Positions 1 through 64,000 of a stretch of 64,000 nt of DNA are shown here, in pieces. Each line of letters opens with the position of its first letter. The stretch's first letter is position 1. Source of the DNA: Streptomyces cupreus (GTDB lineage Bacteria; Actinomycetota; Actinomycetes; Streptomycetales; Streptomycetaceae); the NCBI RefSeq assembly GCF_014257025.1, contig NZ_JACMSF010000008.1, positions 1 to 64,000 of the forward strand. The letters run 5' to 3'. The notes under the pieces were generated by a model. The model searched no databases and had not been told where the DNA came from. It saw only the letters and a list, made by a program, of their open reading frames with translations. Made by a program: the position numbers and the translations under genes.

Positions 1-137
1 TCCATGCGCTGCACGGCCCTCCCGGACTCGGCCAAGAGATCGTCGGGAGGGCCTTCGCACGCCCTCCTCATCAGCAAGGTGCCGCCGCCGACGAACACAC
101 CAGTCTCGCGGGCATGCAGCCAAATCCGTCGGCACAC
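1..137 (-). CDS. Possible partial CDS running off the left edge
   Basis: A minus-strand frame opens after a TGA and can start at GTG (135-137) behind GAGGG. It stays open to the window edge, giving 45 residues that include GVFVGGGTLL and EGPPDDLLAES. The composition looks protein-like, but I recognise no family, and the fragment is too short to judge. It could be chance coding-like sequence in a GC-rich genome. Together with the following 120 bases, nothing else is visible between positions 1 and 258. Confidence 0.25.
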   Translation of the reverse strand, partial: MCRRIWLHARETGVFVGGGTLLMRRACEGPPDDLLAESGRAVQRM

Positions 138-258
138 AGCATGCCCTCAACCCACCGCCCACATAGGCATCTTGAGTGTCGTTGAACAGGCGCCTGCGCA
201 ACGAGCGTGATCCCGAGGGCAAGAGGCGAGCCGACTGACCCGGCCGTACCCGACGAAA

Positions 259-287
259 GCGGTCACCCCCGATACGGGGGTGACCGC
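259..287. terminator. Bidirectional hairpin terminator
   Basis: A perfect inverted repeat has arms GCGGTCACCCCC (259-270) and GGGGGTGACCGC (276-287) around a 5-base loop. On the minus strand it is followed by TTTCG. It sits 23 bases past the stop of the minus-strand gene at 310, so it most likely ends that transcript. Confidence 0.7.
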
Positions 288-309
288 CTCCTCCTTGTCC
301 GAGTCTCGG

Positions 310-872
310 TCAGATTCCTTGCTGCTCGCACTGCCACCTGACCGGAGGGCCATCGCAGTGGGCGCAGGCCCCGTGCGCGCGGCAGTCGGTCCACCCGGCA
401 TGCAGCAGGGCAACGTCAGGGCAGTCCTGCCCGAGCGAGCAGGACGTGCTGCCGTCTTCGTGATCGAGCTTGAGGCCGGAGCAACCGCCGTCCATGGTGG
501 TGAGGACGCCGGCGAGGCCGCTGAGGTCCGGCGGGCCCATCTCCCTGGACATGGCGACCAGGTCTTTGAAGACGAAGTGGTCAGCCTGGTCGGGTCGGTC
601 TGCCTGGAGCGCGGCGCACATTTCCTCGGTGACTCGGTGTCCGTTGATGAGCGGCCAGCCGTCGTAGTCGGCCTGCAGACAGAGCGTGTCCATGCCCATG
701 ACGTCCGGCCGCCAGTCCCCGGCCTGGACGGCGGAAGCATCACCGAGAGGGCGGCACGTAGGTCGTCAGGAGCGCCTACTTCGTGGACGGTGACCGACAC
801 AGCCGCACGGGACGCGTCACGGACGCGTCTGTCCCGTCGAGCCTGCTTGGCGCGCTGGGCATGTCGTCCCAT
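310..872 (-). pseudogene. Hypothetical protein, split by a single-base frameshift
   Basis: The likely start is ATG at 870-872 with an ideal GGAGG five bases upstream. The first about 50 residues (MGRHAQRAKQARRDRR... through TVHEVGAPDDLRAAL) read in one frame. From about position 718 the protein-like reading continues in another frame (DWRPDVMGMDTLCLQADYDGW...) to the stop at 310. One extra G in the GGGG run at 717-720 would join both parts into one 187-residue protein. The C-terminal part is rich in Cys (about nine) and His, with GGCSGLKLDHEDG and DCRAHGACAHCDG stretches. No known function is recognised. It could be a true mutation or a sequencing error; the downstream 129-residue part alone could also be translated from ATG 697-699. 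Confidence 0.55.
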
Positions 873-1104
873 CCCGGCCTCCACGTCGGTGCGGCTGTTT
901 TGTGCCCTGCGAACGACGCACCGGCGGAGCCGGTAGCCAGGGGTCCCCCGGACGTACGCGCTGCAGCATCGAGGGGGCCCGGACCGAAGGCCGGCCCCCG
1001 TGGCAGGGTGCTCCTTGGGACCCCGCGCCTCTCGGCAACGAGTTGATCGGGCGCGCAGCGTGGGATGTCGCACAGTTGGGAAGCTCTTGGCCCTCGCGAT
1101 ACAC
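873..1104. other. Junction region without a clear gene
   Basis: This stretch lies between the start of the minus-strand hypothetical gene and the first recognisable codons of the truncated secreted-protein gene. I see no intact gene, tRNA or long repeat. It presumably contains the breakpoint that removed the 5' end of the gene remnant at 1105-1408. Confidence 0.4.
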
Positions 1105-1408
1105 CCCTGTGGCGCGGCCCACGTCCGTGGTGTGGACGATGGGCGACGGCAACTCGGTGACATGTAAAGGGGCCGGGACACCGTACGGGTCGAGCACAAG
1201 CCCCAAGAGCCCGTCCCCGGACTGCGGTTACACCTACCGCACCTCCTCCGCGGGCCAGCTGGACAGCGCCTACGCGGTCTCAGCGACGGTGCACTGGACG
1301 GTCACCTGGGCCGGTGCCGGTCAGACCGGCGTCTTCCCCGACATGACGACCACATCGAATGCGGACTTCCGTGTCGCGGAGAGCCAGGCGCTGAACAACG
1401 GCGCCTGA
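1105..1408 (+). pseudogene. 3' remnant of a secreted PKD-like protein gene of the Tad locus
   Basis: About 100 residues before the stop at 1408 are recognisable: VVWTMGDGNSVTCKGAGTPY, SPDCGYTYRTSS and ATVHWTVTWAGAGQTGVF. In Streptomyces Tad loci, a secreted or membrane-anchored protein of roughly 230-260 residues with this C-terminal MGDG...C...CGHTY (PKD-like) domain commonly precedes the SAF-domain gene. The N-terminal signal/anchor region is missing here; the sequence upstream (902-1104) is open but looks like low-complexity noise. I read it as a 5'-truncated gene. A short functional version starting at 902 cannot be excluded. Confidence 0.55.
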
Positions 1409-1529
1409 CGCGGCAACTCGTCTCCACATCGTCAACAGGCGGCGCGGGAGCGACAAACCTACATCTGATCTTGCTCGCCGCGTCGATGGCGCGGCGGGGA
1501 GCATGTCCTCTGCCGGGAGGTGCCAGTTG

Positions 1530-2240
1530 GTGAATACTCGTGTGCCCACGCACCCGGACCCGCCCAGCCCGGGCAACGCGCCTGCTGCGGGCTCGGTGCG
1601 GCGCCGTAACGCGCGGCCGCCGGCACGGATGGCCAGTGCGCCGAGACCGCGTCGGCTGCCCTATCTGCTGGTGGGAGTGCTGCTGGTCCTGGGCTGTGCT
1701 GCGGGCGGAGTGGTGGTGTCGACAAGCGTTGGTCATCAGGAGCCGGTGCTGGTGTTGGCCCGTTCGGTCTCGGTCGGGCAGGTGCTGTCCGACCGAGACC
1801 TGCGGGAGGAGAGCGTGTCTGCCGACAGCGCCCTGGCGTTCCTACCGGTGCGGTCGCGGGCCGAGGTGGAGGGACGACCCGTCGCCTACAGCCTGCCGGC
1901 GGGGACTCCGTTGACCAAGAACTTGCTGGGGGCGGCGCACATCCCGCCGGCCGGGCAGGCGGTGGCCGCGGTGGGGCTCAAGGCAGGTCAGTTCCCACCG
2001 GGTGTGCAGCCCGGCAACCGCGTGACGGTGGTGGTGGCGCCGACCAGCGGGAGCGCTACCGGCTCGACGTCGTCGTCGCAGGTGTCGGCGTGGGACGCCT
2101 CGGTGACCGACGTACGGAGCGACGGCACCGATCAGATCACGCTGATCTCGCTGCAGATGGCGCGGGAGGATGCCCGCCAGCTGGCCGCTGCACCGACGGA
2201 CCAGTTCAGTGTAGTGATGGTGCATGGAGGCGGACAGTGA
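1530..2240 (+). CDS. SAF-domain (CpaB-like) Tad pilus assembly protein
   Basis: The 236-residue product has a proline/arginine-rich cytoplasmic N-terminus, one membrane helix (LPYLLVGVLLVLGCAAGGVV, about residues 42-62) and an SAF domain outside the membrane (ARSVSVGQVLSDRDLREE, then RPVAYSLPAGTPLTKNLL). CpaB/RcpC proteins with this layout act in the periplasm or cell envelope during Flp pilus assembly. I chose GTG 1530 because GGGAGG lies nine bases upstream; an in-frame ATG at 1503 has no good ribosome site. The stop overlaps the GTG start of the next gene, so it is translationally coupled to the TadZ-like gene. Confidence 0.8.
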   Translation: MNTRVPTHPDPPSPGNAPAAGSVRRRNARPPARMASAPRPRRLPYLLVGVLLVLGCAAGGVVVSTSVGHQEPVLVLARSVSVGQVLSDRDLREESVSADSALAFLPVRSRAEVEGRPVAYSLPAGTPLTKNLLGAAHIPPAGQAVAAVGLKAGQFPPGVQPGNRVTVVVAPTSGSATGSTSSSQVSAWDASVTDVRSDGTDQITLISLQMAREDARQLAAAPTDQFSVVMVHGGGQ

Positions 2241-3277
2241 CGCTGGTGGCGCTGTGCAGCCTGAAGGGATCCCCGGGCGTGACCACGGCCGCCTTGGGGC
2301 TGGCGGCCGGGTGGCCGTCCGCGGAGCAGCCGGTGGTCGTCGAGTGCGATCCGGCTGGCGGCGACCTGCTGGGCCGCTACCGGCTGGAGACGGCTCCGGG
2401 GCTGATGAGCTTGGCCGCGGCCGCCCGGCACAGGGCAGAGCCGGGACTCGTCTGGCAGCACACGCAGCGGCTGCCCGGCGGGCTGCCGGTGGTGGTCGGT
2501 CCGGCGGGTGCGGATCAGGCTCGTGCGTCGCTTGCCCAGCTTGCCCCGAGTGGAACCGGGGTCGGGGTGCTGCGGCGGGCCGCGGACCGCGCCGGGACCG
2601 TGGTGATGGCCGACTGTGGGCGCATCGACCGGGACTCCCCGGCGCTGCAGGTGGTCCACGAGGCCGACGTCATGCTGCTGCTGGCCCGCGCTCGCGACGA
2701 CGCCCTGGCCCATGTGGCCACGCAATGGGACACCGCGGCGTGCTGGTCGCGACGTCCCTGCTTCGTGCTGGTCGGCGACGGCTATCCGACTGGCGAGGTC
2801 GCGCGGGAGCTGGCGGTCGACGTGATGGCCCGCATCCCGGAGGACCCGAAGGGCGCCGGAGCACTGGGCGGACGCCCCGGGCGTCGCTCGGCACCGGCCC
2901 GTTCACCCCTCGGCCGCGCCCTGGCCCAGATTGCCGAGCTGGCCGCCTCCCGTGTCCTCGATCCTCCCGGCCGGGTGCTGGAACGAACCACGAACTCAGC
3001 CCCGGTGCGAGTCTCGTCGGCCGTTCGGTCAGTCAGGCCGGCGATCCGAGCCAGCCATGGAGTGAGTTACGGCGATGACCGAACCGAAGAAGACATACAC
3101 AGCCCTGCCGTACGAAGGAGCCGTCCCACCACCGGAGGGAGACGGACAGCCACCCACCCGCTCCGCCCTGGTGAACGGTCTCAGCAACCGCCGGACGCAG
3201 ATCGGTCCGCCGGCCGAGCGGCTGCGCCTCCACCTGCGACAGCAACTCTCGGAGCGGATGGCGCAACAGATCCGTGA
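2237..3277 (+). CDS. CpaE/TadZ-like P-loop protein of the Tad locus
   Basis: The GTG start at 2237 overlaps the upstream stop. The product of about 346 residues starts LVALCSLKGSPGVTTAALGLA, a ParA/MinD-type fold with a divergent P-loop (no Lys in the usual GKT position). It continues with VVVECDPAGGDLLGRY (switch/Walker A' region) and VVMADCGRIDRDSPAL. CpaE/TadZ proteins position the pilus machine at the cell pole. The odd part is the 3' end: the frame runs on about 200 bases into tadA (start 3075). A neighbouring frame ends with TGA at 3076-3078, exactly overlapping the tadA ATG, so a recent frameshift after about 2960 may have lengthened this protein. Confidence 0.75.
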   Translation: MTLVALCSLKGSPGVTTAALGLAAGWPSAEQPVVVECDPAGGDLLGRYRLETAPGLMSLAAAARHRAEPGLVWQHTQRLPGGLPVVVGPAGADQARASLAQLAPSGTGVGVLRRAADRAGTVVMADCGRIDRDSPALQVVHEADVMLLLARARDDALAHVATQWDTAACWSRRPCFVLVGDGYPTGEVARELAVDVMARIPEDPKGAGALGGRPGRRSAPARSPLGRALAQIAELAASRVLDPPGRVLERTTNSAPVRVSSAVRSVRPAIRASHGVSYGDDRTEEDIHSPAVRRSRPTTGGRRTATHPLRPGERSQQPPDADRSAGRAAAPPPATATLGADGATDP

Positions 3278-4526
3278 CGACGAGGCCGCAGGCCGCCCGC
3301 CGATGACCGACGCCGTCCGCCTGGCCCTGGCGGAGAAGATCCTCGCGGACGCCGCCGAGGAGTACGCCCACAAGTCGCTCACTGGCGGACAGACGGTAGT
3401 GGTGCCTGATGTCGAGCAGATGGTCATCACGACCGTGCTGAACGAGGTGTTCGGGCTGGCCGGGCTGGAGCCGCTGCTGAAGGACCCGCTGATCGAGAAC
3501 ATCAATGTCACCGGCGACCGGGTCTTCGTGCGCTTTGCCGACGGCCGCCGCGAACGCCTGCCACCGGTGGTCGGCTCCGACGTAGAGCTGGTGCAGCTCG
3601 TCCGCGACTTGGCAGCCCGCAGCGGGCTGGAGGAACGCCGCTTCGACCGAGGAAGTCCCGGAGTGAGCTTCCAACTTCCCGGCGGAGAGCGGGCATTCGC
3701 AGTGATGGCGGTCACCACCCGCCCGTCGCTGTCCATCAGACGGCACCGCTTCCAGCGCGCCACCCTCGCTCAACTGCGCGAGAACGGCACCCTCGACCCG
3801 AGCTTGCAGTCCCTGCTCGCCGCGATGGTCCGCGCGCGCAAGAACATCCTGATCACCGGCGGGACGGCAATCGGCAAGACGACCATGCTGCGCGCCCTCG
3901 CCGCCGAGATCCCGCCGTGGGAGCGGCTGGTCACCGTTGAGGACGTCTTCGAACTCGGCCTGGACGTCGACGAGCAGGCGCACCCGGACGTGGTGGCGAT
4001 GCAGGCGCGCGAGGCGAACATTGAGGGCCAGGGCGAGGTCAGCCAGGCCGAGTTGGTGCGGTGGGCGCTGCGCATGTCCCCGGACCGGGTGATCGTCGGA
4101 GAGGTCCGCGGGCCTGAGGTCATCCCGATGTGCAACGCGATGTCCCAGGGCAACGACGGCTCCATGGGCACGCTCCACGCCTCCACGAGCCGAGGAGCGT
4201 TCACCAAGCTGGCCGCTTACGCCGTCCAGGGCCCCGAGCGGCTGCCGCTGGAGGCCACCAACCTCCTGGTCGCCAGCGCGCTCGACTTCGTCGTCCACCT
4301 GGACAAACCCCGCGGCCACGAGGACCAGCGCGTGGTGTCCTCCATCCGGGAGATCGTCGACGCCGACGACAAGCAGATCGTCTCCAACGAAGTCTTCCGC
4401 CCCGGACCGGACCTGCGCGCGGTACCCGGCGTGCCGCTGCGCACAGAAACCATGGAGGACCTGGTTGCGGCCGGCTTCAAACCGGAGGCGATCGACCACC
4501 CCGAGTGGATGTGGCCCCAGCCATGA
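3075..4526 (+). CDS. tadA: TadA/CpaF-family pilus assembly ATPase
   Basis: The 483-residue product is a secretion ATPase of the type II/IV (CpaF/TadA) family that powers Flp pilin assembly at the inner face of the membrane. It has an N-terminal domain (residues 1-230), a Walker A (TGGTAIGKTT, about 260-269), an Asp-box-like VTVEDVFEL, a Walker B (RVIVGEVRGPE, about 337) and a His box (GTLHAS, about 365). Length and motifs are complete. The ATG lies behind GGAGTGAG. The stop overlaps the tadB start in ATGA, indicating coupled translation in a tad operon. Confidence 0.9.
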   Translation: MTEPKKTYTALPYEGAVPPPEGDGQPPTRSALVNGLSNRRTQIGPPAERLRLHLRQQLSERMAQQIRDDEAAGRPPMTDAVRLALAEKILADAAEEYAHKSLTGGQTVVVPDVEQMVITTVLNEVFGLAGLEPLLKDPLIENINVTGDRVFVRFADGRRERLPPVVGSDVELVQLVRDLAARSGLEERRFDRGSPGVSFQLPGGERAFAVMAVTTRPSLSIRRHRFQRATLAQLRENGTLDPSLQSLLAAMVRARKNILITGGTAIGKTTMLRALAAEIPPWERLVTVEDVFELGLDVDEQAHPDVVAMQAREANIEGQGEVSQAELVRWALRMSPDRVIVGEVRGPEVIPMCNAMSQGNDGSMGTLHASTSRGAFTKLAAYAVQGPERLPLEATNLLVASALDFVVHLDKPRGHEDQRVVSSIREIVDADDKQIVSNEVFRPGPDLRAVPGVPLRTETMEDLVAAGFKPEAIDHPEWMWPQP

Positions 4527-5422
4527 CCGGATACGTGTCCGTGATGGGACTCCTGGGCCTCGGCGCAGGGTGCGGGCTGGTGCTCCTGATACGCGCGTGG
4601 CGGGCCCCCGCCTACGTGGCTGGTCCGGTTCGCCGCCCGTGGCGGCGCGAGTCGCGCCGCCATGTCCGGCGCTGGCTGGCGGTCGCGGTCGGGGCGGGGC
4701 TGCTGGTTGGGGCCATGACCGGGTGGGTTGTCGGCGGACTGCTGGCGGCGATGGGCGGCTGGAGCCTGCCGCGGATCCTCGGCTCCGGCACGGCCGATCG
4801 AGAGCAGACCGCCCGGATCGAAGGCATCGCCGGATGGACGGAGATGCTGCGCGACACCCTCGCCGCTGCAGTCGGCCTGGAACAGACGATCCTGGCCACC
4901 GCCCCCGCCGCGCCGGAGGCCATCCGCCCCCAAGTAGCTGATCTAGTCGCCCGGTTGGAGCGCGGCGAGCGCCTGAACACCTCATTGCGGCACCTGGCGG
5001 ACGACCTGGCCGACCCGACCGCCGACCTGGTGATCGCCGCCCTGATCCTCTCCTCGGAGCACCAGGCCCGGCAACTCGCCCCGCTGCTGGGCGAACTCGC
5101 CGCCACCGCCCGTGCGCAGGTGGAGATGCGCCACCGGGTTGAGGCCAGCCGCACTCGCACCCGGACCACCATGCGCGTCGTGGTGATCACCACGCTGGCC
5201 TTCGCGGGCGCCCTGATCCTGTTCAACCCGCAATTCCTCACTCCTTACGACTCCGTGGCCGGGCAACTGATCCTGCTCCTGATCGGGGCACTGTTCACGG
5301 TCGCCTTCGTGTGGCTGCGTCGCATGGCCCGCATCGAGGAACCGGAACGCTTCTTCACCGGGCTGGAGAACGTCGGCCGGACACCCGAGGCCGCGGCGAC
5401 CATGCATCAGGAGGTGACCTGA
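4523..5422 (+). CDS. tadB: TadB-like type II secretion F-domain membrane protein
   Basis: The 299-residue integral membrane protein has an N-terminal helix (GLLGLGAGCGLVLLIRAW), a second hydrophobic pair near residues 52-80, and a cytoplasmic T2SSF domain (about 95-215, including GLEQTILATAP and ALILSSEHQARQLAPLLGELA). A C-terminal helix pair follows (VVVITTLAFAGALILF and LILLLIGALFTVAFVWL). TadB and TadC form the inner-membrane platform on which TadA acts. ATG 4523 overlaps the tadA stop. The gene appears intact and ends one base before the tadC start. Confidence 0.85.
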   Translation: MTGYVSVMGLLGLGAGCGLVLLIRAWRAPAYVAGPVRRPWRRESRRHVRRWLAVAVGAGLLVGAMTGWVVGGLLAAMGGWSLPRILGSGTADREQTARIEGIAGWTEMLRDTLAAAVGLEQTILATAPAAPEAIRPQVADLVARLERGERLNTSLRHLADDLADPTADLVIAALILSSEHQARQLAPLLGELAATARAQVEMRHRVEASRTRTRTTMRVVVITTLAFAGALILFNPQFLTPYDSVAGQLILLLIGALFTVAFVWLRRMARIEEPERFFTGLENVGRTPEAAATMHQEVT

Positions 5423-6316
5423 ATGATTGCCCTGGTGCTGCTGGGCGCCGGGGCCGGCCTGGGCCTGTGGGCGCTGGTGGTGTGGCTGATCCCGCCCCGC
5501 CCGCCCCTGGCCGCGCTGATCTCCCGGCTGAACGCCACTCCCGCGCGGCCGCCGATCCTCACCACCGAGACGGGCGGCTGGGCCGTACGACTCGGCAGCC
5601 CGTTCAGCGGCCTGCTGCGCGCGCTCGGCCTGCCCGGCCGCACGGTCAGTCAGGACCTCGCCATCGCCGAACGGTCACCCGAAACCCACCTGGCGGAGAA
5701 GGCCGCGCTGGCACTGACCGGGCTGCTGCTGCCCGCCACGGTCGGTGTGCTGCTGACTCTGGCGGGCCGCCCGTTGCCCTGGCCCGTGCCGCTGGGCGGC
5801 TCGCTGGCCCTGGCGGTCGCCGGTTTCCTCCTGCCGGATGCGACGGTGCGGGCAGAGGCCGAACGGCGCCGACAGGCCTTCCGTCACGCGCTGGGCGCCT
5901 ACCTGAACCTGATCCACGTCCTGCTCGCCGGAGGCGCCGGTGTCGACGGTGCCCTCATCGACGCGGCTGGCATCGGGCAGGGCTGGTCGTTCCGGCAGCT
6001 GCGGCGCGCGCTGAACACCGCCCGCCTTACCCGTACGTCCCCCTAGGTGGCCCTGGGGCAGCTCGGCGAGGAACTCCAGGTCAGCGAGCTGACTGAACTC
6101 GCCGCAGCGCTCTCCCTGGCGGGTACGGAGGGCGCCAAGGTCCGGGCCTCGCTCGCCGCCAAGGCTGCCGCCATGCGACAACGCAGCGGCGCCGAAGCCG
6201 AAGGCAAAGCCAACGCCGCCACGGAACGGATGGCCCTGCCCGGCATTCTCATGGCCTTCGGCTTCATCATCTTCGTCTTCTATCCCGCTCTGACTCAGAT
6301 CACGAACTCCCTGTGA
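5423..6316 (+). pseudogene. tadC: TadC-like pilus assembly gene interrupted by an in-frame amber codon
   Basis: Two open stretches lie in the same frame. The first (5423-6043) encodes 207 residues ending ...ARLTRTSP. The second (6047-6316) encodes 89 residues beginning VALGQLGEELQVSELTELAAAL. They are separated only by TAG at 6044-6046. Without that stop the product would be 297 residues, the normal TadC length, with a T2SSF domain spanning the break and a C-terminal helix (PGILMAFGFIIFVFYPAL). Family members usually have a tryptophan here (SPW), so TGG to TAG is the simplest explanation. A GTG directly after the TAG could reinitiate translation, but the T2SSF domain would still be split. Confidence 0.8.
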
Positions 6317-6346
6317 AAGGCGTCGACGCCAGAAGGAATTGCCCTG

Positions 6347-6532
6347 ATGTCTCTGCTGAATTCGATTGCGACCCGAGCCCGGTCCTTGATCGCCAGTCTC
6401 GCCCACGACGATCGCGGGGTCACCACGGAGCACGTCATCTGGATCGCGGGTCTCGCGGCCCTCGCCCTCACTATCGTCGGCATCTTCGGCCCGGAGATCA
6501 CCGCCGCGGCCAAGAGCGTCGTGTTCAAGTAG
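6347..6532 (+). CDS. Flp-type pilin (small membrane protein)
   Basis: The 61-residue product has a basic N-terminus, then DDRGVTTEHVIWIAGLAALA and a long hydrophobic stretch (residues 25-50). A Gly-x-x-x-x-Glu arrangement at the start of the hydrophobic helix is the hallmark of class III/Flp prepilins, the subunit polymerised by TadABC. GAAGGA precedes the ATG. The position between tadC and the TadE-like genes fits. No prepilin peptidase gene is visible in the window. Confidence 0.75.
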   Translation: MSLLNSIATRARSLIASLAHDDRGVTTEHVIWIAGLAALALTIVGIFGPEITAAAKSVVFK

Positions 6533-6542
6533 GCGTGCCGAC

Positions 6543-7052
6543 ATGACACTTACCGCGGTCGGACAGCAACATCGCACATGGCGCCCCGACCACACCGGCA
6601 CCCGCCTGCGCACTGGCCTGCTGCGGGACGAGCGGGGGGCGGTCACCACCGAGATGGTGATCATCATGCCGGTGCTGCTCACCATGGTGCTGTTACTCGC
6701 GCAGGCCGCCGTCTGGTGGCACGCCGTCCACATCGCGCAGGCCACCTCCGCCCATGCCCTGGCGGTCGCCCGCGTCCAGGACGGCACCGTCTCCGGCGGC
6801 CAGAAGGAGGCCCAGCGGATTCTCGACCAACTCGGCCGCGGACCACTGCGCAGTGCGCACGTCACCGTCACCCGCACCGCCGACCGCACCGAGGTTCACG
6901 TCACCGGTACGGCCACCAGCGTCGTCCCCTTCCTGCACCTGCCAGTGCGCACCCATGCGTCCGGCCCTGTCGAACAGTTCCGCCCGAACCCCCGTGGGTT
7001 CGCGAATTCCGAAGCCGGTGCGGGTGGGAACCCACGTGTGGGTGGCCCGTGA
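6543..7052 (+). CDS. TadE-family minor pilin 1
   Basis: The 169-residue TadE-like protein has a cytoplasmic N-terminus of about 28 residues, then RGAVTTEMVIIMPVLLTMVL with the conserved Glu and membrane helix, and an extracellular domain ending near VRTHASGPVEQF. The last about 20 residues (RGFANSEAGAGGNPRVGGP) are encoded by the first copy of a repeat that also ends the next two minor-pilin genes. TadE/F/G proteins are pseudopilins or pilus-associated proteins. The start overlaps no neighbour; it lies ten bases after the Flp stop. Confidence 0.75.
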   Translation: MTLTAVGQQHRTWRPDHTGTRLRTGLLRDERGAVTTEMVIIMPVLLTMVLLLAQAAVWWHAVHIAQATSAHALAVARVQDGTVSGGQKEAQRILDQLGRGPLRSAHVTVTRTADRTEVHVTGTATSVVPFLHLPVRTHASGPVEQFRPNPRGFANSEAGAGGNPRVGGP

Positions 7053-7122
7053 TGTGGGGGCCTGGGGGCTTGAGTTCGCCAACCCGCGGTGGGTGCATGG
7101 GGTCAGTCCTTGCTCGCGGCAT
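6995..7122 (+). repeat. Degenerate about 120-bp repeat, copy 1
   Basis: It begins GTGGGTTCGCGAATTCCGAAG (first 20 bases from 6995), encodes the last 19 codons and stop of the TadE-like gene, and continues past the stop to TTGCTCGCG at about 7112-7122. Copies 2 (7627) and 3 (9265) share the GTTCG-x-G-x-ATTC-x-GAAG core, a GAACC block about 20 bases later, GTGGG, a stop codon in the same phase and a further GTTC block. Confidence 0.6.
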
Positions 7123-7147
7123 TTCAGGTGGACGTACAGGCGCCGCG

Positions 7148-7687
7148 ATGAGACGGCTCCCGTGCAGCGCCGATCCCTGCCCAGCCGAGGGCCGGTGCGC
7201 CGGTTGTCTACTTGCCCTGCTGCGGCACGATGCGCGCGGATCGGTGACGGTCGAGCTGGTGATGACCATCCCCATCCTGATCCTGATGCTGTGGTTCCTG
7301 GTTTACAGCGGGCGGCTGTCCGACGCCCGGCTGCAGATCGAGGACGCCACCCACCAGGCCGCCCGCGCCGCCACCTTGGAGCGCAGCCGGTCAGCCGCCG
7401 CGGCCGACGCCCGCTCCACCGCGGCATCCGTCCTCGGTAACGCCGGCGTCACCTGCCGGACCCTGTCCGTCACCGTCCGCGGCACTCTGCAAGCCGGATC
7501 CACTGTCAGAGTCGCCGTCTCCTGCACCGTCGGCCTGCACGACCTGGCCCTGCTCCAGGTACCGGGGACGACCACCCTCACCGCCCAGTTCGCCTCACCG
7601 GTCGACGTCTACCGCTCAGGACCTCGCGGGTTCGAGGATTCTGAAGCCCGGCTGCCCCCGAACCGAAGTGTGGGTAGCGACTCGTGA
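7148..7687 (+). CDS. TadE-family minor pilin 2
   Basis: The 179-residue protein starts at ATG 7148. It has a Cys-rich N-terminal segment (PCSADPCPAEGRCAGC), then RGSVTVELVMTIPILILMLWF (conserved Glu plus membrane helix) and an outside domain ending near TAQFASPVDVYRSGP, where family members normally stop. The extra tail RGFEDSEARLPPNRSVGSDS comes from repeat copy 2 and parallels the tails of the flanking minor pilins. It is the last pilus gene before the minus-strand island. Confidence 0.75.
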   Translation: MRRLPCSADPCPAEGRCAGCLLALLRHDARGSVTVELVMTIPILILMLWFLVYSGRLSDARLQIEDATHQAARAATLERSRSAAAADARSTAASVLGNAGVTCRTLSVTVRGTLQAGSTVRVAVSCTVGLHDLALLQVPGTTTLTAQFASPVDVYRSGPRGFEDSEARLPPNRSVGSDS

Positions 7688-7745
7688 CTGTGTATGCGTG
7701 CTTGGGTTCATGCTCCCGGGGCGGAGCGTGTTCTTGCTCGCGCCA
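7627..7745 (+). repeat. Degenerate about 120-bp repeat, copy 2
   Basis: It begins GCGGGTTCGAGGATTCTGAA, provides the tail and stop of minor pilin 2, and ends near TTGCTCGCG at about 7733-7743. It is about 60 percent similar to copy 1 by eye, with substitutions that preserve the reading phase. Its right half overlaps the 3' end of the minus-strand hypothetical gene at 7708. Confidence 0.55.
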
Positions 7746-8043
7746 AACATGCAGCGCGAGCTGCGGTCCACACGGACTCGAACTCTGCGGCCGTCAGCTC
7801 TTGTGGATCGTGCTCTTCCCACTCGCCGACCGGATTTTCGGCCGTCCGGCCAAACACCGTCTCGTACTGGCCGACGGCTCCGGCCCGCTGGGCTGCGTCC
7901 CACTCGGCCAGCGCAGCGGCCGCAATGGGCTTCTCCAGCGGTCCTTGCAGCTCGACCTGGCGTGTGATCAAGCCGCCGGAGTCCGCCTCGAAGTAGAACC
8001 AGATGTCTTCTTCGAGCCAGTAGCTGCGGAACCAGCGCGTCAT
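7708..8043 (-). CDS. Hypothetical protein (111 aa) inserted in the Tad locus
   Basis: The product begins MTRWFRSYWLEEDIWFYFEADSG and contains EWEEHDPQELTAAEFESVW, an acidic aromatic-rich composition typical of small cytosolic Streptomyces proteins of unknown function. Codon use is typical. It is transcribed against the flanking pilus genes and starts within 55 bases of the stop of the next minus-strand gene, so both could share a transcript. I recognise no domain. Confidence 0.6.
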   Translation of the reverse strand: MTRWFRSYWLEEDIWFYFEADSGGLITRQVELQGPLEKPIAAAALAEWDAAQRAGAVGQYETVFGRTAENPVGEWEEHDPQELTAAEFESVWTAARAACLARARTRSAPGA

Positions 8044-8097
8044 CTCTCCATCTCTCGACAGCCGTTGAACGGTTTGGATTCGCGCACCTTTTACTGG

Positions 8098-8625
8098 CTA
8101 TACGACGGTCTTGCAGAACACGCCGTGCCCCTGGTTATGGGCACGGCGGGCCAAGGTGCGGAACGAGACCACGGTGTCTTGGGCGTCGCTGAAATCGGCA
8201 AAGTCGACCTCGGGGACGTCGAACCACTGCAAGGCGAGCAGCGGCAGGTGCTCGTCTTCGATCGCGGCGAGCGTTGCCACCCAGTTGTCCGGCAGTTGAT
8301 GCAGCAGCATCCCGGTGTCCCAGGGAGACTCCTGGCCTGGCTCTTCTTCCCTGGGTGGCCAGGACCTCTCGTCGGGCCAGATCAGCACGGGTCCGACATC
8401 ACGGGGATCGAATGGGGCAGCGGCTGCGAAGGCCAGCAACTGCCCCAGCACGACGTGCGGATCGAGGCCCTTGCCATCGAACCAATCGGCAGCGTGATCA
8501 TCCAGGCTGGTACCGGAGTGCTGATGCCAGTCCCCGTTGGGGCCGACGGCCCAGTCGATTGCGACCGAGCCTGCCGGCGCCCGGAAGTAGTCGTGCAGTA
8601 TGCCCATGGCCTGCAGCGTATCCAT
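8098..8625 (-). CDS. Hypothetical protein (175 aa) inserted in the Tad locus
   Basis: The 175-residue product begins MDTLQAMGILHDYFRAPAGS and contains DWFDGKGLDPHVVLGQLLAF and LLALQWFDVPEVDFADFSD. It looks like a folded cytosolic protein (mixed acidic/hydrophobic, no signal peptide or membrane helix), but I recognise no family. It may be cotranscribed with the tiny ORF just upstream (8629-8745) and the gene downstream (7708-8043). Its orientation, against the tad genes, suggests insertion rather than a pilus role. Confidence 0.6.
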   Translation of the reverse strand: MDTLQAMGILHDYFRAPAGSVAIDWAVGPNGDWHQHSGTSLDDHAADWFDGKGLDPHVVLGQLLAFAAAAPFDPRDVGPVLIWPDERSWPPREEEPGQESPWDTGMLLHQLPDNWVATLAAIEDEHLPLLALQWFDVPEVDFADFSDAQDTVVSFRTLARRAHNQGHGVFCKTVV

Positions 8626-8628
8626 CGC

Positions 8629-8745
8629 TCATCCCTCGACCGCGCTGCAGTTGAACTCCACCGTGCGTTCCTGGCCGAAGTCCTCGGCAACCGCCAGCCT
8701 CGGGGCCCGCGTCAATGCCCGATTCCGCACGGCCACCAGCGTCAT
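8629..8745 (-). CDS. Possible 38-residue ORF or gene fragment
   Basis: ATG 8743-8745 has GGAG five bases upstream, and the frame encodes MTLVAVRNRALTRAPRLAVA... ending VEFNCSAVEG. The stop lies three bases before the ATG of the next minus-strand gene. The composition is protein-like, but there is no recognised family. It could be the 3' part of a longer gene lost during rearrangement. Confidence 0.3.
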   Translation of the reverse strand: MTLVAVRNRALTRAPRLAVAEDFGQERTVEFNCSAVEG

Positions 8746-8815
8746 GACCGCTCCAGTTCGCCGCAACTGAACCAACGACTCTTGCGGCACGACGACCACT
8801 ACTGGAGGTGACACC

Positions 8816-9328
8816 GTGAGAACATCGCACCGACTCCCCACCCGCCTGGGCAACCTCGCCAGTGACCAAAGGGGCCAGGTCACCCCGTTCGTCGTCATCC
8901 TCGCGGTCGCCGTCGTGATGTTCGCCGGCCTCGTTGTGGACGGCGGCCTGGCACTGGCTGCCAAGGTCCGCGCCATCGGGGAAGCCCAGGAAGCCGGTCG
9001 CGCCGGCGCCCAGGCCCTGGACCTGGCCGCGTACCGCGACTCCGGCACCGTACGCCTCGTCCCCGACGGGGCACGCACGCTGGCCCAGAACTACCTCGCC
9101 TCCACCAGCGACTCCGGCACCGTCACCGTTATCGACGACACGGTCACGGTGACCGTCACCGCCCGCCAGCACACCCAACTCCTCGGTCTGCTCGGCCTTG
9201 ACTCCCTGACCGTGATCGGCAGCGGCTCCGCCCATCCCGCCCGGGGCATCACCGCCGAAGACCGTGAGTTCGCGAATTCCGAAGGGGTGTCTGGTGCGAA
9301 CCCGAGGGTGGTGGGCTCTGGTGGGTGA
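8816..9328 (+). CDS. TadG-like minor pilin 3
   Basis: The 170-residue product starts at GTG 8816 behind a strong GGAGGTG. It contains DQRGQVTPFVVILAVAVVMFAGLVVDGGLALAAK, the typical TadG N-terminal membrane segment, followed by an Ala-rich helix (AIGEAQEAGRAGAQALDLAAY) and a beta-rich outside region (TVTVIDDTVTVTVTA). The natural end seems to be near SAHPARGITAEDR; the terminal REFANSEGVSGANPRVVGSGG is from repeat copy 3. It is separated from the other pilus genes by the minus-strand island. Confidence 0.75.
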   Translation: MRTSHRLPTRLGNLASDQRGQVTPFVVILAVAVVMFAGLVVDGGLALAAKVRAIGEAQEAGRAGAQALDLAAYRDSGTVRLVPDGARTLAQNYLASTSDSGTVTVIDDTVTVTVTARQHTQLLGLLGLDSLTVIGSGSAHPARGITAEDREFANSEGVSGANPRVVGSGG

Positions 9329-9390
9329 GCGCTGGCCCTGGGGTTCGCGGACCGATGGGCCGGCTGGAGTGGGGCGCGGGTGCGGGGGCG
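9265..9390 (+). repeat. Degenerate about 120-bp repeat, copy 3
   Basis: It begins GTGAGTTCGCGAATTCCGAA, nearly identical to copy 1 over its first 20 bases. It includes the GAACC block (9298), a run of GTGGG, the stop of minor pilin 3 (9326-9328) and a later GGGGTTCGCGGACC block. It abuts the integrase remnant that begins at 9393 on the other strand. Confidence 0.55.
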
Positions 9391-9392
9391 GT

Positions 9393-9503
9393 CTACGGGA
9401 GTTGGGGTGGTTGGTGCTGGAGGTGGGCGATCGCCGGGTGGTCCAGGGTGTGGGTGTAGCGCTGGGCCCCTTCGACGCTGAGGCCGAACAGGTCGCACAG
9501 GAC
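9393..9503 (-). pseudogene. C-terminal remnant of a tyrosine recombinase/integrase
   Basis: On the minus strand, about 36 codons ending at a TAG (9393-9395) read CDLFGLSVEGAQRYTHTLDHP and then a short tail. This closely resembles the extreme C-terminus of a group of Streptomyces site-specific integrases (DLFGLS...A.RY...DHP). Nothing upstream on that strand belongs to an integrase; it joins Tad-regulator sequence at about 9503. I infer a leftover of a mobile element whose other parts were deleted. Confidence 0.45.
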
Positions 9504-10200
9504 CAGCCCGGCATCAACCTGCCCACCGGAGCGTTCGTCGGCATCGGCCTCGCCGCCCTGCTCACCGCCGCCCTGCTCACCGTGCGACGCCGCCGCCGCG
9601 TGCGCTACCGCCCCGGCAGCGGCGAACGCGACGACCTGACCATCGCCCCCGGCATACACGCCCTACGCCGTGCCTACGACGACGCCACCCGCAGCGACGG
9701 ACCTGAGGACCCCGACAGCGACCACCCGCAAACAGAAGCCCGCCAAGCCCGTCCAGAGGCCCTTCAGCCGACTGACGAAGACAGCGACGCGCCCACATCC
9801 CCATCGACAGACGGACGGGTCATCGGCGTCAAGGACGGCCAATCTCTCGCCTGGCACCTGGCCCGCGCTCAGGGACTCGGTCTCGTCGGCCCAGGAGCCC
9901 TCGGCGCCATCCGCGCCCTGCTGGTCGCCTTGCTCGGTGAACCCCGCCAACCCACCACCGCCCCCACCGAGATCCTCATTCCGGCCTCCGACGCCCGGAT
10001 GCTGATCGGCGAGCGCGCCGGCCACCTGACCCGGCTGCGCATCGTCGATGACATCGACGCAGCGCTGGATGCCATGGAGACGGAACTCCTCACCCGCGCC
10101 CGGACCCACACCGACCCTGACACGGCACCGGACGCCGACGACCCGCACCACGGCGACCTGGTGCTCGTCGCCACCTCCGCCCCGCACGCCGACCGCCGTC
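9504..10200 (+). pseudogene. Middle fragment of a Tad-associated BTAD/LysM-type regulator
   Basis: In frame, the sequence begins PGINLPTGAFVGIGLAALLTAAL (membrane helix) and RRRRRVRYRPGSG, then IHALRRAYDDATRS and later ILIPASDARMLIGERAG and HHGDLVLVATSAPHADRRL. This is the central part of the very large membrane-anchored transcriptional regulators found at the end of Streptomyces Tad loci. Those carry N-terminal membrane helices and LysM domains and a C-terminal bacterial transcriptional activation domain. Both ends are absent here. The frame runs without a stop into DNA methyltransferase sequence at about 10200, so the surviving ORF (from 9264 or an internal start, to 10703) is a chimera. 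Confidence 0.6.
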
Positions 10201-10703
10201 TCGACGCCATCCGCGAGCCCCTGGTCCGTCCCGAGGCGCTGGCCGAAGGCATCGTCATCGGCGGCTCCCGCAAGGGCCGCCGTGCGGGCATCGATGTGAC
10301 CGCACGGCGACGCGGTCAAAGTGTCTACGGAGTCGCCAAGTACACGGAGAGCACAGCCTTCTTAGCTCACCCACCGGGGGAGGGGTTGCGGCCCACCGGG
10401 TTTCGGCACACCTCTGGCCACGCCAAGGGCCGGAACCCCGGCGATGTCTGGTCGATGTCCCCCCGGCCGCTGCGCGCCGCTCACTTCGCGGCATTCCCCA
10501 TTGATCTGCCCTTGCGCTGCATTGGCGCCGGCTGTCCGCCCCGTGGCACCGTGCTCGATCCGTTCAGTGGCGCAGCCACGACCGCTCTTGCGGCTCGCCA
10601 ACTGGAACGCCGGTACATCGGTATCGACCTGCGCCGCGACTTTCACGACATCGGATTGGACCGGCTTGGCCTGCCTCGGCCGCGAGGTGAGGAGACGGCG
10701 TGA
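10200..10703 (+). pseudogene. C-terminal half of a beta-class DNA methyltransferase, fused to regulator fragment
   Basis: From about LDAIREPLVRPEALAEG onward the frame matches the C-terminal half of an N4-cytosine/N6-adenine DNA methyltransferase. It shows KGRNPGDVWSMSPRPLR, HFAAFPIDLPLRCI, the cofactor motif VLDPFSGAATTALAA and YIGIDL. Beta-class enzymes carry the catalytic (S/D)PPY motif in the N-terminal half, which is missing. The stop overlaps the GTG of the following methyltransferase N-terminus (GTGA), the arrangement of a tandem methyltransferase pair. It cannot be an active enzyme by itself. Confidence 0.7.
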
Positions 10704-11164
10704 GCGCACCCAGCGGGGCGAAGCACCACTCGTACGAGCTCTTGACCGGAGACGCCTCAGAAGTCCTGCGAACGCTTCCTGCCGCCTCCGTTGATTGCGT
10801 GGTCACGTCTCCGCCGTACTGGCGGATGCGGGACTACGCCACGGGCCGCTGGAACGGTGGCAAAGCCGACTGCCTCCACGCCGCAGACGCCCCTGCCCAT
10901 CCGACGCCGCGCGTGTGCGCACGCTGCGGAGCATCCTGGACAGACGCCCAGCACGGTCTTGAACCCACACCGACTGCCTACGTCGAGCACCTGCGACAGG
11001 TCTTCTACGAGCTGCGACGGCTGCTGTCGCCGACCGGCACGCTCTGGCTGAACCTCGGCGACAACTACTCCACCAACAGCGACGGGTACCGGTGCGCCCA
11101 GCCGCTGCGTTATCGAGAGTCAGAGGTCGATCGCTATATCGAATCCCCTCCGCGCGCCGCCTGA
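10700..11164 (+). pseudogene. N-terminal half of a second DNA methyltransferase
   Basis: The 154-residue ORF from GTG 10700 contains YELLTGDASEVLRTLPAASVD, the catalytic motif TSPPYWRMRDY (about residue 36), a Cys pair (CARCGASW) and LSPTGTLWLNLGDNYS. These identify the N-terminal half of a beta-class DNA methyltransferase. After NSDGYRCAQP (about 11100) the similarity ends and 20 unrelated residues lead to a stop. The cofactor-binding FxGxG half is missing. With the preceding C-terminal half it marks two different, oppositely truncated genes, not one permuted enzyme, because both contain non-overlapping ends joined at a GTGA overlap. Confidence 0.65.
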
Positions 11165-11197
11165 GGCCCACCAAGATCCCATCAGGAGGAGAGTGCG

Positions 11198-12502
11198 TTG
11201 GCGAACGAGGAAGTTTACGACCGCTGGCACAAGGCACGCCCGGAGGACGGAGAACCAGAATGCCCGGAACACCCAGGCTTGGTCCCGAGTGCTGACCACG
11301 GATGCGAGAAACGTTGGCAGGCGCGCTGGAGGGACAGGAACGGCCGTCAGAGGTCCAAGAACTTTCCAAAAAACCGGAAGACGGCTGCCAAGTCCTATCA
11401 GCGTAGCCAGCGTGCGGCAGTGGAGGAGGGACGGGATCCACTGCCCCACCGCGGCCACCGGGACAAGGGGATACCGACTATCGAACAGTACGTGGAGACT
11501 TTCCTGTCGCGGCACGAGGGCCGCCCCGGCACCATTGATGCCTACTCGTCCCGTCTGAGGGTTCAGGTCATCCCGGTCTTGGGCCAACGCTTGGTCGGCG
11601 ATGTGAAGCGTGGGGAGTATCGCGACTTCTTCGCTGCACTCAAGAAGAACGGAATGCCCGACACCACTCGGAACGCGGTGAAGCAGGCGCTGTCGGTCAT
11701 GCTCTCCATGGCGGTGGAGGACGGATACCTGGAAGGCAACCCCGTTGCCGGTATCCGTCTTCCGCAGGGAAGCTGCCGAAGCACGCGGTTGACGTGGCAG
11801 TACGTGGTTGCCTTGGCGGAGGAGATTTACCCCAGGTATGAGCTGCTCGTCTGGTACGGAGCACTCCAGGCACTGCGCCCCATGGAAGCAGTCGCTGTGC
11901 GGCGTGAGGACATGGAAGCGGTACCTGGCTGGCAAGCGGTGGTGGAGCAGAGACGGCTTGGGGAGCCAGCGCCTTTGAAAACGGCTGCCAGCAAGGCGTC
12001 GATTCCGGTTGGCTCCTTCCTCTGGGGCAAGTACGAAGATCACATGACGCGCTGGCGGGCTCCTCTGACAGAGGCAGCGCTGCGTAAGCGCGAGCGACGT
12101 GGCTCGCCGCCCATCCCCACCGAATACGCTCACTTGGTCACCGTGACCAAGCTCTGGAAGCCGGTGGGCAGCACGTTGAACTATGCCTTCAACCGCGCGA
12201 AGGAGAAGGTCAGGGCGCGGGGGATCGCGATCCCCGAGGACGCTACGTTCAGGGACCTGCGGCACTTCGTCGACGCGGTGCTCATATCCTCGGGGGTGGA
12301 GCCACGCAAGGTCCAGGCCCGCATGCGGCACGCTCACCTGTCCGAGACGCTCGACACCTACGGCTACCTGGTCTGGCAGGTGGACTGGGAGAACGCTCCG
12401 GCGTCGTTCGAGGAGCTGTACGGCATCCCGGCGCCGCCTGGACTGCCGGAGGCCGCCCTGGTGCCACGCGCCGAGCGACCGCGGAGCACCGGAAAATCCT
12501 GA
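11198..12502 (+). CDS. Tyrosine-family site-specific integrase
   Basis: The 434-residue integrase starts at TTG 11198 behind AGGAGG. It has an N-terminal Arm-type segment (ADHGCEKRWQARWRDRNGRQRSK), a SAM-like core-binding domain (PTIEQYVETFLSRHEGRPGTI) and a catalytic domain. Visible catalytic positions are Arg in LQALRPMEAVAV, the box RDLRHFVDAVLISSG, Arg-His in RMRHAHLSETL and the Tyr nucleophile in LDTYGYL. It is therefore probably active on its own att sites. It directly follows the truncated methyltransferases, and the 244 bases after it precede hen1, the likely outer edge of the element. Confidence 0.85.
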   Translation: MANEEVYDRWHKARPEDGEPECPEHPGLVPSADHGCEKRWQARWRDRNGRQRSKNFPKNRKTAAKSYQRSQRAAVEEGRDPLPHRGHRDKGIPTIEQYVETFLSRHEGRPGTIDAYSSRLRVQVIPVLGQRLVGDVKRGEYRDFFAALKKNGMPDTTRNAVKQALSVMLSMAVEDGYLEGNPVAGIRLPQGSCRSTRLTWQYVVALAEEIYPRYELLVWYGALQALRPMEAVAVRREDMEAVPGWQAVVEQRRLGEPAPLKTAASKASIPVGSFLWGKYEDHMTRWRAPLTEAALRKRERRGSPPIPTEYAHLVTVTKLWKPVGSTLNYAFNRAKEKVRARGIAIPEDATFRDLRHFVDAVLISSGVEPRKVQARMRHAHLSETLDTYGYLVWQVDWENAPASFEELYGIPAPPGLPEAALVPRAERPRSTGKS

Positions 12503-12746
12503 GTGCGCAGCGGGGGATTCGCTGTAGTTTGGGCGGGCGCGCCGACGAAGAGGTGCTCCCGTGGCCGGCTGACCGTAGCGCAGTTTCGCTACAGGGTTAG
12601 GAAGGGGTCAGGAGCCGTGACCATTGAGGCGCGATCATCATTTGCCATGCTCCATCAGAGGTCTGCGAGTGTGCACCCGTTGTGCACCGCAGTACAGGGC
12701 ACGGCGAGTATCCGCAGTTCAGAACCCATTTCGAGGTTTCCTCACG
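12503..12746. other. Gap between integrase and hen1; possible element edge
   Basis: No gene or tRNA is visible. A hairpin GTAGCG-CAGTTT-CGCTAC lies at about 12567-12584, and CTGTAG upstream near 12530 is partly complementary to CTACAG. Integrases usually lie beside their attachment site, so an att remnant may be here, but I found no matching direct repeat elsewhere in the window. Confidence 0.3.
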
Positions 12747-14207
12747 ATGTTCCTGACGATCACCACCACCGGCACCCCGGAACGCCCCGCCACCGACCTC
12801 GGCTTCCTGCTGCACAAGCATCCCGAGAAGGCGCAGGCGTTCTCCACGTCCTACGGCACGGCCCACGTCCTCTATCCCGAGGCGGACGCCGAGCGCTGCA
12901 CGGCGGCGCTGCTGCTGGAGGTCGACGCGGTGTCACTTGTCAGGCGCGGCAAGGGCAAGGGCCGCGGCGGCGCCGCCGACGCGGCGCTCGCGCAGTACGT
13001 CAACGACCGCCCCTACGCGGCCTCGTCGCTGCTCGCGGTGGCACTGAGCGCCGTGTTCTCCAGCGCGATGCGGGGCGTGTGCAACGCCCGCCCGGAGCGC
13101 GCCGCCGAGCCGCTGCCCCTGCGCATCGAGGTGCCCGCGCTGCCCGCCCGCGGCGGCCCGGATCTCGTACGGCGCTTGTTCGAGCCGCTCGGCTGGGCGG
13201 TGACCGTCGAACCGGTGGCCCTCGACGAGCAGTTCCCCGAGTGGGGCGATTCGCGCTACGTCCGGCTCGTCCTGGAGTCCGAGGCGCTCACCCTCGCCGA
13301 GGCACTGCGCCACCTGTACGTCCTGCTGCCCGTCCTGGACGACGCCAAGCACTACTGGGTCGCCCCCGACGAGGTCGACAAGCTGCTGCGCGCCGGTGAG
13401 GGCTGGCTTCCGGACCACCCCGAGCAGAAGCTGATCACCAGCCGCTATCTCTCCCGCCGCTGGTCGCTGACCCGCCAGGCCATGGAGCGGCTTGAGCTGG
13501 TGCGGCTCGCCGAGGCCGACGACAGCGAGGTCGAGGACATCGACAACGCCGTCGAGGCCGAGGCGGAGGAAGAGGAGCGCCCCACCCCGCTCGCCGTACA
13601 GCGCCGGGACGCGATCCTCGCCGCGCTGCGGGAGTCCGGTGCCGCCCGGGTCCTCGACCTCGGCTGCGGCCAGGGCCAGTTGGTGCAGGCGCTGCTCAAG
13701 GACGTGCGCTTCACCGAGATCGTCGGCACCGACGTCTCGATGCGGGCGCTCACCATCGCCTCCCGCCGGCTCAAGCTGGACCGCATGGGCGAGCGGCAGG
13801 CGTCCCGGGTCAAGCTCTTCCAGGGCTCGCTCGCCTACACCGACAACCGCCTCAAGGGCTACGACGCCGCCGTGCTCAGCGAGGTCATCGAGCACCTCGA
13901 CCTGCCCCGGCTGCCCGCCCTGGAGTACGCGGTGTTCGGCGCCGCCCGCCCCCGCACGGTCCTGGTGACCACCCCGAACGTCGAGTACAACGTCCGCTGG
14001 GAGTCCCTCCCGGCCGGACACGTCCGGCACGGCGACCACCGCTTCGAGTGGACCCGCGAGGAGTTCCGTACCTGGGCGGCGAAGGTCGCCGAACGGCACG
14101 GGTACGGCGTGGAGTTCGTCCCCGTCGGACCCGACGACCCCGAGGTCGGGCCGCCCACCCAGATGGCCGTGTTCAAGCGTGACGACAAGGAGGAGAAGGC
14201 CGCATGA
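12747..14207 (+). CDS. hen1: Hen1-type 3'-terminal RNA ribose 2'-O-methyltransferase
   Basis: The 486-residue product has a bacterial Hen1 N-terminal domain (MFLTITTTGTPERPATDLGF, LLHKHPEKAQ; residues 1-240) and a C-terminal SAM methyltransferase domain. It shows VLDLGCGQGQLV (about 302) and the metal-binding SEVIEHLDLPRL and HGDHRFEW. Bacterial Hen1 adds a 2'-O-methyl group to the 3' end of cleaved RNA before Pnkp reseals it, protecting repaired tRNAs from being cut again by ribotoxins. The stop overlaps the pnkp start in ATGA. The gene appears full length, with GAGG 11 bases before the ATG. Confidence 0.9.
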   Translation: MFLTITTTGTPERPATDLGFLLHKHPEKAQAFSTSYGTAHVLYPEADAERCTAALLLEVDAVSLVRRGKGKGRGGAADAALAQYVNDRPYAASSLLAVALSAVFSSAMRGVCNARPERAAEPLPLRIEVPALPARGGPDLVRRLFEPLGWAVTVEPVALDEQFPEWGDSRYVRLVLESEALTLAEALRHLYVLLPVLDDAKHYWVAPDEVDKLLRAGEGWLPDHPEQKLITSRYLSRRWSLTRQAMERLELVRLAEADDSEVEDIDNAVEAEAEEEERPTPLAVQRRDAILAALRESGAARVLDLGCGQGQLVQALLKDVRFTEIVGTDVSMRALTIASRRLKLDRMGERQASRVKLFQGSLAYTDNRLKGYDAAVLSEVIEHLDLPRLPALEYAVFGAARPRTVLVTTPNVEYNVRWESLPAGHVRHGDHRFEWTREEFRTWAAKVAERHGYGVEFVPVGPDDPEVGPPTQMAVFKRDDKEEKAA

Positions 14208-16741
14208 CCGAGAACAAGGGGCGCACCCTGCCCGTCACCGACCTCTCCCTCGTGGTGCTCGTCGGCGCCTCCGGCTCCGGCAAGTCCACCTTCGCGCGCA
14301 AGCACTTCAAGCCCACCGAGGTGATCTCCTCCGACTTCTGCCGCGGCCTGGTCGCCGACGACGAGAACGACCAGAGCGCCTCCCGGGACGCCTTCGACGT
14401 TCTGCACTACATCGCGGGCAAGCGCCTCGCGGGGGGCCGTCGTACGGTCGTCGACGCCACCAGCGTCCAGCAGGACTCCCGGCGCCGGCTGATCGAGCTG
14501 GCGAGGAAGTACGACGTCCTGCCCATAGCCATCGTGCTGGACATGCCGGAGGAGGTGTGCGCCGAGCGCAACGCGGGCCGCACCGACCGCGCCGACATGC
14601 CCCGCCGGGTCATCCAGCGGCACATCCGCGAACTGCGCCGGTCCATCAGGCACTTGGAGCGCGAGGGCTTCCGCAAGGTGCACATCCTGCGCGGCGTGGA
14701 GGACGTCGAGAACGCCACCGTCGTCACCGAGAAGCGCTTCAACGACCTGACCCACCTCACCGGCCCGTTCGACATCATCGGCGACATCCACGGCTGCTCC
14801 GCCGAACTGGAGTCGCTGCTCGGCAAGCTGGGCTACCTCGACGGCGTCCACCCGGACGGCCGTACCGCCGTCTTCGTCGGCGACCTCGTCGACCGCGGCC
14901 CGGACAGCCCGGGTGTGCTGCGCCGGGTGATGTCGATGGTGAAGTCGGGCCACGCGCTGTGCGTGCCGGGCAACCACGAGAACAAGTACGGTCGCCACCT
15001 CAAGGGCCGCAAGGTCCAGCACACGCACGGCCTCGCCGAGACCATCGAGCAGATGGAGCACGAGAGCGAGGAGTTCCGCGCGGAGGTACGGGAGTTCATC
15101 GACGGACTGGTCAGCCACTACGTCCTCGACGGCGGCCGCCTTGTCGTCTGCCACGCCGGTCTGCCGGAGAAGTACCACGGCCGTACGTCGGGACGGGTCC
15201 GCTCGCACGCGCTGTACGGCGACACGACGGGGGAGACGGACGAGTTCGGGCTGCCGGTGCGCTACCCGTGGGCGGAGGACTACCGAGGCCGGGCGGCTGT
15301 GGTGTACGGCCACACCCCCGTCCCCGAGGCCACATGGCTCAACAACACCATCTGCCTGGACACCGGCGCCGTCTTCGGCGGCAAGCTGACCGCGCTGCGC
15401 TGGCCGGAGCGGGAGCTGGTCGACGTACCGGCGGAGCAGGTCTGGTACGAGCCGGCGAAGCCGCTGCGCACCGAGGCGCCCGGCGGACATGACGGACGTC
15501 CGCTGGACCTGGCGGACGTGCACGGGCGCCGCGTCGTGGAGACGCGGCACTCGGGACGCGTCGCGGTCCGCGAGGAGAACGCGGCGGCGGCCCTGGAGGT
15601 CATGAGCCGTTTCGCGGTGGACCCGCGGCTGCTGCCGTACCTTCCCCCGACCATGGCTCCGACGGCGACCTCGCAGGTGGAGGGCTATCTGGAGCACCCG
15701 GAGGAGGCGTTCGCGCAGTACCGGGAGGACGGGGTCGCGCGGGTCGTGTGCGAGGAGAAGCACATGGGTTCGCGGGCGGTCGCGCTGGTGTGCCGGGACG
15801 CGGTGGCCGCGCGACGGCGGTTCGGGGTCGACGGACCGACGGGCTCCCTCTACACCCGCACCGGCCGACCCTTCTTCGACGACGAGTCGGTGACGGAGGC
15901 GATCCTCGACCGCGTGCGCACGGCCGTCGGCGAGGCCGAGCTCTGGGACGAACTCGGCACGGACTGGCTGCTGTTGGACGCCGAGCTGATGCCGTGGTCG
16001 CTGAAGGCGTCCGGGCTGCTGCGCTCGCAGTACGCGGCCGTGGGCGCCGCCTCGGGGGCGGTGTTCCCGGGTGCGCTCACCGCGCTGGAGGGCGCCTCGG
16101 CGCGCGGAGTCGATGTGGCGGACCTGTTGGCGCGGCAGCGCGAACGGGCCTCGGACGCCTCGGCGTTCACCGAGGCCTACCGCCGCTACTGCTGGACCAC
16201 CGAGGGCCTGGACGGCGTCCGCCTGGCGCCGTTCCAGATCCTGGCGGTCCAGGGCCGCAGCCTCGCCGGCATTCCGCACGACGAACAGCTCGCCCTGATC
16301 GACCGGCTCGTCGAGCACGACGGCACCGGCCTGCTCCGGACGACCCGTCGCCTGTACGTCGACACCGCGGACCCGGAGTCGGTGCGGGCGGGCGTCGACT
16401 GGTGGCTGGAGATGACCGGGCGCGGCGGCGAGGGCATGGTCGTCAAGCCGGTCGGCGCGCTGGTGCGCAGCACGGAGGGCCGTCCGGTGCAGCCCGGGAT
16501 CAAGTGCCGCGGCCGCGAGTACCTGAGGATCATCTACGGCCCCGAGTACACGCGCCCGGACAACCTCACCCGGCTGCGCCGCCGCTACCTCAACCACAAG
16601 CGCTCGCTCGCGATCCGCGAGTACGCGCTCGGCCTGGAGGCACTGGACCGGCTGGCCGAGGGCGAGCCGCTGTGGCGGGTCCACGAGGCGGTGTTCGGCG
16701 TACTGGCCCTGGAGTCGGAGCCGGTCGACCCGAGGCTGTGA
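14204..16741 (+). CDS. pnkp: Polynucleotide kinase-phosphatase-ligase (Pnkp) of RNA repair
   Basis: The 845-residue protein has three modules. A 5' kinase carries P-loop VGASGSGKST (about 20-29). A binuclear metallophosphoesterase shows GDIHGCS (about 191), GDLVDRGPDS (about 226) and GNHENK (about 257). A C-terminal adenylyltransferase/ligase-like domain has the nucleotidyl lysine in EEKHMGSR (K519) and GEGMVVKP. Pnkp trims and phosphorylates broken RNA ends and, with Hen1, seals them. It is coupled to hen1 by a 4-base overlap. All catalytic motifs are present. Expression signals upstream of the pair are not obvious. Confidence 0.92.
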   Translation: MTENKGRTLPVTDLSLVVLVGASGSGKSTFARKHFKPTEVISSDFCRGLVADDENDQSASRDAFDVLHYIAGKRLAGGRRTVVDATSVQQDSRRRLIELARKYDVLPIAIVLDMPEEVCAERNAGRTDRADMPRRVIQRHIRELRRSIRHLEREGFRKVHILRGVEDVENATVVTEKRFNDLTHLTGPFDIIGDIHGCSAELESLLGKLGYLDGVHPDGRTAVFVGDLVDRGPDSPGVLRRVMSMVKSGHALCVPGNHENKYGRHLKGRKVQHTHGLAETIEQMEHESEEFRAEVREFIDGLVSHYVLDGGRLVVCHAGLPEKYHGRTSGRVRSHALYGDTTGETDEFGLPVRYPWAEDYRGRAAVVYGHTPVPEATWLNNTICLDTGAVFGGKLTALRWPERELVDVPAEQVWYEPAKPLRTEAPGGHDGRPLDLADVHGRRVVETRHSGRVAVREENAAAALEVMSRFAVDPRLLPYLPPTMAPTATSQVEGYLEHPEEAFAQYREDGVARVVCEEKHMGSRAVALVCRDAVAARRRFGVDGPTGSLYTRTGRPFFDDESVTEAILDRVRTAVGEAELWDELGTDWLLLDAELMPWSLKASGLLRSQYAAVGAASGAVFPGALTALEGASARGVDVADLLARQRERASDASAFTEAYRRYCWTTEGLDGVRLAPFQILAVQGRSLAGIPHDEQLALIDRLVEHDGTGLLRTTRRLYVDTADPESVRAGVDWWLEMTGRGGEGMVVKPVGALVRSTEGRPVQPGIKCRGREYLRIIYGPEYTRPDNLTRLRRRYLNHKRSLAIREYALGLEALDRLAEGEPLWRVHEAVFGVLALESEPVDPRL

Positions 16742-17020
16742 CGGCACCACCACAGAGCTGTTCGTCGTAGGGGTGGAACTCGACCTGGGCGACGGTCCTG
16801 GTGGGCGAGACGTTCCAGCACTCTCCCGTGTCCTGCGTCCATGCCTTGTAGGTCGGGTCAGGGGTCGTGGGTCCGTTTGCCGGGAACCGGTCGTCAGACG
16901 GCTCCTCGGCCCCTTCAGCATCGGCGGGGAGAGATCCATGGGGTACCTGCAACGTTTCAGGTTGCGACAAGAACGCGCGGAAGTGGGGTGAAGACGGCCA
17001 TCGGTGGTCAGGATGGAGTC

Positions 17021-18244
17021 ATGGCATTCCATGTCGACTCCGAGGCCGGGCGGCTCAGCCGCGTCATCCTGCACCGGCCGGATCTGGAGCTCAAAAGGCT
17101 CACCCCCAGCAACAAGGACGCGCTGCTCTTCGACGATGTGCTCTGGGTGCGCCGGGCGCGCGCCGAGCACGACGGATTCGCCGACGTCCTGCGCGACCGC
17201 GGCGTCACCGTCCACCTCTTCGGCGACCTGCTCACCGAGGCCCTGGCGATCCCGGCGGCCCGCAGCCTCGTCCTGGACCGCGTCTTCGACGAGAAGGAGT
17301 ACGGCGTCCTCGCCACCGACCATCTGCGCGCCGCCTTCGAGAACCTGCCCGCGCCCGAGCTGGCCGAGGCCCTGGTCGGCGGTATGACCAAGCGGGAGTT
17401 CCTGGACGCGCACCCGGAGCCGACCTCCGTGCGCTTCCACGCCATGGAGCTCGACGACTTCCTCCTCGCGCCCCTGCCCAACCACATCTTCACCCGTGAC
17501 ACCTCCGCCTGGATCTACGACGGCGTCTCCGTCAACGCCATGCGCTGGCCGGCCCGCCAGCGCGAGACCGTGCACTTCGAGGCGATCTACCGGCACCATC
17601 CGCTGTTCCGTGACGAGACGTTCCATGTCTGGTCCGAGGGGCAGGCCGACTACCCGTCCACCATCGAGGGCGGTGACGTCCTGGTGATCGGCAACGGCGC
17701 CGTGCTGATCGGCATGAGCGAGAGAACCACGCCCCAGGCCGTGGAGATGCTGGCGTACAAGCTGTTCGCCGCGGGCTCCGCCGAGTCGATCGTGGCGCTC
17801 GACATGCCCAAGCGGCGCGCCTTCATGCACCTCGACACCGTGATGACGATGGTCGACGGCGACACCTTCACCCAGTACGCCGGGCTCGGCATGCTCCGCT
17901 CGTACACCATCGAACCCGGCGTCGACGGCAAGGAGCTGAAGGTCACCGACCATCCGCCGGAGCACATGCACCGCGCCATCGCCGCCGCCCTCGGGCTGAG
18001 CGAGATCCGGGTCCTGACCGCGACACAGGACGTCCACGCGGCCGAGCGGGAGCAGTGGGACGACGGCTGCAACGTCCTCGCGGTCGAGCCCGGCGTCGTC
18101 GTGGCCTACGAACGGAACTCCACCACCAACACCCATCTGCGCAAGCAGGGCATCGAGGTCATCGAGATCCCGGGCAGCGAGCTGGGCCGGGGGAGGGGCG
18201 GCCCGCGCTGTATGAGCTGCCCGGTCGAACGTGGGCCTGTATAG
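17021..18244 (+). CDS. arcA: Arginine deiminase
   Basis: The 407-residue enzyme hydrolyses arginine to citrulline and ammonia. Family motifs are LNHIF-type [29 protein letters not shown] and the catalytic Cys near the C-terminus in RCMSCP (Cys397). ATG 17021 is preceded by GGAG; longer in-frame extensions upstream lack similarity. The downstream neighbour is ornithine carbamoyltransferase, 95 bases away, the next step of the arginine deiminase route. A carbamate kinase gene is not seen in this window. Confidence 0.92.
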
Positions 18245-18300
18245 AGAAGCCTTCCTGTATGGAAAGCCCTCCTGTATAGAAATGTGGAACATCGTATAGA
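18237..18300 (+). promoter_or_regulatory. Tandem GTATAGA repeats between arcA and argF
   Basis: CTGTATAGA (18237), CTGTATGGA (18255), CTGTATAGA (18272) and CGTATAGA (18293) recur with 17-21 base spacing, flanked twice by GCC-TTCC/GCC-CTCC. The array starts in the last codons of arcA and ends about 40 bases before argF. Spacing of one to two helical turns suggests a cooperative binding site for a regulator of argF. It does not match the ARG-box consensus I know. Confidence 0.45.
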
Positions 18301-18339
18301 CTTCCAGGGTCATAGTTCACGTATCTCTGGAGCGCCCCC

Positions 18340-19350
18340 ATGGCGACAGTCCCGACCGCCCTCGCCGGCCGCCACTTCCTCAAGGAGCTGGACTTCACCG
18401 AGGAGGAGTTCCGCGGTCTGATCGAGCTGGCCGCCGAGCTGAAGGCCGCGAAGAAGGCCGGGACCGAGCCGCAGTACCTGCGCGGCAAGAACATCGCGCT
18501 GATCTTCGAGAAGACGTCCACCCGTACCCGCTGCGCCTTCGAGGTCGCCGCCGCCGACCAGGGCGCCTCGACGACGTACCTGGACCCTGCCGGCTCGCAG
18601 ATCGGGCACAAGGAGTCGGTCAAGGACACCGCGCGCGTGCTCGGGCGGATGTTCGACGCCATCGAGTACCGCGGGGACAGCCAGGAGAAGGTCGAGGAGC
18701 TGGCCGCGTACGCCGGCGTGCCCGTCTACAACGGCCTCACCGACGACTGGCACCCCACCCAGATGCTCGCCGACGTCCTCACCATGCTGGAGCACACCCC
18801 CAAGACCCTGGACGACGGCATCGTCCTCGCCTACCTCGGCGACGCCCGCTTCAACATGGGCAACTCCTACCTGGTCACCGGCGCGCTGCTCGGCCTGGAC
18901 GTGCGGATCGTCGCGCCCAAGGCGTACTGGCCGAGCGAGGAGGTCGTCGCCGAGGCGCACAGGCTCGCCGAGGACAGCGGCGCCGCGATCACCCTCACCG
19001 AGTCCGTGGCGGAGGGCGTCCTGGACGCCGACTTCGTCGCCACCGACGTCTGGGTCTCCATGGGAGAGCCCAAGGAGGTCTGGGACGAGCGGATCAAGGC
19101 CCTCGGTCCGTACGCGGTCACGATGGACGTCCTGCGCGCCACCGGAAAGCCGGACGTGAAGTTCCTCCACTGCCTTCCGGCCTTCCACGACCTGGGCACG
19201 AAGGTGGGCCGCGAGATCTTCGAGACCCACGGCCTGGACTCCCTTGAGGTGACCGACGAGGTCTTCGAGTCGCGGCACTCGGTGGTCTTCGACGAGGCGG
19301 AGAACCGTATGCACACGATCAAGGCCGTGCTGGTCGCGACCCTCGGCTGA
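18340..19350 (+). CDS. argF: Ornithine carbamoyltransferase
   Basis: The 336-residue product has the carbamoyl-phosphate loop EKTSTRTR (residues 57-64), [11 protein letters not shown], and the C-terminal HCLPAFHD motif. It catalyses carbamoyl phosphate plus ornithine to citrulline, or the reverse in catabolism. The pairing with arcA suggests the catabolic direction (arcB role), but the sequence alone does not settle this. The length is normal and no defect is seen. GGAGCGCCCCC lies before the ATG. Confidence 0.92.
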
Positions 19351-19356
19351 GGGAGG

Positions 19357-19812
19357 CTACGAGGGCCGCCGCTGCGGGGGTATCGCCGGCAGCCTGAACC
19401 ACACGGCCTTCCCCGACGACGTCGGCCGGTGACCGCAGGACGAGCTCAGCGCGCGGATCAGCAGCAGGCCCCGGCCATGCTCCTGCCAGGGGTCCGGCTC
19501 GCCGTCGACCGGGTGGGTGAGGTTCCCCGGCGGCGCAGGGTCCGGGTCGTGCACCTCGACCTGGCAGCCGCTCGGCAGCAGCTCCACCACCAGCTCTATC
19601 GGCCCCTCGCCCGCCGTGTGCTCCACGGCGTTCGCCACCAGCTCCGCGGTCAGCAGCTCCGCGGTGTCGCTGTCGGCGGTGTGTTCGAGCTCGGCCAGGG
19701 CCGTACGGATCAGGGCACGAGCGACCGGCACCGCCGCGGTGGTGTGCGGCAGTGCGATGCGCCAGGAGGCGGGGGTGGGGAGGCGATCGTGCACGGCGGG
19801 TCCGTTCATCAA
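19357..19812 (-). CDS. ATP-binding protein of the RsbW-like anti-sigma/HATPase_c family
   Basis: The 151-residue single-domain GHKL ATPase has TAELVANAVEHTAGEG (N-box), VEVHDPDPAPP (G1-like) and EHGRGLLLIRALSSSCG (G2). Streptomyces have dozens of such orphan anti-sigma-type kinases; partners cannot be predicted from the sequence. It converges on argF with six bases between stops. An in-frame ATG at 19809 is an equally possible start. Confidence 0.8.
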   Translation of the reverse strand: MMNGPAVHDRLPTPASWRIALPHTTAAVPVARALIRTALAELEHTADSDTAELLTAELVANAVEHTAGEGPIELVVELLPSGCQVEVHDPDPAPPGNLTHPVDGEPDPWQEHGRGLLLIRALSSSCGHRPTSSGKAVWFRLPAIPPQRRPS

Positions 19813-20002
19813 GCAGGCCGTCGTCCTGCTTTCAACGTTATGAATGGTACGGCGCCGCCCGGCAGAGGCGTCCGGCGGGCACCGCCCGGGACTTTCGGCC
19901 CGGTAGCCAGCGGCTTACCCATACGAACGGTCCGCCTCGCGCCGTTGATCCCGTCGTTACGGCCGCGTCGACGAGCCGTGACACCCCGGTCGCGTCCGTG
20001 AC

Positions 20003-20043
20003 GTATCGCGGCATCATGACGACAGTCACGGATGGGTGATAAC
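20003..20043 (+). promoter_or_regulatory. Operator-like sequence upstream of the enoyl-CoA hydratase operon
   Basis: GTATCGCG (20003), TGACGACAGTCA (20017-20028) and GATAAC (20038) lie in a row. The same three blocks, with identical 21-base spacing from TGAC to GATA, occur in the divergent promoter at 28522-28559. The TGAC...GTCA core is an inverted repeat. I infer binding by the PaaX-family regulator encoded at 26028. Confidence 0.5.
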
Positions 20044-20105
20044 TTCGAGGGGTAGACCTCAGTGAGACAGCGCCGCTCGCAGTCCGCCCGAGGAGGCCGC
20101 CCGCC

Positions 20106-20933
20106 ATGAGTCCCTTCACCGGCTCCGCCGCCCGCACCGACCGCTGGCGGCATCTGCGAGTGGACCTCTCCGACGGCGTCGCCACGGTCACCCTCGAACG
20201 CCCCGAGAAGCTCAACGCGCTCACCTTCGGCGCCTACGCCGACCTGCGCGACCTCCTGGCCGAGCTGTCCCGGGAGCGGGCGGTACGGGCCCTGGTGCTG
20301 GCCGGCGAGGGCCGCGGCTTCTGCTCGGGCGGCGACGTGGACGAGATCATCGGCGCGACGCTGTCCATGGACACGGCCCAGCTGCTGGACTTCAACCGGA
20401 TGACGGGCCAGGTGGTACGGGCGATCCGCGAATGCCCCTTCCCGGTGATCGCGGCGATCCACGGCGTGGCGGCGGGCGCGGGCGCCGTCCTCGCCCTGGC
20501 GTCCGACTTCCGCGTCGCCGACCCCTCGGCCCGCTTCGCCTTCCTGTTCACCAGGGTCGGCCTGTCGGGCGGCGACATGGGAGCGGCGTACCTGCTGCCG
20601 AGGGTCGTCGGCCTCGGGCACGCGACCCGCCTGCTCATGCTGGGCGATCCGGTGCGGGCCCAGGAGGCCGAGCGCATCGGCCTGATCAGCGAGCTGACGG
20701 AAGAGGGCAAGGCGGACGAAGCGGCCCAGGCGCTGGCCCACCGCCTGTCCGAGGGCCCGGCTCTGGCGTACGCCCAGACGAAGGCACTGCTGACGGCGGA
20801 GCTGGACATGCCCCTGGGCCCGGCGGTGGAACTGGACGCCTCGACCCAGGCCCTGCTGATGACGGGCGAGGACTACGCGGAGTTCCACAAGGCCTTCACT
20901 CAAAAGCGTCCCCCGAAGTGGAAGGGGCGTTGA
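20106..20933 (+). CDS. Enoyl-CoA hydratase/isomerase family protein
   Basis: The 275-residue crotonase-fold protein has the oxyanion-hole regions AGEGRGFCSGGDVDEI and IHGVAAGAGAVLALASDFRVA, plus GLSGGDMGAAYLLPRVVG with the position used by the catalytic Glu family occupied by Asp. It probably hydrates or opens a CoA-thioester intermediate of the aromatic pathway encoded by the downstream monooxygenase/OYE fusion, from which it is separated by three bases. An operator-like site lies 60 bases upstream. The exact substrate cannot be read from sequence. Confidence 0.85.
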   Translation: MSPFTGSAARTDRWRHLRVDLSDGVATVTLERPEKLNALTFGAYADLRDLLAELSRERAVRALVLAGEGRGFCSGGDVDEIIGATLSMDTAQLLDFNRMTGQVVRAIRECPFPVIAAIHGVAAGAGAVLALASDFRVADPSARFAFLFTRVGLSGGDMGAAYLLPRVVGLGHATRLLMLGDPVRAQEAERIGLISELTEEGKADEAAQALAHRLSEGPALAYAQTKALLTAELDMPLGPAVELDASTQALLMTGEDYAEFHKAFTQKRPPKWKGR

Positions 20934-20936
20934 GCA

Positions 20937-23213
20937 ATGCCTCCGCTACGCGTGGCGATCATCGGCGGCGGCCCCGGAGGCCTGTACGCGGCCGCCCTTC
21001 TCAAACGCCTGGACCCCACCCGGGACATCACCGTCTGGGAACGCAACGCCCCCGACGACACCTTCGGCTTCGGAGTCGTCCTCTCCGACGAAACCCTCGG
21101 CGGCATCGAGCACGCGGACCCCGAGGTCTACACGGCCCTGCAACGGGACTTCGTCCGCTGGGACGACATCGACATCGTCCACCGCGAAACCCGCCACACC
21201 TCCGGCGGCCATGGCTTCGCCGCCCTCGGCCGCAGGCGCCTGCTGGAGATCCTGCACACCCGCTGCCGGAACCTCGGCGTGGAGCTCCGCTTCGACTCCG
21301 AGGCCCCGTACCCCGCCTGGCTGGCCGAGACCTACGACCTGGTCATCGCCGCCGACGGTGTGCACAGCACCACCCGCGAGGCCTACGCCCATGTGTTCCG
21401 CCCCCATGTGGCCACCCACCACTGCCGCTATATCTGGCTGGCCACCGACTTCGCCTTCGACGCCTTCCGCTTCGAGATCGCCGAGACCGAACACGGCGTG
21501 ATGCAACTGCACGGCTACCCCTATGCCCCCGACGCCTCGACCGTCATCGTCGAGATGCGCGAGGAGGTATGGCGGGCGGCCGGCTTCGAGGAACTCGACC
21601 CGCAGGAGTCGATCGAGAGCTGCGCCAAGATCTTCGCGGAAGCCCTGCGCGGGCATCCCCTGCGCTCCAACAAATCCGCCTGGACGACCTTCCGCACGGT
21701 CGTCAACGAACGCTGGTCCCACGAGAACATCGTGCTGCTGGGCGACGCCGCCCACACCGCCCACTTCTCCATCGGCTCCGGCACGAAGCTGGCCGTGGAG
21801 GACGCCCTCGCGCTCGCCGCCTGTCTTGAGGAGCACCCCGACATCCCCGGCGCGCTGAGGGCGTACGAGGAGGAACGCAAACCCGTCGTCGCCTCCACCC
21901 AGCGCGCCGCCCGCGCCAGCCTGGAGTGGTTCGAGAACATCGCCCTCTACCTCGGCCAGCCCCCGCGCCAGTTCGCCTTCAACCTCCTCACCCGCAGCCG
22001 CCGCGTCACCCACGACAACCTCCGCCTGCGCGACGCCGGTTTCACGGAATCGGTGGAGCGCGCCTTCGGCTGCCCGCCGGGTACGCCGCCCATGTTCACC
22101 CCGTTCCGGCTGCGCGGTCTGACCCTGCGCAACCGGGTCGTCGTCTCGCCGATGGACATGTACTCGGCCGTGGACGGACTGCCCGGCGACTTCCATCTGG
22201 TCCACCTGGGCGCCCGTGCGCTCGGGGGCGCGGGCCTGGTGATGACCGAGATGGTGTGTGTCAGCCCCGAGGGCCGGATCACCCCCGGCTGTACGGGCCT
22301 CTACAACGGCAAGCAGGCCGAGGCCTGGCGTCGGATCACCGACTTCGTGCACACACAGGCGCCCGGTACGGCGATCGGTGTGCAGCTCGGGCACAGCGGG
22401 CGCAAGGGCTCGACCAAGCTGATGTGGGAAGGCATCGACGAGCCGCTCCCCGACGGCAACTGGCCGCTCGTGGCCGCGTCCCCGATCCCGTACACACCCG
22501 AGAACCAGACCCCGCGCGAACTCTCCCGCGCCCAACTCACCGACCTGCGCGAGCAGTTCACGGCGGCGGCCTGGCGTGCGGCCCGGGCGGGCTTCGATCT
22601 CCTCGAACTCCACTGCGCGCACGGCTATCTGCTCTCCGGCTTCCTCTCCCCGCTGACCAACCGCCGCACCGACGCCTACGGTGGCTCCCTGGAGAAGCGG
22701 CTGCGCTTCCCGCTGGAGGTCTTCGACGCGATACGGGGCGTATGGCCGGAGGAACGGCCCATGACCGTCCGTATCTCCGCCACGGACTGGGCCGAGGGCG
22801 GTACCTGTGCCGAGGACGCCGTCGAGATCGCCCGAGCCTTCGCCGCGCACGGCGCCGACGCGATCGACGTGTCAACAGGGCAGGTCGTGGCCGAGGAGCA
22901 ACCGGAGTACGGGCGCTCGTACCAGACGCCGTACGCCGACCGCATCCGCAACAGCACCGGCATCCCGGTGATAGCGGTGGGCGCGATCTCGTCGTGGGAC
23001 GACGTCAACTCCCTGCTTCTGGCGGGCCGTACCGACCTGTGTGCCCTGGCCCGCCCGCACCTCTACGACCCGCACTGGACCCTGCACGCGGCGGCGGAAC
23101 AGTCGTACGAGGGCCCGGGAGTGCTCTGGCCGGCCCCCTACCGAGCAGGCAGCCGCCGCCCCCGGACAGGCAGAACAGACGCCCCCAAGCCCCGCCTGAC
23201 GCTCGGGACTTGA
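20937..23213 (+). CDS. FAD monooxygenase fused to Old Yellow Enzyme domain (salicylyl-/anthraniloyl-CoA type)
   Basis: The 758-residue product is a two-domain flavoprotein. Residues 1-375 are a group A FAD monooxygenase (VAIIGGGPGGLYAAALLKR at the N-terminus, DLVIAADGVHSTTR, VLLGDAAHTAHFSIGSGTKLA). Residues about 385-745 are an FMN-dependent OYE/NADH:flavin oxidoreductase (FTPFRLRGLTLRNRVVVSPM, LELHCAHGYLLSGFLSP, NRRTDAYGGS). This fusion is annotated as salicylyl-CoA 5-hydroxylase/oxidoreductase and resembles 2-aminobenzoyl-CoA monooxygenase/reductase, which dearomatises anthraniloyl-CoA. With a CoA ligase, RidA, acyl-CoA dehydrogenase and PaaX regulator nearby, I favour an anthranilate-like substrate. 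Start ATG follows GTTGAGCA. Confidence 0.85.
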   Translation: MPPLRVAIIGGGPGGLYAAALLKRLDPTRDITVWERNAPDDTFGFGVVLSDETLGGIEHADPEVYTALQRDFVRWDDIDIVHRETRHTSGGHGFAALGRRRLLEILHTRCRNLGVELRFDSEAPYPAWLAETYDLVIAADGVHSTTREAYAHVFRPHVATHHCRYIWLATDFAFDAFRFEIAETEHGVMQLHGYPYAPDASTVIVEMREEVWRAAGFEELDPQESIESCAKIFAEALRGHPLRSNKSAWTTFRTVVNERWSHENIVLLGDAAHTAHFSIGSGTKLAVEDALALAACLEEHPDIPGALRAYEEERKPVVASTQRAARASLEWFENIALYLGQPPRQFAFNLLTRSRRVTHDNLRLRDAGFTESVERAFGCPPGTPPMFTPFRLRGLTLRNRVVVSPMDMYSAVDGLPGDFHLVHLGARALGGAGLVMTEMVCVSPEGRITPGCTGLYNGKQAEAWRRITDFVHTQAPGTAIGVQLGHSGRKGSTKLMWEGIDEPLPDGNWPLVAASPIPYTPENQTPRELSRAQLTDLREQFTAAAWRAARAGFDLLELHCAHGYLLSGFLSPLTNRRTDAYGGSLEKRLRFPLEVFDAIRGVWPEERPMTVRISATDWAEGGTCAEDAVEIARAFAAHGADAIDVSTGQVVAEEQPEYGRSYQTPYADRIRNSTGIPVIAVGAISSWDDVNSLLLAGRTDLCALARPHLYDPHWTLHAAAEQSYEGPGVLWPAPYRAGSRRPRTGRTDAPKPRLTLGT

Positions 23214-23238
23214 GGGCGTCCGCCCGCGGTACGCCGAG

Positions 23239-24444
23239 TTACAGCTCGACCATCCCCGCGGTAAGCGTCGCCCCGTCCGCCGGGTCGATCACAATGAACG
23301 CTCCCGTTCGCCGGGAGACCCCATAGTCGTCCACCGCCAGCGGCTCCGCGGTGCGCAGCACGATGCGGCCCAGGTCGTTCGCCGTGAGCTCCGTCGCGCC
23401 CCCGAGATCCTGGACGATCGCCTTCACGGTCCGTGTCGTGTGCCGGACCAGGACCCGGTCGCCCACCCTGAGCGGACGGTCAGCCAGATGGCACACCGCC
23501 GCCCGGACCTCCCGCGTCAGCGCCGGCACCGCCACCCCCGCCGTGATCATGTCGCCGCGCGACACGTCCCGCTGATCGGCCAGCCGTACGCTGATCGACT
23601 GCGGCGCGTACGCCACGTCCTGGGCGGAGCCGAGCACATCGATGCCCGTGATCTGCGAGGTCTCTCCGGAGGGGTGCACCGTGACCCGGTCACCGACACG
23701 CAGCGCGCCGGACACCAACTGGCCCGCGCAGTACCGGGCTTCGCCGTCCCGGATGACGTACTGCACCGGGAAGCGGGCCGGGGCGTCCGCCGCCTCGACG
23801 CCGACGGGGACCTCCTCCAGGAACTCCAGCAGGGACGGACCCAGGTACCAGTCCATGTGCGCCGAGCGCTCCACCACGTTGTCGCCGACGAGCGCCGACA
23901 CCGGGATCGGAGTGAACCCGGGCAGCCCCAACTCGGCGGCGTGGCCCGCGAAGTCCTCGACGATCCGTTCGAACACCTGCTCCTCGTACCCGACGAGGTC
24001 CATCTTGTTGACGGCGAGCACGACATGCGGGACCCGCAACAGCCCGGCCACGGCGGCATGCCGACGCGTCTGCTCGACGACCCCGTTCCGGGCGTCCACG
24101 AGGATGATCGCCAGCTCGGCCGTGGAGGCGCCCGTGACCATGTTCCGCGTGTACTGCACATGGCCGGGGGTGTCGGCGAGGATGAACCGCCTGCGCGGGG
24201 TGGCGAAGTAGCGGTAGGCGACATCGATGGTGATGCCCTGCTCCCGCTCGGCGCGCAGACCGTCGGTCAGCAGCGCCAGGTCAGGGGCGTCCTGACCACG
24301 GTTGCGGGACGCGTGCTCCACCGCCTCCAACTGGTCGGCCAGCACCGACTTGGAGTCGTGCAACAGCCGCCCCACGAGCGTGGACTTGCCGTCGTCGACG
24401 GAACCGGCCGTGGCGAAACGCAGGGTGTCGATGGTCGTGCTCAT
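23239..24444 (-). CDS. cysN: Sulfate adenylyltransferase large subunit (GTPase)
   Basis: The 401-residue EF-Tu-like GTPase has P-loop GSVDDGKST (14-22), DTPGHVQYTRNM and NKMDL. CysN with CysD makes adenosine 5'-phosphosulfate from sulfate and ATP, using GTP hydrolysis to drive the reaction. There is no C-terminal APS kinase fusion, consistent with a separate cysC. It is the last gene of the cysC-cysD-cysN operon; its start lies two bases after the cysD stop. Confidence 0.92.
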   Translation of the reverse strand: MSTTIDTLRFATAGSVDDGKSTLVGRLLHDSKSVLADQLEAVEHASRNRGQDAPDLALLTDGLRAEREQGITIDVAYRYFATPRRRFILADTPGHVQYTRNMVTGASTAELAIILVDARNGVVEQTRRHAAVAGLLRVPHVVLAVNKMDLVGYEEQVFERIVEDFAGHAAELGLPGFTPIPVSALVGDNVVERSAHMDWYLGPSLLEFLEEVPVGVEAADAPARFPVQYVIRDGEARYCAGQLVSGALRVGDRVTVHPSGETSQITGIDVLGSAQDVAYAPQSISVRLADQRDVSRGDMITAGVAVPALTREVRAAVCHLADRPLRVGDRVLVRHTTRTVKAIVQDLGGATELTANDLGRIVLRTAEPLAVDDYGVSRRTGAFIVIDPADGATLTAGMVEL

Positions 24445-24446
24445 GC

Positions 24447-25349
24447 TTAGAAGTACCCCTCGCGCTTACGGTCTTCCATCGCGGCCTCGGACAGCTTGTC
24501 GTCCGCGCGGGTGGCGCCCCGCTCGGTGAGCCGGGACGCGGCGATCTCGGCGATCACCTTCTCGATGGTGTCGGCATCGGAGTCCACCGCGCCGGTGCAG
24601 GACATGTCGCCGACCGTGCGATAGCGCACCTGACGCTTCTCGACGGTCTCACCGGCCCTGGGCCCGCCCCACTCACCGGCGGTCAGCCACATGCCGCCCC
24701 GCGCGAACACCTCACGGTGATGGGCGTAGTAGATCTCGGGCAGCTCGATCCCCTCCCGGGCGATGTACTGCCAGACGTCCAGCTCGGTCCAGTTGGACAG
24801 CGGGAACACCCGCACATGCTCGCCGGGAGCGTGCCGCCCGTTGTACAGATTCCACAGCTCCGGCCGCTGCCGACGCGGGTCCCACTGCGAGAACTCGTCC
24901 CGCAGCGAGAACACCCGCTCCTTGGCCCGCGCCTTCTCCTCGTCGCGCCGCCCACCGCCGAACACCGCGTCGAAGCGCTCGGACTGGATCTTCTCCGTCA
25001 ACGGCAGGGTCTGGAGTGGATTCCGCGTCCCGTCGGCACGTTCGCGCAGCACACCCCGGTCGATGTAGTCCTGTACGGAGGCCACATGGAGCCGCAGCCC
25101 ATGTGCCGTCACCACACGGTCCCGGTAGTCGAGCACCTCGGGGAAGTTGTGCCCGGTGTCCACATGCAGCAGCGAGAACGGCACCGGCGCCGGCGCGAAC
25201 GCCTTCAGCGCCAGATACAGCATGACGATCGAGTCCTTGCCGCCGGAGAAAAGGATCACCGGCCGCTCGAACTCGCCCGCCACCTCGCGGAAGATGTGGA
25301 CCGCCTCGGACTCCAGGGCGTCCAGGTGAGAAAGGCCGAAGGAACTCAC
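24447..25349 (-). CDS. cysD: Sulfate adenylyltransferase small subunit
   Basis: The 300-residue PAPS-reductase-like ATP pyrophosphatase has the PP-loop SGGKDS (35-40), HVDTGHNFPEVLDYRD, FGGGRRDEEKARAKER and PLSNWTELDVWQYI. It forms the catalytic half of the CysDN ATP sulfurylase. The GTG start at 25349 overlaps the cysC stop (GTGA); an in-frame upstream extension is only cysC antisense-type sequence. It lies in the cys operon, transcribed against the flanking aromatic genes. Confidence 0.92.
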   Translation of the reverse strand: MSSFGLSHLDALESEAVHIFREVAGEFERPVILFSGGKDSIVMLYLALKAFAPAPVPFSLLHVDTGHNFPEVLDYRDRVVTAHGLRLHVASVQDYIDRGVLRERADGTRNPLQTLPLTEKIQSERFDAVFGGGRRDEEKARAKERVFSLRDEFSQWDPRRQRPELWNLYNGRHAPGEHVRVFPLSNWTELDVWQYIAREGIELPEIYYAHHREVFARGGMWLTAGEWGGPRAGETVEKRQVRYRTVGDMSCTGAVDSDADTIEKVIAEIAASRLTERGATRADDKLSEAAMEDRKREGYF

Positions 25350-25897
25350 ACCAGCCCCCGCTCCACCAGCACCGCGTACACGGCGTCCGCGGATTCGCCT
25401 GGGCTCTGCTCCTGCGTCCGCAACACCAGCGCCGGGTCCACCGGCGGCTCGTAGGGATCGTCGACGCCGGTGAGACCGGACAGCTCGCCCGAGGCCTGCT
25501 TGGCGTAGAGCCCCTTCACGTCCCGCTCGCTGCACACCTCGACCGGAGTGGCGACATGGACCTCGATGTACGGCGTCCCGCTCGCCTCATGACGTCGGCG
25601 CACCGCCTCGCGGCTGTCGGTGTAGGGGGCGATCACGGGGACGACGGAGAGCACGCCGTTGCGGGCCAGCACCTCGGAGACCAGGCCGATCCGCTGCACA
25701 TTGGTGTTGCGGTCCTCCTTGGAGAAGCCCAGGCCCGCGGAGAGGAAGCGGCGTATCTCGTCGCCGTCGAGGACCTCCACGCGATGTCCCTCGGCCTTCA
25801 GCCGGTCGCCCAGCAGACGGGCGACCGTCGTCTTGCCCGAGCTCGGCAGCCCGGTGAGCCAGATCGTGGCTCCCTGAGCCCTTGCCGTGGTGGTCAT
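25346..25897 (-). CDS. cysC: Adenylylsulfate kinase
   Basis: The 183-residue APS kinase begins with Walker A GLPSSGKTT (16-24) and continues VLDGDEIRRFLSAGLGFSKE and NGVLSVVPVIAPYTDSR. It phosphorylates APS to PAPS. ATG 25895-25897 is the only start with family similarity. It is first in the cysC-D-N operon, whose promoter must lie in the 25898-26027 gap before the paaX-like gene. No operator motif is recognised there. Confidence 0.92.
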   Translation of the reverse strand: MTTTARAQGATIWLTGLPSSGKTTVARLLGDRLKAEGHRVEVLDGDEIRRFLSAGLGFSKEDRNTNVQRIGLVSEVLARNGVLSVVPVIAPYTDSREAVRRRHEASGTPYIEVHVATPVEVCSERDVKGLYAKQASGELSGLTGVDDPYEPPVDPALVLRTQEQSPGESADAVYAVLVERGLV

Positions 25898-26027
25898 ACG
25901 CAACAGTCCTCTTTTTCTTACCTGGCATGCGACTCGATGCACGCTAGGTGAGAAATCTGAGAAGAGGAACGGAGGAGCCTGAGGGTTCTCTAAGTGACCG
26001 AAGTTGTGGCTGGGATCACAACAGGGA

Positions 26028-26849
26028 TCAGGCGTCGCCCAGCCCGGCGAAGACGGCCCCCGCGTCCCTGAGCCGCGTGTGCAGCGCCCGGAACACCGCC
26101 GCCGACCGCACCCCCGGCCAGTCCTCGGGCAGCAGCCGGGCGGGCAGCCCCGGATCGACGTACGGCAGATGGCGCCAGGAGTCCAGGGCGAGGAGGTAGT
26201 CGCGGTAGGCCTCCTCGGGCGGGGTGTCCGACCGCTGCTCCCAGGCATGCAGCACGCGCGCGTGGCGGTCGAGGAACGCCTCGTGCTCCTTGGCGACGGC
26301 CGCCAGGTCCCACCAGCGGGTGACGGCCTCGACGGTCGGCGCGAAGCCGAGATGCTCCCCGCGGAAGAAGTCGACGTACGCCTCCAGGCGCAGCCGGGCC
26401 AGGGTGTGCCGGGTCTCCTCGTACAGCCGCGCGGGCGCGATCCACACGCCGGGCGCGGCGGTGCCGAAGCCGAGGCCCGCCAGCCGGGAGCGCAGGACGT
26501 GCCGCTTCTGCCGCTCCGACTCCGGTACGGAGAACACCGCCAGCACCCAGCCCTCCTCGTCGGGCGGCGTGGTCGCGTAGATGCGCCGGTCGCCGTCGTC
26601 GAGCAACTGGCGGGCGTCCGGGGAGAGTTCGTAGCCGGCCGCGCCCTCGGCGGTACGGGCCGGCACGAGCAGCCCGCGCCGTTTGAGCCGGGACACCGAC
26701 GAGCGCACCGAGGGAGCGTCCACGCCCACCGCGGCCAGCAGCCGGATGAGTTCGGCGACGGGCACCGGGCCGGGCACGAAGCGGCCGTAGGCGCCGTAGA
26801 GCGTGACGATCAGGGACCGTGGTGCATGCTGGTCGGACACGTTGATCAT
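26028..26849 (-). CDS. PaaX-family transcriptional regulator
   Basis: The 273-residue product has an N-terminal winged helix (SLIVTLYGAYGRFVPGPVPV, VGVDAPSVRSSVSRLKRRGLL), the central domain typical of PaaX (GWVLAVFSVPESERQKRHVLRSRL, FGTAAPGVWIAP) and a C-terminal PaaX domain (DSWRHLPYVDPGLPARLLPEDW). PaaX-type proteins repress aryl-CoA catabolic genes and are released by the CoA-thioester intermediate. It lies 15 bases after the CoA ligase stop and is probably cotranscribed, giving feedback control through the operators at 28522 and 20003. Confidence 0.88.
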   Translation of the reverse strand: MINVSDQHAPRSLIVTLYGAYGRFVPGPVPVAELIRLLAAVGVDAPSVRSSVSRLKRRGLLVPARTAEGAAGYELSPDARQLLDDGDRRIYATTPPDEEGWVLAVFSVPESERQKRHVLRSRLAGLGFGTAAPGVWIAPARLYEETRHTLARLRLEAYVDFFRGEHLGFAPTVEAVTRWWDLAAVAKEHEAFLDRHARVLHAWEQRSDTPPEEAYRDYLLALDSWRHLPYVDPGLPARLLPEDWPGVRSAAVFRALHTRLRDAGAVFAGLGDA

Positions 26850-26864
26850 CTTAGGTCGTCGGCA

Positions 26865-28469
26865 TCACTGCCGGTCACCCGCGGCGTCGGCCGCGAGACG
26901 CAGCTTGAACCGCTGGAGCTTACCGGTCGCCGTGCGCGGCAGGGCGTCGAGGAACACGATCTCGCGTGGGCACTTGTACGGCGCGAGTTCCGCCTTGACG
27001 AAGGCGCGCAGTGCCTCCGCGTCCCGGCGTGCGCCCGGCCTGAGCACGGCGAACGCCATCACGACCTGTCCGCGCGCCGCGTCGGGTCGGCCCACGACCG
27101 CCGTCTCCAGCACATCCGGGTGGCGCAGCAGCGCCTCCTCGACCTCGGGGCCCGCGATGTTGTACCCGGCCGAGATGATCATGTCGTCCGCGCGGGCGAC
27201 GTAGCGGAAGTAGCCGTCACTTTCCCGGACGTAGGTGTCGCCGGTGATGTTCCAGCCGTGGCGCACGTACTCGCGCTGCCGGGGGTCGGCGAGATAGCGG
27301 CAGCCGACCGGTCCGCGCACCGCGAGCAGCCCGGGCTCCCCGTCGGGCTTCTCCCGGCCGTCGGTGTCGACCACGCGCGCGTGCCAGCCGGGGACCGGCA
27401 CCCCGGTCGTACCGGGCCTGATGTGCTCGTCGGCGGCGGAGACGAAGATGTGCAGCAGCTCGGTGGCGCCGATGCCGTTGATGATGCGCAGCCCGGTCCG
27501 CTCGTGCCAGGCCCGCCAGGTGGCGGCGGGCAGGTTCTCGCCGGCCGAGACACAGCGGCGCAGCGAGGAGACGTCGTGCCCGTCGAGGTCGGCGAGCATC
27601 GCGCGATAGGCGGTCGGCGCGGTGAACAGCACCGTCACCCGGTGCTCGGCGATGGCGGGCAGCAACTGCCGGGGACCGGCCTGTTCGAGCAGGAGCGCGC
27701 TCGCCCCGGCCCGTAGCGGGAAGACCACGAGCCCGCCGAGCCCGAAGGTGAAGCCGAGCGGGGGACTGCCGGTGAAGACATCGCCCATATGGGGCTGGAG
27801 CACATATTTGGAGAAGGTGTCCGCTATCGCCAACACATCCCGGTGGAAGTGCATACAGCCCTTGGGCCGTCCGGTGGTGCCCGAGGTGAAGGCGATCAGC
27901 GCCACGTCGTCGCAGGCGGTGTCCACGGCGGTGTACGGCGTGCTCGGCGCCGCCCGGTTCAGCAAGTCGTCCGGGGCGTCACCGCCGTAGGTGGCGATCC
28001 GCAGCCCGGGTACCTCCGCCTTGGCGAGATCGTCGACGGCCCGGATGTCGCACAGCGCGTGGCTGACCTCGGCCATGTCGCACATCGTGCGCAGCTCGTG
28101 CGGGCGCTGCTGGGCCAGCACCGTCACGGCGACCGCGCCCGCCTTCAGCACCGCAAGCCAGCAGGCCGCGAGCCACGGGGTGGTGGGGCCGCGCAGCAGC
28201 ACCCGGTTGCCGGGGACGACCCCGAGGTCGTCGGTCAGCAGATGCGCGAGCCGGTCGACACGGGCGCGCAGCTCGCCGTAGGTCCAGCTGCGGCTGGAGG
28301 CGGTGTGGAAGGCCGGGCGGTCGTCCGGGGGACCGTGCAGCAGCTCGGCGGCGCAGTTCAGCCGTTCGGGGTAACGCAGCTCCGGCAGATCGAAGCTGAG
28401 CTCGGGCCATTGGTCGGACGGCGGGAGATGGTCCCGCGCGAAGGTGTCGAGATGCGCCGAGACGTTCAT
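26865..28469 (-). CDS. Aryl-CoA ligase (AMP-binding; benzoate/2-aminobenzoate-CoA ligase type)
   Basis: The 534-residue ANL-superfamily enzyme has AFTSGTTGRPKG (193-204), GIGATELLHIF, ARADDMIISAGYNI and the C-terminal catalytic Lys in RTATGKLQR. The closest family by appearance is the benzoate/anthranilate-CoA ligase branch. It would activate the aromatic acid for the monooxygenase/OYE fusion. ATG 28467-28469 lies 53 bases from the operator-like palindrome shared with the divergent acyl-CoA dehydrogenase gene. Confidence 0.85.
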   Translation of the reverse strand: MNVSAHLDTFARDHLPPSDQWPELSFDLPELRYPERLNCAAELLHGPPDDRPAFHTASSRSWTYGELRARVDRLAHLLTDDLGVVPGNRVLLRGPTTPWLAACWLAVLKAGAVAVTVLAQQRPHELRTMCDMAEVSHALCDIRAVDDLAKAEVPGLRIATYGGDAPDDLLNRAAPSTPYTAVDTACDDVALIAFTSGTTGRPKGCMHFHRDVLAIADTFSKYVLQPHMGDVFTGSPPLGFTFGLGGLVVFPLRAGASALLLEQAGPRQLLPAIAEHRVTVLFTAPTAYRAMLADLDGHDVSSLRRCVSAGENLPAATWRAWHERTGLRIINGIGATELLHIFVSAADEHIRPGTTGVPVPGWHARVVDTDGREKPDGEPGLLAVRGPVGCRYLADPRQREYVRHGWNITGDTYVRESDGYFRYVARADDMIISAGYNIAGPEVEEALLRHPDVLETAVVGRPDAARGQVVMAFAVLRPGARRDAEALRAFVKAELAPYKCPREIVFLDALPRTATGKLQRFKLRLAADAAGDRQ

Positions 28470-28521
28470 GGCGGTGCGCCCCCTTGCCTGGTGGGCTCCC
28501 TGGTGGGCTCGCTCGATGAGC

Positions 28522-28559
28522 GTATCGTGTTGGTGACGGCAGTCAACTGTGCGCGATAC
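28522..28559 (+). promoter_or_regulatory. Operator-like palindrome in the divergent CoA ligase / acyl-CoA dehydrogenase promoter
   Basis: GTATCG (28522-28527) and CGATAC (28554-28559) are exact inverted repeats around TGACGGCAGTCA (28534-28545), itself TGAC-GGCA-GTCA. It lies midway between the two divergent starts. The same blocks occur upstream of the enoyl-CoA hydratase operon. PaaX sites in other bacteria also contain GATTCG/CGAATC-like inverted repeats, so this is the best candidate operator for the regulator at 26028. Confidence 0.6.
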
Positions 28560-28614
28560 CGTCGAGGGAGTGGCTCTGCGGTCCCGTCGACAGCCGCGGG
28601 GAGAGAGGACGGCG

Positions 28615-29745
28615 ATGCCCGCATTCTCACTCGAACCGGAACAGACCGCCTGGTGTGCCGAACTGCGCCTGCTGGCCGCCGAGCGACTGCGCCCGCTCGC
28701 CGAGAAGGGTGAGCCCGGCCAGGTCAACCGCCCGCTGATCGCCGAACTGGGCCAACTGGGGCTCCTGCCACGCCTGTTCACCTCCGGCGCCCTGGACCTC
28801 TGCCTGATGCGCGAGTCCCTGGCCTACGCCTGTACGGAGGCGGAGACCGCGCTCGCCCTCCAGGGCCTCGGCGCCCACCCGGTCCACGCCCACGGCACCC
28901 CGGCCCAGCGCGCGCACTGGCTGCCGAGGGTCGGCGAGGGCACGGCGGTGGCCGCGTTCGCGCTCAGCGAGCCGGGAGCGGGCTCGGACGCGGCGGCGCT
29001 GTCCCTCGCCGCCGCCTCCGACGGCCCGTCCGCCTGGCGCCTCACCGGCGAGAAGTGCTGGATCTCCAACGCCCCCGACGCCGACTTCTACACCGTCTTC
29101 GCCCGTACGACCCCGGGCGCCGGATCCCGGGGAGTGACCGCGTTCCTGGTGCCGGCCGACCGCCCCGGCCTCACCGGCACCCCCCTCGACATGCTCTCCC
29201 CGCACGCCATCGGCACCCTGGCCTTCGACGCGGTCCCGGTGACGGCCGACGACGTCCTGGGCGAGCCCGACCGGGGGTTCCGAGTGGCGATGGGCACCCT
29301 GAACCTGTTCCGTCCCAGCGTCGGAGCCTTCGCGGTCGGCATGGCACAAGCGGCCCTGGACGCGGCCCTGACCCATTCCACCCGACGGGACGCGTTCGGC
29401 GGCAAGTTGAGGGACCTTCAGACGGTCGCCCACCAGGTCGCCGAGATGGCCCTGCGCACCGAGGCGGCCCGACTGATGGTGTACGCGGCGGCGACGGCGT
29501 ACGACGAAGGCGCCCCGGACGTCCCGAAGCGCGCCGCGATGGCGAAACTGCTCGCGACCGAGACGGCGCAGTACGTCGTGGACAAGGCCGTCCAGCTGCA
29601 CGGCGCCCGAGCCCTGCGCCGGGGCCACCTCCTGGAGCATCTGTACCGGGAGGTCCGTGCCCCACGGATCTACGAGGGCGCGAGCGAGGTCCAACGGGGC
29701 ATCATCGCCAAGGAGTTGTACGCCGACCTGGAGGCCCGTCAATGA
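28615..29745 (+). CDS. Acyl-CoA dehydrogenase family protein
   Basis: The 376-residue flavoprotein has FALSEPGAGSDAAAL and EKCWISNAPDADFYTVF (FAD/substrate loops), and RIYEGASEVQRGII with the catalytic-type Glu. It starts at ATG 28615 after GAGAGAGGA. It is divergent from the CoA ligase, and its stop overlaps the RidA start in ATGA. It probably oxidises a ring-opened or reduced CoA-ester in the same aromatic pathway; the substrate is not predictable. Confidence 0.87.
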   Translation: MPAFSLEPEQTAWCAELRLLAAERLRPLAEKGEPGQVNRPLIAELGQLGLLPRLFTSGALDLCLMRESLAYACTEAETALALQGLGAHPVHAHGTPAQRAHWLPRVGEGTAVAAFALSEPGAGSDAAALSLAAASDGPSAWRLTGEKCWISNAPDADFYTVFARTTPGAGSRGVTAFLVPADRPGLTGTPLDMLSPHAIGTLAFDAVPVTADDVLGEPDRGFRVAMGTLNLFRPSVGAFAVGMAQAALDAALTHSTRRDAFGGKLRDLQTVAHQVAEMALRTEAARLMVYAAATAYDEGAPDVPKRAAMAKLLATETAQYVVDKAVQLHGARALRRGHLLEHLYREVRAPRIYEGASEVQRGIIAKELYADLEARQ

Positions 29746-30140
29746 CAGCGGACCGAATCAACCCGCCCGAGCTGTCCCCGCCCACGGGCTTCTCCCACGC
29801 GGTGGTGGCCACGGGCACCCGGCTGGTGTTCCTGGCGGGCCAGACGGCCCTGGACACCGACGGCAAGATCGAGGGCGACACGCTCCCGGACCAGTTCGAG
29901 AAGGCGCTGGGCAATCTGCTGGCGGCCCTGCGGGCGGCGGGCGGCACCCCGGCGGACCTGGCACGGGTCACGGTGTACGCGACGGACATCGAGGAGTACC
30001 GCGCGCACGCCCCTGAACTGGGCGGTATCTGGCGGCGGCTGGCGGGACGGGACTACCCGGCGATGGCGGTGGTGGAGGTCGTACGACTGTGGGACGACCA
30101 GGCGATGGTAGAGCTGGACGGCTTCGCGGTGCTGCCGTAG
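29742..30140 (+). CDS. RidA/YjgF-family enamine/imine deaminase
   Basis: The 132-residue RidA-like protein has FSHAVVATGTRLVFLAGQTALD, DQFEKALGNLLAALRAAGGT and VTVYATDIEEY. Members hydrolyse reactive enamines and imines. Its translational coupling to the acyl-CoA dehydrogenase suggests it handles an amino/imino intermediate, which supports an aminobenzoyl-CoA substrate for the pathway. The conserved Arg found near the end of deaminase-active members appears as VEVVRLW. Confidence 0.8.
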   Translation: MTADRINPPELSPPTGFSHAVVATGTRLVFLAGQTALDTDGKIEGDTLPDQFEKALGNLLAALRAAGGTPADLARVTVYATDIEEYRAHAPELGGIWRRLAGRDYPAMAVVEVVRLWDDQAMVELDGFAVLP

Positions 30141-30149
30141 GGCACGTGA

Positions 30150-30755
<606 letters not shown>

Positions 30756-30837
30756 CCCCACCGGGCCCGGGGGGCGTCAGTGCACGTGCGGCCCCCGGTC
30801 ATCTGCGGCTTCCCGCGCGGTACGAGGCAGCGCCGTC

Positions 30838-30945
30838 GTGACGAACTGGAGCTGGACCGGCTGGACGATCGCCGGCGTCCTGACGGTCGTACTTCTCAAG
30901 GCCGCGCTTGTGGGCGGCTTCGCCCTACGTCGGAGGAGCCGGTGA
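30838..30945 (+). CDS. Predicted 35-residue single-helix membrane peptide
   Basis: GTG 30838 follows GAGG by about ten bases and encodes TNWSWTGWTIAGVLTVVLLK then AALVGGFALRRRSR and a stop. The Trp-rich start, one hydrophobic helix and terminal Arg cluster fit a small integral membrane protein with a cytoplasmic C-terminus. No homologue is recalled. It lies between the DUF6299-like gene and the convergent DUF305 gene. Confidence 0.4.
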   Translation: MTNWSWTGWTIAGVLTVVLLKAALVGGFALRRRSR

Positions 30946-30999
30946 GCCCGTCCGGGCTCCGCGCGCGTGCGAGAACGCGACGGAGCCCGGACTACCGCC

Positions 31000-31629
31000 C
31001 TACGAGAGCCGGTCGACGATGGCCTGAAGCTGCTCGACCTCCGCGGACTGGCCCTTGACGATGGTGTCGGCCATCTTCTTGGCGTCGGCGTACTCGCCGT
31101 CCTTCTGCTCGTCCTCGGCCATGCTGATCGCGCCGTTGTGGTGCTCGATCATCAGCTCGGCGAAGGCCTTGTCGAACGCGGTGCCCTTGAGGGCCTTGAG
31201 CCCTGCCATGTCCGTGTCGGACATCATGCCGTCACCGCCGTGGCCCGAGCCGTGGTCCATCCCCGGCATCGAGTCCGCCGCCGTCGGCCGCTTCCAGGAC
31301 TCCAGCCAGCCCTTCATCGTCCTGATCTCGGGGTCCTGGGCCCGCTCGATCTGCCCGGCGAGCTCCTTGACCTCCGCGTCGGAGGCCCGTCCGTCGGCCA
31401 GCTGCGCCATCTCCAGGGCCTGTTCGTGGTGCGGGATCATCATCTGGGCGAAGGCGACGTCCGCGTCGTTGAAGGCATCGGCCTCGGCTTCGGCTTGGTC
31501 CTCGGCCGACTTCGACGCCGAGCTGCCGTGCTCCGTGCCGTCCGTGTGGTCGTCCCCGCAGGCCGCGAGGAACAGGGCGCCGACGGCGGCGAGGCTCGCG
31601 GCGGCGAGGCCGCGCTTGATTGCAGTCAT
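31000..31629 (-). CDS. DUF305 lipoprotein, His/Met-rich
   Basis: The 209-residue product has a lipoprotein signal (KRGLAAASLAAVGALFLAAC, Cys24) and two DUF305 repeats with FAQMMIPHHEQALEMA and FAELMIEHHNGAISMA. A His/Met-rich linker (PGMDHGSGHGGDGMMSD) joins them. This suggests metal, possibly copper, binding at the outer face of the membrane. It is followed upstream by a DUF6153 gene on the same strand, a frequent partner. Start at 31629 chosen for the signal peptide. Confidence 0.85.
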   Translation of the reverse strand: MTAIKRGLAAASLAAVGALFLAACGDDHTDGTEHGSSASKSAEDQAEAEADAFNDADVAFAQMMIPHHEQALEMAQLADGRASDAEVKELAGQIERAQDPEIRTMKGWLESWKRPTAADSMPGMDHGSGHGGDGMMSDTDMAGLKALKGTAFDKAFAELMIEHHNGAISMAEDEQKDGEYADAKKMADTIVKGQSAEVEQLQAIVDRLS

Positions 31630-31704
31630 GGGTGATCTCACCTTGTGTGTCGTTCCGTTCTTGGGCATGCCGAGTCACGGGCTCACGCCCGTGGAGGATT
31701 CGGC

Positions 31705-32094
31705 CTATTGCCGCAGAACCGACAGTCGGTTGAGATCGGGCCCGCGCGGCGGGGGATTGGGCCGCCCGACAGCGGCGACCTGGGCGAGCAGCCGGGCCAG
31801 CCAGTCCCGGTGCCGGGTGAACGCCGACTTCAGCAGCGCGGCGAGCACCCAGGCGCCGAAGAGCACGGCCACGCACAGCGAGGCCATGTCCATCGGCATG
31901 GCGGGCTCATGGGTGGACGAGCCGTCCGCCGGGTGGTCCATGGGCGCCGCGTGGGACGCGGTCCGCATCCCGGAATGGGAGGAGTCCTCGGGATGCCCCA
32001 CGGTATGCATCACGAACACCCCGAGCGCGAGCACGACGACGAGCAGAAACTGCCCGAGGGCACCTCCTGCTCGTACGTACCTGCTTGCTCGCAT
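31705..32094 (-). CDS. DUF6153-like membrane protein
   Basis: The 129-residue protein has two membrane helices (LGQFLLVVVLALGVFVMHTV and ASLCVAVLFGAWVLAALLK) separated by a His/Met-rich outside loop (GHPEDSSHSGMRTASHAAPM, DHPADGSSTHEPAMPMDM). The loop composition parallels the DUF305 neighbour and suggests shared metal handling. A 75-base gap to the DUF305 gene allows a joint transcript. Confidence 0.75.
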   Translation of the reverse strand: MRASRYVRAGGALGQFLLVVVLALGVFVMHTVGHPEDSSHSGMRTASHAAPMDHPADGSSTHEPAMPMDMASLCVAVLFGAWVLAALLKSAFTRHRDWLARLLAQVAAVGRPNPPPRGPDLNRLSVLRQ

Positions 32095-32125
32095 GGTCCG
32101 ACACTACCGAATGCGGACCCGGACC

Positions 32126-33655
32126 TCAGATGTCCCGGAAGATCTCGATCTGCGCGCCGATCGAGTTGAGACGCTCCGCCAGATCCTCGTAGCCGCGGTT
32201 GATGACATAGACGTTGCGGAGCACGGACGTGCCCTCCGCCGCCATCATCGCCAGCAGGACGACCACCGCGGGGCGCAGGGCCGGCGGGCACATCATCTCG
32301 GCGGCGCGCCAGCGGGTGGGGCCCTCGACCAGGACGCGGTGCGGGTCCAGCAACTGGAGGCGGCCGCCGAGTCGGTTGAGGTCGGTCAGGTAGATCGCGC
32401 GGTTGTCGTAGACCCAGTCGTGGATCAGCGTCTTGCCGGACGCCACGGCGGCGATGGCCGCGAAGAACGGGACGTTGTCGATGTTCAGACCGGGGAACGG
32501 CATCGGGTGGATCTTGTCTATCGGCGCCTCCAGCTTGGAGGGCCGGACGGTCAGGTCCACCAGGCGCGTGCGGCCGTTGTCCGCGAAGTACTCGGGCGTA
32601 CGGTCATGGTCGAGGCCCATCTCCTCCAGGACCGCGAGCTCGATCTCCAGGAACTCGATGGGCACCCGGCGCACCGTCAGCTCCGACTCCGTCACCACCG
32701 CGGCCGCCAGCAGGCTCATCGCCTCGACCGGGTCCTCGGAGGGGGAGTAGTCGACGTCGACGTCGATGGTCGGCACGCCGTGCACGGTGAGCGTGGTGGT
32801 GCCGACGCCCTCGACCTTGACGCCGAGCGCCTCCAGGAAGAAGCACAGGTCCTGGACCATGTAGTTGGAGGAGGCGTTGCGGATCGTCGTCACGCCGTCG
32901 TGGCGGGCGGCCGCCAAAAGCGCGTTCTCGGTGACCGTGTCCCCGCGCTCGGTCAGCACGATCGGGTGGTCCGGGGAGATCGACCGGTCAACCTGGGCGT
33001 GGTAAAGGCCCTCGGTGGCCGCGATGTCAAGCCCGAACCGGCGCAGCGCGATCATGTGCGGCTCGATGGTGCGCGTACCGAGGTCGCAGCCGCCGGCGTA
33101 GGGCAGCTTGAAGGCGTCCATACGGTGCAGCAGCGGGCCGAGGAACATGATGATGGAGCGGGTGCGGACGGCGGCCTCGGCGTCTATGGCGCCCATGTCC
33201 AGCTCGGCCGGGGGCACCAGTTCCAGGTCGACGCCGTCGTTGATCCAGCGCGTGCGCACGCCGATGGACTGGAGCACCTCCAGCAGACGGTAGACCTCCT
33301 CGATGCGGGCGACCCGGCGCAGCACCGTGCGCCCCTTGTTGAGCAGTGAGGCGCACAGCAGGGCCACGCACGCGTTCTTGCTCGTCTTCACATCGATCGC
33401 GCCGGACAGCCGACGGCCGCCCACCACCCTCAGATGCATCGGGCCCGCGTAGCCCAGGGAGACGATTTCGCTGTCCAGGGCTTCACCGATTCGGGCTATC
33501 ATCTCAAGGCTGATGTTCTGGTTGCCGCGCTCGATCCGATTGACAGCGCTCTGACTGGTGCCGAGCGCCTCGGCCAGCTGCGTCTGTGTCCAGCCACGGT
33601 GTTGCCGGGCGTCACGGATGAGCTTGCCGATGCGTACGAGGTAGTCGTCTGCCAT
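32126..33655 (-). CDS. murA: UDP-N-acetylglucosamine 1-carboxyvinyltransferase with N-terminal XRE-type HTH
   Basis: The 509-residue product has residues 5-65 forming a Cro/C1-type helix-turn-helix (IRDARQHRGWTQTQLAEALG, TSQSAVNRIERGNQNIS). The rest (72-509) is an EPSP-synthase-fold MurA (KTSKNACVALLCASLLNKG), with the fosfomycin-reactive active-site Cys preserved in YAGGCDLGTRTIEPH. MurA commits UDP-GlcNAc to peptidoglycan synthesis. The HTH fusion, known in actinomycetes as the second MurA, suggests direct DNA binding or a regulatory role. A palindrome lies just upstream of the start. Confidence 0.9.
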   Translation of the reverse strand: MADDYLVRIGKLIRDARQHRGWTQTQLAEALGTSQSAVNRIERGNQNISLEMIARIGEALDSEIVSLGYAGPMHLRVVGGRRLSGAIDVKTSKNACVALLCASLLNKGRTVLRRVARIEEVYRLLEVLQSIGVRTRWINDGVDLELVPPAELDMGAIDAEAAVRTRSIIMFLGPLLHRMDAFKLPYAGGCDLGTRTIEPHMIALRRFGLDIAATEGLYHAQVDRSISPDHPIVLTERGDTVTENALLAAARHDGVTTIRNASSNYMVQDLCFFLEALGVKVEGVGTTTLTVHGVPTIDVDVDYSPSEDPVEAMSLLAAAVVTESELTVRRVPIEFLEIELAVLEEMGLDHDRTPEYFADNGRTRLVDLTVRPSKLEAPIDKIHPMPFPGLNIDNVPFFAAIAAVASGKTLIHDWVYDNRAIYLTDLNRLGGRLQLLDPHRVLVEGPTRWRAAEMMCPPALRPAVVVLLAMMAAEGTSVLRNVYVINRGYEDLAERLNSIGAQIEIFRDI

Positions 33656-33955
33656 GAGGTTGAGGCTATCTCAGATATGAGATGGCGCCTCCCGGGGGGT
33701 CCATTCGGGTGACGGGGTGTCAACGCCGCCTGGCGGTACGGGTTCGACGCCACCCGAAAGGTCCGGGCAAATCCACCGATGTCGTACGACGTCCGGTGCT
33801 GCTGTGCGTGCGCCGCGGCCCGTGCCTGCCACCGGTGGTGAGGGACCAGGAGCGCCGGTTGATGTTCAGCCGAACCCCGGGCAGGATTCGGAAACTCTTG
33901 CGAAAAGTGAGGGGCATGGGTGCCTCCCGTAGCAGGTCGTCCGGTTACCTTTCGG
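33656..33955. other. Intergenic region downstream of the 33956 gene and upstream of murA
   Basis: This is about 300 bases without a credible gene. It holds the murA promoter side, with the inverted repeat at 33669-33684. No clear hairpin terminator is seen for the minus-strand gene ending at 33956, which may read through into murA. Confidence 0.4.
33669..33684. promoter_or_regulatory. Inverted repeat just upstream of HTH-murA
   Basis: ATCTCA-GATA-TGAGAT, six-base arms with a four-base spacer, lies 14-29 bases before the murA ATG. XRE-type HTH proteins commonly autoregulate through short palindromes, so this may be the binding site of the HTH domain fused to MurA. Confidence 0.4.
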
Positions 33956-34654
33956 CTACCCCGACCTGGCGAACTGATGGCAGAACTCCACCGGTTCGTC
34001 GAAGGTGACGGCGGCTATGGGGGCGCCGGTGACGACGTACGAGTGCCGTGACACCCTGCCGTCCTCCGTCCGCAACTCCAACAGTCCTGATTCCGGGCAC
34101 CGCCAGGTCAGCCGCGTGATGCACTCGCCGAGGGCGTTCGTCAGATTGGTCCACCCCTGGCCGTTGGCGCGCAACTCGAACTCCGAGCACTCCATCACGC
34201 CGTAGTCGAAGGGGATGCTGCTCCAGTACCCGATGAGCGCCTCGTCCAGGCCGGTGCGCGGATCGGTGGCGTCCTCCTCCGCGATCCGGCGCTGGGTGGC
34301 GATCTCGGGCCCGCCCAGGTCCACCACGCGGGTGCCGTGCAGGGCGACGCCCAGATCGCGGAACTCGACGCCGACGTAGGGGATGCCGTCCCGGGTGACC
34401 GGGTGGATGTGGACGGCGCGCACGTCGAGTCCCTCGGGGAAGCCCTCGTAGTGCGCGCACACCGCGTGCCGGAGTGCGGTGAACAGGTCGGGGAGGTGGG
34501 TGGCCGTCCAGACGGCGCGTGCCAGGTCGGCGTCGGTCAGCAGGGGGCAGCGCAGCGGGGCGCGCCCGGGACGCAGACGCGTCCATGTGGTCGACGGCAG
34601 CGGTACCCATTTTGTCCAGCCGCCCGCATGCCGGTGGAAATCGCCTCGCTTCAT
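33956..34654 (-). CDS. Hypothetical protein (232 aa)
   Basis: The 232-residue cytosolic protein contains DLFTALRHAVCAHYEGFPEG, VHIHPVTRDGIPYVGVEFRDLGVAL, DEALIGYWSSIPFDYGVMEC and LEFCHQF-like C-terminal VEFCHQFARSG. There is no signal peptide or membrane helix. It looks like a complete folded protein found in several Streptomyces, but I recognise no named domain. It diverges from aconitase and shares the 207-base intergenic region that holds the palindrome and iron-box-like site. Confidence 0.6.
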   Translation of the reverse strand: MKRGDFHRHAGGWTKWVPLPSTTWTRLRPGRAPLRCPLLTDADLARAVWTATHLPDLFTALRHAVCAHYEGFPEGLDVRAVHIHPVTRDGIPYVGVEFRDLGVALHGTRVVDLGGPEIATQRRIAEEDATDPRTGLDEALIGYWSSIPFDYGVMECSEFELRANGQGWTNLTNALGECITRLTWRCPESGLLELRTEDGRVSRHSYVVTGAPIAAVTFDEPVEFCHQFARSG

Positions 34655-34715
34655 GGTTGAAGAAGAACATCACAGGGAGGCCGGGCATGACCATCCCGGC
34701 CCCATGTACTAGAGT

Positions 34716-34733
34716 TATCTCGACATCGAGATA
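34716..34733. promoter_or_regulatory. 18-bp palindrome upstream of aconitase (TamR/MarR-type candidate)
   Basis: TATCTCGACATCGAGATA has perfect eight-base arms around CA. From memory, the MarR-family regulator TamR of S. coelicolor binds upstream of the aconitase gene at closely related inverted repeats and responds to citrate/trans-aconitate. The site is 129 bases before the acnA start and 62 bases from the divergent gene. Confidence 0.5.
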
Positions 34734-34770
34734 TCTGCCGAGGCGTACCGCAGCCGCCATCTAGTAAGGG

Positions 34771-37576
<2,806 letters not shown>

Positions 37577-37596
37577 GCGGTACGGCACGGCGGTTG

Positions 37597-37630
37597 AGGG
37601 CCGCATCCCCGTCGACGGGGGTGCGGCCCT
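37597..37630 (+). terminator. Terminator after acnA
   Basis: AGGGCCGCA (37597-37605) pairs with TGCGGCCCT (37622-37630), with an inner CCCCGTCGACGGGG hairpin, followed by TCG. It lies 20 bases past the acnA stop. Confidence 0.8.
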
Positions 37631-37721
37631 TCGCCGATTCCGGAGCCGGACCCTCCCAGGTCATCACCCACCCTCAGGTGAAACACAGGATTCCCTCAGC
37701 GGGCGGGGACAGGATCGAGAC

Positions 37722-38447
37722 ATGTCTGGCATCTGGGGGTCCCGCACCGGCCGGGTCCGTGTGCTCATCGTCGACGACGAGCCCGGACTCACCGAGCTGT
37801 TGTCCGTCGCGGTCACCGAGGCGGGCTGGCAGCCCTACCCCGCGCTGGACGGGCACAGCGCGCTCGGGCTGGCCCGCGCCTGCGCCCCGCACGCCGTGGT
37901 GCTCGACGGCATGCTGCCCGACCTCGACGGCCTCCAGGTGCTCAGGAGGCTGCTCGCGGAACAGCCCGACCTGCCCGTGCTGATGCTCACCGCCCGCGAC
38001 GCGCTCGAACACCGCCTGGACGGCCTCGAAGCCGGCGCCGACGACTACGTCACCAAACCCTTCTCCCTGGAGGAGGTCGTCCTCAGGCTGCGCGGACTCC
38101 TGCGCCGCGCCGGAGGCGAACACGCCCGCTCCGAGGACTCCGTACGCGTCCTCGGCGACCTGGTGTTGACCCGGGAGACCCGCGAGGTGCATCGGGCCGG
38201 CACGCCCGTCCGGCTCACCGCCAAGGAGTTCGAGCTGCTCGGCCTGTTCCTCGACCACCCCCGCCAGGTGCTGAGCAAGGCCCAGATCCTCGACCGCGTG
38301 TGGAGCGGCTCCTTCGACGGCGGCGGCAACCTCGTGGAGGTCTATGTCTCCAGCCTGCGCCACAAGATCGACAAGGGCCGGGCGCCGATGATCCACACCG
38401 TGCGAGGGCTCGGCTATGCCATCAGGTCAGGGGAGGACGGCAGATGA
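37722..38447 (+). CDS. OmpR/PhoB-family response regulator
   Basis: The 241-residue regulator has a receiver domain with the acidic pair in LIVDDEPG, phospho-acceptor Asp62 (VVLDGMLPDLDG), the switch Thr region MLTARDA and Lys in YVTKPFS. A C-terminal winged helix follows (VRLTAKEFELLGLFLDHP, YVSSLRHKID, HTVRGLGYAIR). It is coupled to the kinase by an ATGA overlap. Target genes are unknown; no direct-repeat site is evident upstream. Confidence 0.92.
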   Translation: MSGIWGSRTGRVRVLIVDDEPGLTELLSVAVTEAGWQPYPALDGHSALGLARACAPHAVVLDGMLPDLDGLQVLRRLLAEQPDLPVLMLTARDALEHRLDGLEAGADDYVTKPFSLEEVVLRLRGLLRRAGGEHARSEDSVRVLGDLVLTRETREVHRAGTPVRLTAKEFELLGLFLDHPRQVLSKAQILDRVWSGSFDGGGNLVEVYVSSLRHKIDKGRAPMIHTVRGLGYAIRSGEDGR

Positions 38448-39952
38448 CCCGCCGCCCGCGCGCCCGCTCCATCCGCGCCCGCCTGCTGCTCTTCATCAGC
38501 GCCACCCTCGTCGTCGTGTGCACCGCGATGGCCCTGACCACGGCCCTTGTGCAACGGGCGGCCCTGCTCGGCAACCTCGACGGCCGGGTCACCGACGCCG
38601 CCGAACGCAGCCTCGGCGGAGCCCGGCTCCACCCGGAGCTCACCGACGACCTCGGCTTCCTCAACGAGAACGGCCACCCCGCGGGACTGCTCGCCGCCCG
38701 CCTCGACGAGGACGGCGACATCCTCTCCGCGGCCGTCGTCAGCCAGGACGCCGCCCCCAAGGACCTGACCGCCGCCCAGCGAACCGCCCTTGAGGGCATT
38801 ACGGCCAACGGCTCCCGGCACACCCGGACCGTCCCCAGGCTCGGCACCTACCGGATCGCCGTGCTCGACAGCGACGGGGTGCGGGTACTCACCGGGCTGC
38901 CGATGGAGGACGTCCAGCGGATGATCGGCGGCATGGTCGTCGCCGGGGCCGCCGTCGCCGCCGCCGGTCTGGTCGTCGCGGGCTGCGCCTGCGCGGTGGT
39001 GATACGGCGTCAACTGCGCCCGCTCGGACGGGTCGCCGCGACGGCCGTCGAGGTCTCCCGCGCCCCGCTGAACCGCGGCGAGGTCACCGCCCTCATCCGG
39101 GTCCCCGAGCGCGACACCGACCCCGGCAGCGAGGCCGGCCAGGTGGGCGCCGCCCTCAACCGCATGATCGAGCACATCGAGTCCTCGCTCACCGAACGCC
39201 GCCGCACCGAGGAACGCATGCGCCGCTTCCTCGCCGACGCCAGCCACGAACTGCGCACCCCGCTCGCCTCCATCGCCGGCTACGCCGAGCTGATGAACCG
39301 CGGCACGGACCGGATCGAGCCGGTACTGGCCTGGCGCCGCGTCCTGGCCGAGTCCGGCCGGATGACGGGCCTGGTCGAGGATCTCCTGCTGCTGGCCCGC
39401 CTGGACGAGGGGCGTCCGCTGCAGTCCGCCGAGGTGGATCTCGCGGCACTGGTCGCCGAGGCGGTGTGGGATGCGCGGGCCGCGGGCGACGGGCACGACT
39501 GGCAGCTCGGCCTGCACATCGACACTCCGGCGCTGGTCATGGGTGACGAGGCCAGACTCCACCAGGTGGTCGCCAACCTCCTGGCCAACGCGCGCGTGCA
39601 CACCCCCGCGGGCACCAGGGTCGTCGCCACGGTGGAGACACACGGCGCCGACTGCGCCGTACGCGTCACCGACGACGGCCCCGGCATCCCGCCCGCCCTC
39701 CTCCCCACGGTCTTCGAACGCTTCACCCGGGCCGACGCCTCCCGCACCCGCGCCCCCGGCCTGGGCGGCGGCTCCGGCCTCGGCCTCGCCATCGTCGCGG
39801 CGATCACGACGGCCCACGGCGGCCGGATCGACGTACAGAGCGAGCCGGGGCGAACGGAGTTCACGGTACGGCTGCCGCTCGCGGGGGCGGTTCCTCCGCA
39901 GCCGGTGTGCGCAGGGTCCGAAGCGGCGACAGGAAGGTCGCAGGGGAGCTGA
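38444..39952 (+). CDS. Sensor histidine kinase
   Basis: The 502-residue kinase has a first membrane helix (LLLFISATLVVVCTAMALTTAL, about 13-36), an extracellular sensor of about 120 residues, a second helix (MVVAGAAVAAAGLVVAGCACAV) and a HAMP-like linker. The HisKA box is FLADASHELRTPLASIAGY. The HATPase shows NLLANARVHTPAG (N-box), DDGPGIP and GSGLGLAIV. It phosphorylates the upstream response regulator. The sensed signal is not evident. Confidence 0.92.
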   Translation: MTRRPRARSIRARLLLFISATLVVVCTAMALTTALVQRAALLGNLDGRVTDAAERSLGGARLHPELTDDLGFLNENGHPAGLLAARLDEDGDILSAAVVSQDAAPKDLTAAQRTALEGITANGSRHTRTVPRLGTYRIAVLDSDGVRVLTGLPMEDVQRMIGGMVVAGAAVAAAGLVVAGCACAVVIRRQLRPLGRVAATAVEVSRAPLNRGEVTALIRVPERDTDPGSEAGQVGAALNRMIEHIESSLTERRRTEERMRRFLADASHELRTPLASIAGYAELMNRGTDRIEPVLAWRRVLAESGRMTGLVEDLLLLARLDEGRPLQSAEVDLAALVAEAVWDARAAGDGHDWQLGLHIDTPALVMGDEARLHQVVANLLANARVHTPAGTRVVATVETHGADCAVRVTDDGPGIPPALLPTVFERFTRADASRTRAPGLGGGSGLGLAIVAAITTAHGGRIDVQSEPGRTEFTVRLPLAGAVPPQPVCAGSEAATGRSQGS

Positions 39953-40023
39953 GCGTCTCCTCGGCGAGCCGAGCCCGAGACGGCAGCCGCGCTCCAACCT
40001 CCCAGCAGGAACATGGAGGGCGG

Positions 40024-40638
40024 TCAGAAGCCGAGGAGGGCGTCGAGGTCGATCTCTACGTGGAAAGGCAGCTCGGTGATGAGCTTGTCCTGGTGCACCG
40101 GGTGCATGGGCGCGGGGATGTACGAGCGAGTGTCAGCGTTGAGCCAGTACTCGTGCACCGTGAGTTTCCGGTCGTGGTCGAGTTCGACGCGCCAATAGCA
40201 CGGGACCTTGGTCGCGGCGAAAAGCGCGGGCTTGCGCACCCGGTCGTCCTGGCGGGAGCCGGGGGAGACGACTTCCACGACGAGGGCGAGCTTTTCCACC
40301 GGGATGCACTCGGCTTCGAAGAGGTTCAGATTCCGAGGGTCATAGACGATCACACCGGGCTTGGGGGTGTTCTGGTCGTCCACCATCACGCACTGCTCGT
40401 TCAGTACCCGATAGGGCGAAACGCGTGCAGCCTTGAGCGCGTCGGCGATGCCGTCTCGCACTTCGTTGTGCCACAAATTGGTCTGCCCTCGAACCACGAT
40501 CCACCCGTCCACGAGTTCCCAGTCGAAGGGCAGCTCCAAGTGCTTGACCTGGTCGAAGGTCCAGCCGTCGGCCGGGGGGAACATCCAGGTGTCCTCGGTG
40601 GCCGGTCCCTGCTGGGGTGTGGTCATCACTGCTCCCAT
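40024..40638 (-). CDS. Uma2 family (DUF820) restriction-endonuclease-fold protein
   Basis: The 204-residue product contains ELPFDWELVDGWIVVRG, KPGVIVYDPRNLN, LALVVEVVSPGSRQDDRVRKP and HEYWLNADTRSYI. It shows the PD-(D/E)xK-like arrangement of Uma2/DUF820 proteins. These are very common in Streptomyces and cyanobacteria, and their substrates are largely unknown. Two nearby in-frame ATGs (40638 and 40626) are possible starts. It is a single-gene unit convergent with the kinase gene. Confidence 0.8.
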   Translation of the reverse strand: MGAVMTTPQQGPATEDTWMFPPADGWTFDQVKHLELPFDWELVDGWIVVRGQTNLWHNEVRDGIADALKAARVSPYRVLNEQCVMVDDQNTPKPGVIVYDPRNLNLFEAECIPVEKLALVVEVVSPGSRQDDRVRKPALFAATKVPCYWRVELDHDRKLTVHEYWLNADTRSYIPAPMHPVHQDKLITELPFHVEIDLDALLGF

Positions 40639-40787
40639 GGCCGCCAGTCTGGACGCCTACACGCGGCGTGATCGTACGTACGAAGGTACCGCCACCCGAA
40701 CCGGCGATGCCACGGCACACGCTTGACCCCCGTGCGCCCCCCGTTTACAACCGCCCCCCACAGCGCTACTTTCCGATTCAAGTGAGG

Positions 40788-40801
40788 TGGGAGCGCTCCC
40801 A
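40788..40801. promoter_or_regulatory. CebR box upstream of LPMO gene
   Basis: TGGGAGCGCTCCCA is an exact match to the CebR operator consensus of Streptomyces. CebR represses cellulose-utilisation genes until cellobiose or cellotriose is imported. It lies 101 bases before the LPMO ATG. A second partial half-site CGCTCCCA occurs at about 40832. Confidence 0.88.
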
Positions 40802-40901
40802 TACTCGGTGGACCGGAACCCGCCCCAGGGTCGCTCCCACCCCACGCATCCGCACACACGCATCCGCATGGCCCGTACCTGAAGGAACGGACTCTTCTGT
40901 C

Positions 40902-41999
40902 ATGATCCTGACAACAGCGAATTCGGCACCCGACAGACCCCCACGCCGATTAGCGCTCACCCTCCGCACCAAGGCCCTCTTCCTCGTCCTGGTCTCGCTG
41001 CTCGCCACGATTCCGGCCCTCGCGCTCGTGATGTCGGCCGGCGGTGCGGCGGAGGCCCACGGCACGCCCATGAAGCCCGGTAGCCGTACCTTCCTGTGCT
41101 GGCAGGACGGGCTGACCGACACCGGTGAGATCAAGCCGGTCAACCCGGCCTGCAAGGCGGCACAGCAGGTGAGCGGGACGACCCCGTTCTACAACTGGTT
41201 CTCCGTGCTCCGCTCGGACGGTGCCGGCCGCACCCGCGGCTTCGTGCCGGACGGCGAGCTGTGCAGCGGCGGCAACACCAACTTCACCGGCTTCAACGCC
41301 CCACGCAACGACTGGCCGCTCACCCATCTCACCTCGGGTGCGACCGTCGACTTCTCCTACAACGCCTGGGCCGCGCACCCGGGTTGGTTCTACGTCTACA
41401 TCACCAAGGACGGCTTCGACCCGACCCAGACCCTCACCTGGGACGACATGGAGGAGCAGCCCTTCCTGAGCGTGGACCACCCGCCGCTCAACGGCTCCCC
41501 GGGCACGGTCGAGGCCAACTACTCCTGGACCGGGCAGCTTCCGGCGAACAAGTCGGGCCGCCACATCATCTACATGGTCTGGCAGCGCTCGGACAGCGCC
41601 GAGACCTTCTACTCCTGCTCCGACATCGTCTTCGACGGCGGCAACGGCGAGGTGACGGGCATCAAGGAGCCCGGCGACCCGACGGACCCGGTCCCCGGCG
41701 AGTGCACCGCCACCCGCCGCACCACGGGCAGTTGGAACGGCGGCTACCAGTCCGAGGTGACCGTCACCAACTCCGGCGACGTCCCGATGCTCGGCTGGAT
41801 GGTCGACTGGACGCTCCCGAGCGGCCAGAAGATCGACAGCCTGTGGAACGGCACGCCGACGTACAACGGCCAGGCGGTGATGGTCCACAACGCCAACTGG
41901 AACGGCTCGCTCGATCCCGGCGAGAGCACGACGTTCGGCTACGTCGTCACCGGCAGTGGAGGTGATACGGCGACCACCCTGCCTTGCCGGGTCGGTTGA
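40902..41999 (+). CDS. Secreted AA10 lytic polysaccharide monooxygenase with CBM2
   Basis: The 365-residue product has a signal peptide (about 1-52) ending AEA before His53, whose free N-terminus forms the copper histidine brace. The second brace histidine is in AWAAHPGWFYVYIT. The AA10 catalytic domain (about 53-250) is followed by an acidic Pro linker and a C-terminal CBM2 (about 265-365, CTATRRTTGSWNGGYQSEV to TTLPCRVG). It oxidatively cleaves crystalline cellulose or chitin. The exact CebR box upstream points to cellulose. A hairpin terminator follows. Confidence 0.92.
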   Translation: MILTTANSAPDRPPRRLALTLRTKALFLVLVSLLATIPALALVMSAGGAAEAHGTPMKPGSRTFLCWQDGLTDTGEIKPVNPACKAAQQVSGTTPFYNWFSVLRSDGAGRTRGFVPDGELCSGGNTNFTGFNAPRNDWPLTHLTSGATVDFSYNAWAAHPGWFYVYITKDGFDPTQTLTWDDMEEQPFLSVDHPPLNGSPGTVEANYSWTGQLPANKSGRHIIYMVWQRSDSAETFYSCSDIVFDGGNGEVTGIKEPGDPTDPVPGECTATRRTTGSWNGGYQSEVTVTNSGDVPMLGWMVDWTLPSGQKIDSLWNGTPTYNGQAVMVHNANWNGSLDPGESTTFGYVVTGSGGDTATTLPCRVG

Positions 42000-42014
42000 C
42001 CGAGCCCCTTCGGG

Positions 42015-42052
42015 CGGTCCCGGTGGGCGCAGCGCCGTTGTCACCGGGACCG
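42015..42052 (+). terminator. Terminator after LPMO gene
   Basis: CGGTCCCGGTG (42015-42025) pairs with CACCGGGACCG (42042-42052), an 11-base perfect stem starting 16 bases past the LPMO stop. Confidence 0.75.
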
Positions 42053-42146
42053 TGCCGTTCCCCGCCATTCCCTGCGGGGAATTGTCGGTCGTGGCGGCTC
42101 ATCGCAGGATCTCCTCCGAAGCGCCGCCGTCGGCAAGGAGACACAG

Positions 42147-42650
42147 ATGACCGAGATCGACCCGCAGGATCTGGTCCGCGACTACATCGCCCAGTGGAAC
42201 ACGGCGGACACCGCCGAACGCCGTGCCGCCATCGAGCGGCTCTGGTCCGAGGACGGCACCCACTGCTACGCGGGCACCCCGGCCGTCACCCGGCACCACT
42301 ACGGCGAGGGTGAGGCCTGGTACGTGGCGACCGCCCTCGACCAGCCCGGCGTGGACCGTGTGATCCGCCGGATCCTCGACCGCCACGACCTGCTCGGCCC
42401 GTACGCCGACCTCCCCGACGTGGAGACCGCGACCCGAGTCGCCCCCGACGGCACACGTCTCCTCTTCGTCCTCAACCATGCTGTCGAAGCCGCCCAGTTG
42501 ACCGCACCGGCCGCCGCCACCGACCTGCTGACCGGCAAACGGATCGAGGAACACGACCCGTTCACCCTCGACCCGCTCGGCGTGGCGGTCCTGCGACTTC
42601 AGCCGATGGTGACGACACGTGCCCAGGACGGCGGGGTGCCCGGCACGTAG
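42147..42650 (+). pseudogene. Chimeric ORF: SnoaL-like N-terminus joined to GH42 beta-galactosidase C-terminus
   Basis: The 167-residue ORF has two unrelated halves. Residues 1-44 (LVRDYIAQWNTADTAERRAA, IERLWSEDGTHCYAG) look like the start of a SnoaL/NTF2-like protein. From AVTRHHYGEGEAWYVATALD onward (about residue 48) the sequence matches the C-terminal region of GH42 beta-galactosidases (VTRHPYG.G.AWYVAT, LLFVLNHAVEAAQL, FTLDPLGVAVLRL). The GH42 catalytic domain is missing. I infer a deletion that fused two former genes. The 3' end overlaps the convergent gene at 42599 by 52 bases. Confidence 0.65.
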
Positions 42651-43939
42651 TCCGGGTTGTTCTCGTTCACGGCACGGGCCGGACGCGGGAAGAGCCCCAC
42701 GACGGTGCGGCAGGGCGGCTGCGCGGAGGGCCACGGTGTCTGACCGTCCGTCAGGGCGACGATCACGTCCGGGCGGGGCCGGGAGCGGAGTGCCAGGGCG
42801 AAACCGGAGCGCAGATCCGTACCCCCGCCGCCGATCAGCTCGATGTCCTCGGCGAGGCAGATGGGCCCGGCGATCCCGGCCGCCGCGTCGCAGGAGATCA
42901 CCGAGACCAGGTCGCGCCGCCCGCCCACCGCCCGTGCGATCGCCGCCACCTCCAGCAATGCGCTGCCCAGCTCGGCGTCGCTCACCGACCCGGAGGTGTC
43001 GATCACGACGCAGACCCGCGGCGGGGTACGGCGCAGGCTCGGCAGCAGCACCCCGGGGACGGCGGCCGAGCGCCGGGACGGACGCCGGTAGCTGTGGTTC
43101 TCGCCCGCCCCCGGCGCACCCGCCGCGGAGCGTATCGCCGCGCCCAGCAACTGCCGCCACGGCTGCGGGGGATGGAACGCCTCGTCCGCCCATCGGCGCC
43201 ACCCCTCCGGAGCGTCGCCCGGCCGGCCCTTGATCCCCTCGGCGACCCGGAAACGCACCGCGTCCCGCTGCTGCCTGCTCAAACCATGCGCCCCGTCGGG
43301 TGCCAGCTCCCACGGCCGCTCCTGCCCGTCGGCACCGCTTCCGCAGTCCAGCCAGGCCAGGTCGGCGGCGAGCCCGGACAGCGACGCCCTGCGCAGGTAC
43401 TCCTCCATCAGCAGCCCGTCGGGCAGCTGCAACAGAGACGGCAGCACCGCTCCGGCGGGCCGGGGCAGACCGTCGCCGTAGATGTCGTCGTTGATCTCGA
43501 AGTCGGCGGCGATGTTGCGCCGTAGCCGCTCGCCGGGCCCGTACTCCTCGTTCTCCCGCGCATAGCGCTCGCCCCGCGCGTGGTGGTCCCGGAGCAGATG
43601 GGAGACCTCGTGCACCCAGACGCCCGCCAGCTCCTCCACCGGGGTGCGCGCCACGAAGCCGGGGGAGACGTAGCAGCGCCAGTGTGCGTCGACGGCCATC
43701 GTCGGCACCGAAGGGTCCTCCACCACCTGGAGCGCGAAGAGCGCGACGGCCAGATAGGGGCGGACCTCGACCGCGTGCAGCCGGGCGGCCAACAACTTCT
43801 CCATGTCCAGCGGGAGTCCGGGCGGGTTGTCCGGCCGACCGGGACCGACCGGCGCGGCCGGGACGTTCACCCGCACCGGACGCGGCGGGGGAGGCGGGGC
43901 CATCGGGCGCGGCAGTGGGCGACGCACGGTCCCGGTCAT
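42599..43939 (-). CDS. VWA-like domain protein with N-terminal metallopeptidase-like (DUF2201) domain
   Basis: In the 446-residue product, residues about 45-200 contain WVHEVSHLLRDHHARG with the zinc-type motif HEVSH (110-114). A C-terminal VWA-like domain carries a MIDAS-type motif VVIDTSGSVSDAEL (DTSGS 314-318) and IVALTDGQTPWP. Such proteins pair with MoxR ATPases as chaperone-like or conflict-system modules. Its ATG overlaps the stop of the MoxR gene upstream. Substrates are unknown. Confidence 0.85.
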   Translation of the reverse strand: MTGTVRRPLPRPMAPPPPPRPVRVNVPAAPVGPGRPDNPPGLPLDMEKLLAARLHAVEVRPYLAVALFALQVVEDPSVPTMAVDAHWRCYVSPGFVARTPVEELAGVWVHEVSHLLRDHHARGERYARENEEYGPGERLRRNIAADFEINDDIYGDGLPRPAGAVLPSLLQLPDGLLMEEYLRRASLSGLAADLAWLDCGSGADGQERPWELAPDGAHGLSRQQRDAVRFRVAEGIKGRPGDAPEGWRRWADEAFHPPQPWRQLLGAAIRSAAGAPGAGENHSYRRPSRRSAAVPGVLLPSLRRTPPRVCVVIDTSGSVSDAELGSALLEVAAIARAVGGRRDLVSVISCDAAAGIAGPICLAEDIELIGGGGTDLRSGFALALRSRPRPDVIVALTDGQTPWPSAQPPCRTVVGLFPRPARAVNENNPDYVPGTPPSWARVVTIG

Positions 43940-45168
43940 CGGCGTACCTCCGGGGTTCGTGCGGCCTTCACCGACCGGTCCGCGCGCTCGGACAGACCGA
44001 CGATCGCGGCCAGCCGCTCCACCGCCTCCGGCACCTCCCAGTCGTCGCGCCGCACGGCAGCCAGTGCCTTGGCCGGGGCGACCAGCAGGTCCGGGGCGCC
44101 GGTCTCCAGGGCGTGGACCAGCACCGCCCAGCCCGCCTCCCAGCGCTCCCGTTCCGGCCGTGCCCCGACGGCGGCCACCACCGCCTCCAGCGCGGCCTGA
44201 CGCAGATCGCCCCGCTCCGGCAGCTCGGCGGAGGCGGGATCGGCCAGGAGCGACTCCGGGTCAGGCAGGTCCATCCGGTCCAGATGAGCGAGGAGTTCGA
44301 GGCCCGGTCCGTCTCCCACCGCGCCGCGCACGAGCAGCGCCAGTACCTCCCGGGAGACGGAGGCGGCCGTGCCGAAGGCCAGCAGGGTCAGCGCGGCCTC
44401 CCAGCTCCGGGGCGAGGGCCAGGCCCCGCCGCGCCGTGTCTCGGTGCTCGGCAGCCGGTGGATCAGCGTCGGCCGGGCCTTCAGGAACCCGCAGACCGCG
44501 CGCCGGGCGAAGGACACGGCCTCCGGCAGCCGCTCCGGGGCCAGGTGTGGCAGCTCGGCCCGGGGCCAGACCCCGCCGAGACCGCGCACCACCACGTCCT
44601 TGTCGTGCACCCAGTACAGGTGCACGAACCGGTTGGCCAGCGGCGGGCTCAGTTCCCACCCGTCCGCCGCCGACGCGCGCGGATTGGCGGCGGCCACGAT
44701 CCGTACCCCGGGCGGCAGTTGCAGGGCACCTACCCTCCGTTCCAGCACGACCCGGAGCAGCGCGGCCTGGACGGCCGGGGTGGCGGTGGAGAGTTCGTCC
44801 AGGAAGAGCAGTCCCCGCCCGGCTCGTACGAGTTCCACGGCCCACTGCGGTGGCGCCATCGGCACGCCCCGCACCGCAGGGTCGTCGCCCACGATGGGCA
44901 GTCCGGAGAAGTCGGTCGGCTCGTGGACGCTGGCGATCACGGTGGTCAGCGGCAGGTCGAGGGAGTCGGCGAGTTGGGTCAGGGCCGCGGTCTTGCCGAT
45001 GCCGGGCTCGCCCCAGAGCAGCACCGGCAGATCTGCCGCGACGGCCAGGGTGAGCGCTTCGAGCTGCTCGTCGGGGCGCGGTTCGGTGGTGGTCGTCCGC
45101 AGGAGTGCCAGGAGGCCGTCGGCGAGGGCGAGTTGGGGATCGGCGGGCAGAAGCGTGCTGGAAGTCAT
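43936..45168 (-). CDS. MoxR-family AAA+ ATPase
   Basis: The 410-residue ATPase has Walker A GEPGIGKT (53-60), Walker B LLFLDELST (120-128), sensor-1 Asn in IVAAANPR and LSPPLANRFVHLYW (arginine-finger region). A C-terminal lid and helical extension follow. MoxR ATPases remodel partner complexes, often through a VWA protein encoded next door, as here (4-base overlap). Another ATG at 45174 would add two residues. The upstream gene at 45242 is in the same orientation, 73 bases away. Confidence 0.87.
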   Translation of the reverse strand: MTSSTLLPADPQLALADGLLALLRTTTTEPRPDEQLEALTLAVAADLPVLLWGEPGIGKTAALTQLADSLDLPLTTVIASVHEPTDFSGLPIVGDDPAVRGVPMAPPQWAVELVRAGRGLLFLDELSTATPAVQAALLRVVLERRVGALQLPPGVRIVAAANPRASAADGWELSPPLANRFVHLYWVHDKDVVVRGLGGVWPRAELPHLAPERLPEAVSFARRAVCGFLKARPTLIHRLPSTETRRGGAWPSPRSWEAALTLLAFGTAASVSREVLALLVRGAVGDGPGLELLAHLDRMDLPDPESLLADPASAELPERGDLRQAALEAVVAAVGARPERERWEAGWAVLVHALETGAPDLLVAPAKALAAVRRDDWEVPEAVERLAAIVGLSERADRSVKAARTPEVRR

Positions 45169-45241
45169 GGGCATCACCAGGTGGGGTGTAGAGAACGGGA
45201 CAGCCGCGAGGGCCGAAGACGAAGGGGACGAGGCCGTCCGG

Positions 45242-46624
45242 TCAGGCGGCCATGCCGGTACGGGGCCGGGCCCGGTTGACGCGCTTGCTGCGCCACATGA
45301 GGGGCGTACGTCGGTCGAGGCGGGGGCGCTGCGCGTCGACCCCGCCACCGGCGGCGGGGTGCACGGCGACAAGACCCGAGCGGAAGAGCCCGTGCTCGAT
45401 ACGGCGCGCCGCCGCCGACTGCAGTTCCTCCCGGAGCGGCCCGTCGCGCAGCATCGCACCGGGACCGAGCAGCCCTTCGACCACGGCCAGCGCCCCGGCG
45501 ACATCACCGTGGCCGAGCCGCTCCCGGACCGCGGGCAGCGCCTCCGGGCTGCGGTGCACCGCGTCGATGGCCCGCAGACAGGGCAGCGGCGGCCCGCCGA
45601 GCGCCACCAGCAGTTCCTCCCGGCGCAGTTCGGCCGGGTCATGGTCGACCGCCGTCAGCACTCCGTCCCGCAGCGCGATCCGATGGATCTCGCCCCGGCA
45701 TTCCACCCGGTGCGGATCGCCGGGTTCGGGAACCGGGCAGGTCACCGGTGCCGAGCCGTACTCCGCCAGTGCGGCGGCGATGAGCGGATGCAGCCGGTCG
45801 GCCGAGACCAGCCCGGCCCGCAGCAGTTCCAGATCCGGAAGGGTTCGGGCCGCCGCCTCCGGCAGTACCGGAAGCGCCGCGGCCTCCTGCGGCGGCAGCG
45901 CCTCGCGCAGCGACCGGAACGTCGGGGCATGGCTGTCGTCGGGGGCGACGAGTTCGAGCACGGCACGGCTGCGCGCACCGAGTCGCACGGTGAAGGCCCC
46001 CCGAGGACGGCCCTCCGCCCGCAGGAGCAACTCCGCCTCGGCGGCCCAACGATCCTTTGCCCAAGCGGAGTTGTGTTCACCGGGCGGTGCCCCGCCCGCA
46101 TCGCATCGTCGCGCCAGTTCCCCGCTCCGCCCGGAGTCCCAGAGGTGTCGGTGCAGGTCGAGCCGGAAACGCCGTTCGGGATACGGGTGCGGATGGTGCC
46201 CGGGGTCGCTGTCGCCGGACTCCTCCCACAGGGACAGTGCCATGCGCTGTCCGGCGTCCGCCCAGGCCGGCGGCGTACGCACCACCAGATGCAGCGAACC
46301 CGGGTAACGGGCCAGGGAGAGGGTGAGGCCGGGCCTCAGCCGCCCGTCGGGGGCGATCCGGGGCATGTGCCAGCGCAGCAGATCGGGCGCCAGCCGGCGC
46401 AGATCCGTACGGAGGCGGGTGACGAGGTCGGTGCCGTGGCGATTGCGCACGGCGCGCAGATCGAGATCGACGTCGATCCGGGCGGCGGCACAGGCCCCGG
46501 CCCAGTCGCCGGCCGCACGGCGGGCGGTCGCGGTCTCGATCATGGACAGTGGCACGGCGTACTCGCGCACGCGCTGCCACATCAACAGGCGGGTCGGAAT
46601 CTCGTTCACGAAGTGATGCGCCAT
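45242..46624 (-). CDS. Hypothetical protein of the MoxR/VWA cluster
   Basis: The 460-residue product (from MAHHFVNEIPTRLLMWQRVR) has an N-terminal region with ATARRAAGDWAGACAAARIDVD and LRRLAPDLLRWHMPRIAPDGRL. A central, beta-rich part follows (LTLSLARYPGSLHLVVRTPPAW), then several Ala/Leu-rich helices. There is no signal peptide or membrane helix. I do not recognise a named domain. Its constant-looking position in front of MoxR and VWA genes suggests the third component or substrate adaptor. A two-codon-earlier ATG at 46630 is possible. Confidence 0.7.
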   Translation of the reverse strand: MAHHFVNEIPTRLLMWQRVREYAVPLSMIETATARRAAGDWAGACAAARIDVDLDLRAVRNRHGTDLVTRLRTDLRRLAPDLLRWHMPRIAPDGRLRPGLTLSLARYPGSLHLVVRTPPAWADAGQRMALSLWEESGDSDPGHHPHPYPERRFRLDLHRHLWDSGRSGELARRCDAGGAPPGEHNSAWAKDRWAAEAELLLRAEGRPRGAFTVRLGARSRAVLELVAPDDSHAPTFRSLREALPPQEAAALPVLPEAAARTLPDLELLRAGLVSADRLHPLIAAALAEYGSAPVTCPVPEPGDPHRVECRGEIHRIALRDGVLTAVDHDPAELRREELLVALGGPPLPCLRAIDAVHRSPEALPAVRERLGHGDVAGALAVVEGLLGPGAMLRDGPLREELQSAAARRIEHGLFRSGLVAVHPAAGGGVDAQRPRLDRRTPLMWRSKRVNRARPRTGMAA

Positions 46625-46703
46625 CAGCACTCACCTTGCGCGAACGAGTCCCCCAATCCGTACGAGGAGAAGTTCTTCATCGTCGGCATCATAAGCACCG
46701 CGA

Positions 46704-46916
46704 TCACGATCTGTCAGTAGAGGGTCCGCCCCCGCTCGTCCCCCATCCCCGACTTGCGGAAGAAACGCAGGCCTCAGCCACCTCACCGTGCACCGTGTCC
46801 ACCAGCGGACCCGATCCGTGGATCAGGGTCCGCCGGCCGCCGAGTGCCCGGAAGGCACCGGGCGGCAGCCAGGCCGGGTCGACACCCTCGGGCAGCACGG
46901 GCACGGGAAGCGGCAT
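46704..46916 (-). CDS. Possible 70-residue protein downstream of GH92
   Basis: ATG 46914-46916 is preceded by GGAG and lies 16 bases after the GH92 stop on the same strand. It encodes LPVPVLPEGVDPAWLPPGAF, RALGGRRTLIHGSGPLVDTV and a Ser/Gly-rich end. The first 45 residues look like real protein; the tail looks less so. I recognise no family. It may be a coupled small gene or the N-terminal remnant of a longer one. Confidence 0.4.
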   Translation of the reverse strand: MPLPVPVLPEGVDPAWLPPGAFRALGGRRTLIHGSGPLVDTVHGEVAEACVSSASRGWGTSGGGPSTDRS

Positions 46917-46932
46917 CAGACTCCAACTCTCC

Positions 46933-49900
46933 TCATCCGGCGAGGAGTTCGACCTCCGAAACGGTCGCCTCGCCGTCCAGCACCAGGCGGTACCTCTCGT
47001 AGTTACCCGGTGACCCCACCGAGAACGCCCGGGTCTGTCTGTCCCATGCGAAGGACTCACCGGTACGCCGGTCCAGGGTCGTCCACTCGGTCCCGTCCGA
47101 CGAACCCTGCAGGGTCCAGCCGGTCGGCGCCTTCGTGCGGTCCGACGAGGTCAGCGTGTACTGGACGGCCTCGGCGGCATCCGGCACCGGCAGGTCCACG
47201 GAGGTCACGGTCGCCCGAGTGGCGGAGGTGTCGTCGAACAGGGCACCCTCACCCTTCAGCACGTCCGCCCGGGGCGTGGGCACCTTGTCGTCCTGGGTGA
47301 TCGACACGGGCGCCGCGTTCTTGCCCGTGCCCCAGGACGAGGGCCGCGGGCCCATGTCGAACTCCAGGACCCCGCCCTTCGCGAGCAGCTTGTGCGGCAG
47401 CGAAGTCGACGTCCATGTCCTGCCGTTGACCTTCAGGCCCCGCACATAGACATTGCGGGCGCTGTTCCCCGGCGCCTTGACGACCAGGTCCTCACCGTTC
47501 TCCAGATGCACGGTCGCCTTGGTGAACAGCGGGGAGCCGACGGCGTATTCGCCGCTGCCCATCACCAGCGGGTAGAAGCCGAGCGCGGAGAACAGGAACC
47601 AGGCCGACTGCTCGCCGTTGTCCTCGTCGCCGTGGTAGCCCTGGCCGATCTCGCTGCCGGTGTAGAGGCGGGAGAGCACCTCGCGGACGTTCTTCTGCGC
47701 CTTCCACGGCTGCCCGGCCGCGTCGTACATGTAGACGGCGTGGTGGGCGACCTGGTTGGAGTGCCCGTACATGCCCATCCGCACGTCCCGTGCCTCGGTC
47801 ATCTCATGGATGACACCGCCGTAGGAGCCGACGAAGTCGGGGGAGGCGGTCTCCGGGGTGGAGAAGTACTCGTCGAGCTTGTCGGCGAGCTTGCTCCGGC
47901 CGCCGTAGAGGTTGGCGAGACCGCGGGAGTCCTGCGGGGCGGTGAAGGCGTAGCCCCAACCGTTGGTCTCGGTGTAGTCGTAACCCCACACACGTGGGTC
48001 GTACTTCGACGACTCGACCCGCCAGTCGCCCTTGGCGTCACGGCCCTGGAAGAAACCGGCCTGGGAATCGAAGAGGTTCACATAGTCCTGGGCGCGGTTC
48101 AGGAAGTACTCGGACTCCTCCTTGTAGCGCTTCTCGCCGGTCTTCTTGTAGAGCTCCTGGCCCATCCGCCCGATGCCGTAGTCGTTGAGGTAGCCCTCCA
48201 GCGCCCAGGACAGGCCCTCGTGGGTGTCGGTGCTGGTGTAGCCGAGGAACGGCGAGGTCGCCATGCCCTTGCGGCCCACGCCAGAGGAGGGCGGCACGAC
48301 GGTGGCGTTCTTCACGGCCGCGTCGTACGCCGACCTGGCGTCGAAGCCGACGCCCTTGACGTACGCGTCCGCGAAGGCGACGTCGGAGGAGGTGCCGGTC
48401 ATCAGGTCCGCGTACCCCGGCGAGGACCAGCGCGAGGTCCAGCCGCCGTCCTTGTACTGCTGCACGAACCCGTCGACCATCTCGCCCGCCTGAGAGGGCG
48501 TCAGCAGTGAATACGCCGGCCAGGTGGTCCGGTAGGTGTCCCAGAAGCCGTTGTTGACGTACACCTTGCCGTCCACGATCTTCGCGCCGGTGTGCGTCGG
48601 GGTGTCCGGATTCGGCATCGGCGAGAAGGGAGAGGCGTACTGGTACTTCGAACCGACCTTCTCGAAGCCGGAGTTGGGGTACAGGTACAGCCGGTACAGG
48701 CTGGAGTACAGCGTGGTCAGCTGGTCCGGGGTCGCACCCTCGACCTCCACCTTGCCGAGGATGCGGTCCCACTGGCGCTGGGCGTGGTTCTTGACGGCGT
48801 CGAAGGAGGTGCCGTCCGGGATCTCCTGGCGCAGATTGGCCTTGGCCTGGTCGACGCTGATGAGGGAGGTCGCGATCCGAAGCGTGACGGTCCGATCGTC
48901 GGCCTTGAAGCGCAGATACCCCTTGACCCCGCTGGAGTCGCCCTCGGACACCGGCTTGTCGAACTCGCCGTACACGAAGAGCCGGGTGGCCCCCGTCGAC
49001 AGCCCGGACTTCACGTCCGAGTACCCGGTGAAGGTCCCGCTGTCCTTGTCGAGGGTCAGGCCCGCCTGGTCGGTGACGTTGTCGAACAGCACGCTCGCGT
49101 CGTCGCCGGGGTAGGTGAAGCGCAGGACGGCCGCGTGGTCGGTCGGCGTCATCTCCGCCTTGAGCCCGTTCTCGAACCGCACCCCGTAGTAGTACGGCCG
49201 CGCCGTCTCGTTCTCGTGCCGGAAGGCCAGCTCACGGGCGTCCCGGCCGGTCTCCGGGGTGCCGGAGGCGGCGGACGGCATCACCTGGAAGGTCTGCCGG
49301 TCGCCCATCCAGGGGCTCGGCTCATGGCTGGCGCTGAACGCCTGGATCGTCGGCAGATTGTCCGCGTTGTTCGCGCGTGCGTAGTCGTACAGCCAGCTCA
49401 GCGAGCCCGCGTTGGTCACCGGCGTCCAGAAGTTGAAGCCGTGCGGCACGGCCGTCGCCGGGAAGTTGTTGCCGCGCGAGAAACCGCCGCTGGAGTTGGT
49501 GCCCCGGGTGGTCACCGCGTAGTCCGACAGATGGGCCTTGGGCCGTTCCCGCGGCACGTTCTTCAGCGCCACGTCGTCGATCCAGCCACGGAACTTCGCC
49601 GGGCCCTTGGGGGAGTCGTAGGCGAGAAGGATCCGGTCCACCGTCCTGCCCGCCGCGACCGACCCGATCCGCGAGACGACGTTGTTCCACTGGTTGACGT
49701 AGAGGACCTTGGAGGCCCCCTGCCCCTGCGGCGTCAGCGCGAACCCGTGCTGGTCGGTGGCCTTCAGGTCGCTGAGATACGTGCCGTCCGTGAAGGCGAG
49801 GTCCACGGAGACGTTCGTGGCGTCGTAGTCGAGATCGCCGTCGGCCATCGACGGGAAGATCCGGTACGACAGCCGGGTGTCCCGGCCGACCGCCACGTCC

Positions 49901-50718
49901 ACGTCGAAGACCTTGTTGTACGAGTACGCCCGTCCGTCCGCCGTGTGCCGCCCCGCGTACCGCAGCGCCCGCTTGCCGGTGAAGCCGGCGCCCGCCTTCG
50001 CCGTCGGCGAGCCGCTCGGGCCCCTGTCGACCAGCGAGAGCATGTCCTGCGGCACCGGCCCTTCGCCGCCGCCCGTGGAGAACTGGACGTCGGCGAGCTG
50101 GAGTATGCCGGAGGCGCCGTTGTTCCTGGTGATCTCCAGACGGAAGTGCTGGTACTCGGCCGGCTCGGCGATGTCGTACGTCTTCGTCTGGAACCGCTCG
50201 GCGAAGCTCTCATCGGAGCGGGTGTCGAGGGTCGTCCAGTTCGTGCCGTCCGCGGAGCCCTTCAGAGTCCAGTCCCTTGGGTCGCGCTCGGCGAAGTCAT
50301 TGGCCGAAGTGAGCGCGTATTTCGCCACTCTCACCGGTTTGTCCAGGTCGAACTCGACCCACCCGGTGGGCTGGAAGACCAGCCACTTGCTGCTCGGCTC
50401 ACCGTCGACGAGGTTCTCCTTCACCTCGCCGGCACCGGAGTTCTCGCCGTTCGCCCGTACGTCCGTGACATGGTCGGTCACATTGCCCGGAATGCCGGAA
50501 CTGTGCCCACCGTCCACGCCCGAGGACCGCTTCGAGCCGTCCGGCGCCTCATCAACCGTATTGAGCCAGTCCGGAGCGGGGTCGCCGCTCTCGAAGGAGG
50601 AGTCGAACTCCCGGTCGATGGTGGGGGCCTCGGGCAGGGCCACCGCCACGCCCGGTGAGCCCACCGCCAAAGCGAAGGCGGCCGTCCATGCGACCGCCGT
50701 GCCACGTCTGTGCCTCAT
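46933..50718 (-). CDS. Secreted GH92 alpha-mannosidase with discoidin-like domains
   Basis: The 1261-residue product has a signal peptide (AVAWTAAFALAVGSPGVAVA). An F5/8 type C-like domain lies at about 65-205 (WVEFDLDKPVRVAKYALTSA), followed by a jelly-roll-like segment and the GH92 catalytic core (about 430-1120). The core carries NGFWDTYRTTWPAYSLLTP, GYTSTDTHEGLSWALEGYLND and GYHGDEDNGEQSAW. The C-terminus has a second discoidin-like domain. GH92 enzymes are calcium-dependent exo-alpha-mannosidases that trim N-glycans or mannans. Start chosen for the signal peptide and GGGAGAG upstream. A LacI-type palindrome lies 26 bases upstream of the ATG. Confidence 0.92.
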   Translation of the reverse strand: MRHRRGTAVAWTAAFALAVGSPGVAVALPEAPTIDREFDSSFESGDPAPDWLNTVDEAPDGSKRSSGVDGGHSSGIPGNVTDHVTDVRANGENSGAGEVKENLVDGEPSSKWLVFQPTGWVEFDLDKPVRVAKYALTSANDFAERDPRDWTLKGSADGTNWTTLDTRSDESFAERFQTKTYDIAEPAEYQHFRLEITRNNGASGILQLADVQFSTGGGEGPVPQDMLSLVDRGPSGSPTAKAGAGFTGKRALRYAGRHTADGRAYSYNKVFDVDVAVGRDTRLSYRIFPSMADGDLDYDATNVSVDLAFTDGTYLSDLKATDQHGFALTPQGQGASKVLYVNQWNNVVSRIGSVAAGRTVDRILLAYDSPKGPAKFRGWIDDVALKNVPRERPKAHLSDYAVTTRGTNSSGGFSRGNNFPATAVPHGFNFWTPVTNAGSLSWLYDYARANNADNLPTIQAFSASHEPSPWMGDRQTFQVMPSAASGTPETGRDARELAFRHENETARPYYYGVRFENGLKAEMTPTDHAAVLRFTYPGDDASVLFDNVTDQAGLTLDKDSGTFTGYSDVKSGLSTGATRLFVYGEFDKPVSEGDSSGVKGYLRFKADDRTVTLRIATSLISVDQAKANLRQEIPDGTSFDAVKNHAQRQWDRILGKVEVEGATPDQLTTLYSSLYRLYLYPNSGFEKVGSKYQYASPFSPMPNPDTPTHTGAKIVDGKVYVNNGFWDTYRTTWPAYSLLTPSQAGEMVDGFVQQYKDGGWTSRWSSPGYADLMTGTSSDVAFADAYVKGVGFDARSAYDAAVKNATVVPPSSGVGRKGMATSPFLGYTSTDTHEGLSWALEGYLNDYGIGRMGQELYKKTGEKRYKEESEYFLNRAQDYVNLFDSQAGFFQGRDAKGDWRVESSKYDPRVWGYDYTETNGWGYAFTAPQDSRGLANLYGGRSKLADKLDEYFSTPETASPDFVGSYGGVIHEMTEARDVRMGMYGHSNQVAHHAVYMYDAAGQPWKAQKNVREVLSRLYTGSEIGQGYHGDEDNGEQSAWFLFSALGFYPLVMGSGEYAVGSPLFTKATVHLENGEDLVVKAPGNSARNVYVRGLKVNGRTWTSTSLPHKLLAKGGVLEFDMGPRPSSWGTGKNAAPVSITQDDKVPTPRADVLKGEGALFDDTSATRATVTSVDLPVPDAAEAVQYTLTSSDRTKAPTGWTLQGSSDGTEWTTLDRRTGESFAWDRQTRAFSVGSPGNYERYRLVLDGEATVSEVELLAG

Positions 50719-50741
50719 GGGCAAGCACTCTCCCTGCGCTC

Positions 50742-50757
50742 TGGACAACGTTGTCAA
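50742..50757. promoter_or_regulatory. LacI-family-type palindrome upstream of GH92
   Basis: GACAACGTTGTC (50744-50755) is a perfect 12-base palindrome with the central CG typical of LacI-family operators, within TGGACAACGTTGTCAA. It overlaps the probable promoter of the mannosidase. No LacI-family gene is in the window, so the regulator is encoded elsewhere. Confidence 0.6.
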
Positions 50758-51079
50758 CTTGGTGCGCAAGGATTAGTTGTGGCTCAAGTCGCCTGTTGTG
50801 TCAAGGGCGTTGGCCGTGGCATTCGGGGGTGATGGCGGGGATTTTTCCGCCGGGCGGCGCACAGCCCGCTCATATTTCCGAGAGGTCTCAACTCGGAAAA
50901 GACCCATGGCCAACCTTGCATTCGATCTTGCTCAGCTGGCGGGAAGTGGACTATACCTGTCGGCGTCCGCGTAGTCGTTTGCCGATGGCGGGTGGTGTGG
51001 GCAACGGATGGTTTGCCGTGCCTGAACGCACCAACCACCGTGTTCTGTCTGATCCGGTCCCATCACGTACGAAGCAGTT

Positions 51080-51218
51080 CCCGCCCGACCTGTACGTCCT
51101 AGCTTGGCCGAACTGCGGTGCCGGAGAGGTTCCGGTTCACCGCCTGAGTCCTGAAGGCGAGGACTTGAGCGTGACTCCGCCCACTGCTGGAACAGCGAAC
51201 TTCCTGTGCCGTCGCCGA
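51080..51218 (-). ncRNA. Candidate omega RNA / right end of the IS200/IS605 element
   Basis: Immediately 3' of tnpB on the minus strand are two hairpins. AGTCCT...AGGACT spans 51147-51165, and CCGGA...TCCGG spans 51121-51135. TnpB elements express a structured omega RNA from this end that guides the nuclease. The exact boundary is not determined; nothing else is visible from 50780 to 51080. Confidence 0.45.
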
Positions 51219-52424
51219 CTAGGCGGCGGCGCAGAGGGCCAGCCCGGCCCTGTTGAGGACGTTCAATGCGCCGACATGGTCCGCGTTGGCGGCGAAGCCG
51301 CATGCTCGGCACTCGAACTTCGCTTGGCTGGTGCGGTTCTCCTTGGCGACGTGCCCACACTCGGGGCAGGTGCGGGAGGTGTTGTGGGCGTCCACTGGGA
51401 TCACGCGGCGACCGGCGCTCTCAGCCTTGTTCGCCAGGATTCCGAGGAACATCCCCCAACCCGCATCCAGGATGCTGCGGTTCAGACCGGCTTTGGCGGC
51501 GGCCCTGTTCGGAAGGAAGACACCGTTGCGATTGGGGTCGGGCTTGGGCGCCGGCGTCTTGGTCATGCCCGCCATGTTCAGTTTCTCGTGGCCGATCACG
51601 TCGTGCTTTCGCACGAGTGCGTTCGCCGTCTTGTGGTGATGGTCGAGTCGCTGCCGCCGGACCCTCGCATGCAACTTGGCGACCTTCCGAGCCGCAGCCC
51701 GGTGCTTCTTGGTCCGGCGTTTCGTGTGCTTGGGGAAGGTGTCCAAAAGTCGCTGTGCCTCCGCCAGCTCTTGGGCGGACTTCTCCAGAAAGCGTGGGTT
51801 GGCGACGTGAATGCCGCTCGAGTCGGTGAAGAAATGCACCGTGCCCATGTCGATGCCGACGATCGATCCTGTGGCTGGAAGCGGCTCGGCGGGCACGTCG
51901 TCACAGGCGAGGATCACGTACCAGCGACGGCCTTCACGCTTGACGCTCACCGTTTTCACCCGACCCAGTACAGGTCGGTGCTGATGGACCCGGACATGTC
52001 CGACGCCTTGCAGGCGTACACGAGTCTGCACGTCGTGTGGGGCGGAATCCCAGCGGCAGCCGTCGCCGTTCTTCGGGAACTCAACCGTATCGAAGTGTCC
52101 AACGCCCTTGAACCTTGGGTATCCGGCCTTCTCGCCTTTCTTGATACGACTGAAGAACGCGGCGAACGCTTTGTTCAGCCGGCGAAGTGTTGCCTGCTGG
52201 GAGGAGAACGACCAGCGCGCCTGGTCGGGATCGGAGGCGCGGATCTCCGAGAGCTGGGCCGATTGCTGCCCGTAGCTGATGCTCGTCTTCGACGGGTGCC
52301 GGTAGGCGTCGCGCCGTTCCTGGAGAGCGGCGTTGTACAGGGTGCAGTGCCCTCGGAGCATGTCCCGGAGCGCCTGTTCCTGACGCAGGGTGGGGCGGAG
52401 AAGGAATTTGTAGGCACGCCTCAA
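51219..52424 (-). CDS. tnpB: TnpB RNA-guided nuclease (OrfB)
   Basis: The 401-residue TnpB starts at TTG 52424 overlapping the tnpA stop (TTGA). RuvC-type catalytic residues are all present: Asp192 (GSIVGIDMGT), Glu280 (DVIGHEKLNM) and Asp382 (ANADHVGAL). The zinc ribbon Cys353, 356, 372 and 375 (CPECG...CRACG) is also intact. The N-terminal HTH/REC-like part begins RRAYKFLLRPT. TnpB, the ancestor of Cas12, promotes element retention by cutting empty donor sites under omega RNA guidance. The gene appears functional. Confidence 0.9.
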   Translation of the reverse strand: MRRAYKFLLRPTLRQEQALRDMLRGHCTLYNAALQERRDAYRHPSKTSISYGQQSAQLSEIRASDPDQARWSFSSQQATLRRLNKAFAAFFSRIKKGEKAGYPRFKGVGHFDTVEFPKNGDGCRWDSAPHDVQTRVRLQGVGHVRVHQHRPVLGRVKTVSVKREGRRWYVILACDDVPAEPLPATGSIVGIDMGTVHFFTDSSGIHVANPRFLEKSAQELAEAQRLLDTFPKHTKRRTKKHRAAARKVAKLHARVRRQRLDHHHKTANALVRKHDVIGHEKLNMAGMTKTPAPKPDPNRNGVFLPNRAAAKAGLNRSILDAGWGMFLGILANKAESAGRRVIPVDAHNTSRTCPECGHVAKENRTSQAKFECRACGFAANADHVGALNVLNRAGLALCAAA

Positions 52425-52870
52425 GGGATCGCCTCCTGGTCCTCCTTGAGGGGGCGTTCCCACTGCGTATCGATGTACTGCTGCACTGTCTTCGCCGAGA
52501 CGGCGCCGACCGAGGCGGCGAAGTACGACGACGACCACAGTGTGGGCAAGCGGCTCTTGAGGTGCGGGAATTCTTCCCGTAGCACGCGGGAGGTGAGGCC
52601 TTTGAACTGGTTGGCCACATGTAAGGCCGACGCCTTCGGATCGTGCTTGACGAACAGATGGACATGGTCAGGCAACACATCGAGCGCCATGATTTGCCAC
52701 CCCCGTTCGTCGGCCTTCTGCTCGATCAGTTCTCGAAGACGTTCCGCGACCCGGCCGTCGAGGACTGGTCTGCGGTACTTCGAGCACCACACCACATGCA
52801 GCCCGAGGTCGTACACGCCGCCAGAGAACCGGCGAGCCTTCTTGGGTGCAGACACGTGATCAATATACAC
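52421..52870 (-). CDS. tnpA: IS200/IS605 Y1 transposase TnpA
   Basis: The 149-residue HUH-type transposase contains DLGLHVVWCSKYRRPVL, the HUH motif in LPDHVHLFV (His69, His71), and the nucleophilic Tyr132 in TVQQYIDTQ. It excises and inserts the element as single-stranded DNA. A GTG at about 52855 could be the true start. It is intact, so the copy may still be mobile. Confidence 0.88.
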   Translation of the reverse strand: MYIDHVSAPKKARRFSGGVYDLGLHVVWCSKYRRPVLDGRVAERLRELIEQKADERGWQIMALDVLPDHVHLFVKHDPKASALHVANQFKGLTSRVLREEFPHLKSRLPTLWSSSYFAASVGAVSAKTVQQYIDTQWERPLKEDQEAIP

Positions 52871-52873
52871 ATG

Positions 52874-52890
52874 CCGCAGGTCTACTGCGG
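52874..52890. repeat. Left-end subterminal hairpin of the IS element
   Basis: CCGCAG and CTGCGG form a perfect six-base stem around GTCTA, 4 bases beyond the start of tnpA. Y1 transposases recognise such hairpins at the element ends. A further hairpin TCCGG...CCGGA at about 52897-52914 lies just outside. Confidence 0.6.
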
Positions 52891-52999
52891 GTCATCTCCG
52901 GGAACATTGCCGGAGTGATGTTGCGGCGCTTCGCACCGCACGGCCAGGATTCGATTCCACTGCCGGCCCAAGTCGGCGGTCTCCTTGAAAGCAGGTCTG

Positions 53000-54451
53000 A
53001 TGGAATCCACTTCCGACGTCCGCAGCAGCTCAGAAGATGTAGGCCGCCGCGATGTGATCAAGCGCTCTGCCGCACTCGGCCTGATCTCCGTGCCGACGAT
53101 GAGCTTCCTGTCCGCGTGCGCCAGCAGCGGGGGAGGCGACGAGGACAAGGCCGAAACGGGCAAGAAGACCGCGAAGAACCCGCTCGGCGTCAATGACACC
53201 GCGCAGATGGAATTCGTGCTGTTCGACGGCGGCTTCGGCAAGGAGTATGCCGAGGACGCCGTGAAGATCTACGAGACGAACTTCCCCAAGGCCAAGGTGA
53301 AATTCTCCGCGACGCAGAAGATCCAGTCCACGCTCCAGCCCCGCTTCAACCAGGGCACCCCGCCGGACCTCATCGACAACTCCGGTGCCGAGCAGATGGA
53401 TATGGGCGTCCTCTCCAGCAAGAACCAGCTCGCCGACCTCACGCCGCTGCTGGACGCCCCGTCGTACGACGACCCGAACAAGAAGGTCCGCGACACGCTG
53501 CGCCCCGGCATCGTGGAGATGGGCCAGCTGGACGGCGACCCGGTCTGGATCATGTACTACGCCTACACGGTGTACGGCGTCTGGTACTCCCAGAAGGCCC
53601 TGGACTCGCTCGACGAGCAGTACCCCGAGACCTGGGACCAGATGCTCGCGGTCTGCGAGAAGGCCAAGAAGAAGGGCATAGCGGGCTGGACGTATGCGGG
53701 CAAATACCCGTACTACCTCCCCTTCTCGCTCTACCCGATGATCGGCAAGGTCGGCGGTGTCGAGGTCCTCGACGCCATCGACAACCTGGAGCCGAACGCC
53801 TGGAAGCACCCGGCGGTCAAGGCGTGCTTCGACGCCTATTACGAGCTCTATCAGAAGGGCTACGTCCTCAAGGGCACCCCGGGTCTGGACCACATCCAGT
53901 CGCAGACCGCATGGGCCCAGGGCAAGGCGCTGTTCATCCCGAACGGCTCCTGGGTGGAGAACGAGTCGGCGAATGTCATCCCGGACGACTTCGACCTCGC
54001 AGTCTCCGCTCCCACCGGCATCGACAGCTCCGACAAGCTGCCCTTCGGCACCATCTGGGCGTCCGGCGGTGAGCCGTTCATCGTCCCGGCCAAGGCGAAG
54101 AACGGCGCGGGCGGCATGGAGCAGCTGCGCATAATGCTGAGCGAGGCGTCCTCGAAAAACTTCACGTCCAAGGTCAAGTCGCTCACCGCCTACAACGGCG
54201 GCACCGACGGCATCACCCTCACCCCGGGCCTCAAGTCCGGGGTCGCCGCGCTGGAGAAGGCCGGCGAGAACGTCGTGAATCCACGTATGCAGGACTGGTA
54301 TGTGCAACTGCAGAAGGAGCAGATTGGTGTGGCTGGCCTTGGCGAGATGATGGCCGGCCGGCTCACGCCGGCGGAGGCCATCAAGAAGATCCAGGACTTC
54401 GCCGACGCGACCGCCAAGGACTCGTCGATCAAGCACTACAAGCATCAGTAG
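53000..54451 (+). CDS. ngcE: Solute-binding lipoprotein of GlcNAc/chitobiose-type ABC transporter
   Basis: The 483-residue product has a twin-arginine lipoprotein signal (GRRDVIKRSAALGL, lipobox LSAC with Cys40) and an extracellular carbohydrate-binding fold (FDGGFGKEYAEDAVKIYET, GTPPDLIDNSGAEQMDMG, AQGKALFIPNGSWVENE). It closely resembles NgcE, the N-acetylglucosamine/N,N'-diacetylchitobiose binding protein of Streptomyces. It is the first gene of ngcEFG; the usual MsiK-type ATPase is encoded elsewhere. The IS element just upstream probably displaced the native promoter. Confidence 0.87.
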   Translation: MESTSDVRSSSEDVGRRDVIKRSAALGLISVPTMSFLSACASSGGGDEDKAETGKKTAKNPLGVNDTAQMEFVLFDGGFGKEYAEDAVKIYETNFPKAKVKFSATQKIQSTLQPRFNQGTPPDLIDNSGAEQMDMGVLSSKNQLADLTPLLDAPSYDDPNKKVRDTLRPGIVEMGQLDGDPVWIMYYAYTVYGVWYSQKALDSLDEQYPETWDQMLAVCEKAKKKGIAGWTYAGKYPYYLPFSLYPMIGKVGGVEVLDAIDNLEPNAWKHPAVKACFDAYYELYQKGYVLKGTPGLDHIQSQTAWAQGKALFIPNGSWVENESANVIPDDFDLAVSAPTGIDSSDKLPFGTIWASGGEPFIVPAKAKNGAGGMEQLRIMLSEASSKNFTSKVKSLTAYNGGTDGITLTPGLKSGVAALEKAGENVVNPRMQDWYVQLQKEQIGVAGLGEMMAGRLTPAEAIKKIQDFADATAKDSSIKHYKHQ

Positions 54452-54509
54452 GTCAGGTGAGGATCCGTCACCAGCGGCGGCACCCGCGCACAGAACGGGG
54501 TCGATAGCA

Positions 54510-55436
54510 ATGCAGCACGGCAAGTACCGGTTCATCGTGGGGTTCCTGGCGGTACCCCTGGGGCTGTACACGCTTTTCGTCGTCTGGCCGTTCATCCAGT
54601 CCATCTACTACTCGTTCACGGACTGGACGGGGCTGAGCCCCGACTTCAAGATGGTCGGCTTCGACAACTACGAAAGGATGCTGGACGACGACATCTTCTG
54701 GAAGTCGTTGCAGCACAGCCTGTTGTTCGCGTTGCTGCTGCCGCTGGTGACGATCAGCCTGGCGCTGTTCTTCGCCTTCATGATCAACGTGGGCGGGCGG
54801 AAGAGGAGGGGCGGCCCGGTGATCACCGGTGTCCGCGGCTCCTCGTTCTACAAGATCGTCTATTTCTTCCCGCAGGTGCTGTCGATCGCGATCGTCGCCC
54901 TCTTGTTCGCCTTCGCATATAACCCGGACAGCGGCGCGATCAACTCGATCCTGCGCGGGATCGGCCTCGACAGCGTCCAGCCGCTCTGGCTCGGCGACCC
55001 GAACCTCGCGCTGTGGGCCGTGATGGCGGTGCTGGTGTGGTCCACGGTCGGCTTCTTCGTGGTCCTCTTCTCCGCGGGCATGGCCTCGATCCCGGCGGAT
55101 CTGTACGAGGCCGCGCTGCTCGACGGCGCCAACCGGAGCACCACGTTCTTCCGGATCACGCTGCCGCTGCTCTGGGATACCGTGCAGTCCGGCTGGGTCT
55201 ACATGGGCATTCTCGCCCTGGGCGCCGAGTCGTTCGCGGTCGTACAGATCATGACGACCGGGCCCGGCGGTCCCGACTACTCGACCACCGTCATGGTCCT
55301 TTACGTGTACCAGAAGGCGTTCCGTGACGGGCAGGCCGCCTACGCCACGACCATCGGCGTCGCCCTGCTCATCGTCACGCTGGCGTTCGCCGCCGTCGTG
55401 ATGCGGCTGGGTCGGCGCGAGCGGCTGGAGTACTGA
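54510..55436 (+). CDS. ngcF: Sugar ABC transporter permease NgcF-like
   Basis: The 308-residue permease has six predicted membrane helices (for example FIVGFLAVPLGLYTLFVVWP near the N-terminus). The EAA loop is YEAALLDGANRSTTFFRITLPLLW, which contacts the ATPase. It belongs to the MalF-type CUT1 family. It follows ngcE by 58 bases and precedes ngcG by four. Confidence 0.87.
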   Translation: MQHGKYRFIVGFLAVPLGLYTLFVVWPFIQSIYYSFTDWTGLSPDFKMVGFDNYERMLDDDIFWKSLQHSLLFALLLPLVTISLALFFAFMINVGGRKRRGGPVITGVRGSSFYKIVYFFPQVLSIAIVALLFAFAYNPDSGAINSILRGIGLDSVQPLWLGDPNLALWAVMAVLVWSTVGFFVVLFSAGMASIPADLYEAALLDGANRSTTFFRITLPLLWDTVQSGWVYMGILALGAESFAVVQIMTTGPGGPDYSTTVMVLYVYQKAFRDGQAAYATTIGVALLIVTLAFAAVVMRLGRRERLEY

Positions 55437-55440
55437 CCAG

Positions 55441-56358
55441 ATGAAGACGACCGAGACCTCCGCCCCGGCCGAGTCCGGTGTGCCCGTCGGCAAGACCGGT
55501 GATCCGGCCGGTGCGCCCTCCAAGGAGAAGAAGGAAGGCACCGTCCTCAACGTCTTCTCCCACGGCGTCCTGATCATCTGGGCGTTCATGGTGGTCATGC
55601 CGCTGCTGTGGGCAGTCATGACGTCCTTCAAGGACGACGCCTCCATCTTCAGCTCACCCTGGTCGCTGCCGGACAAGCTGCGCTTCGACAACTGGTCGCG
55701 GGCCTGGACCGAGGCCAACATGAGCGACTACTTCCTCAACACCGTCCTGGTGGTGGGGGGTTCGCTCATCGGTACGCTGGTGCTGGGCTCGATGGCGGCC
55801 TATGCGCTGGCCCGCTTCGACTTCCCGGGAAACCGGTTCATCTACTACCTGTTCATCGGCGGCATGAGCTTCCCGATCATGCTGGCGCTGGTTCCGCTGT
55901 TCTACGTCGTGAACAACATGGGCCTGCTGAACACGATCCACGGGCTGATCCTGGTCTACATCGCCTACTCGCTCCCGTTCACGGTCTTCTTCCTGACCGC
56001 TTTCTTCCGCACCCTGCCGACCTCGGTGGCGGAGGCGGCCTTCGTGGACGGGGCGTCGCACTCCAGGACGTTCTTCCAGATCATGCTGCCGATGGCCAAG
56101 CCTGGCCTGGTCAGCGTGGGCATCTTCAACTTCCTGGGCCAGTGGAACCAGTACATGCTGCCGACGGTCCTCAACACCGACCCGGACAAGCGCGTCCTCA
56201 CCCAGGGCCTGGTCCAGCTCGCGGTCAGCCAGGGCTACAAGGGCGACTGGTCGGGCCTGTTCGCGGGCCTGGTGATGGCGATGCTGCCGGTGCTCGCCGC
56301 GTACATCGTCTTCCAGCGACAGGTGGTGCAGGGGCTGACGGCGGGCGCCCTGAAGTAA
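55441..56358 (+). CDS. ngcG: Sugar ABC transporter permease NgcG-like
   Basis: The 305-residue MalG-type permease has a charged N-terminus, six helices (LIIWAFMVVMPLLWAVM first) and the EAA loop VAEAAFVDGASHSRTFFQIMLPMAKPG. Together with NgcF it forms the membrane channel for aminosugar oligomers. A weak GC-rich hairpin (56383-56410) follows the stop. Confidence 0.87.
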   Translation: MKTTETSAPAESGVPVGKTGDPAGAPSKEKKEGTVLNVFSHGVLIIWAFMVVMPLLWAVMTSFKDDASIFSSPWSLPDKLRFDNWSRAWTEANMSDYFLNTVLVVGGSLIGTLVLGSMAAYALARFDFPGNRFIYYLFIGGMSFPIMLALVPLFYVVNNMGLLNTIHGLILVYIAYSLPFTVFFLTAFFRTLPTSVAEAAFVDGASHSRTFFQIMLPMAKPGLVSVGIFNFLGQWNQYMLPTVLNTDPDKRVLTQGLVQLAVSQGYKGDWSGLFAGLVMAMLPVLAAYIVFQRQVVQGLTAGALK

Positions 56359-56382
56359 CGCTCCGAAACCAGTTGTGAGCGC

Positions 56383-56410
56383 GCCGCCCCCGGTCCTCGG
56401 GGGTGGCGGC
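56383..56410 (+). terminator. Probable terminator after ngcG
   Basis: GCCGCCCCC (56383-56391) pairs with GGGGGTGGCGGC-type sequence (56399-56410) 25 bases past the ngcG stop. It has no U-tract, which is common in Streptomyces. Confidence 0.5.
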
Positions 56411-56540
56411 CCGGTGTGTGCAGATCCTCGGATCCGGTTCAACCTCTTGACGGGAGGCGACCCGAACGGCTCAGCTTAGGGTTCACTAGTTGGACATAGA
56501 CGGGGCCTCACTGAAGCGGTCCCGTGCGCAGGAGGTCGTC

Positions 56541-57740
56541 GTGGAGACTCCGGGGTCGCAGTCGTCGCTGCACCGAGCCAACCTGGAGCGTGTCGTCCGG
56601 GCCGTGCGGCTGGCGGGTTCGCTCACCCAGGCGGAGATCGCCAGGACGACGGGCCTGTCGGCGGCGACGGTCTCGAACATCGTCCGGGAGCTGAAGGACG
56701 GCGGAACCGTCGAGGTCACGCCCACATCGGCGGGCGGCCGCCGGGCCCGCAGCGTCAGCCTGAGCGGGGACGCCGGCATCGTCATCGGCGTCGACTTCGG
56801 GCACACCCATCTGCGCGTCGCGGTCGGCAACCTCGCCCATCAGGTGCTGGCCGAGGAGTCCGAGCCGCTGGATGTGGACGCCTCCTCGACACAGGGCTTC
56901 GACCGGGCGGAAGAGCTGGTCAACCGCCTGATCGCGGCGACCGGAGTGGACCGTTCGAAGATCGCGGGGGTGGGCCTCGGCGTGCCCGGCCCGATCGACG
57001 TGGAGTCCGGGACCCTGGGTTCGACCGCCATCCTGCCGGGCTGGACCGGCACCAAACCCGCCGAGGAGCTGCGCGGACGGCTCGGCGTGCCGGTGCACGT
57101 GGACAACGACGCCAACCTCGGCGCGCTCGGCGAGCTGGTCTGGGGGAGCGGCCGGGGGGTGCGCGATCTGGCGTACATCAAGGTCGCGAGCGGTGTGGGC
57201 GCGGGTTTGGTGATCAACGGCAAGATCTACCGAGGTCCCGGCGGCACAGCCGGAGAAATCGGACATATTACACTTGATGAGTCCGGCCCGGTCTGCCGCT
57301 GTGGAAACCGCGGCTGTCTGGAGACCTTCGCGGCCGCCCGCTATGTGCTCCCGCTCCTCCAGTCCAGTCACGGCACGGATCTGACCATGGAGGGCGTCGT
57401 GCGGCTGGCCAGGGACGGAGATCCGGGCTGCCGTCGGGTGATCGCCGACGTCGGCCGCCACATCGGCAGTGGAGTCGCCAATCTCTGCAATCTCCTGAAC
57501 CCGAGCCGGGTGGTCCTCGGCGGCGATCTCGCCGAGGCCGGCGAGCTGGTTCTCGGCCCCATCAGGGAGTCCGTGAGCCGGTACGCGATCCCCAGCGCAG
57601 CACGTCAACTCTCCGTTCTCCCAGGGGCCCTTGGGGGCCGCGCGGAGGTGCTCGGAGCGCTCGCACTCGCGCTCAGCGAGATGGGCGATTCGACACTTTT
57701 GGACGGCACCCTGCACGCAGCGGCACCCGCCTTCACTTAG
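56541..57740 (+). CDS. rok7B7: ROK-family transcriptional regulator (Rok7B7-like)
   Basis: The 399-residue product has an N-terminal MarR-like winged helix (LTQAEIARTTGLSAATVSNIV), the ROK fold (IVIGVDFGHTHLRVAVGNLA) and the zinc motif CRCGNRGCLETFAA. GTG 56541 has GGAGG five bases upstream; a TTG at 56490 would add 17 residues without a good ribosome site. The order ngcEFG-rok-xylFGH matches that of Rok7B7 in S. coelicolor, which controls xylose uptake and affects carbon catabolite repression. A matching site lies 35 bases downstream of its stop, before xylF. Confidence 0.85.
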   Translation: METPGSQSSLHRANLERVVRAVRLAGSLTQAEIARTTGLSAATVSNIVRELKDGGTVEVTPTSAGGRRARSVSLSGDAGIVIGVDFGHTHLRVAVGNLAHQVLAEESEPLDVDASSTQGFDRAEELVNRLIAATGVDRSKIAGVGLGVPGPIDVESGTLGSTAILPGWTGTKPAEELRGRLGVPVHVDNDANLGALGELVWGSGRGVRDLAYIKVASGVGAGLVINGKIYRGPGGTAGEIGHITLDESGPVCRCGNRGCLETFAAARYVLPLLQSSHGTDLTMEGVVRLARDGDPGCRRVIADVGRHIGSGVANLCNLLNPSRVVLGGDLAEAGELVLGPIRESVSRYAIPSAARQLSVLPGALGGRAEVLGALALALSEMGDSTLLDGTLHAAAPAFT

Positions 57741-57774
57741 AGAACGGATGGCACCGTTGCCAACCCGTTAAGGA

Positions 57775-57787
57775 TTTACTTCTTGAC
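57775..57787 (+). promoter_or_regulatory. Candidate Rok7B7 site upstream of xylF
   Basis: TTTACTTCTTGAC agrees at all 13 positions with the degenerate motif TTKAMKHSTTSAV that I recall being reported for Rok7B7. It overlaps a possible -35 element (CTTGACG) and lies 75 bases before the xylF start. Confidence 0.55.
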
Positions 57788-57861
57788 GTCGCACGCGTGG
57801 CCGAGTTGACTTCCAGCCACCTCGGCCGCAACGACGCGGCCTCGTCAGGGAGGTTTCTGAA

Positions 57862-58974
57862 GTGAACACGCGTATGCGTCGTGCCGCCGTTGCCGTTGCC
57901 GCAGGTGCGATGGCCATCTCGCTCGCCGCCTGTGGCAGCGCCGATGAAGCGGGCGACAACGACTCCACCACGTCGGGCGCCAAGAAGGGCGACGACATCA
58001 AGGTCGGTCTCCTCCTTCCGGAGAACCAGACCGCGCGTTACGAGAAGTTCGACCGCCCGCTCATCGAGAAGAAGATCGACGAGCTGACGAACGGCAAGGG
58101 CGAGGTCGTCTACGCCAACGCCAAGCAGGATGCCAGCCAGCAGGCCCAGCAGGTCGAGTCGATGATCACCAACAAGGTGGACGTGATCATCCTGGACGCG
58201 GTGGACTCCGCGGCCATCAAGAGCTCGGTCCAGAAGGCCAAGGACGCGAACATCCCGGTCGTCGCCTACGACCGTCTGGCGCAGGGCCCGATCGACGCCT
58301 ACACCTCGTTCGACAACGTGACGGTGGGCAAGACCCAGGGCGAGGCCCTCCTGGAGGCCCTTGGCGACAAGGCCAAGGACGGCCAGATCGTCATGATGAA
58401 CGGTTCCTCCACCGACCCGAACGCCGCCCAGTTCAAGGAGGGCGCGCACTCCGTCCTCGACGGCAAGGTGAACGTCGGCAAGGAGTACGACACCAAGGAG
58501 TGGAAGCCGGAGAACGCCAACGCCAACATGGAGGGCGCGATCTCGGCGATCGGCAAGGACAAGATCATCGGCGTCTACTCCGCCAATGACGGCATGGCCG
58601 GCGGCATCATCACCGCCCTGAAGGCCGCCGGCATCGACGACGTCCCGGTGACCGGTCAGGACGCCGAGCTCGCCGGTGTGCAGCGCATCGTCACGGGTGA
58701 GCAGTACATGAGCGTCTACAAGCCGTACGCCCCCGAGGCCGACGCCGCCGCCGAGATGGCCGTCGCGCTCGCCCAGGGCAAGTCGCTCGACTCCGTCGCC
58801 AAGGACAAGGTCGACAGCCCCACCAACAAGGGCATCCCGTCCGTCCTGGTCGACGTCACCTCGCTGACCCAGGACAACATCAAGGACACCGTCATCAAGG
58901 ACGGCGTCTACACGGTCGCGGAGATCTGCACCGCCAAGTACAAGGCGGCCTGCGAGAAGATCGGCCTCGAGTAA
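57862..58974 (+). CDS. xylF: Xylose ABC transporter substrate-binding lipoprotein
   Basis: The 370-residue product has a lipoprotein signal (AVAAGAMAISLAAC, Cys24) and a periplasmic-binding-protein type 1 fold (IKVGLLLPENQTARYEKFDRP, VDVIILDAVDSAAIKSSVQ, GVYSANDGMAGGIITALKAAG). It captures D-xylose for XylGH. GTG 57862 follows AGGGAGG. It is separated from xylG by a 190-base gap with a strong hairpin, which may keep the binding protein in excess. Confidence 0.92.
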   Translation: MNTRMRRAAVAVAAGAMAISLAACGSADEAGDNDSTTSGAKKGDDIKVGLLLPENQTARYEKFDRPLIEKKIDELTNGKGEVVYANAKQDASQQAQQVESMITNKVDVIILDAVDSAAIKSSVQKAKDANIPVVAYDRLAQGPIDAYTSFDNVTVGKTQGEALLEALGDKAKDGQIVMMNGSSTDPNAAQFKEGAHSVLDGKVNVGKEYDTKEWKPENANANMEGAISAIGKDKIIGVYSANDGMAGGIITALKAAGIDDVPVTGQDAELAGVQRIVTGEQYMSVYKPYAPEADAAAEMAVALAQGKSLDSVAKDKVDSPTNKGIPSVLVDVTSLTQDNIKDTVIKDGVYTVAEICTAKYKAACEKIGLE

Positions 58975-58996
58975 ACAGCTCAAGTCCCCTTTTCAA

Positions 58997-59026
58997 GTAC
59001 CGGAATTCGCTCTTGAATTCCGGTAC
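58997..59026 (+). repeat. Perfect hairpin between xylF and xylG
   Basis: GTACCGGAATTC (58997-59008) and GAATTCCGGTAC (59015-59026) form a 12-base stem with a 6-base loop, 22 bases after xylF. It has no U-tract, so partial termination or protection of xylF mRNA from 3' decay is more likely than full termination. Confidence 0.7.
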
Positions 59027-59166
59027 GGGACTGGAAGCTCCAGGCTCCTTCCGGTGCCCCGCGCACTCGACAGCCCCGCAAGCTCGGCGCGGGGCGCCGG
59101 ACGGAACTCCCCCTAAGTCTTCTGCACAACCTCCCGCCGGGTCAGGCGGCGAAGGAGATGGTTCAC

Positions 59167-59949
59167 GTGTCCGCTACGCCCGTGCTGGCGTTGCGCGGGG
59201 TCTCCAAGCGGTTCGGTGCCGTTCAGGCGCTCACCGACGTAGAGCTTGAGGTCCACGCCGGTGAGGTGGTCGCCCTGGTCGGCGACAACGGCGCCGGAAA
59301 GTCCACGCTGGTCAAGACGATCGCCGGCGTGCACCCCATCGATGACGGCGTCATCGAGTGGGATGGCAAGCCCGTATCGATCAACCGGCCGCACGACGCC
59401 CAGAACCTGGGCATCGCGACGGTCTACCAGGACCTCGCGCTGTGCGACAACATCGATGTCGTCGGCAACCTCTACCTGGGCCGGGAAGTGCGCAAGCGCG
59501 GCGTCCTGGACGAGGTGGAGATGGAGCGCCGCTCCCGCGAGTTGCTGGACACGCTGTCGATCCGCATCCCCAGCGTCCGTATCCCGATCGCCTCGCTCTC
59601 CGGCGGTCAGCGTCAGACGGTCGCCATCGCCCGCTCGATGCTGGGCGAGCCCAAGCTGGTCATCCTCGACGAGCCCACCGCCGCCCTCGGCGTCGAGCAG
59701 ACCGCCCAGGTCCTCGACCTCGTGGAGCGACTGCGCGAGCGCGGGCACGCCGTCATCCTCATCAGCCACAACATGGCGGATGTGAAGGCGGTGGCCGACA
59801 AGGTCGCCGTCCTGCGCCTCGGGCGCAACAACGGCGTCTTCGAGGTCAAGTCGACCTCGCAGGAAGAGATCATCTCCGCCATCACCGGCGCCACGGACAA
59901 CGCCGTGACCCGTCGTGCGGCGCGCACCAATGGGGAGATCAAGAAGTGA
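59167..59949 (+). CDS. xylG: Xylose ABC transporter ATP-binding protein
   Basis: The 260-residue protein is a single ABC ATPase domain, unlike the double-domain XylG of enterobacteria. It has Walker A VGDNGAGKSTLVK, signature LSGGQRQTVAIARSM and Walker B LVILDEPTAAL. GTG 59167 lies ten bases after GAAGGAG; ATG 59158 is too close to that site. The stop overlaps the xylH start (GTGA). Confidence 0.9.
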   Translation: MSATPVLALRGVSKRFGAVQALTDVELEVHAGEVVALVGDNGAGKSTLVKTIAGVHPIDDGVIEWDGKPVSINRPHDAQNLGIATVYQDLALCDNIDVVGNLYLGREVRKRGVLDEVEMERRSRELLDTLSIRIPSVRIPIASLSGGQRQTVAIARSMLGEPKLVILDEPTAALGVEQTAQVLDLVERLRERGHAVILISHNMADVKAVADKVAVLRLGRNNGVFEVKSTSQEEIISAITGATDNAVTRRAARTNGEIKK

Positions 59950-61241
59950 GCAGCATCGACAAGACCTCCACTCCGCCCGAGGACCACGTGGTGGAGAACC
60001 CCGAGGCGGCGGCCGCGGCCGTCACCGCCGTCGACCCCCGTCTGCTGGTGCGCGAGCAGGGCCTCGCGGGCTACATCTCCGAGTTCAAGCGCAAGATGAA
60101 GGCCGGCGACCTGGGTTCCATCCCGGTCGTCATCGGTCTGGCGATCATCTGGATCATCTTCCAGAGCCTGAACTCGAACTTCCTGACCGCCGGCAACCTC
60201 TCCGACATCTCCGTCGCCATGGTCGGCACGGGCATGATCGCCGTCGGTATCGTGTTCGTCCTGCTGCTCGGCGAGATCGACCTGTCGGTCGGCTCGGTCT
60301 CCGGTGTCGCCGGCGCCTCCTTCGCGGTGCTGAACGTCACCAACGGCATGAGCGAGTGGCTCGCCTTCGTGCTCGCCATCCTCACCGGCACGGCCGCCGG
60401 TGCCATCCACGGCTTCTTCTTCGCGAAGATCGGCGTCCCCGCCTTCGCCGTGACCCTGGCCGGTCTGCTGTTCTGGAACGGCTTCATGCTCAAGATCCTG
60501 GGCGACAACGGCACCATCAACCTGGACAGCGATGGCCTCGTCGCCAAGCTGACCAGCTACTACTTCTCCGATGTGGCCGCCGCCTACGGTCTCGCCATCG
60601 CCGCGACCGCGCTGTTCTTCCTCAGCTCCTTCTACGGCAACCGCCGCCGCGAGGCCGCGGGCGTGCCGTCCCGGCCGCTGAGCGACACCATCCTGCGCAC
60701 CGTGCTGCTGGCGATCGTCTCCTTCGCCGTGGCCATGGTCTACAACTCGTACAAGGGCCTGCCGCTGGCCGTGGTGCTGTTCATCGCGGTCCTGCTGCTC
60801 ACGGACTTCGTCCTGCGCCGCACCGCCTACGGCCGCAAGGTCTTCGCGCTCGGCGGCAGCGTCGAGGCGTCCCGCCGTGCGGGTATCAACGTGGAGATGA
60901 TCCGGATCTCGGTCTTCGCGATCTCCGGCACCTTCGCGGCCATCGGCGGTCTGTTCATCGCCTCCAAGATCGCCTCGGCGAACCAGGGCGCCGGCGCCGG
61001 TGACCTGCTGATGAACGCCATCGCGGCGGCCGTCATCGGTGGCACCTCGCTGTTCGGCGGCCGCGGCCGCACCTGGAACGCCCTGCTCGGTGTCCTCGTG
61101 ATCGTCTCGATCCAGTACGGCCTGGCCCTGGAGGGCATCGCCTCCCCGGTCCAGTACATGATCACCGGTGGCGTGCTGCTGGCGACCGTCGTCATCGACG
61201 CGGTCACCCGCAAGACACAGAAGACCGCCGGTCGCGCGTAA
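59946..61241 (+). CDS. xylH: Xylose ABC transporter permease
   Basis: The 431-residue permease has a charged N-terminal tail, about ten membrane helices and the family motifs LGEIDLSVGSVSGVAGA and INVEMIRISVFAISGTFAAIGG. It resembles RbsC/XylH and forms the channel for xylose. It is coupled to xylG. A hairpin terminator follows 28 bases after the stop. Confidence 0.92.
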   Translation: MSSIDKTSTPPEDHVVENPEAAAAAVTAVDPRLLVREQGLAGYISEFKRKMKAGDLGSIPVVIGLAIIWIIFQSLNSNFLTAGNLSDISVAMVGTGMIAVGIVFVLLLGEIDLSVGSVSGVAGASFAVLNVTNGMSEWLAFVLAILTGTAAGAIHGFFFAKIGVPAFAVTLAGLLFWNGFMLKILGDNGTINLDSDGLVAKLTSYYFSDVAAAYGLAIAATALFFLSSFYGNRRREAAGVPSRPLSDTILRTVLLAIVSFAVAMVYNSYKGLPLAVVLFIAVLLLTDFVLRRTAYGRKVFALGGSVEASRRAGINVEMIRISVFAISGTFAAIGGLFIASKIASANQGAGAGDLLMNAIAAAVIGGTSLFGGRGRTWNALLGVLVIVSIQYGLALEGIASPVQYMITGGVLLATVVIDAVTRKTQKTAGRA

Positions 61242-61268
61242 GCGTCCGCCCAGCGCGTCCCGTAATAC

Positions 61269-61304
61269 CTGTTGCCCGGTGCCAATGGCGGTACCGGGCA
61301 ACAG
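61269..61304 (+). terminator. Terminator after xylH
   Basis: CTGTTGCCCGGT (61269-61280) pairs perfectly with ACCGGGCAACAG (61293-61304) around a 12-base loop that itself contains GCC/GGC. Confidence 0.8.
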
Positions 61305-61446
61305 TCATGTCGTAGGAACGCCGCATTGTGGGTACAGCCGCTTCCGTGACGTACGACGCACCGCCCGCGCGTCAGCCGCGGAGGCGGAACATTAGACTCG
61401 ACGAGCCCGGCAACAGCTCGAACAGCTCTACTGCAAGGAGGCACGG

Positions 61447-63375
61447 GTGCCGCTGCTGACCCGCATCAGGGGACCGCGCGATCTGGACCGGCTCAGCCTG
61501 GAGCAGCTGGACCAGCTGGCAGAGGAGATCCGGACCTTCCTCGTCGACGCCGTCTCCAAGACCGGCGGCCACCTCGGCCCCAACCTCGGTGTGGTGGAGC
61601 TGACCATCGCCCTGCACCGGGTCTTCGAGTCCCCCAAGGACAAGGTGCTGTGGGACACCGGCCACCAGTCCTATGTCCACAAGCTGCTCACCGGCCGTCA
61701 GGACTTCTCCCGACTGAAGATGAAGGGCGGCCTGTCCGGCTACCCCTCGCAGGCCGAGTCCGAGCACGACGTCATCGAGAACAGCCACGCCTCGACGGTC
61801 CTCGGCTGGGCCGACGGCCTGGCGAAGGCCAACCAGATCCTGAAACGCGACGACCACGTCGTCGCCGTGATCGGTGACGGCGCCCTCACCGGCGGTATGG
61901 CCTGGGAGGCGCTGAACAACATTGCCGAGGCCAAGGGCCGTCCGCTCGTCATCGTCGTCAACGACAACGAGCGGTCCTACGCCCCGACCATCGGCGGTCT
62001 CGCCAACCACCTGGCGACCCTGCGGACGACCGACGGGTACGAGCGCTTCCTGACCCGCACGAAGGAGATCCTCGACCGCACGCCGGTCGTCGGAAAGCCG
62101 CTCTACGAGACCCTCCACGGCGCCAAGAAGGGCCTGAAGGACTTCATCGCCCCGCAGGGCATGTTCGAGGACCTCGGCCTGAAGTACGTCGGCCCCATCG
62201 ACGGCCACGACATCGAGGCCCTGGAGTCGGCCCTCGCCCGCGCCAAGCGCTTCGGCGGCCCCGTCATCGTGCACTGCCTCACCGAGAAGGGCCGCGGCTA
62301 CCAGCCCGCCCTCCAGGACGAGGCCGACCGCTTCCACGGCATCGGCCCCATCCACCCCGACACCGGCCTGCCGATCAAGGCCTCGGGCGCCGACTGGACG
62401 TCCGTCTTCGGCGACGAGATGGTCAAGCTCGGCAAGGAGCGCGAGGACATCGTGGCGATCACCGCGGCGATGCTCCAGCCGGTCGGCCTGAAGAAGTTCG
62501 CGGACACCTTCCCGGACCGGATCTACGACGTCGGCATCGCCGAGCAGCACGGCGCCGTGTCCGCCGCCGGCCTGGCGACGGGCGGCCTGCACCCTGTCTT
62601 CGCCGTCTACGCCACCTTCCTCAACCGCGCCTTCGACCAGGTCCTGATGGACGTGGCCCTGCACAAGTGCGGGGTGACCTTCGTCCTGGACCGGGCCGGG
62701 GTCACCGGCACCGACGGCGCCTCCCACAACGGCATGTGGGACATGTCGATCCTCCAGGTCGTCCCCGGCCTCAGGCTCGCCGCCCCGCGCGACGCCGACC
62801 AGGTCCGCGCCCAGCTCCGCGAGGCCGTCGAGGTCAAGGACGCGCCGACCGTGGTCCGCTTCTCCAAGGGCGCCGTCGGCCCCGCCGTACCGGCCGTGGG
62901 CCGCGTCGGCGGCATGGACGTGCTGCGCGAGCCGGGCACCGACCGGCCCGACGTGCTGCTCGTCTCGGTGGGCGCCCTCGCCCCGATGTGCCTGGAGATC
63001 GCCGACCTGCTCGACAAGCAGGGCATCTCCGCCACCGTCGTCGACCCGCGCTGGGTCAAGCCCGTCGACGAGGCCATGGCTCCGCTCGCCGAACGGCACC
63101 GCGTGGTCGTCACCGTCGAGGACAACTCCCGCGTCGGCGGCGTCGGCTCGGCCGTCGCCCAGGCGCTGCGCGACGCCGGGGTCGATGTCCCGCTGCGTGA
63201 CTTCGGCATCCCGCCGCGCTTCCTCGACCACGCCTCGCGCGCCGAGGTCATGGCCGAGATCGGCCTGACGGCCCCGGACATCGCCCGCCAGGTCACCGGC
63301 CTGGTCTCCAAGCTCGACGGCGGGTACGACCGCTCGCCCGCCGAGGTCGACTCGGTGGAGCCCGCGCGCGACTGA
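61447..63375 (+). CDS. dxs: 1-deoxy-D-xylulose-5-phosphate synthase
   Basis: The 642-residue TPP enzyme shows [35 protein letters not shown], the TPP motif [16 protein letters not shown], and the transketolase C-terminal parts [15 protein letters not shown] and [18 protein letters not shown]. It makes DXP from pyruvate and glyceraldehyde 3-phosphate, the first step of the MEP isoprenoid route. GTG 61447 follows AAGGAGG. It is a single-gene unit with its own terminator. Confidence 0.96.
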
Positions 63376-63385
63376 GTACCGCCGA

Positions 63386-63430
63386 ACGGGCCGGTCCCAC
63401 CCCCCTTTTGCGGTGGTGGAACCGGCCCGT
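63386..63430 (+). terminator. Terminator after dxs
   Basis: ACGGGCCGGT (63386-63395) pairs with ACCGGCCCGT (63421-63430), with an inner CCACC/GGTGG pair and a CCCCTTTTGC loop. Confidence 0.8.
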
Positions 63431-63514
63431 CCGTGTGACATCGCCCGTGTCAGGGCATACGCACCACGCCCCCTCTCGATCATGTCGAGGACGACAAGCG
63501 TGGGAGGTACGCCC

Positions 63515-64000
63515 GTGAGCAGCACCCTCTTCCGTACGAAGAAGGTCGAGCAGTCCATCCTCGATACCGAGGAACCCGAGCACGCGCTCAAGAAATCCCT
63601 GTCCGCGCTCGATCTGACGGTCTTCGGCGTCGGTGTCATCATCGGCACCGGAATCTTCGTGCTGACCGGCACCGTCGCCAAGAACAACGCCGGGCCCGCC
63701 GTCGCGCTGGCCTTCGTGGCGGCCGGCGTCGCCTGCGCGCTCGCCGCGCTCTGTTACGCCGAGTTCGCCTCCACGGTCCCGGTCGCCGGGTCCGCCTACA
63801 CCTTCTCGTACGCCTCCCTCGGTGAACTGCCCGCCTGGATCATCGGCTGGGACCTGGTTCTGGAGTTCGCGCTCGGCACGGCGGTGGTCGCCGTCGGCTG
63901 GTCGGGCTATGTCCAGTCGCTCATGGACAACGCGGGCTGGGAGATGCCCGCGGCCCTGGGCAGCAGAGAGGGCGCGGGCGACTTCGGCTTCGACATCCTC
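63515..64000 (+). CDS. Amino acid permease (APC family), truncated by window end
   Basis: The first 162 codons are present, from GTG 63515 behind GGGAGGT. They include a cytoplasmic N-terminus (KKVEQSILDTEEPEHALKK), then LDLTVFGVGVIIGTGIFVLTG, the APC helix 1 signature, ALCYAEFASTVPVAGSAYTF and WIIGWDLVLEFALGTAVVAVG. It is a member of the APC superfamily of amino-acid/polyamine transporters, closest in look to the YfnA/CAT group. The remainder lies beyond the window. Confidence 0.88.
   Translation, partial: MSSTLFRTKKVEQSILDTEEPEHALKKSLSALDLTVFGVGVIIGTGIFVLTGTVAKNNAGPAVALAFVAAGVACALAALCYAEFASTVPVAGSAYTFSYASLGELPAWIIGWDLVLEFALGTAVVAVGWSGYVQSLMDNAGWEMPAALGSREGAGDFGFDIL

Follow-up and report, generated by a model that had tools for sequence, protein, structure and literature searches.

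The tail shared by three Tad pilin genes of Streptomyces cupreus: very probably the end of a tyrosine-recombinase transposon

The Tail Repeat

Three pilin genes lie close together in a 64,000-nucleotide stretch of Streptomyces cupreus (contig NZ_JACMSF010000008.1, positions 1 to 64,000; hereafter the window), and all three end in the same degenerate repeat. What placed the same DNA at the end of each gene? The preliminary description offered a small mobile repeat, the recombination scars of an integrative element or a genuine C-terminal tag. The pilin identity of the genes is borne out by Pfam, two of them matching TadE and the third Tad (TadE/G-like).

The copies are located on the forward strand at 6998, 7630 and 9268. 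Allowing up to three mismatches, GTTCGCGAATTCCGAAG matches three times in the window, against 0.15 expected, a number reached in none of 100 shuffles. The three-way ungapped identity of the tails is 0.679 over 55 nt, with 29 of the 55 columns the same in all three, while dinucleotide shuffles of the 195-nt regions (n = 40, best of all registers) gave a mean of 0.474 (sd 0.010) and a maximum of 0.503. The tails are hence more alike than shuffled controls (68% vs. at most 50%), and the repeat is real. The tail peptides read GFANSEAGAGGNPRVGGP, GFEDSEARLPPNRSVGSDS and EFANSEGVSGANPRVVGSGG, each followed by the stop. The reading phase is common to the three genes, as first noted, but the stop position is not, lying 17, 17 and 19 residues past the G/E. 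The conservation reaches further than first noted, from ~11 nt ahead of GTTC past the stops to about +95, and it includes a second, GGTTCnCGAACC-like box near +88.

Inserts in the Window and Their Empty Counterpart

The features of the locus are the following:

6543..7052, +, TadE-like pilin 1 (Pfam TadE, 2.2e-6)
6987..7137, +, element copy 1: conserved end and ~40 nt more; GTTC is at 6998 and box B near 7085
7148..7687, +, TadE-like pilin 2 (Pfam TadE, 8.9e-10); native part ends at 7618
7619..8789, +, element copy 2: 1171 bp, both ends present, no recombinase
7708..8043, -, cargo gene 1 of copy 2: 111 aa, no match in Pfam or NCBIfam
8098..8625, -, cargo gene 2 of copy 2: 175 aa, no match in Pfam or NCBIfam
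8816..9328, +, third pilin, Tad family (Pfam Tad, 5.1e-5); native as far as 9256
9257..9508, +, element copy 3: remnant with the conserved end; right edge approximate
9420..9500, -, recB C-terminal fragment (DLFGLSVEGAQRYT...): recB profile positions 542-568, E 9.5e-5 (whole genome)

The inserts of the window are missing from L114, a tad locus within the same genus, which is the empty counterpart. In pilin 1, the native part runs to 6986 and the remaining frame is element DNA; homology to L114 stops at 6983. The gap between the homologous blocks measures 244 nt here vs. 93 nt in L114, which leaves ~151 nt extra. Copy 1 is thus a remnant of ~150 bp, whose right edge is uncertain (~7137-7142); it scores 2.1e-20 with a site model whose training set included it. 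The blocks flanking copy 2 are contiguous in L114 (1966|1967). This copy has a site arm at 7619-7633 and a far arm at 8769-8783, followed by six extra nucleotides, GCGGCA, at 8784-8789. Its removal in silico restores VDVYRSRRPLLEVTP and a stop, which overlaps the GTG start of pilin 3. For copy 3 (site-model score 1.1e-16, the copy again being part of the training set), the L114 homology breaks off at 9255 and sets in again at 9574, with 318 nt here vs. 1061 nt in L114, and the 5' part of the next gene is lost. The homologue of the third pilin in L114 ends in HGVNAPEP and a stop, without a tail.

Copies 1 and 3 are remnants, copy 2 a passenger element that is non-autonomous. For cargo gene 1, L063, L020, L016/L043, L030 and L027 have 53-70% identical proteins immediately to the right of the site, and L027 carries the recombinases as well. 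A protein 71% identical to that of cargo gene 2 occupies the same place in L063.

The Full-Length Element

Full-length relatives carry a recombinase gene (here recA), a gene for a helix-turn-helix (HTH) protein and a further gene (here recB) between imperfect inverted ends. From the site end, the order is a 15-nt arm (N5-CCGTGRGTTC), the GCGAATTCTGAAG box, the inverted partner GAACYnACGG, box B and optional cargo. The remainder consists of opposite-strand recB, the HTH protein and recA, then the arm GAACYCACGG-N5 and six nucleotides. The two ends of a full element differ, and only one of them is the site.

The recA product matches Pfam Phage_integrase (6e-19) and the small gene HTH_26 (4e-14). 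The recA motifs HxLRH and LGHxW..TT..Y are present in 12 of 12 proteins and GLRxxE in 11 of 12; no catalytic box occurs in any of the ten recB proteins, which match nothing in Pfam or NCBIfam. A structure model of recB, of moderate quality (pLDDT 72.9, pTM 0.37), was compared using Foldseek, and all 23 matches at E ≤ 0.001 have titles naming tyrosine recombinases, with TM scores by query length of 0.19-0.31. Profile comparison of recA and recB (hhalign) gave no significant match (E 0.12). As modelled, recB is predicted to combine zinc ribbons with a recombinase-like fold, a catalytically dead homologue.

The three genes are annotated side by side on all five annotated plasmids; one full-length example is carried by the plasmid of Streptomyces NBC_00334. 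In the annotated records examined, recA is a recombinase and recB a hypothetical protein, and such elements are therefore easily overlooked. A site adjoins recB in four of six cases (E ≤ 6e-8); one further case is weak (0.003), and in one the site is absent. One BLAST match of the window sequence falls on a Streptomyces plasmid (E 0.01), at 80 nt from a recB that had been identified independently (H17).

The edges of the element are best seen in the same genome, where a full-length element on contig C31 (insert 3051-7061) splits a DDE transposase gene. This gene is unbroken at the insert point in three of three plasmid relatives (L174, L175 and L176), with identical boundaries. It is this comparison with uninterrupted relatives that gives the exact edges; it places the six-base spacer on the recA side, and a spacer on the site side was ruled out. 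Removal in silico of the full elements in pilin genes yields a stop within 10 codons in six of six at the model offset, vs. 1 of 12 when the adjacent offsets (7 and 8) are used. Because the in-phase offsets 0, 3, 6 and 9 fit nearly equally, the restored frames fix the phase only. Among recombinase-less copies with a far arm matching at least 8 of 10 positions, a stop is restored within 10 codons in five of six; the exception, L030, has a far arm of 9/10, yet removal leaves 77 codons to a stop. No convincing far arm was found in L040 or in copies 1 (best candidate 6/10) and 3 of the window, and no good arm in L051 and L091. For L073 and L095 the searched stretch ended at +1700, before the recombinase operons, and both were excluded as far-end tests. 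The arms match in inverted orientation at 7-13 of 15 positions in 14 elements, partly by construction, since far arms were picked by their likeness to GAACYCACGG. The six extra nucleotides end in CA (12) or TA (3) in all 15 cases, and judging from this sequence bias they may partly belong to the element.

The repeats are, with high probability on this sequence evidence, the recA-distal end of a site-specific tyrosine-recombinase transposon inserted at pilin 3' ends. The element would insert without loss of target DNA, often a few codons ahead of the stop of the gene. Translation would then enter the element end and acquire a new tail of roughly 8-21 residues, plus a stop in most pilin cases, and such an insertion would have occurred at all three window pilins. 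As the element sits just inside the 3' end of the gene, the last pilin residues would be encoded by it. Movement is presumably catalysed by recA, with the HTH protein and recB; the arms probably bind the recombinases, the six nucleotides may be the crossover spacer, and the recombinase-less copies could be mobilised in trans. The suggestion of recombination scars of an integrative element was essentially right. That of a small mobile repeat was right in part, the repeat being not a free unit but, most probably, the terminus of a larger element.

Distribution of the Site

Searching 295 genus genomes for an IUPAC pattern of the site yielded 10 matches, spread over 6 genomes; the reversed control yielded none. 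The spacer is 12 or 13 nt in all 10, though 6-16 was permitted. Of 88 candidate loci, 52 were kept and 36 dropped by eye on flanks and taxon; scores outside the pattern were 10-18 for those kept and 4-12 for those dropped, values that are not independent, the flanks having already been inspected. Distinct sites number 53, 51 of which were aligned (L050 and L058 were left out). A motif search, which divergent recombinases can escape, detected none in 12 of 53 sites with 3 kb or more of flanking sequence.

The site often lies at gene 3' ends, as one of the first suggestions had it, but other targets occur as well. The site is found antisense inside transposase genes (the C31 element and L019), downstream of the tadC stop codon (L033, L036 and L111) and in ssb, O-methyltransferase/methyltransferase and PLD-domain genes. 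The search outside tad genes, which had been expected to favour mobility if positive, placed two of five host-genome sites outside the window tad locus.

One host-genome site outside tad lies at C128:53508-53601(-) and scores 8e-6 with the site model.

Alternative Explanations

A genuine C-terminal tag, acting as a sorting or anchoring signal of secreted pilins, would account for the 18 of 53 distinct sites that share their frame with a Tad pilin, the phase being the same each time (by reading of the flanks; Pfam assignment covers the three of the window only). However, the three pilins of the same-genus tad locus have no tails, the same DNA runs antisense in transposase genes, follows tadC stops and enters unrelated, non-tad genes, and conservation continues beyond the stop. 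The tag is thus very improbable. Scarcely better are the chances of an RNA structure at pilin 3' ends, be it a terminator, a regulatory hairpin or a self-cleaving RNA. The proposed covariation analysis did reveal that a 10-bp inverted repeat in the site covaries, with changes on both sides in 38 cells vs. 23.7 (sd 3.9) in shuffles and a covariation score reached in none of 500. Yet two of five measures do not exceed the shuffles (129/500 and 236/500), four of the ten pairs were already fixed by the search pattern, and Rfam gave no match over 5500-10500 at E ≤ 1. Moreover, the arms recur at the far element end, and protein binding to inverted arms accounts for the pattern just as well.

As improbable as the tag is an array of integron-like cassettes, in which an attC-like recombination site would follow each gene. 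Sites at gene 3' ends, inverted repeats that look folded and a single pilin gene flanked by two window sites do recall such an array. Against it, what lies between sites 1 and 2 is the second pilin itself, which is native and keeps its synteny with the empty locus L114, and full elements have a single site at one end only. Integron attC, a group II intron and an insertion-sequence end were dropped as candidates given the recombinase trio and the empty sites.

Relation to Known Systems

By its sequence, the transposon would fall in a known broad kind, the tyrosine-recombinase transposons like Tn554, SE and GInt: a catalytic tyrosine recombinase lies within the insert, and the insert has an empty counterpart. 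Within this kind, it belongs to a little-described family in actinobacteria. No description of this gene set was found in the open-licence literature, a scope that leaves aside subscription papers and preprints.

SE, strand-biased circularizing integrative elements, are tyrosine-recombinase transposons and, in the passages of PMC10214605 drawn on here, are reported only from Gammaproteobacteria. The same passages describe imperfect inverted ends (13-19 bp vs. ~15 here), six extra nucleotides at one junction (those found here may in part be element sequence), few target locations and Tfp, a protein of recombinase fold that lacks the catalytic motif, as recB does. SE, however, have four genes (intA, tfp, intB and srap) and two catalytic recombinases; the present, actinobacterial element has three genes, for one catalytic recombinase, an HTH_26 protein and recB with its zinc ribbons. 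GInt, according to the sections of PMC5385486 used, likewise has its recombinase operon at one end, variable cargo and, at the other end, a short stretch that is conserved; staggered cuts of 6 nt are proposed, and the catalytic motif is incomplete in GinC, the third integrase. It differs by its ginABCD genes, three of them for integrases, in contrast to two recombinase-fold genes and an HTH gene here; the phyla named in those sections are Proteobacteria, Bacteroidetes, Firmicutes and Verrucomicrobia.

Tn554 and related transposons of actinobacteria are also site-specific, with recombinases of ~350 and 600-800 aa, and occur on actinobacterial plasmids, including Nocardioides pNOCA01 (PMC3414803). 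There, both recombinases have the catalytic motif and a third gene, if present, is tnpC-like, which is not so here. By motifs and by Pfam and NCBIfam matches, the element lacks the catalytic TnpA and TnpB plus TnpC of Tn554. pNOCA01 holds the element described here at 24370-27630 and a separate Phage_integrase pair at 110500 (419-aa frame) and 112524 (805-aa frame), which fits the Tn554-related class by size. The RIT (recombinase in trio) elements also consist of three adjacent genes with tyrosine recombinases, but there each of the three proteins is a recombinase with a possible catalytic motif (PMC3414803, PMC8138268). The present element has a single catalytic recombinase, not the three in overlapping genes that define RIT.

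The chances are about even that the element represents a separate actinobacterial copy-out/copy-in class, with a single catalytic recombinase, an HTH protein and a dead zinc-ribbon homologue. Such a class would target a DNA motif common to the 3' ends of tad pilins and other genes, its readable end would keep host genes alive with a new C-terminus, and recombinase-less cargo elements would move in trans.

Significance

Relatives of recB were detected in 26 of 101 genus genomes (E ≤ 1e-20) and on 97 plasmid records, so that the element is common; phage records gave no recB match. With its ends defined, empty sites at hand and one full-length copy in the host genome itself, how it moves can be tested directly, including the role of the dead homologue. 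For annotation, the C-termini of pilin and conjugation genes may be transposon-encoded, and the odd tail common to the pilins becomes a readable record of a mobile element.

Distribution and structure of the site

The degenerate repeat lies in the window at 6998, 7630 and 9268 (copies 1, 2 and 3), and its three host genes are TadE/TadG-type pilins, as the preliminary description held. The likeness of the tails, for which shuffled controls had been proposed, amounts to a three-way identity of 0.679 over 55 nt, far above the maximum of 0.503 in 40 dinucleotide shuffles. All three copies also share a reading phase; the stop position differs, at 17, 17 and 19 residues past the G/E residue. The proposed whole-genome search, run with a sequence model (E ≤ 1e-5), returned five sites, four of which were also in the training set: the three window copies and one on each of two other contigs (C31:3052 and C128:53508).

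Of 295 genomes of the genus, 6 contained matches to a relaxed pattern, 10 in total, and the reversed control had none; the spacer was 12 or 13 nt in all ten, with 6-16 permitted. Across their shared stretch, loci of four genomes match Streptomyces records at 100% identity, which points to Streptomyces as the genus. Scanning 84,980 species genomes yielded 88 loci, 52 of them accepted as real by eye. The site alignment spans ~100 nt: N5-CCGTGRGTTC, GCGAATTCTGAAG, 12-13 variable nt, GAACYnACGG and a GGTTCnCGAACC-like box near +88. Conservation of the GTTC/GAAC core follows from its inclusion in the search pattern, that of the parts outside the core does not. Contigs end at loci L032, L036 and L108 and start at L071 and L074 at a constant distance from the site, either 106-107 nt past GTTC or 13-20 nt ahead of it, a pattern expected where an assembly graph contains ends that are multi-copy or circularise. 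At L058, a partial site (TPVSREFGNSEGIPVANFT) lies within an ssb frame, which reads across it and then goes on to encode SSB (Pfam, 2.7e-9); the partial site may be a small scar that kept the frame.

Covariation, suggested earlier as a check for RNA structure, is divided on the inverted repeat within the site: three of five measures are positive and two negative. This repeat may act as a folded single strand, by analogy with proposals for other such elements. We read it instead as paired arms, predicted to bind the recombinase.

Recombinase genes beside the site

Of 53 distinct sites, 21 have on their right, by motif search, frames for a catalytic tyrosine recombinase (recA) and/or a zinc-ribbon protein (recB), all on the opposite strand; this count includes the remnant in the window and one uncertain case (L063). 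Among the other 32, the flank was shorter than 3 kb at 20, and the same search gave no recA/recB frame at the 12 with at least 3 kb. The recA product matches Phage_integrase (6e-19), and the small protein encoded between the two genes matches HTH_26 (4e-14); for recB, neither Pfam nor NCBIfam gave a match. Catalytic signature boxes are present in 12 of 12 recA and in none of 10 recB sequences. For the AlphaFold model of recB (pLDDT 72.9, pTM 0.37), all 23 matches at E ≤ 0.001 are tyrosine recombinases, with low TM-scores; a profile comparison of recA with recB gave no significant match.

Relatives of recB occur on 97 plasmid records (coverage at least 80% in 38) and gave no match in phage records. 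The order recA-HTH-recB is found on five annotated plasmid records. The site adjoins recB on four of six plasmid records examined, is weak on the fifth and absent from the sixth; one such site was also reached independently by BLAST with window sequence. These plasmid copies lie amid genes for conjugation (type IV secretion) or within a tad locus.

Far end and insert edges

About 150 nt outside recA stands GAACYCACGG, the inverted form of CCGTGRGTTC. A full-length element on C31 (L172) interrupts a DDE transposase gene, and all three uninterrupted relatives give the same edges, 3051-7061, which shows insertion, as judged by alignment, without loss of target DNA. On the site side the edge is 11 nt beyond GTTC; on the recA side it is 11 + 6 nt beyond GAAC. 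This C31 element (L172, 3051-7061) is of a divergent subtype, with arms CCGCAAGTTC unlike those of the window copies, and therefore may not mobilise them.

When full elements in pilin genes are treated blindly, each with its highest-scoring far arm, the edge rule restores a stop upon in-silico removal after 3, 1, 3, 3, 10 and 9 codons (L027, L049, L050, L079, L105 and L112); two neighbouring offsets did so in only 1 of 12 trials. The restored stops fix the phase and not the exact base, because other in-phase offsets work too. At L087 and L100, removal leaves a frame that stays open throughout the examined stretch, and at L041 it leaves a stop but no clear host frame; flank for this check was lacking at L026, L074, L055 and L097, and the far-arm search gave no convincing arm at L051 and L091. 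Among 11 recombinase-less copies searched, window copy 2, L016, L020, L063 and L057 have a far arm of at least 8/10 and a stop restored within nine codons, the chosen arm being tied with a second one in two of the five. L030 has an arm of 9/10, yet removal fails to restore a stop; no usable far end was found for window copies 1 and 3 and L040, nor inside the stretch searched for L073 and L095. Elements of this kind are shown to have a single site, at one end, and an inverted far arm.

The six extra nucleotides end in CA in 12 and in TA in 3 of the 15 elements listed. In SE, the corresponding nucleotides are described as a copy of the donor flank (PMC10214605). Since such a bias is not expected of a mere copy, part of the six may belong to the element.

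Window copies against an empty tad locus

Homology to L114, a tad locus of the same genus without these inserts, breaks at 6983, 7615 and 9255, shortly ahead of the predicted insert starts.

Predicted insert starts in the window
6987, copy 1, in TadE-like pilin 1
7619, copy 2, in TadE-like pilin 2
9257, copy 3, in the third pilin

The blocks flanking copy 2 adjoin directly in L114, so that 7619-8789 is a 1171-bp insert; its in-silico excision gives VDVYRSRRPLLEVTP followed by a stop that overlaps the GTG start of pilin 3. The pilin tails are shown to be encoded by element DNA. Copy 2 carries two antisense genes with no Pfam or NCBIfam match; relatives of the first, 53-70% identical, adjoin the site in five distinct loci, among them L027, which has the recombinases. 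Copy 1 has ~151 extra nt relative to L114 and no clear far end in the far-arm search. Copy 3 retains a C-terminal recB fragment (9420-9500, E 9.5e-5), and the gene after it lacks its first part: the interval that spans 1061 nt in L114 measures 318 nt in the window.

A single long frame at 9264-10700 fuses element DNA to what is left of the next tad gene and to part of an N6/N4 DNA methylase (PF01555, 1.8e-17, residues 385-463), which implies further rearrangement beyond copy 3. Upstream of the pilins, a tadB/tadC-like frame (5423-6316) is broken by a TAG stop (6044-6046) at a point where the frame continues in relatives. The tad locus of the window may be decaying. On contig C132 of the host genome, a fragment from the N-terminal part of recB, interrupted by a TGA (100986-101375), is another decayed element copy.

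Known relatives and proposed mechanism

Elements of this kind are already known: SE, GInt, RIT and Tn554-related elements (PMC10214605, PMC5385486, PMC3414803, PMC8138268). Searches of an open-licence library turned up no description of an element that combines recA, an HTH gene and a zinc-ribbon recB. Actinobacterial transposons related to Tn554, with one long and one short recombinase, that of pNOCA01 included, are reported in PMC3414803. On pNOCA01, a separate Phage_integrase pair, with sizes matching that long/short class, lies elsewhere on the plasmid, and we therefore take the present element to differ from the Tn554-related transposons.

We infer that recA, probably partnered by the HTH protein and recB, would recombine at the six-base spacer between the inverted arms, and that recombinase-less elements would be mobilised in trans. 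The left target arms appear similar in several hosts; pilin 2, for instance, has GTCGACGTCTAC and the PLD-domain gene at L087 has TTCGACAGCTAC. This apparent resemblance is a candidate reason for the common phase of insertion into unrelated genes.
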